Assembly: GCA_004151065.3 (NCBI GenBank)
Contig: NWUY0300064450.1
Span: forward strand, 1-23,612
Source: Larix sibirica
Lineage: Eukaryota; Streptophyta; Pinopsida; Pinales; Pinaceae
Direction of reading: 5' to 3'
DNA: 23,612 bases
The notes beneath the pieces were generated by a model. It saw nothing but the letters and a program-made list of their open reading frames with translations. It searched no databases and was not told the origin of the DNA. How positions within the stretch are numbered: the stretch's first letter is position 1; each line of letters opens with the position of its first letter. The position numbers and the translations under genes are program-made. This document shows positions 1 to 23,612 of the stretch, piece after piece.

Positions 1-173
1 ATCAATATAAAAGTGATTCTGAGTTCTGTTATTTCTGCTATCTTGTGTGTTTTCATTAATTAATTATTGTAGGTTCTTCACAAATACAATACTGAGAAGG
101 AAATAAGGGAAGGCAAAAAAATTACTATCAATAGGGCCCTTAGAGAAAGGAAGGCCTAGTCCTTTGTTTCCCG

Positions 174-830
174 ATGAATGTTCTCTCCCTTAATGTTAGA
201 GGAGTAGGGCATGCCCACAAACAAGCCTTCAAAATACTTTTTAAAGTCTATAAATTTTATTTTGTGCTCCTACAGGAAACCATGTGCTCTGATTAGAAAT
301 TTGTTGATTTCTTATTTACTATTTGAAAGGAATTAAATTTGTGTTCCTTAGATGTTGTAGGGTTATCTAGAGGCCTTTTTTCGAGGTGCAACTCAAATTT
401 TGACTCAATCTACTCTTCAATATTGACTTCAACAACTGTAGTGGAGCTAACAACAAAGGAGTTGGGAAAATATCTTAGTATTGCCAATATTTATGGACCT
501 TATGGGAATAGGAAGCCTTTTTGGGATTACCTCGTTGATTATGGATTACTTGAACGAGATAATGTGACCATGGGGCGATTTGAATTTAACACTAAACTCA
601 AGGGAAATTTGGGGAGAATGCAAGAAGAAATAATCTTGGTGACTACTTCTCTTAATTCTTTGAGACACTCCATCTTATTGATATGGAACCCGTGAAAGAA
701 ACTTCTACTCGGAGAACTACTAGAAGAGGAAGATAGGGGATTTCCAAGAGAATAGTCTACTTCTTGATGGCATAAGCTCCTTTTTAATGATTAAATGAGA
801 ATCAAATATTGGGTAGGCACTAGGGTTTTG
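174..830 (+). pseudogene. LINE-1 ORF2: APE-like endonuclease domain
   Basis: The frame opening at ATG 174 reads MNVLSLNVRGVGHAHKQAF and soon reaches LLQET. This is the N-terminus of an exonuclease/endonuclease/phosphatase-fold LINE endonuclease, whose Glu in QET is a metal-binding catalytic residue. The enzyme nicks target DNA to prime reverse transcription. A stop follows near 294. Homology resumes at 339-695 with the conserved stretch NIYGPYGNRKPFW, and then, in another frame, SKR-like residues near 745-770. The usual GDFN motif is corrupted (MGRFEFN). At least three frame changes are needed, so it is non-functional. Confidence 0.8.
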
Positions 831-1699
831 TCATATCATCTTCCAATTTTATTTAACAATGGAAGGGGATGAATGGAAACCCCAATCCCACTTAAGTTCA
901 ACCACATTTTCCTGGTAGACCCGAGGTTTAGGGAATTACTCATTAAGACTTGGAAATGATTTGACATTAAGGAGATGGATTCTGCATTGGAGCAATTTGC
1001 AGACAATATTAAAAGAATAAAGATTGTGTTAAAATGTTGGGCGAAATATATTGTTTTCAGGTCACAAAAAGATCTTATATAGGTGGAGAAGAGCATAAAT
1101 GCTCTTTTTTTTAAAACAATAATGTAGGGGTATTCTTATATGAGGAAACATAGTCTTTGAGGGAGTTTGAAAGAAGGAAAAAGGAGCTCTTAGATAAGAA
1201 ATAAACCTAATGGAGACTCAAAAGTAGAGCCTTATATTGGATTCATTAAGGTGACAATAATGAAAAATTATTTCATAACTTTGCCAACCATAGAAAAAAC
1301 ATCAATACAATATGGAAAATTAGGCACCCCAATGGTAGCAATGTTATCTCTTTCCACGAGATAGTATATGGGGGAAGACATCATTATATATATATATTTC
1401 ATGATATAGGGAGAACCAATATTGGGGGAATTCTAGAAATTCCGAGTTTATGTCCAACTCTTATAAATGAAGATTCAAACAGGGAGTTGGAGGCAAAAGT
1501 TACTTCATCAAAACTAGACGCAATATTATCTTTTTTTTTCAAAAGGAAAAAAGTCTTGGTCATAATGGTTTATTTGTAGAATTCTAATTGGGGTTCTATG
1601 ATATTTTGGAGCAAGATTTGTTGCATGTGGTGGAAGACGTGAGGTTGTTTGGGAAAGTTTTGGGAGCATTAAATTCCACCTTTAGAACTCCTATCCCCC
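831..1699 (+). pseudogene. LINE-1 ORF2: linker between endonuclease and RT
   Basis: Forward frames carry scattered segments typical of this stretch in plant L1 ORF2: HLPILFN near 838, FNHIFLVDPRFRELL near 895, ALEQFADNIKRIK near 985, FERRKKELLDK near 1165, and HNFANHRKNINTIWK near 1275. They fit the usual helical linker, in which a host LINE has an SRALWxxxGDxNTKFFH-like motif. Stops and frameshifts lie between all of them. A short TA microsatellite sits at 1383-1397. A minus-strand open frame at 836-1096 is a shadow. Confidence 0.65.
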
Positions 1700-2520
1700 C
1701 AAAAGCATAATTGTGAAACCTTTGAAGATTATAGACCTATTTATTTATGCAATCTCATTTACAAAATTGATTTTCAAGTTAATTGCTAAGAAATTGAAAG
1801 TTATATTGTCAGGTATTTTTTTAGAAGAATAGTTTGGCTTTCTTTATAATCGACGAATACATGTTGTTGGCATAACATAAGAAAGCTTGCATACAATCAA
1901 AACAAAAAAATCCCAAATATAATTATGAATATTGATTTGTCCAAAGCTTGTGATATGGTGTACTAGCCACTTCTAAGATTAGTGCTTATTCAGATGGGCA
2001 TGAACTTGCAGACAATCAATTGGATTATGGGTTGCTGAACTTTGGTTTCCTTTGCAGTGCTGATACATGGGTCCCCATTAGATTTTCTCATTATCTCTAG
2101 AGGGTTTAGGCAAGGTTGTGCATTATCTCTTTTTTTCCTTTTTCCTTTTTCTTTTTGTTAGTGGATAAGGGATTCATCCTGCTCATAAAAGATTCCAAAA
2201 GGAAGGGTGAACTAGAGGGGAGATATGTAGTAAACTTTATAACTATTACACATTTACTATATGGATGACAATATGATTTTTAGACATGGTTTGATGAAGG
2301 AGGTGGGAAAGTTGAAGGAGGTGTTGAACTTATATTGGAAGGCTACATGTATGGAAATAAACACGAATAAGTTCCTACTGTTATTAAATGAGAAAATAAA
2401 GGATATTAACACTTTGGCCAATATTATTTTACCCTTAAATATTATTGATTTGGATCGAGGGATGAAGTACTCAAGCTTCTTCTTAAAACCAAATAATTAC
2501 CATTACAGGGATTGGATTTG
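1700..2520 (+). pseudogene. LINE-1 ORF2: reverse transcriptase domain
   Basis: Non-LTR reverse transcriptase remnant. Visible blocks in order are PIYLCN-like near 1735, NIDLSKACD near 1930 (motif A, retaining the catalytic Asp), SRGFRQGCALSLF near 2098 (the RQGC motif before motif B), and LLYMDDNMIFRHG at about 2252-2290. YMDD (2258-2269) is the motif C catalytic pair; plant L1 elements more often have FxDD, so Y and M may be substitutions. After it comes the expected helix ending in MEINTNK. The best-preserved frame is 2261-2521. Stops and a pyrimidine expansion near 2130-2157 interrupt the domain. Confidence 0.85.
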
Positions 2521-3880
2521 ATTGTACAACAAAGTGGAAGCATTGATTTGAGTGTGGTGTAATTGATGGTTGTCTCATGGGGGGAGGTTAGTGTTGGTTA
2601 AGAAAAATTGGAGAGAAGTCTAGTATAGTGACTAACAATAGAAAATATCTCCAAAGGAATACTCAATAAAATCACAAAGACGTGTTTTTTCTTTTTATGG
2701 ACCAAGAAGAGGGAAGAAGAAGGTATCCCTGTTGTCATGTGGACCATATAAGTTTCTCTACCAAAGGAGTTGGAGGGGTGGGGTTTGAGACATATTCATG
2801 TATTCAGTTTATCACTTGCAACTAAAAGTATATGGAGGTTAGTGTATTATGAAGAGTTTTGGGGTAGTGTTATGAAAGACAAATATCTCAAGGGGAAGAC
2901 TATGGAAGAGTGATTCAAGGCAACTATACAAAATTATCCATGGGCATATTGAGTTTTAAAATCCTTAATCAAAGTTTATCCCTTAATTGGAAATTGGGTT
3001 TGATGGTAATTTGATTGAGAATGGAGTCAAGGTCAAAGTTGGAGAGAATCCTTGGATAGGAGGCAAATCTAATTATAGGCTCTATAAGGCATTGCTAGAT
3101 GATTTACATTATCAGGGGAGTCACTACTTAAAAGAGTCAACTATTGTGAGAGCAAGAGATGATCGGTTTCAAGGATGGAAAATAATCTAACTACTCCATC
3201 TCCGAGGAGACATGGTTGGGGAATGGAGGTAGTATGTGAAGAAGCTTATTACAATTTTGTACATTTTAATGAAGGAGAGGACATTCTTAAATGGTCCAAA
3301 AACACAGGAACAAGTGTGTAGACTATGAAGTTGGATATTTAGCAAAATAGAAGAGGATGGGGATAGAGACATAATACGATGGTGGAGGTCAGTATGGAAG
3401 CTAACTTGTCCATTAAAAATTAGAATTGTAATGTGGTTTGCATTGGTAAATGAATTACTTACTGGGATAATGTGCAAAAGGTGAATTGTGTGGGGCCTAA
3501 TAGATGCATCCTTTGTAAATCAAATGAAAATTAATAAACCATTTGTTTGTGTCTTGCTCTTTCTCTAAATTTGTTTAGTTGGAGGTTATAAAGTCTTTGG
3601 GATTTAAGTGAAAATGGGACAATGAGACTCTAGAAGAAAGCAAGATGGAATGGACAATTAACAAGGTTGTAGCCACACATAGGGCTCTAGTTTATATGTA
3701 TTGTTATGGGATATGGATAACTAAGAATCAAATGGTTTTTAAGGATAAGGATAGATAGGAATCAAATGGTTTTTTTGGGATCTGGAATTCTCTCTAACAC
3801 AAGTTGCATATGAGATTAGGGTGGCCTTGGAGGGAATCAATAGTCCTTTAAAGGAAAAAAATACTTAGGAACTTATCAAT
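2521..3880 (+). pseudogene. LINE-1 ORF2: RT C-terminal and zf-RVT-like region
   Basis: Continues ORF2 beyond the palm. Seen in order: RDWI and KVEALI near 2510, SHGGRLVLVKKNW near 2575, the VKVKVGENPWIGG stretch at about 3015-3063, then WKLTCPLKIRIVMWFALVN near 3398 and CILCK near 3509. The last two are the typical zf-RVT (reverse transcriptase zinc-binding) signature that ends many plant LINE ORF2 proteins. Several frames are used. A 16-bp segment is repeated at 3725-3740 and 3759-3774, a local duplication inside the region. Confidence 0.8.
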
Positions 3881-3899
3881 GTCTTGTATTGATAAAGGA

Positions 3900-4222
3900 A
3901 AACCAAGGGACTTTTTTTATGAAGTGTGTCAAGGAGTACTAAGTATTTGTGGTGTTGGAGTGATATTTTTCATTGACGCTCAACAATATTTGTCTTTAAG
4001 GTATGCATATGGGCAAGGGACGAATACTTGTGCACACTTAAATGCTCTCTAGATTCCATTGGGAATAACTTATGACAAAGGTACAAAATAATTTTTTTGA
4101 TCTTTCCTTATGTTTATTGAGAATTTAACACTAAATAAGATAACTTGTTCATGGAGGCATTAATTTTGAAAGAGGGTACCTTTACTTAACATGCTTTCAA
4201 GGGAGGTACTCTCCTCTCAGCT
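3900..4222 (+). pseudogene. LINE-1 ORF2: C-terminal RNase H remnant
   Basis: One frame from 3909 reads DFFYEVCQG, then SICGVGVIFFIDAQQYLSLR, GQGTNTCAHLNAL and TYDKGTK. This is the pattern of the RVT_3-type RNase H found at the C-terminus of some plant LINE ORF2 proteins, where one expects FDGAxxG and AExxAL. Here the first Asp position reads Tyr-Glu and the catalytic Glu of AELNAL reads His (CAC), so activity is lost. After a frameshift, ALILKEGTFT and AFKGGTLLS near 4155-4222 give the end of the protein. The domain would remove RNA from the cDNA hybrid. Confidence 0.65.
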
Positions 4223-4229
4223 ACATAAA

Positions 4230-4320
4230 CAACTTTATATTAATTATGTAGTGAGTTTTTTTGGCTTATATAAGCAACTTTATATTAATTATGTTACACT
4301 TAGTGAGTTTTTTTTTGGCT
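4230..4320. repeat. Imperfect tandem duplication, about 45-50 bp
   Basis: The string CAACTTTATATTAATTATGT occurs at 4230 and again at 4275, each followed within 4-12 bases by AGTGAGTTTTTTT and GGCTTATA. The second unit carries a small insertion and a longer T-run, so the duplication has begun to diverge. It lies in the LINE-1 3' region. Confidence 0.7.
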
Positions 4321-4390
4321 TATAGTATAAGTTTAATGGATGTAATGAAGAATTGTATAGGTATGCTAACTTTATGTTTTTGTTTTATAA

Positions 4391-4500
4391 AAGAGTCAAC
4401 GATGTAAATGATACAAGGAGGATTGCATTTATTTTGGAATACTTATACAAGAGTCAATGATGTAAATGATACAAGGAGGATTGCATTTATTTTGGAATAG
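4391..4500. repeat. 58-bp tandem duplication with one CpG-to-TpG difference
   Basis: Two units start at 4391 and 4449. Over about 50 aligned bases the only difference I see is ACG in the first against ATG in the second, the typical product of methyl-cytosine deamination. The second unit ends where it meets LINE 3' sequence near 4498. The duplication is therefore young compared with the LINE that contains it. Confidence 0.85.
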
Positions 4501-4634
4501 GAGAGGAGTTAGATAGTACTGGAGTACTATAAACTATTTATGTCATAATTTTATATGGATAGTCTATGTATATTTGATTTCAAACTCTGAAAGATCAGTA
4601 TAAATATTTTTTTCATTGGAAAAAAAGCAATAAA

Positions 4635-4687
4635 AATATATGTAACAATATAGTATACTTGGGTATACTCTATTTGTTACATATATT
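4635..4687. repeat. Near-perfect 24-bp hairpin with 4-base loop
   Basis: The left arm at 4635-4658 and the right arm at 4663-4687 are reverse complements except for a one-base indel and neighbouring mismatch, around loop TTGG. The arms begin AATATATGTAACAA and end TTGTTACATATATT. It lies just beyond the A-run of LINE-1. It is too short for a typical MITE, and no target-site duplication is evident. It has no obvious coding or regulatory role. Confidence 0.8.
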
Positions 4688-5142
4688 CAAAACCCAACTG
4701 GGTATTCACAAAAAGCTCTAGTTATAAGGCAATGCAATGCTTTCAACAATTGATCAAGAGGAATGTTGATGGTGGAAACCAGTCTAGAAATAAAAAGTCC
4801 CTATGGACTAGGTTATTCTTTTGGTTGGATTTGAGCAATAAATCTCCTACCTAAGAATTTGAGCAATAAAGAGCTTGGTTTGGACCATGGTATTGCATTC
4901 TTTGTAAACCAAGTGAGGAGTCCCTCCAAAACATCCTTATGGATTGTTCATTCTTTAACGAAGTTTGAAAAGAGGCTTTATCATTGGCTAGTAAGGTTGG
5001 AATTTGGGATGGGTAAATCTAGCCAAGGGTTATAAGAAATGGATAGAGGAGACAATGCTAGAAACAATAGATCCCTCTCTATAATAGTTCTTTACAAATT
5101 ATGGAGCATTGGGAATTATTCTCTTTTCAAGAATCCATCTTA
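4688..5142 (+). pseudogene. Second LINE fragment: zf-RVT-like region (LINE-2)
   Basis: Forward frames show SLWTRLFFWL near 4800, then CILCKPSEESLQNILMDCS near 4896-4955 followed by FFNEV and KEALSLASKVGIWDG. This is the zf-RVT cysteine pair and following helix of a plant LINE ORF2, distinct in sequence from the same region of LINE-1. After a frameshift, a GYKKWIEETMLET segment (near 5026) and LYKLWSIGNYSLFKNPSYVD (near 5092-5150) continue it. The fragment stops abruptly at 5142 where the LTR begins. Bases 4688-4790 are unassigned. Confidence 0.7.
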
Positions 5143-5733
5143 TGTTGATCGCGAAAATGGTTTGTTTCACAATTTTGACCTCTTGTTATGCTAAGCAAGA
5201 AGAAGTGAGAATGGTACCCAGGCTTATAGCCTAATAAGCTTCACTCAACCGATGCTTCTAAAAGAATCCAAGCCACAATGAGAGCATACAAAATGAAAGG
5301 TTATTTTTTGAATATTAATTTTATTAATTTTTTTATCATAAAACAAAGTCAAGAAGACTGAAAACGATAATTAATTACAACCTTTACAGGTAATCATAAC
5401 AAGCACATGAAGCTGAAAAATATATATACATAAACTGACTCATTCCTTTTTTAAGAAAACAAAAGATAAATAAACTATCTGAAGCAGTGAGCTAAATTCA
5501 AGAACTAAAATAAAGTCAAGCAAACATAGTATAAACCAAATATACATAAAATTTTCAAAATCTAAATATGTAAAGGCCGATCTTTATTCAATATTTGATT
5601 TCATATGCGAATAACAAATCATTTATAATCCCTTATGATCTCAACAACATTATTAGTTTTGCAAGATGATAATCAAACAACAAAATATAAAAAAACAAGA
5701 ATTTGATATAATTTGCTACTGGTTGGTAAATCT

Positions 5734-5745
5734 CCTTATATAGCC
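5734..5745 (-). promoter_or_regulatory. LTR TATA box of element 1
   Basis: On the minus strand the sequence is GGCTATATAAGG, a textbook TATA box, inside the stretch shared by both LTRs. It would mark the U3/R region, with RNA starting roughly 25-35 bases downstream (about 5700-5710) and running towards 5143. The equivalent site in the other LTR near 16992 reads CTATACAAG, so only this copy keeps the consensus. This is a prediction from sequence only. Confidence 0.55.
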
Positions 5746-6420
5746 ATTAATTCCCTCTTCATATGAAAATACTAATTAAAGTTTGTCATTTGGATGCCTC
5801 ATATGGATACACAAAAGTATAACAATGATACATCAAACAATCATTCACAGATTCCAAGCTACAATGCCTATGTCATTAAGAGAGAACTCATGTTGTCAGC
5901 TTAATTATTAGACTCAGAATAACTCAGTATGCATATAAAATTTAACCAACAAATATAAATCTCAAGCACTAGCATATCATAGCCTTGCTGACAACCCCCT
6001 TGTCTCTCCATTTGATTACCCTTTTAAATCCAAGTCACAAGAGTTTAAGCAGTTATTTCTTTAACTGTTTATTTTGGGCTTAGTCATATTCAAATGGAAT
6101 AATAAGTAATAATAAAAGGGACAAGTTGAACCAAGAGAGTGGGGTAAAGAAAGAGGGCCCCACTCTTTTGTCCATGTTATGAGCGATATGGGGGATGAAT
6201 CCCAATGCTAGCAATATTATATAACCACATTGTAACTCCCTAGGCCCAATCATATACAACCATCAACCCACCATGTATTATATCACCATCACATAAGATA
6301 TGTTTTGAGCCATTGTTTCACAAATATTATTTATGGATTGGAAAATATAAACCAAATATGTTGATCATAACCAAAGAAAAATAAATATGATCACTCCATG
6401 CCAACTTTATGCATGGATGC

Positions 6421-6530
6421 CACCATAATAATCTCTCAAACATTATCACTATATAATTTAATTCAACCACACCAACACCATAATAATCTCTCAAACATTA
6501 TCACTATATAATTTAATTCAACCACACCAA
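6421..6530. repeat. Perfect 55-bp tandem duplication
   Basis: 6421-6475 and 6476-6530 are identical over all 55 bases, starting CACCATAATAATCTCTCAAA. The lack of any difference, inside a heavily mutated LTR, shows the duplication is much younger than the element. Confidence 0.95.
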
Positions 6531-6580
6531 AATTGTTATCTTTATCATGTTCACATTATCAATCAAACACTATCAAAGTA

Positions 6581-7003
6581 TCAAGAGGGCCTAGATGCTA
6601 AAGAGGACAATGTAGGAACATGTGATGAAACAATATGGGGATGGATATTGGTGAAGGAGGGGGTCCACCAAGTATGAGAATAAGTCTTATGTTGAGCCAC
6701 TTCAATCTTAGCCTCAGACTGAAATTTTGACTCTCGACTTTTTGATACACCTATGGCCTTGGATAACATATTCCCTTTACCATGATCTTACAAAAATGGT
6801 TGATTGGATGGGTGCACTAAATATTTTGGGTTCTTGGGAAGGAAATGGGAGTCTTTGCCAGAATATGTTGAACTGGACATGGTTGCCGAGGGATAAAATC
6901 TTCCCAACCATTTCCTCTGACTGGGGGGAAGGTGGGCGAGGTTCCCAACCATCGTCATGTGCAAGAGGGATCTTAGCGATGCTAGGATGGGGATGAAGCT
7001 CAA
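6581..7003 (-). other. Unrecognised open frame pair in the LTR U3
   Basis: Two minus-strand open stretches (6788-7003, 71 codons; 6581-6769, 62 codons) are in the same frame and are separated by one in-frame stop and a few codons, giving about 140 nearly open codons. The first part is rich in Ser, Pro and Leu, and I recognise no domain. The stretch lies in the most GC-rich part of the LTR, where stops are rarer by chance, and a plus-strand frame (6727-6996) is also open. Coding status is doubtful. Confidence 0.2.
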
Positions 7004-7121
7004 ATCGAAGAGGGATTAAAGGAGGATGAACTATTTATGCCATATTACCAAGAAATAGGTGGCTAGTATGAGATAACTGGGTGAATTCTCAAAGTTGGCA
7101 TCAAAATGGACTGAAAATTGT

Positions 7122-7181
7122 ACCCTTTTTCTCCTCCCCTCTTACCAAAAATTTCCATTTCTATTCCTCCTACTTCCCCTA
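7122..7181 (-). other. Polypurine tract of element 1
   Basis: On the minus strand, 7181 to 7123 is almost entirely purine, with GAGGGGAGGAGAAAAAGGG next to the LTR and a second purine block GGGGAAGTAGGAGGAATAG upstream, split by a short ATTTTTGGT. Such a tract primes plus-strand DNA synthesis in LTR retrotransposons and lies directly before the 3' LTR. It is the reason the LTR inner edge is placed at 7122. No comparable tract lies beside the alternative edge near 5901. Confidence 0.55.
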
Positions 7182-7676
7182 GATATTGTACATCCTCGAC
7201 AAAAGAAACTCATCTAGGGAAATAAACAACAATATTTATTCAGCACAAAACAAATATCCAATATTTCAAAATTTTAACAGTTAGAAATATAATACACAAT
7301 AATTATGAGTATTGGAGTTGCCTCAAACAAGTTGTAAGGTTAGAAGGTGTTAGGATTTAGGACATGTCTAAAGAACAAAGGATAAGAGGAATAAATTTAA
7401 CCATGAAAAACCAAGGACAAATGACTAGAGGTGCTAATGCCTTGTCATTTCATTGCTTTATGATAGCTGATTGTACACCCAATCCTGGAATTAATGCTTT
7501 AAATACATATTCTAAGAAATTCATTGGCCTATTTCAGACATGTGCTGAGAGATAAACTGAATTGCAAGATGGTGGACAAGCTCATATAATAACCCAAGCA
7601 TGAAATTTCTTTAAATATAAATGCAGAGATAGAGTCTCATTAGAAAAAAGAGGGAGGACATGCTTCTTACATAACT

Positions 7677-8021
7677 TCATTGTGCATATGTATATGTGAC
7701 GTCTTCATTAGAGAATTTTGTTGGCAACTTCAATGACACAAGAAACGACATTATGATAACCAAAGTATGGAATACTCGCAATGAAGAGATGGAGAAAGGT
7801 CCTCGTTGGGATACTTCAACCAGTGAGCTCACAAGAGTTGTAGTGGCCAATGATACAATTTTTTTCCTCTTAGGTGTTTTAATTTTCTCTATAAAAAGAA
7901 AATACTCACAGGATTTTGGTGACAAAAGAATTAACTGGAGATACCTCACAAATTCAAAACTGAATAGAAGAAAAAAATTATGTACAGACGTGGCAAGCGA
8001 TGGATGGTGTTGAAGAAGCAA
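7677..8021. other. Segment open on both strands, product unknown
   Basis: The plus-strand frame 7696-8013 (105 codons) has a hydrophobic stretch (FFLLGVLIF) followed by basic residues, resembling one membrane segment. The minus-strand frame 7677-8021 (114 codons) is longer and in the element's own orientation. I recognise neither. Without homologues or a codon bias test neither can be called a gene. Confidence 0.2.
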
Positions 8022-9298
8022 CTTCCATATTTATCATTTCTTTCAAATACCTGTATCGGTGATGGAAACAAAAATTGACTTATGTGATGGCTGGAATGAC
8101 TAATGGAAGAATGATGACCATTAATTCAGGTTTCTTCGATAGTCATAGCTGTGGCTATATACCATATACAACAGGGTATGTCTCTTGCCAACATAAAAGC
8201 ATTTCGACAAGGGTTTTTGAGCTCGAATGCACAATTGAGCAGGTATGTTAAAGAAATTAAAAATAAATTCAGAGCATGGAAGCGACCACTGCGAGCCCTT
8301 TACATTATCACCTTCAACAAAAAAAAACCCAGGATAGGACTATAAATTCAAATGTAAGCATGTGTAATGCTTTCAGCTGGTGAGATATCGATACTTAGAG
8401 ATGGAACGAATTTAACACTTCGAATGAGTCAGCAGAGAAGGCTTATTAGCATATGATAAAAACGATGACTGTAACTTTCAGGTATTAATTAGGTACAAAG
8501 ATTCCGGAATGCCTTGAAATGAAACAACACCTTGCCACTTTAACCTCAACAAGAAAATTCTGGGATGGTTGAACACTCTAGTAGAGCGAAACAAATAAGG
8601 GTACAGGTTGAATACCTTCCAATAGTCATGTGAAGGCGAATACAAAAGATGGTGAACACAAGGTGAAAGGCCCGAAAGCAGTTAAGTCACGGTGGTGTAA
8701 AAAACACGATGCAGGAACATAAGTAACAAATGAAATAAATGTGGGGCTAATTCGAATTGCAAAGACAAAGAAAACAAGTTCAAGATAGCTCCAGCCTCAA
8801 CAAAAATAATGTATCACTTTCTATTGTCAAACTTCATATGGATTTGAGGCTACATACCTTCCAGTTTCCCAATGAAGACTCAGCATTTAATTGCATCCGA
8901 GGGATGCTACATGCTCAGTGGTAGTGAAGGCCACCAAAAACACGACAAGTGCATCGAAGGGTTTAGTTTCAGTCCCAAAACTTGCAAGAGTGAAATGACA
9001 GAGTAGTGAGAAAGAAGCTACTACGTCGAAGTGCATGCAAGCGAGGTGCATGTATATTCAACCTTCCATAACTCTGAAGGTATGTGCGACGGGGAAAGGA
9101 TCAAAATTCACATCGATATTAAATGGAGAGATGAGTTGGCGGGAACATCACATGGGAAGATCCAACATGGAGACATTGCATGCAAGCCATGTCCTTGAGC
9201 CACATTCCAGAGTTGAAACCAGTAATAAATTCCACAGAACTGACAGAGCTGATATACAAACTGCCACCCATAATACATTAATTATCCCACGTTTATAA
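8021..9298. other. CpG-retaining island within a CpG-poor element
   Basis: By eye I count roughly 28 CpG dinucleotides in about 1.28 kb, against about six in the first 780 bases of the adjacent LTR. Most of the window shows the CpG loss expected of long-methylated repeats; this part much less so. It may be a younger insertion, unmethylated host DNA or captured gene sequence. No exon structure or protein was recognised. The counts are manual and approximate. Confidence 0.45.
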
Positions 9299-9480
9299 TT
9301 GTAAACACTTAGAAAACATATATATTATGTTCATCATGCCCAAAAGAAATAATAATAACCAATGCAAAATATGCTACTGATACGTGTGGAAAACATTCCT
9401 CAAAGGTATTTCTAAGTTGAAATGTAATGCTAAACTATGGCTGGCAGTCCTTAATAAGGTTCCATCCCCCTAAAGTACTG

Positions 9481-9598
9481 ACCAAAGTTTGGTCAACACA
9501 TCATACCACATCACCAAAGTGTCAACACATCATACCACTAACCAAAGTGTCAACACATCATATCACATCACCAAAATGTCAACACATCATACCACATC
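9481..9598. repeat. Four-copy tandem repeat, 28-32 bp units
   Basis: Units begin ACCAAAGT or ACCAAAAT at 9481, 9513, 9541 and 9570, each followed by GTCAACACATCATAC or a close variant. Unit lengths are 32, 28, 29 and 29 bases. Differences are a few point changes and small indels. Confidence 0.9.
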
Positions 9599-9605
9599 AA
9601 TAAAC

Positions 9606-9714
9606 AAGTAAAATTAAAACTTAAAGTACTGACCTTTTAAAGTACTAAACAAGTAAAATTAAAACTTAGTATGATGCAAATGGAAAAATTAAAACTTAGT
9701 ATGATGCAAATGGA
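9606..9714. repeat. Overlapping short duplications (about 47 and 30 bp)
   Basis: AAACAAGTAAAATTAAAACTTA occurs near 9603 and again near 9647, separated by two copies of AAAGTACT. Immediately after, a 30-bp unit containing AAAACTTAGTATGATGCAAA is repeated at 9661 and 9691 without visible change. Together with the array just before it, the region has been duplicated repeatedly at small scale. Confidence 0.8.
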
Positions 9715-9784
9715 ATGCTTGTGGTGATTTGAATAACACGCTCATTTTGCAAAAAATCCATATCCACCATATGAACTTCGACCC

Positions 9785-9824
9785 CCATCCTCCACCGTTG
9801 ACAACCATCCTCCACTGTTGACAA
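9785..9824. repeat. 20-bp tandem duplication plus a dispersed partner
   Basis: CCATCCTCCACCGTTGACAA at 9785-9804 is repeated at 9805-9824 with one C-to-T change at a CpG. A flanking string CCATATCCACCATATGAACT near 9758 recurs as CCATATCCACCACATGAACT near 9912, about 150 bases on, suggesting an older and larger duplication around it. Confidence 0.8.
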
Positions 9825-10095
9825 AGAAGCAGATTCAATTAAAATAGGGACGAACCAAGCACATGTTTGACCTACATGCATAATCATAAACTTGAAAATG
9901 TTCAACAAAACCCATATCCACCACATGAACTTTAACCCCTAAACAAAATAACCAAAGCAATCGTAAGCAAAACCAAAATTGTTGAATAATGCAAGAAAAC
10001 ATTGGTATATACAAACTGAAAAATAAAGTAAATAAAGAAATCAACCCAAGCAAAAAATATCTACGTAACAAAATGTGTAAAAATGCTGGGTATCA

Positions 10096-10558
10096 TCATG
10101 ATTGAGAAGGCCCCATTTTAGGGCAATGGTAAGGTTTTAGATGTGATCCATTTATAGCATAGGAGAACAAGCAGTCATCCCCATCCTTCAACAAGTAAGA
10201 GTTTGATTCGATAATGGAAGCCATGATATATGGCCCCAACCATAATTTCTGGAATTTAGTATCCTTACCCTTATCAGAATGTGTGGAATCCCACAACAAT
10301 ACTTGTTGTCTAACTTTGAAAACCCTTGATTTATCTTTCTTATTAAAAAAAAAATTGATTGTTTTTTTTCTTTTTTCTAGGTTTGCCAAAGCATGCTTTT
10401 GTTGTTCTTCTAAGGCAAGTAATATGTGGAACCTCTGGGATAAGTCAAACTCATTTAGTTGTTCAACTTGGAAGGCTAGACAAAAGGAAGGAAACTGTAT
10501 TTCAACATGCATGATAGTCCGTCGTCCATACGATAGTTGGAAAGGAATTTGATTGGTG
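10096..10558 (-). pseudogene. Element 1 integrase C-terminal domain
   Basis: The open frame 10096-10512 extends upstream without a stop to 10558. It begins IPFQLSYGRR, the segment after the integrase core where related elements have TPFQLVYG-like sequence. It continues with a basic, helical ALEEQQKHALANLEKRKK stretch, VRQQVLLWD, and the GPY/F-type motif FQKLWLGPY followed by SYLLKDGDD and NGSHLKPYH. This domain binds DNA and helps place the cDNA in the host genome. It is one of the best-kept frames in the window, but it has lost its catalytic core (see 10559-11105). Confidence 0.85.
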
Positions 10559-11105
10559 TTTTTTTTTTAAAGTAAACAACATTATATTATATCATATAAA
10601 AAAAGCATTACTTATGAGCATTGGAAGTCACATGTTCAAACCTCCAGCCAATCTTGTAGTATCAAACCTTATAACCCAGCCAATAACCTTGAAAGTATTA
10701 CATATCCAACAAGGGGGCTTTAAGAGCCAAGAACAAGAAATACAACTGTTCATAGACCAACAACACCTAGCTCAGCCAAAAAAGAACAAGAGTTTGAAGT
10801 TTATCATCGAGTAGTCTACATTGACCCTAGCAAGACTAGAACCATATAATATTGACACTACAAAATCCAGAGATACGAATTCCAAAACCAACCAAACAAA
10901 AACTGAGAGTCTGCGTGAATACATAAACAAAAAACCTAGCCATTATAGAGCTCAAGCCTAGAGTTGACGAACATAATCCACATCCTATGCAGTTGAACAT
11001 AGAGACCAGGATATCCAAATGCTTATTAAACTATTGCATAACATAGGTGAGGTTCTACACCTCCTTCCTGTGCTCGAATAGAATATCCCAGTATTCACTA
11101 GAGGC
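10559..11105 (-). mobile_element. Segment replacing the integrase core, probably a truncated retroposon
   Basis: The integrase zinc-binding part ends near 11106 and its C-terminal part resumes at 10558. The roughly 165 residues with the DDE active site are absent. The sequence between has no integrase similarity I can see and ends, in minus orientation, with ten consecutive A (10559-10568) directly against integrase sequence, as a LINE 3' end would. A short coding-like stretch (WDILFEHRKEV, then NKHLDILVSM) lies near 11090-11010. I infer insertion of a 5'-truncated LINE with loss of the core. A target-site duplication is not convincing (CACCAAT against CACCTAT). Confidence 0.5.
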
Positions 11106-11382
11106 ATACTGACAAGCATCATGAGAACGAATTTATAAGAGTCTTGAAAAATCATGGGCCAATAATTCCCAATTTGAAGATCTTGTGAGCAGTTGTCTTT
11201 GCTACAAAATGCCCACCAATGAGGATGGTTTCAGTGGCCATGCCATGTAGAACATTTACCATGCTTCGTGCTATTTCATCATCAACACATTGCAACAACA
11301 TTCCATTGTGGGATCGTGAAACAAAAAAATACCCAAATTTTAAAGCTTCTAGCCTTAACCTCCTTCGCTCATGACTTTCCAA
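11106..11382 (-). pseudogene. Element 1 integrase N-terminal zinc-binding region
   Basis: The frame reads RRRLRLEALKFGYFF, NGMLLQCVDD, LHGMATET, IGGHFVAKTTAHKIFKLG, and after a one-base shift near 11155 continues WPMIFQDSYKFV and DACQ. This is the H-H-C-C arm that precedes the integrase core in Ty3/gypsy elements: His in LHG, His in GGHF, and a final pair where CxxC is expected but only the second Cys remains. The start overlaps the preceding reading frame at 11355-11382, showing a frameshift. Confidence 0.75.
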
Positions 11383-11925
11383 CCCTTCATGACATCTTTC
11401 ATTTTTGATATAGTAAATGATGTTTTTATACCAAGGTGATCAATCATATCTACATCTCCATCTTCTGCATAAAATAAATCTGAGAGAGGATTGTCATTAG
11501 TTTCAAGGTTAGAACTTGATTCAGGATGTTGGGCCAAGTGAAGGGCTAGATCCCTACCCTTGATGGTGTTAGTAGTGATAACGGAGAGATCATGTTCCTG
11601 AATTTTGGTGAGCCAATGTGGCAACTTGTTAGAAAGGAAAGTTTGAGACAACAAAAATTTTGCTGTTAGTAGTGGCACTCGATGTATGCTTTCCTAAAAC
11701 GAACTGCCTGAATTTTTCAATGGCTTTCACCAATGAATACACATATTTTTCAATTAGTGTAAAATTCAAGGAATCATCTGTAAATATTTGACTTGTAAAT
11801 GCGATAGGATGCTCAAAACCTTTTTTTTTGTCTTTTTGAATGAGGATGGTTGAAATGGTCTCTTCAGTTGCATTGATATATATGATGAAATATCGTGAAA
11901 AATAAGGTTTTTCCAACATTGGGGC
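11383..11925 (-). pseudogene. Element 1 Ty3-type RNase H, catalytically degenerate
   Basis: Follows RT directly. It begins IIYINATEETISTILIQK, where Ty3/gypsy RNase H normally has TDAS; the first catalytic Asp is Asn (codon 11872-11874). It continues HPIAFTSQIF, IEKYVYSLVKAIEKFRQFV and LGKHT. A one-base shift near 11665 leads to LLTAKFLLSQTFLSNKLPHW where TDHKSL is usual, so a second acidic residue is also absent. The end is IQEHDLSVI and GRDLALHLAQHPE. The fold is recognisable but the active site is not, in contrast to the extra RNase H at 13255-13690. Confidence 0.8.
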
Positions 11926-12780
11926 AAAAGAGGTGGCTTGCTTAATCTCTAGAAAGGCTACGTTTGCATCTTGTGTACAGATAATTGTTTGATCACCTTT
12001 AAGTAAGTTATGTATAGGTTTTACCATCCTATAAAAATCAAGGATAAATCGCCGAACAAAATTAAATTTTCCCATAAAAGATTGGATTCCCTTTTTTGAA
12101 GTGGGGGTAAGAAGATTCTGAATTGCTTTGACCCTTTCGGGATCAATGCTAATACCGGAACTAGACCCAATGTGACCAAGCAATTTTCCTGTAGAGACAC
12201 CAAAAATAGACTTTGTAGGGTTAAGAGAGATGCTATATTGCCTGTAATGCAAGAAGACTTGTCTAAGATTACCAAAATGATCTTTTCTCAACTTGGAGTG
12301 GACTATTAGATCATTAAGATAAATATGAATTATGATTCCAATTAGGTCATTGAAGGCCACATGCATGGCCCTTTGTAAAGTAGCATCGATTTTTATCAAG
12401 CCAAATGGCATGCAATCATAAGTGAATGTTACTCACCTTGTAGTGAATTTGGCCTTGTAGTGATCCGTCTTTTTAAGGTGAATCTAGTTGTACCCTAACA
12501 AACAATCAAGAAGGGACATTGTTTGGGATCTAGTCACTTGCTGCAAGATCAACTCCATGTTTGGGAGAGGGAAGTTGTCTTTTACACTCAGTTTGCAAGG
12601 GCTTGAAAATCAACACATAGACAAATGAAACCATTTTCTTATGAATAGGAACTAAGTTCACTACCCACTCAAAATATTTTATTGAGAAAATTATGTGGGT
12701 TGCAAGCATCTTTTCAAGCTCTATCTGAAGGATAGCTTCGAGGGAATATTTAATGGATCTTTTCTTTTGTCACTTAGGAG
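11926..12780 (-). pseudogene. Element 1 reverse transcriptase
   Basis: Blocks in minus-strand order are ELEKMLATHIIFSIKYFEWV and NLVPIHKK (about 12730-12630), then DNFPLPNMELILQQV in another frame, SLLDCLLGYN (motif A, Asp kept) and MPFGLIKIDATLQRAM at 12411 (motif B, normally MPFGLxNAxxTFQRxM). Motif C follows as IYLNDLIVHSK, where YLDD is expected; the first Asp of the pair is Asn (12313-12315), so polymerase activity is lost even without the stops. After it come FGVSTGKLLGHI, IDPERVKAI, LLTPTSKKGIQSFMGKFNFV and RFILDFYRMVKPI, the usual connection to RNase H. The open part is 11629-12411. Confidence 0.9.
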
Positions 12781-13254
12781 TAGCTCATTCTCTAATAGGA
12801 ATGACATGTTGAACAATTCCTAGGTCAAACCCTCACAAGTTTGCATATGACAATGCAGAGATATGACAAAATTCACAAAGGAGAGTGATGAATTGCTCTT
12901 TCTCCGAGTTGGAACAATCAACACCTATATAAACTACCTTTGATTTTTGTTCTGACCTGAAATTAATAGGAATAATATCTCCAATATTATGTCTTGACTC
13001 TTCATTCATAAGTGGGATTTCCCCCCCAACATTGTTGGAAGAAAATGAGCCTTCTAGCGAAGCTGGGCCTCTGGGATATTTGTTTTCTCCAAGATTTATG
13101 ATACCAGACGAATCATCTTGTTCATTTGTGAGGAAAGCATGTATGCTTTCATCATCAAAAAATACTTTCCATGAATCATCATTATTAGGAATGCGAGGCC
13201 CGTAAATGGAAATAATTGCACAATCTAGTTTTTCAACCAGTGTTTGTCTATCGG
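12781..13254 (-). pseudogene. Element 1 spacer between upstream RNase H and RT
   Basis: Decayed pol sequence with no named domain. Fragments on the minus strand after the upstream RNase H read as mixed coding with many stops. It occupies the place of the linker that normally carries the segment just ahead of RT. Its length, about 470 bases, is ordinary for such a linker. Confidence 0.45.
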
Positions 13255-13690
13255 GTTTGCTGCAAATGCATCTAGATTATCCATAATTGAGTTGACCCCC
13301 CTATGATTGAAGGCCATATTGAAGGAGGAGAACTTCCCAATGAAGTCCCATTTCAATTTTGTGTATCTACACAATTATTTATTTATAGGAGTATACACTT
13401 TCCTCATCATATTTACAACTAACTCCGAATCTTTGAAAATGGCCAAGTGTCTACAACCCAAATTTAGCACACGTTCTAATCCCAACAAAAGTTATTTAAA
13501 CTCTGCAACATTGTTAGTACATGCAAAATTTAGTATGAAAGCAAAGGTATGTGCCTTACCTAAAGGGGAGTAAATAGTGACACTGGATCTTTTTCCTTCA
13601 TTAGAGGAAGCATCGTCAAAATGCATATCCCATAGTTGATCATCATTATCTTCTACTAAGAGCATACTAAAATATTTAATTTCTTCCTCA
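13255..13690 (-). pseudogene. Extra RNase H domain upstream of RT in element 1
   Basis: A single frame with two stops (the first at 13492-13494) reads LWDMHFDDASSNEG, IYSPLGKAHTFAFIL, TNNVAEF, LLLGLERVLNLGCRHLAIF, KDSELVVNMM, and later VNSIMDNLDAFA. This is the RVT_3/archaeal-type RNase H pattern, with TNNVAE and DSELVVN as hallmarks. All four acidic positions are present: Asp 13615-13617, Glu 13501-13503, Asp 13429-13431 and Asp 13279-13281. It lies after protease and before RT, not after RT. It would cleave RNA in the RNA:cDNA hybrid. A plus-strand open frame at 13307-13573 is its shadow. Confidence 0.85.
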
Positions 13691-13719
13691 ACAAAGATAG
13701 AATAGGCACCTAAATCAGA

Positions 13720-14337
13720 CTCAACAAAATTAATAGAAGGTTGCGGGAGGGTTTCAATGTAAGGGGAGATTCTCTCTACTCAATAGGAAATTATGTTCTT
13801 GGTGCCCTTGGGAATAATAAGACAGGTTCCATCCATATAATAGTACCAACTAGTGAAAGTTTGCTAGTTCCTTGCTAATACGATGGAGTAATTACTCACT
13901 CCCATTTCCATTACATGAATGTTATAGGTTGTTTGAATTTCAGGACGGGCACACATTACTAAGGTAACATCCTTGATTTCCCCTATTGTGGCCCGTCATT
14001 GCTCGTTAAAGGCTAGCACATGCCTAGGATTTTCATTGGTGCAAGACAATCCCAACTCTTCCATTATTGTTTTTGGAAAAACATTACACCCAAACTCACC
14101 ATCAATTAGATAACAATGTGCTATCTTGTCCATTATCTCCATCCAGATGTATAATGGTGGATTTTTTGGAGAAAGATGGGTATAAAATTTCCCTAGGACT
14201 TCATCTTGAATTAGTTTGTCATCACTAGCCACTACTAAGTTAGTGGCTGAAGTGGAAGGGTATGAAGTACCTTTATTTTTTAGTCCTTTAGTTAAAATCC
14301 TTTTCAGATTTTCTCTTTGTTCAAGTGTGTAGTCCAT
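13720..14337 (-). pseudogene. Element 1 aspartic protease region
   Basis: The frame 13996-14337 (113 codons) ends a linker and enters protease: IWMEIMDKIAHCYLIDGEFG, then CNVFPKTIMEELGLSC and NENPRHVLAFNEQ. LIDGEFG sits where retropepsins have (L/V)(I/V)D(G/T)G(S/A); the Asp is kept but the next Gly-Ser is altered. Beyond the stop at 13996 the homology continues as GEIKDVTLVMCARPEIQTTY, NYSIVLARN (usually ILGRxW) and ERISPYIETLPQPS to about 13740. The enzyme would cut the Gag-Pol polyprotein. Confidence 0.75.
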
Positions 14338-14399
14338 ATCAAGTAGATTTGCATTTGATTTAACGTTTCCAATTCATTAAGTATGTTATACATATAAGG

Positions 14400-15660
14400 A
14401 AAGGTATAAGAACATGGTGTAGACTATTGTTGCAAAAAACCAACAACACGTATATCAATAGTATGCGTAATATTTGTAGCAGGTTGCTTTTGAGATGATA
14501 CAACATGATTTTTGGCAAAATTATTTAAATTTATGTTGCTATAATTATTACTTCTGATATTATAAGCCTGATTTCTGGCCACAATAGCCAACACATCTTC
14601 ATCGCCCACCCAATCCAATCCATTTACCACATGGTCGGTTTTCTTTCCAAAAATCTGCTCCCTAGTGACTTTTAGGACCTCACAAGTATCAGGATCATGA
14701 TGTTATTCACAAAGATTACACCAAGGCGAGACAGTAATGTTTGGCGTTGAGTATTTTGTGACTGCACATGAGTAGATGTAGATGAAATATTGTCATGAAC
14801 AAGAGGTACTGCTTTTATTCTTTCAAAAGTTACCATTCTATTGTTGATGTCTTGCATCAATTGTAAAATAACACTCATGTATACAGGTTGGTTAGGTTCA
14901 ACTAGAGATAAGCCCATTCTCATAGCTTGTTCCACATATTCGAGGCATGTATGAAGATATGAAGCTAGATCAATCACATTTCTTTCCTCCAACCAACAAT
15001 GGTATGAAGGTGGAAGAGTGTTATAATACTGGATTTGAGCAACCTGACTATGAGGCCTAATAAGTTCAGGGATTCTATCATACAACTTGGTGAAACACAA
15101 GTTAAAATCCTTTACGGTTTCACTAGAATTGTAAGTAAGTTATTTTATTCCCTTAACTTGTTGGTTGGGATTTGAGGCTAACCATAGGTAGATTTGAACC
15201 AATACCATAACTCTGCCCAGGTGGAAAATACTTTTGGTGGTAGGTCAAAAAATTCCGTAGCATCTTTCCCTTCAAGAGAATCAACAAAGAGACGCATACA
15301 TGTATCATTATCATTCACCCCTATATTATAACATGCATTGAGATGCTCATCAGCAATACGGGTTCCATTTCTTGAAAATTTCAGCAAAGCTCTTTGAATT
15401 TGGGTAATGGTGCAGTAGCAGGTGTCATATTCAAAGGTGAAGGAACATGCCAATGAGTGTTATTTATGCCCTCTTCAAAATGGAAAAGACCGAATTTACA
15501 CACCACTTTGTCGGGATTAGAGGTTGAACCTATAGGAACATAAATACTATATGTACTCCCCAAAGTGTATGAGGTCAAAGATTGGGGAGAACCTATAGAA
15601 AATGAGGAACATGAAACATATGAGATGCCCACAATGGATGTCATTTTGGATTTTACGGAT
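14400..15660 (-). pseudogene. Element 1 gag (capsid and zinc knuckle)
   Basis: Frames 15381-15644, 15178-15453 and 14672-15100 together form a Ty3/gypsy gag. Seen in order are a Ser-rich N-terminal part, then DEHLNACYNIGVNDNDTCMR, RLFVDSLEGKDATEFF and WAELWYWFKSTYG, the retrotransposon gag core, then VKDFNLCFTKLYDRIPEL and LEERNVIDLASYLHTCLEYV. After a frameshift near 14715 comes a zinc knuckle, CNLCE-x-HHDPDTC (Cys-x2-Cys-x3-His-x4-Cys, with one stop inside), then EQIFGKKTDHVV. The frame 14424-14630 follows. Gag would coat the element RNA in a virus-like particle. Confidence 0.8.
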
Positions 15661-15849
15661 AGCTGAGTTTGTAAAAAATTGAGACGTGTGCTTGCAAAAT
15701 CTGTTTTAGAAGTAAGAAGAGAGCATGTGAGATTATGATGTAGCTTTTGGAGGATCTTTATCTTCTCCTAACCTCAGAAATAAAATCAAATTCAGGGGAC
15801 TCTTCCCTTATTCGATGTGAATGGTGAGGGGTTCATACATAAAAAATCA

Positions 15850-16295
15850 AGGTCAGGGAGGGTTGTTGAGATCTTGTCTCGCTACAATCTCTCTTTGCTT
15901 TTCTAGCTTGATATCATGTGAAATAGCCTCCCAAGATATTTCAAGTTCCTCTCTTGATTTGGCGGTGTCCAAGATGTAATTCAAAAGGATAGAAGCAATA
16001 TTGGTTTGACTAGGGAAATCTAACTAGGTATTTGGTTGAATTATGGAAATCAGGGTCACATGGACTAAAATACTATTCCCTAATCAACTTGTTTCAAAAG
16101 GGGAAACATAGCATACCAAAAATGACCCAAGGTAATTGAATAATTTTGAATGTCTCGTTCATTATTTTCCTTTTTAGCCACCTCAATCAAAGTGACTAAC
16201 AAATGACCAAAAATATCAATGTGATGAGCAATCTCAGTCCGAACTAGGTCCATCTCAGCATAGAAACCAATAAACAAGTATTTAAACACAATCAA
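15850..16295 (-). pseudogene. Element 1 5' leader or gag N-terminal remnant
   Basis: Between the PBS and the gag core, the frame 16080-16295 (71 codons) is open, and a shifted frame from 16079 to about 15855 reads TNIASILLNYILDTAKS then REELEISWEAISHDIKLEKQ, a charged, probably helical stretch. The coding-like composition suggests the N-terminus of gag or a leader ORF. I recognise no domain. About 200 bases between it and the gag core hold no further signal. Confidence 0.4.
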
Positions 16296-16354
16296 TGAAT
16301 GTAAAAAGAAAAGCTTTCATAGTTAAAAAACATAGGGGATTGTAGATTTTTCTC

Positions 16355-16372
16355 TCCCCAGTATGGTCACCA
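16355..16372 (-). other. Primer binding site of element 1 (decayed)
   Basis: On the minus strand, six bases after the CA end of the LTR, comes TGGTGACCATACTGGGGA. It begins TGG, as required to pair with the tRNA 3' CCA end. About 12 of 18 bases agree with the TGGCGCCGTTGCCGGGGA site (tRNA-Asp) used by many plant Ty3/gypsy elements, with differences mainly of the C-to-T or G-to-A type. The position is convincing; the identity of the tRNA is not. Confidence 0.5.
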
Positions 16373-16378
16373 AGAAAA

Positions 16379-17157
16379 TGTTGATCACCAAAATGGTTTG
16401 CTTCACAATTAACAATTTTGACCTCCTGTTAGGTTAAGCAAGAAGAAGTGGGAATGGTACCTGATCTTATAACCTAATAAGCTTCACGCAATTGATGCTT
16501 TTGAAATAATCCAGGCAACGACGAGAACATACAAAATGAAAGATTATTTTTTGAATATTAATTTTTCATAATTTTTTTTAATTATTGTCATAAAACAAAG
16601 TCGAGAAGCTTGAAAATGTCAATTAATTACAACCTTTATAGGTAATCATAAAAATCATATGAATCTAAAAAAAAAATATACAAAACTGACTCATTCCCTT
16701 TTTAAGGAAAAAAAGATAAATAAACTATCTAAATTAGTGAGCTAAATTCAATAATTGAAATAAAGTCAAGAAAACAAAGTATAAACCAAATATATGTATA
16801 AAAGATTCAAAATCTAAATATGTAAAGGCTGAGGTTTATTCAATAATCACTTCTGATCTCTGCAAAAACTAGGACTAGAAATTGTTCCCAATTATCATCA
16901 ATGTTATTAGTTACGCAAGATGACAATCAAACAACAAAATACAAAAAAAATTGATATAATCTACTACTGATTGATAAATCTACTTGTATAGCCTTTAATT
17001 CCCTTTGCATATCAAAATACCAATTAAAATTTTCCATTTGGATGCCTCAACCAGATACACAAAAGTATAACAATGATACCTCAAACAATCATACACAGAT
17101 TCCAACCCACAATGCCTTTTCTATTAAGACAGAACCTATGCTATTAACATAATTATT
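16379..17157 (-). repeat. 5' LTR of element 1, U3 part truncated
   Basis: The inner edge TGTTGATCACC at 16379 lies six bases from the PBS. Homology with the LTR at 5143 runs to about 17157, including shared strings AGCAAGAAGAAGTG, ATTAATTACAACCTTTA and AAATCTAAATATGTAAAGGC. It then stops abruptly at protease sequence of element 2. If the 3' LTR is really about 1.98 kb, some 1.2 kb of U3 is missing here. If instead the LTR is about 770 bp, the edge is near 17149 (ACA before TAATT). The TATA position is mutated. Confidence 0.75.
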
Positions 17158-17159
17158 TT

Positions 17160-17640
17160 GAATGAGGAAAACACAACACTCACAAAACTAGAGAGACTAT
17201 AGTAGTCATCGTGCAAGTCTAACTTCTTCCTAACAAGAGGTTATAATCAAGTTGAGCATCTACTACTTCCACTTCTATAGATACTCCCCCCCCAATTCAA
17301 CAGGAAAAGAGGAAATGATTACATGTGGTCGAAAATATCATCCATAAAAAATTGTAAGCAATGTAGGTGATGGTACGAATTAAGGGGAGCCAATGGCTTT
17401 CTAGCAAGATAAATCCATGATGCATGTTGATGCCCCTTCATCTAAAACTGTCCTTCCAATTGTTTTTGTAGAATGCACAACATTAATATGGAAATATACA
17501 TTAACATTGGCAACGTCAAACTTGATAATCTGAGCATTAGAAGATTCCGTATTTCCAATAGAGGAAAACATTGTACTCCGTTGTGAAGGGAAAATTTTGA
17601 GCACTTCAAGTGCAAACATCACACAAGAGTTTGGTCTAAA
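17160..17640 (-). pseudogene. Element 2 aspartic protease, cut at its C-terminus
   Basis: The frame 17401-17622 reads ALEVLKIFPSQRSTMFSSIG, IIKFDVANVNVY, then IGRTVLDEGASTCIMDLSC. VLDEGAS is the retropepsin active-site loop (usual D-[TSE]-G-[AS]), with Asp and Gly kept. Downstream, in a shifted frame at about 17280-17165, come VSIEVEVVDAQLDYNLLLGR and MTTIVSLVL and FPHSK, the second half of the domain including the LLGR element. It stops at the LTR edge. The fold is complete or nearly so, but it is interrupted by frameshifts and stops. Confidence 0.8.
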
Positions 17641-18487
17641 TACTCAACAATTGAATAGTTGTGATCATATCTAGCAATCAAATTGTGCAAGGCTATTTTA
17701 TAGACACCTTTTGGTATCTGAGACATTGTATCTCCCATAGGTTTCTCTATATGAAGAGGGTTCTAAGGTTCAAGAATCTATTTTTCTTTCGAAGAGGTCT
17801 CCAAATTACCATAATCTCAGGCTTTAGTTGATAACAAAAAAATTGAACTCACCATATGGATGAATGATTGATCAGATGAGGGTGCACTCTGAGTTCCCCC
17901 TTGCGTATTTCCAATAGAACCAGAAGAGACAAAAGTAATATGTTGTCCTTGAGAGAACATATTAGTTAAGACAACAAGATGCTTATGTTATGCCAACAAT
18001 TTATGGTCTTCTTCCATCAAAGGGAATTGTTAGGATAAATGGTATTCCTTACAAATTTTGCAAGGGAATTGAATTTTTCTTCATTCCTTTCTAGCCCCAC
18101 CAACATTGTTATTAGATTTAGAGGTTTATTCATGTTTTCCTCTCCTTTATTACCCTTATTATTTTTCTTTCCTCCAGGATGCTAGGGACCTTTTGGATTT
18201 GCCTACACATTATGTATAGTAGTTGTTTGAGGAGAAGGATAGCATGCAACATTAGTTGCTCTAGCCGCAGAACATTGAATACACATATTCTTCATCTAGT
18301 TATTAATCGAATATGTGGTAGAATTGTTTACAGAACCAACAAAGCAAATCAACATGTGGTCTAGGATTAGGTTTTTAAGGATTAGTGTTTTTCCTTGGTG
18401 CATCTGGAAAAATTTCATATAAAATCCTAGATGGAGAATAAATCAAATCTAATTGATGGGCCTTAAAAATGGATTCCTATTCAGTTG
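17641..18487 (-). pseudogene. Element 2 gag C-terminal part with zinc knuckle remnant
   Basis: Minus-strand frames carry ANPKGP near 18200, a Lys-rich stretch, then FPCKICKEYH near 18065-18035. This is the first half of a Cys-x2-Cys-x3-His-x4-Cys knuckle with the last Cys apparently Phe and a stop inside. Further on are TKAxDYGN near 17820, PLHIEKPMGDTMSQIPKGVY near 17755 and HNYSIVEYLDQT near 17660, which lead into the protease. This linker is typical of the family. A plus-strand open frame at 18179-18364 is a shadow. Confidence 0.65.
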
Positions 18488-19303
18488 TCACCCCTGAAGT
18501 AGAACCATCCTTGGGTATATAAGGCAACAAGGATTCCAAAAACCATTCCAACAACAATTCAGGGGCCGAATAGTGGCCTTAATCATCCTCTTCCTTCTAC
18601 ACCATTCTTGGATATTATTCGAAATATGGGTAGCCTTATTCTTTCTAAGTGTCGACAACAAGTCAATACAAACATCATACCAGACCGAGAGTTGAAAATG
18701 ATTTAAAACTACCATTGCGAGGTCATGAAACCAATGATAGGATGACCCTCGCAATTCAGTAGACCATTTAGTTGGTACTCCTGTTAGAGTGAATTGAAAC
18801 AACCATAAATGAATTGAACCATAATTCAACGAATTTGATGAAAACCATAAATGGAAATTTATGCCATGATCCCCTGGGGCTTCACCAGTTTTCCCTTCAA
18901 ATTTTGGAATATCTGAAGGTAATTTGGTTGGGACTGGGGGCCAATTTGGATTGTGACACACCGGGTCATTCATTAGTTTTGATAAATCTGAAAAATTCAA
19001 AGTTGCCAAAAAGGGAAGTCTAGGTTGTGTCATAGTAGTATTTTCATATGGTATGCAAGGAGGAAAATTCCCACTCATCAGATTACCAAAAAAATGGTAA
19101 GAGTTACCCCCTACTGACATGCCTTGCGAGGGGAAAACCCCTTGCATAACATTCCATTGAGCTTGGATAGGGTTTCCCCTTGCCAAAATTCCAGATACTG
19201 AAGAAGGATTAATTCCAGTACGACTAAAAAATGTGAAAGGATTCGACCTCACATGCATGGAAGGTGATTGAAAACCTCCACCCATTTGACTATTCCATCC
19301 CAT
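18488..19303 (-). pseudogene. Element 2 gag core, 271-codon open frame
   Basis: The longest open frame in the window. It begins in a Gly/Asn/Ser/Pro-rich region (MGWNSQMGGGFQSPS) and enters the retrotransposon gag core at about residue 105: LSKLMNDPVCHNPNWPPVPT, KLPSDIPKFEGKTGEAPGDH, LFQFTLTGVPTKWSTEL, LAMVVLNHFQLSVWYD, LLSTLRKNKATHISNNIQEW. It is highly typical of a plant Ty3/gypsy gag, though substitutions at several usually fixed positions (for example RLFQRTLTG-like to WLFQFTLTG) show decay. A stop ends the frame before the knuckle. It would form the particle shell. Confidence 0.9.
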
Positions 19304-19640
19304 GAGTGGATTTGCTCCGAAGACAGGTCCAAAAAATTGGAAATATCCACTTCCACTTGAAGGGGTGGGTTAGGGAATATGCTCTCCACCCCTGGGAAAA
19401 TATTTAAAAGGTATTGAGGAGCTTCCTGCCCCACTACTAGGGCTTGAAAAAATTGGATTAGAAGTGCTAGGAACTTGGGGTATACTCACCATTGGTATCC
19501 CAGACGAAACAATATTATAGCCAAGGAATGTAGATAATGCAACAATCAAAGGTTGAGTGATAACAACTAATATTGGAAACGAGTTGTTAACAATCGTAAC
19601 CATTATATCCATAGTAGCTTGGGTCATATTTATTGTCTAC
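19304..19640 (-). pseudogene. Element 2 gag N-terminal low-complexity region
   Basis: The frame 19370-19627 reads MTQATMDIMVTIVNNSFPIL and then a Ser/Pro-rich tract (PQVPSTSNPIF, SSPSSGAGSSSIPF). A shift near 19375 is needed to join the 18488-19303 frame; the overlapping frame 19249-19434 is the out-of-frame continuation. Such low-complexity N-termini are common ahead of this gag core. Confidence 0.6.
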
Positions 19641-19768
19641 GCCAAAACATGTAGAGGAGAAATAACCCCTTCAACAATAGTCGATGTAGGAGTGTGAAAA
19701 TATCCAATTCCTGACACATTATCAGAACTGTCCTTGACAAATATCTAATCTGAATAATAAGCAAAATG

Positions 19769-20143
19769 TTATGACTCCGAAGTGATTGGAATCTGCACAA
19801 TAACTAGATTGTGAGGTCCAATAAATGGAGGGTTAAAAGGTCTAACAAAGCCTTCAACCTCAAGATATTCTACCCTAGTAATTTTAGGTGCAAAAGTGTT
19901 CGAAACTGAAACATTTGGTTCAAACCATTCAGAAGAACCCATTGGATCAAAAGATATGGTCGAAAGTGCGATACTTGGTTCAAACCATTCAGAAGAACCT
20001 GTTGGCTCAAAAGATACAATTGAATTAAGTTGACACCTATGAGGAGGTGGTGGAGGATCCACTCTTTCTAATGAAAGATTTTGAATCCTTCTAGAATGAC
20101 GAAGTGGTTGGATACTACCCTTAATTAACATAACAATATACAC
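19769..20143 (-). pseudogene. Element 2 upstream open frame with a 20-residue repeat
   Basis: A 124-codon frame upstream of gag contains RHSRRIQNLS, a run of five prolines, and a tandem 20-residue unit with core GSSEWFEP, present twice (DNA period 60 bases, 19915 and 19975). I recognise no domain. It may be the original gag N-terminus separated by a stop and a frameshift, or a leader ORF. It ends in an ITSES-like tail; about 130 bases then separate it from the next gag frame. Confidence 0.45.
19908..20035. repeat. In-frame 60-bp tandem duplication
   Basis: TTGGTTCAAACCATTCAGAA occurs at 19915 and 19975, followed by near-identical sequence to AAAAGATA. The 60-base period keeps the reading frame on the minus strand, which makes this duplication old enough to have possibly been carried while the ORF was active. 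Several differences between units support that. Confidence 0.85.
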
Positions 20144-20748
20144 AAGATATTAAGGCCAACTAACACAAAAAGGCACACCACTGAAAATTTCCTACAAATA
20201 TCAACACAAGCAAACAAAGACCTTTCGAAAGCTAGCACGGGTTGAATAAGTCTCAAAACCAATGAACAAGGGTATGAGAAGTAGTTATCCTCACCTCCAC
20301 ATAACAACCCTTCTTGGTGAAATTATCCCAAAAAGGTATGGGACACCCTCCAAGGGTACCAAAAGTGTGATGTAATGTTTTCGTTAGGTACCGAAGGAAG
20401 CCCCTGCAATCACCTATGTATTCCATAGGGAAAGCAACTAAAGTTAGGAACTCGTAATCGGAGTCTAGGGGAATAGTTGACAATCGGGATCATGTGTACG
20501 GGTAGCATAGCTAAGCCCAAATCGCCAATAGTACTAGCACCACAGAGGGCCCAAGGTGATTCAAATGAAAGCCCCATACATGCAAATCAACATATGCTTG
20601 GGTAAGTATTGGAGGGGTAATCTCCTCTACTCAACCTCACACGACCTCAAATTTATCTCCTGTTTGTGAGGAGTTTCCTGACCACACCTATACGGATATT
20701 GGATTTTCACTCTTTATACGAGACTCCTATGTTCACAATTTCAAAAGG
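20144..20748 (-). other. Element 2 leader, no firm coding
   Basis: Small minus-strand open frames at 20125-20307 and 20253-20483 (60 and 76 codons) have no recognisable motif. A TTGGCGATTTGGG string on the minus strand near 20525 resembles the start of a PBS but has no LTR end beside it. The 5' LTR of element 2 should lie in or beyond this part but I cannot define it. Confidence 0.3.
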
Positions 20749-20770
20749 TGTAATATCCCAAGTTTAGACT
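20749..20770 (+). other. Possible LTR start (TGTAATATCCC)
   Basis: TGTAATATCCCAAGTTTAG at 20749 looks like the 5' end of many plant LTRs (TGTAAxxTCCC). No matching partner, PBS or coding region follows on the plus strand before the window ends, so it is only a hint that a further LTR or solo LTR starts here. Confidence 0.25.
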
Positions 20771-20787
20771 CTTTACATTTATTATGT

Positions 20788-21058
20788 TTGATTTGATGTT
20801 GAGCTGGTAGGCTCTGGAGCATAAAGGTTTATTTAGAATTTTTTCTTTTTTTTAATTGTTGAGTTGGTAGGCTCTGGAACATCAAGACTAGTTACATTGT
20901 TATGTTTAATTGGATGTTGAACTGGTAGGATATAGAGCATCAAGATTTATATAGACTTATTATGTTTTGATGTTGAGTTGGTAGGATCTGGAGCATCAAG
21001 ACTAGTTACATTGTTATATTTGATTTGATGTTGAGCTGGCAGGATTTGGAGCATCAAT
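20788..21058. repeat. Five-copy tandem array, about 58-bp unit
   Basis: The core GTTGAGCTGGTAGGxTCTGG begins at 20798, 20858, 20916, 20972 and 21030, giving periods of 60, 58, 56 and 58 bases. Each core is followed by AGCATCAAGA or a variant, and most units by a TTATTATGTTTGAT-like spacer. Units differ by point changes and a T-rich expansion in the second. It has no open frame of note and could be an LTR-internal or satellite-like array. Confidence 0.9.
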
Positions 21059-21060
21059 TA

Positions 21061-21920
21061 CATAAAGGACATGATTATTATGCTACTTATCTTCTCTTAA
21101 TATTTTTAACTATCGGGGAACAACCACCTAAAGAGAGACCAAGCATGCTAGAGATGGGATGACTCTTTAATTAGTTACTAAATACAAGTAATAAAGAGAT
21201 AGGACAGAATGTGAGGACAAATCTATAATAAATAAATTAAGAAAATTAAAATATATAAAGATAAAGAGAGCTGGAAAAATCTAATTGTTTTATAGAAAGA
21301 GAATAAAAAAGAAAGAAAGAAAATCAAACAAAAGAGAGTTTTTTCCTAAATATAGAGAAAGCACACAACATAAAAAAATAGGAGCCTTTCTCCCCCAAAA
21401 TAATAAAATGGTAGAGAGTGGACATTATACGGGGTAATGGTCCGTAGTACACTGGAAGGTTTAGTTATAGATCCTTGAGCGCTCAGTTTTCCATGGATAA
21501 GTATATGGCTATTCCAGGATGGACTATGTAAGGGGATGAAAATTACAGGATTCTACACAGAGCTGGTAAAACACCTTGTGGCTACTCTGCAGTTAGTAAG
21601 CAAGATAGATAACAATAACCTAAGTCTCTCTTCTCTAGTGTGCTTGGTCTTGCTTGGGGGTGACCTATAGAATGAACAAGGAACTGTTCAAGGTCTAAGG
21701 TTGGGAGGAGCGTGGAATTTCCCCAAACAATTGGAAGTTTAAAGGCTGATAAGTACCCTAAAACTGTTTATTTATTTGTTATTTCACTTGTATTAGGCAT
21801 TAATGAGACCAACACCTTAGAGCTGTCTATCTTATGTGCATGACTAATTGTTTATTCTGCATATTGAAGGATTTGATTTATTATGAAATCTAGTTTTAGT
21901 TGGAAATAACCGTTTTAGAT
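21061..21920. other. Non-coding region, A/G-rich in part
   Basis: No coding or RNA gene recognised. Bases 21220-21360 are strongly A/G-rich on the plus strand, with GAAAGAAAGAAAGAAAAT near 21311 and a TATATAAAG string near 21252 that could be a TATA box if an LTR starts at 20749. The remainder shows nothing I can assign. Confidence 0.35.
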
Positions 21921-22070
21921 TAATGATTTGCTTGTCAATCTAAGGTTTAACTAATCTTGTATTTAAATATACCCGTGTATACAATTCTATTTTGTTAATG
22001 ATTTGCTTGTTAATCTAAGGTTTGAATAATTTTGTATTTAAATATACATGTGGATATAATTCTGTTATGT
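21921..22070. repeat. 75-bp tandem duplication, diverged
   Basis: Units start at 21921 and 21996, both reading TAATGATTTGCTTGT then AATCTAAGGTTT and GTATTTAAATATAC. Several point differences separate them, so this duplication is older than the perfect ones elsewhere in the window. Confidence 0.85.
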
Positions 22071-22077
22071 TATTTAA

Positions 22078-22119
22078 ATTCTAATATCTAAGTCCTATTT
22101 TTAACTTAGATATTAGAAT
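22078..22119. repeat. Perfect 16-bp inverted repeat, 10-base loop
   Basis: ATTCTAATATCTAAGT at 22078-22093 and its exact reverse complement at 22104-22119 flank a T-rich loop. It directly follows the 75-bp duplication. No U-tract or gene next to it suggests a terminator, and no further terminal repeat marks it as a MITE. Confidence 0.8.
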
Positions 22120-22540
22120 AAATTAATAAACGAAAAACATAAAACATTAATTATATTAAAATAATTATAAGTTATCATGAGCCTTTATAGAGCCCTAGAG
22201 AGAAAATTCTCATTATACATATGATTGGAGAGGATTCGAATGAATCAAGGCTAATTCCCTCAACCAAATCATATGTTAATACTAATACATATGATACACA
22301 TTGGAAACATGATAAAATCCAACACAATAACATTAGCAAAGATTATTAAAGAACCACAAACAAAGCTCCCATAATATAAACATTACATTAACATAGGGTC
22401 GATGCCCAAGCTAATTTCCCAATCCATTAACAATATAACATAAATCACATATCCCAGAATCGTGCAAGGGTTGAACCTTGGGCAATATTCCCTCTATTAC
22501 TTGCAACGCATCACAAGTATGCTCAGGATGCCAGGATTGA

Positions 22541-22664
22541 GCCTCATAGGCATCATCCTTGGTCAAATAATTTTGCACAAGCTATATATGGACGAGCCTT
22601 ACGCCTCATAGGCATCATCCTTGGTCAAATAATTTTGCACAAGCTATATATGGACGAGCCTTAT
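22541..22664. repeat. Perfect 62-bp tandem duplication
   Basis: GCCTCATAGGCATCATCCTT starts at 22541 and 22603. The two 62-base units appear identical, up to the GGACGAGCCTTA end. The event is therefore recent. Confidence 0.95.
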
Positions 22665-23513
22665 GGTCGGTAGGGTATAAACTTCACAAATATAAATTAC
22701 TACCAATGCATACATGAAATCCAATTCGCACAAGGCAGAACTTGTGGCTCATCACAATCATTATAAATAATAAAATTTACTTTGATTAGGGTAAATCGAT
22801 CCTAGACTTGAGTCTGTGGATTTCTCTTAGAAATAAATTTAATTATTAATCACATAACAATCAGTATAAATAGACTATCAATTATGAGGCTAAACTATGC
22901 AGCGTGACCTAAGAGTCGAGCTCCTCAAGAACACTCTTTGTCAAATTAATAAACCACATTGTTTATCAAATAAATATAAAATCCTCTACCAGTGCTCTAA
23001 GTTCAATAAACCAATAATTACCATGCCTATAATGGGATGAAGGTCAAAGGTATAAACAATGACCTAGGGTTGATACATACGATGTAACCTTCTCTATATC
23101 TATAAACATTCACCTCATGACTAGGAGATTTAATTCACAACAAACCTTTATAAAACGAGAGCAAATAACAAAAAATGGAAAATCCATAAATAAAGGCAGA
23201 ATGCTTGTAGCTACCATTTGACAGTCAACATTAACAATTTATACATGGCCAAGAAAATAAAGGCTTTAATCCTGTAAGAATTCAATCTTCTCATATGATT
23301 TAACCCTAACCCAAAATTTACATTGGCCATACGTGGCTAGGATGCAGAGCCTTAATCAAACCTACAGTTCCAAAACCAAATAAAAAATCATACTTAATCT
23401 TCTAAAATCATGGTGGTTAACCCACGCCCTAGAGATGGGTGAGCCATGGATGGATTGAGCTTTCCCATTGGTGTGTGTCCTAGGTGCCAAGGATTGAGAG
23501 ATATCGTGGCTGC

Positions 23514-23612
23514 GTCCAAGCCTACCAAGCACCTACCATTAACAATGCACAAACAACTACTTAGATGAATATGCAATGTCCAAGCCTACCAAGCACCTAC
23601 CATTAACAATGC
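23514..23612. repeat. 64-bp tandem duplication running off the window
   Basis: GTCCAAGCCTACCAAGCACC at 23514 recurs at 23578. All 35 bases available in the second unit match the first. Further units may follow outside the window. Confidence 0.85.

What the first reader, a model, noticed from the sequence alone, without database searches (positions are those of the whole stretch)
11383..13690. Dual RNase H: intact-looking extra domain before RT, degenerate one after RT
Seen: an RNase H-like domain lies between protease and RT with all four acidic positions kept (13617, 13503, 13431, 13281), while the Ty3-type RNase H after RT has Asn for the first Asp (11872-11874) and lacks the TDH-type Asp. 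Known: archaeal-type RNase H (aRNH) was acquired by plant Tat-lineage Ty3/gypsy elements, usually reported after RT-RH, and retroviruses have a degenerate first RNase H plus a second active one. Inferred: this family moved catalysis to a newly acquired upstream domain. It may be a known lineage or an under-described domain order.
Basis: partly seen in the sequence, partly recalled or inferred. Interest (0 to 1): 0.75.

Follow-up and report, generated by a model that had tools for sequence, protein, structure and literature searches.

The report
Decayed retrotransposon with extra RNase H
This is an old, broken copy of a plant jumping gene that carries a second, archaeal-style RNase H in front of its reverse transcriptase; the arrangement is real but has already been described in gymnosperms and clubmosses.

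Summary
On the minus strand, between two LTRs (about 5142-5909 and 16378-17157), the order is gag-like ORF, protease, RNase H-like domain (13255-13710), linker, RT, Ty3-type RNase H, integrase remnants. The upstream domain matches Pfam RVT_3 (1.5e-9) and keeps D-E-D-D plus the archaeal-type Arg, but has two in-frame stops. The Ty3-type RNase H has lost all four catalytic positions. A nested insertion is unlikely: of 45 examined among 150 listed RVT_3 hits of this genome, 7 loci carry a Tat-type RT beside the hit on the same strand, and 7 of 7 have the domain upstream of RT. This is published: an additional RNase H between protease and RT characterises TatI (clubmosses) and TatII (gymnosperms) (PMC6317226, passages), and PMC10508981 (whole text) calls it structure #2 and finds native RNase H degraded in all its aRH-bearing structures. 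Verdict: a dead, old copy (LTR K2P 0.17) of a known kind of element. Aside: one relative, L024, has the upstream domain twice in tandem, which is not among that paper's five structures.

The parts
16378..17157 (-). 5' LTR (approximate ends)
   Evidence: 641 of 794 aligned columns identical to the other LTR
5142..5909 (-). 3' LTR (approximate ends)
   Evidence: same alignment; K2P 0.169 over 754 ungapped sites
14672..15139 (-). gag-like ORF
   Evidence: no Pfam hit; weak tblastn match to L009, 5.6e-4
13906..14295 (-). protease region, one in-frame stop in the matched stretch
   Evidence: tblastn with the L024 protease stretch, 3.9e-11; no Pfam hit
13255..13710 (-). additional archaeal-type RNase H (aRH), two in-frame TAA codons, D-E-D-R-D kept
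   Evidence: RVT_3 1.5e-9; alignments
12848..13204 (-). linker between aRH and RT, in another frame
   Evidence: tblastn with the L024 linker, 1.7e-10
12019..12549 (-). reverse transcriptase, motif YLND
   Evidence: RVT_1 1.4e-7 on 11629-12432; tblastn with L024 RT, 1.5e-42
11532..12006 (-). native Ty3-type RNase H, catalytic positions lost, frame break between 11695 and 11678
   Evidence: RT_RNaseH_2 9.5e-19
11167..11451 (-). RH-integrase spacer and integrase N-terminal remnant
   Evidence: tblastn with L024 tail, 2.7e-12
10147..10437 (-). integrase C-terminal remnant
   Evidence: tblastn with L024 integrase C part, 2.6e-8

Best explanation
A decayed, old copy of a Ty3/gypsy LTR retrotransposon with the domain order PR-aRH-RT-RH-INT, the order published for TatI/TatII (structure #2) of the plant Tat lineage. 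Shown here: the order, the kept D-E-D-R-D of the upstream domain, the loss of the native domain's catalytic positions, and the same pattern in seven other loci of this genome. Inferred: in working relatives the upstream aRH removes RNA from the RNA/DNA hybrid during reverse transcription, and the native RNase H survives as a non-catalytic tether, as the connection domain does in retroviruses.
For: RVT_3 match; order collinear in 7 of 7 loci with a Tat-type RT beside an RVT_3 hit; aRH columns D, E, D and R kept in 9 of 9 domain copies and last D in 7 of 9, native RNase H first Asp in 0 of 8 and the other three in 0 of 7; P0003, from another source, reads protease end, aRH and linker in one open frame; published order and decay.
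Against: No RT tree was built, so the place within Tat is not tested. This copy has stops and frame breaks, so one pol ORF cannot be shown in it. Two of nine aRH copies lack the last Asp (L023 Tyr, L029 Asn). The loci were found through RVT_3, so relatives without aRH would have been missed.
Confidence: 0.95

Rival explanations
1. 13255-13710 is a fragment of another element, for example an L1-type LINE with its own archaeal-type RNase H, nested between protease and RT in this copy only.
For: Many RVT_3 hits of this genome lie beside RVT_1 or zf-RVT domains (10 of 10 ORFs scanned), so such donors exist.
Against: The same order in seven other loci of moderate identity, and protease end, aRH and linker in one open frame in P0003.
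Confidence: 0.01
2. [quoted passage not shown]
For: In this copy the linker is in another frame than aRH and RT, and frames are broken, so one ORF cannot be shown in the window.
Against: aRH lies after the protease; protease, aRH, RT and most of RH share one frame class (coordinates); P0003 reads protease end, aRH and linker without a stop, P0002 and P0004 aRH and linker.
Confidence: 0.04

Closest known systems
TatI and TatII (Neumann et al. 2019, PMC6317226, passages)
   Same: aRH between PROT and RT, native RNase H after RT
   Different: Nothing found that differs except the decay of this copy; RT clade and host not tested
Tat structure #2, clusters E, F, G, J (Biryukov and Ustyantsev 2023, PMC10508981, whole text)
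   Same: aRH upstream of RT within pol, native RNase H degraded
   Different: Cluster not assigned here
Tat structure #1, Ogre and Retand (P0043 as an example)
   Same: Archaeal-type aRH and decayed native RNase H
   Different: There aRH follows the native RNase H; here it precedes RT
Retroviral RT-connection-RNase H
   Same: Decayed first RNase H with a second one that keeps its catalytic residues
   Different: The added domain is downstream and of Fungi/Metazoa type (as stated in PMC10508981)

Membership tests
Tat, TatI/TatII (structure #2) | LTR element with Ty3/gypsy order, RT-RH before INT | tested here: met
   LTR pair; RT, RH, then integrase remnants
Tat, TatI/TatII (structure #2) | Additional RNase H of archaeal type (D-E-D-D with Arg) | tested here: met
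   RVT_3; columns D, E, D, R, D in the window; criterion from PMC5348765, passages
Tat, TatI/TatII (structure #2) | aRH between protease and RT | tested here: met
   Window and 7 of 7 loci upstream of RT; protease hit before it in 6 of 7, none in L029
Tat, TatI/TatII (structure #2) | Native RNase H degraded | tested here: met
Tat, TatI/TatII (structure #2) | aRH in the pol ORF | tested here: inconclusive
   Window broken; P0003 open from protease end through aRH to linker
Tat, TatI/TatII (structure #2) | RT falls in the Tat clade | not tested
   No tree built, no reference set held
Tat, TatI/TatII (structure #2) | Host is a clubmoss or gymnosperm | not testable with these tools
Retrovirus-like dual RNase H (Tat structure #1, Ogre, Retand) | aRH directly after native RNase H | tested here: not met
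   aRH precedes RT; no aRH hit after RH in the seven loci
TatIII | aRH after integrase (as in PMC6317226) | tested here: not met
   aRH at 13255-13710 precedes RT

The most novel reading that the evidence does not exclude
With aRH in front of RT, the catalytic RNase H would sit on the other side of the polymerase from where retroviruses have it, perhaps released by the protease and acting in trans. L024, with two tandem aRH copies before RT, might be one member of a replicating double-aRH subfamily.
Probability: 0.1. Interest if true: 0.45.

Novelty: already known. Interest (0 to 1): 0.15.

Why it matters
As a find it adds one more decayed copy to a published lineage. Tat elements are a natural second run of the retroviral step 'gain a second RNase H, disarm the first'; the upstream order shows that the disarming does not depend on where the new domain sits, a point already made in PMC10508981. 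How an RNase H placed before RT serves reverse transcription is described there as not yet understood.

Tried and rejected
Rejected: nested insertion (seven collinear loci); chance resemblance (RVT_3 1.5e-9; 37% identity over 146 columns to the L009 domain); copy-specific decay as the sole cause of the native RNase H's lost residues (no readable relative keeps them).

Led nowhere: an RT-anchored search of the window's genome, which would have tested for relatives without aRH, was asked 16 times and never answered. Ustyantsev 2015 is not held; I know it only through the papers that cite it. Target-site duplication, exact LTR ends and primer-binding site were looked at by eye only and not settled. 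No tree was built and no structure predicted. The Japanese cedar paper listed gave no TatII passage in its main text.

Full report
What is there. The window holds an LTR retrotransposon on the minus strand. Its LTRs lie at about 5142-5909 and 16378-17157 (641 of 794 columns identical; K2P 0.169 over 754 ungapped sites). Reading 5' to 3' on the minus strand: a gag-like ORF (14672-15139, weak match to L009), a protease region (13906-14295), an RNase H-like domain (13255-13710), a linker (12848-13204), RT (12019-12549), the native Ty3-type RNase H (11532-12006), a spacer with the integrase N-terminal remnant (11167-11451) and an integrase C-terminal remnant (10147-10437). The integrase core pieces of the relative L024 gave no hit in the window at E 0.05.

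The upstream RNase H. It matches Pfam RVT_3 at 1.5e-9, 38.2 bits against a cut-off of 21.6; the RNase_H model matches below its cut-off. In the PDB its best sequence match is chain 3hst_B, protein Rv2228c (1.5e-5), then two entries named ST0753 and ribonuclease HI. The domain is nevertheless broken by two in-frame TAA codons.

The native RNase H. Against the Ty3 RT structure 4ol8 the first Asp is Asn and the second Glu of Ty3's GELELL is Tyr. That this second Glu is the catalytic one is recalled. Aligned with relatives, the third Asp column falls in a Val-Pro stretch beyond a frame break; the fourth column, placed by a recalled motif, is Leu. The window's RT motif is YLND where L024 has YLDD and L009 YFDD, so that change looks private to this copy, while the RNase H losses are shared.

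Relatives. One search listed 150 RVT_3 places in the window's own genome (150 scored of 10,285 first-look candidates); the window's own domain is not in that list. I examined 45 of the 150: ranks 1, 5, 9 ... 149 (38 ranks in 37 regions, L009-L045), rank 34, which lies in region L011, and ranks 2, 3, 4, 6, 7 and 8 with 1.5-kb flanks (L001-L008; L001 and L005 repeat ranks 1 and 5). A Tat-type RT on the same strand was found in 7 places (L009, L012, L023, L024, L028, L029, L040). In 7 of 7 the aRH lies upstream of RT; in 6 of 7 a protease hit lies before it (none in L029); in 7 of 7 native RNase H follows RT; integrase pieces follow in 6 of 7 (none in L009); in 0 of 7 was an aRH hit seen after the native RNase H. 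In L042 an RT match lies on the strand opposite to its RVT_3 hits and was not counted. Since the loci were found through RVT_3, they cannot show how common relatives without aRH are. Ten long ORFs from 10 of the 30 other regions were scanned: 10 of 10 carried RVT_1 or zf-RVT, one of them below cut-off, as in L1-type LINEs that carry an archaeal-type RNase H (that reading is recalled). An ORF of an eleventh region, L011, gave RVT_3 and a sub-cut-off RNase_H only.

Catalytic columns across copies. aRH, nine domain copies (the window, six loci with one copy and both copies of L024): D 9 of 9, E 9 of 9, D 9 of 9, R 9 of 9, last D 7 of 9 (Tyr in L023, Asn in L029). Native RNase H: first Asp 0 of 8 (Asn in the window and L009, Phe in the other six); Glu 0 of 7 (Tyr, His, Gln), third Asp 0 of 7, last Asp 0 of 7, L009 being readable only at the first. 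Outside this genome, a protein search with the L009 domain gave 82 proteins among 158 candidates, among them P0003, where protease end, aRH and linker run in one open frame, and a haloarchaeal and a nanoarchaeal RNase HI (P0044, P0057). P0043 shows the other order, RT-RH-aRH, with Ser at the first Asp of native RNase H.

Known or new. Known. [quoted passage not shown] PMC10508981 (whole text) analysed 92 species and found five structures in 43 genomes; its structure #2, aRH upstream of RT, was found in three clubmosses and all studied gymnosperms, where it was the most abundant except in two Gnetophyta, and native RNase H was degraded in all identified structures with aRH.

How it probably works. 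The order, the kept aRH residues and the lost native residues are shown. That aRH does the RNA removal and the native domain acts as a tether is inference by analogy with retroviruses, and is the view of the papers cited. Whether aRH acts in cis from in front of RT or after release by the protease is open.

A side find. L024 has two copies of a stretch of about 630 bp with aRH in tandem between protease and linker (92% identical over 638 columns). The first copy is open through the domain; the second has a stop. None of the five structures of PMC10508981 has two aRH before RT (its structure #5 has two aRH in sequence, proximal and distal to native RNase H, in hornworts). It is one locus and may be a private accident; one further paper search listed nothing on it by title.

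Noticed in passing
L024 (G000:C8880:19400-27400), 3268-3904 and 3894-4531: Tandem duplication (92% identical) that doubles the aRH domain between protease and linker; first copy open, second with a stop.
   Followed up: partly
window 10560-11160: Between the integrase remnants lies sequence without a match to the relative's integrase core, ending by eye in a poly-A run near 10560; perhaps an insertion.
   Followed up: no
window 18488-19369 (-): A 293-aa open frame outside the LTRs without a Pfam hit; by eye it looks like the gag of another element.
   Followed up: partly
window 327-695 and 1250-1579 (+): Open frames that by eye resemble LINE pieces; no Pfam hit.
   Followed up: partly
window 4385-4499, 6421-6530, 9492-9595, 19897-20016, 20779-21057, 21920-22069, 22541-22663: Short tandem repeats of 47-75 nt units, two of them exact pairs (6421-6530, 22541-22663).
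   Followed up: no
C2302, C4724, C6675, C11346: Other contigs also carry two RVT_3 hits within about 1-6 kb, several with equal scores; apart from part of C2302 (L011) and C4724 (L028) they were not read.
   Followed up: no
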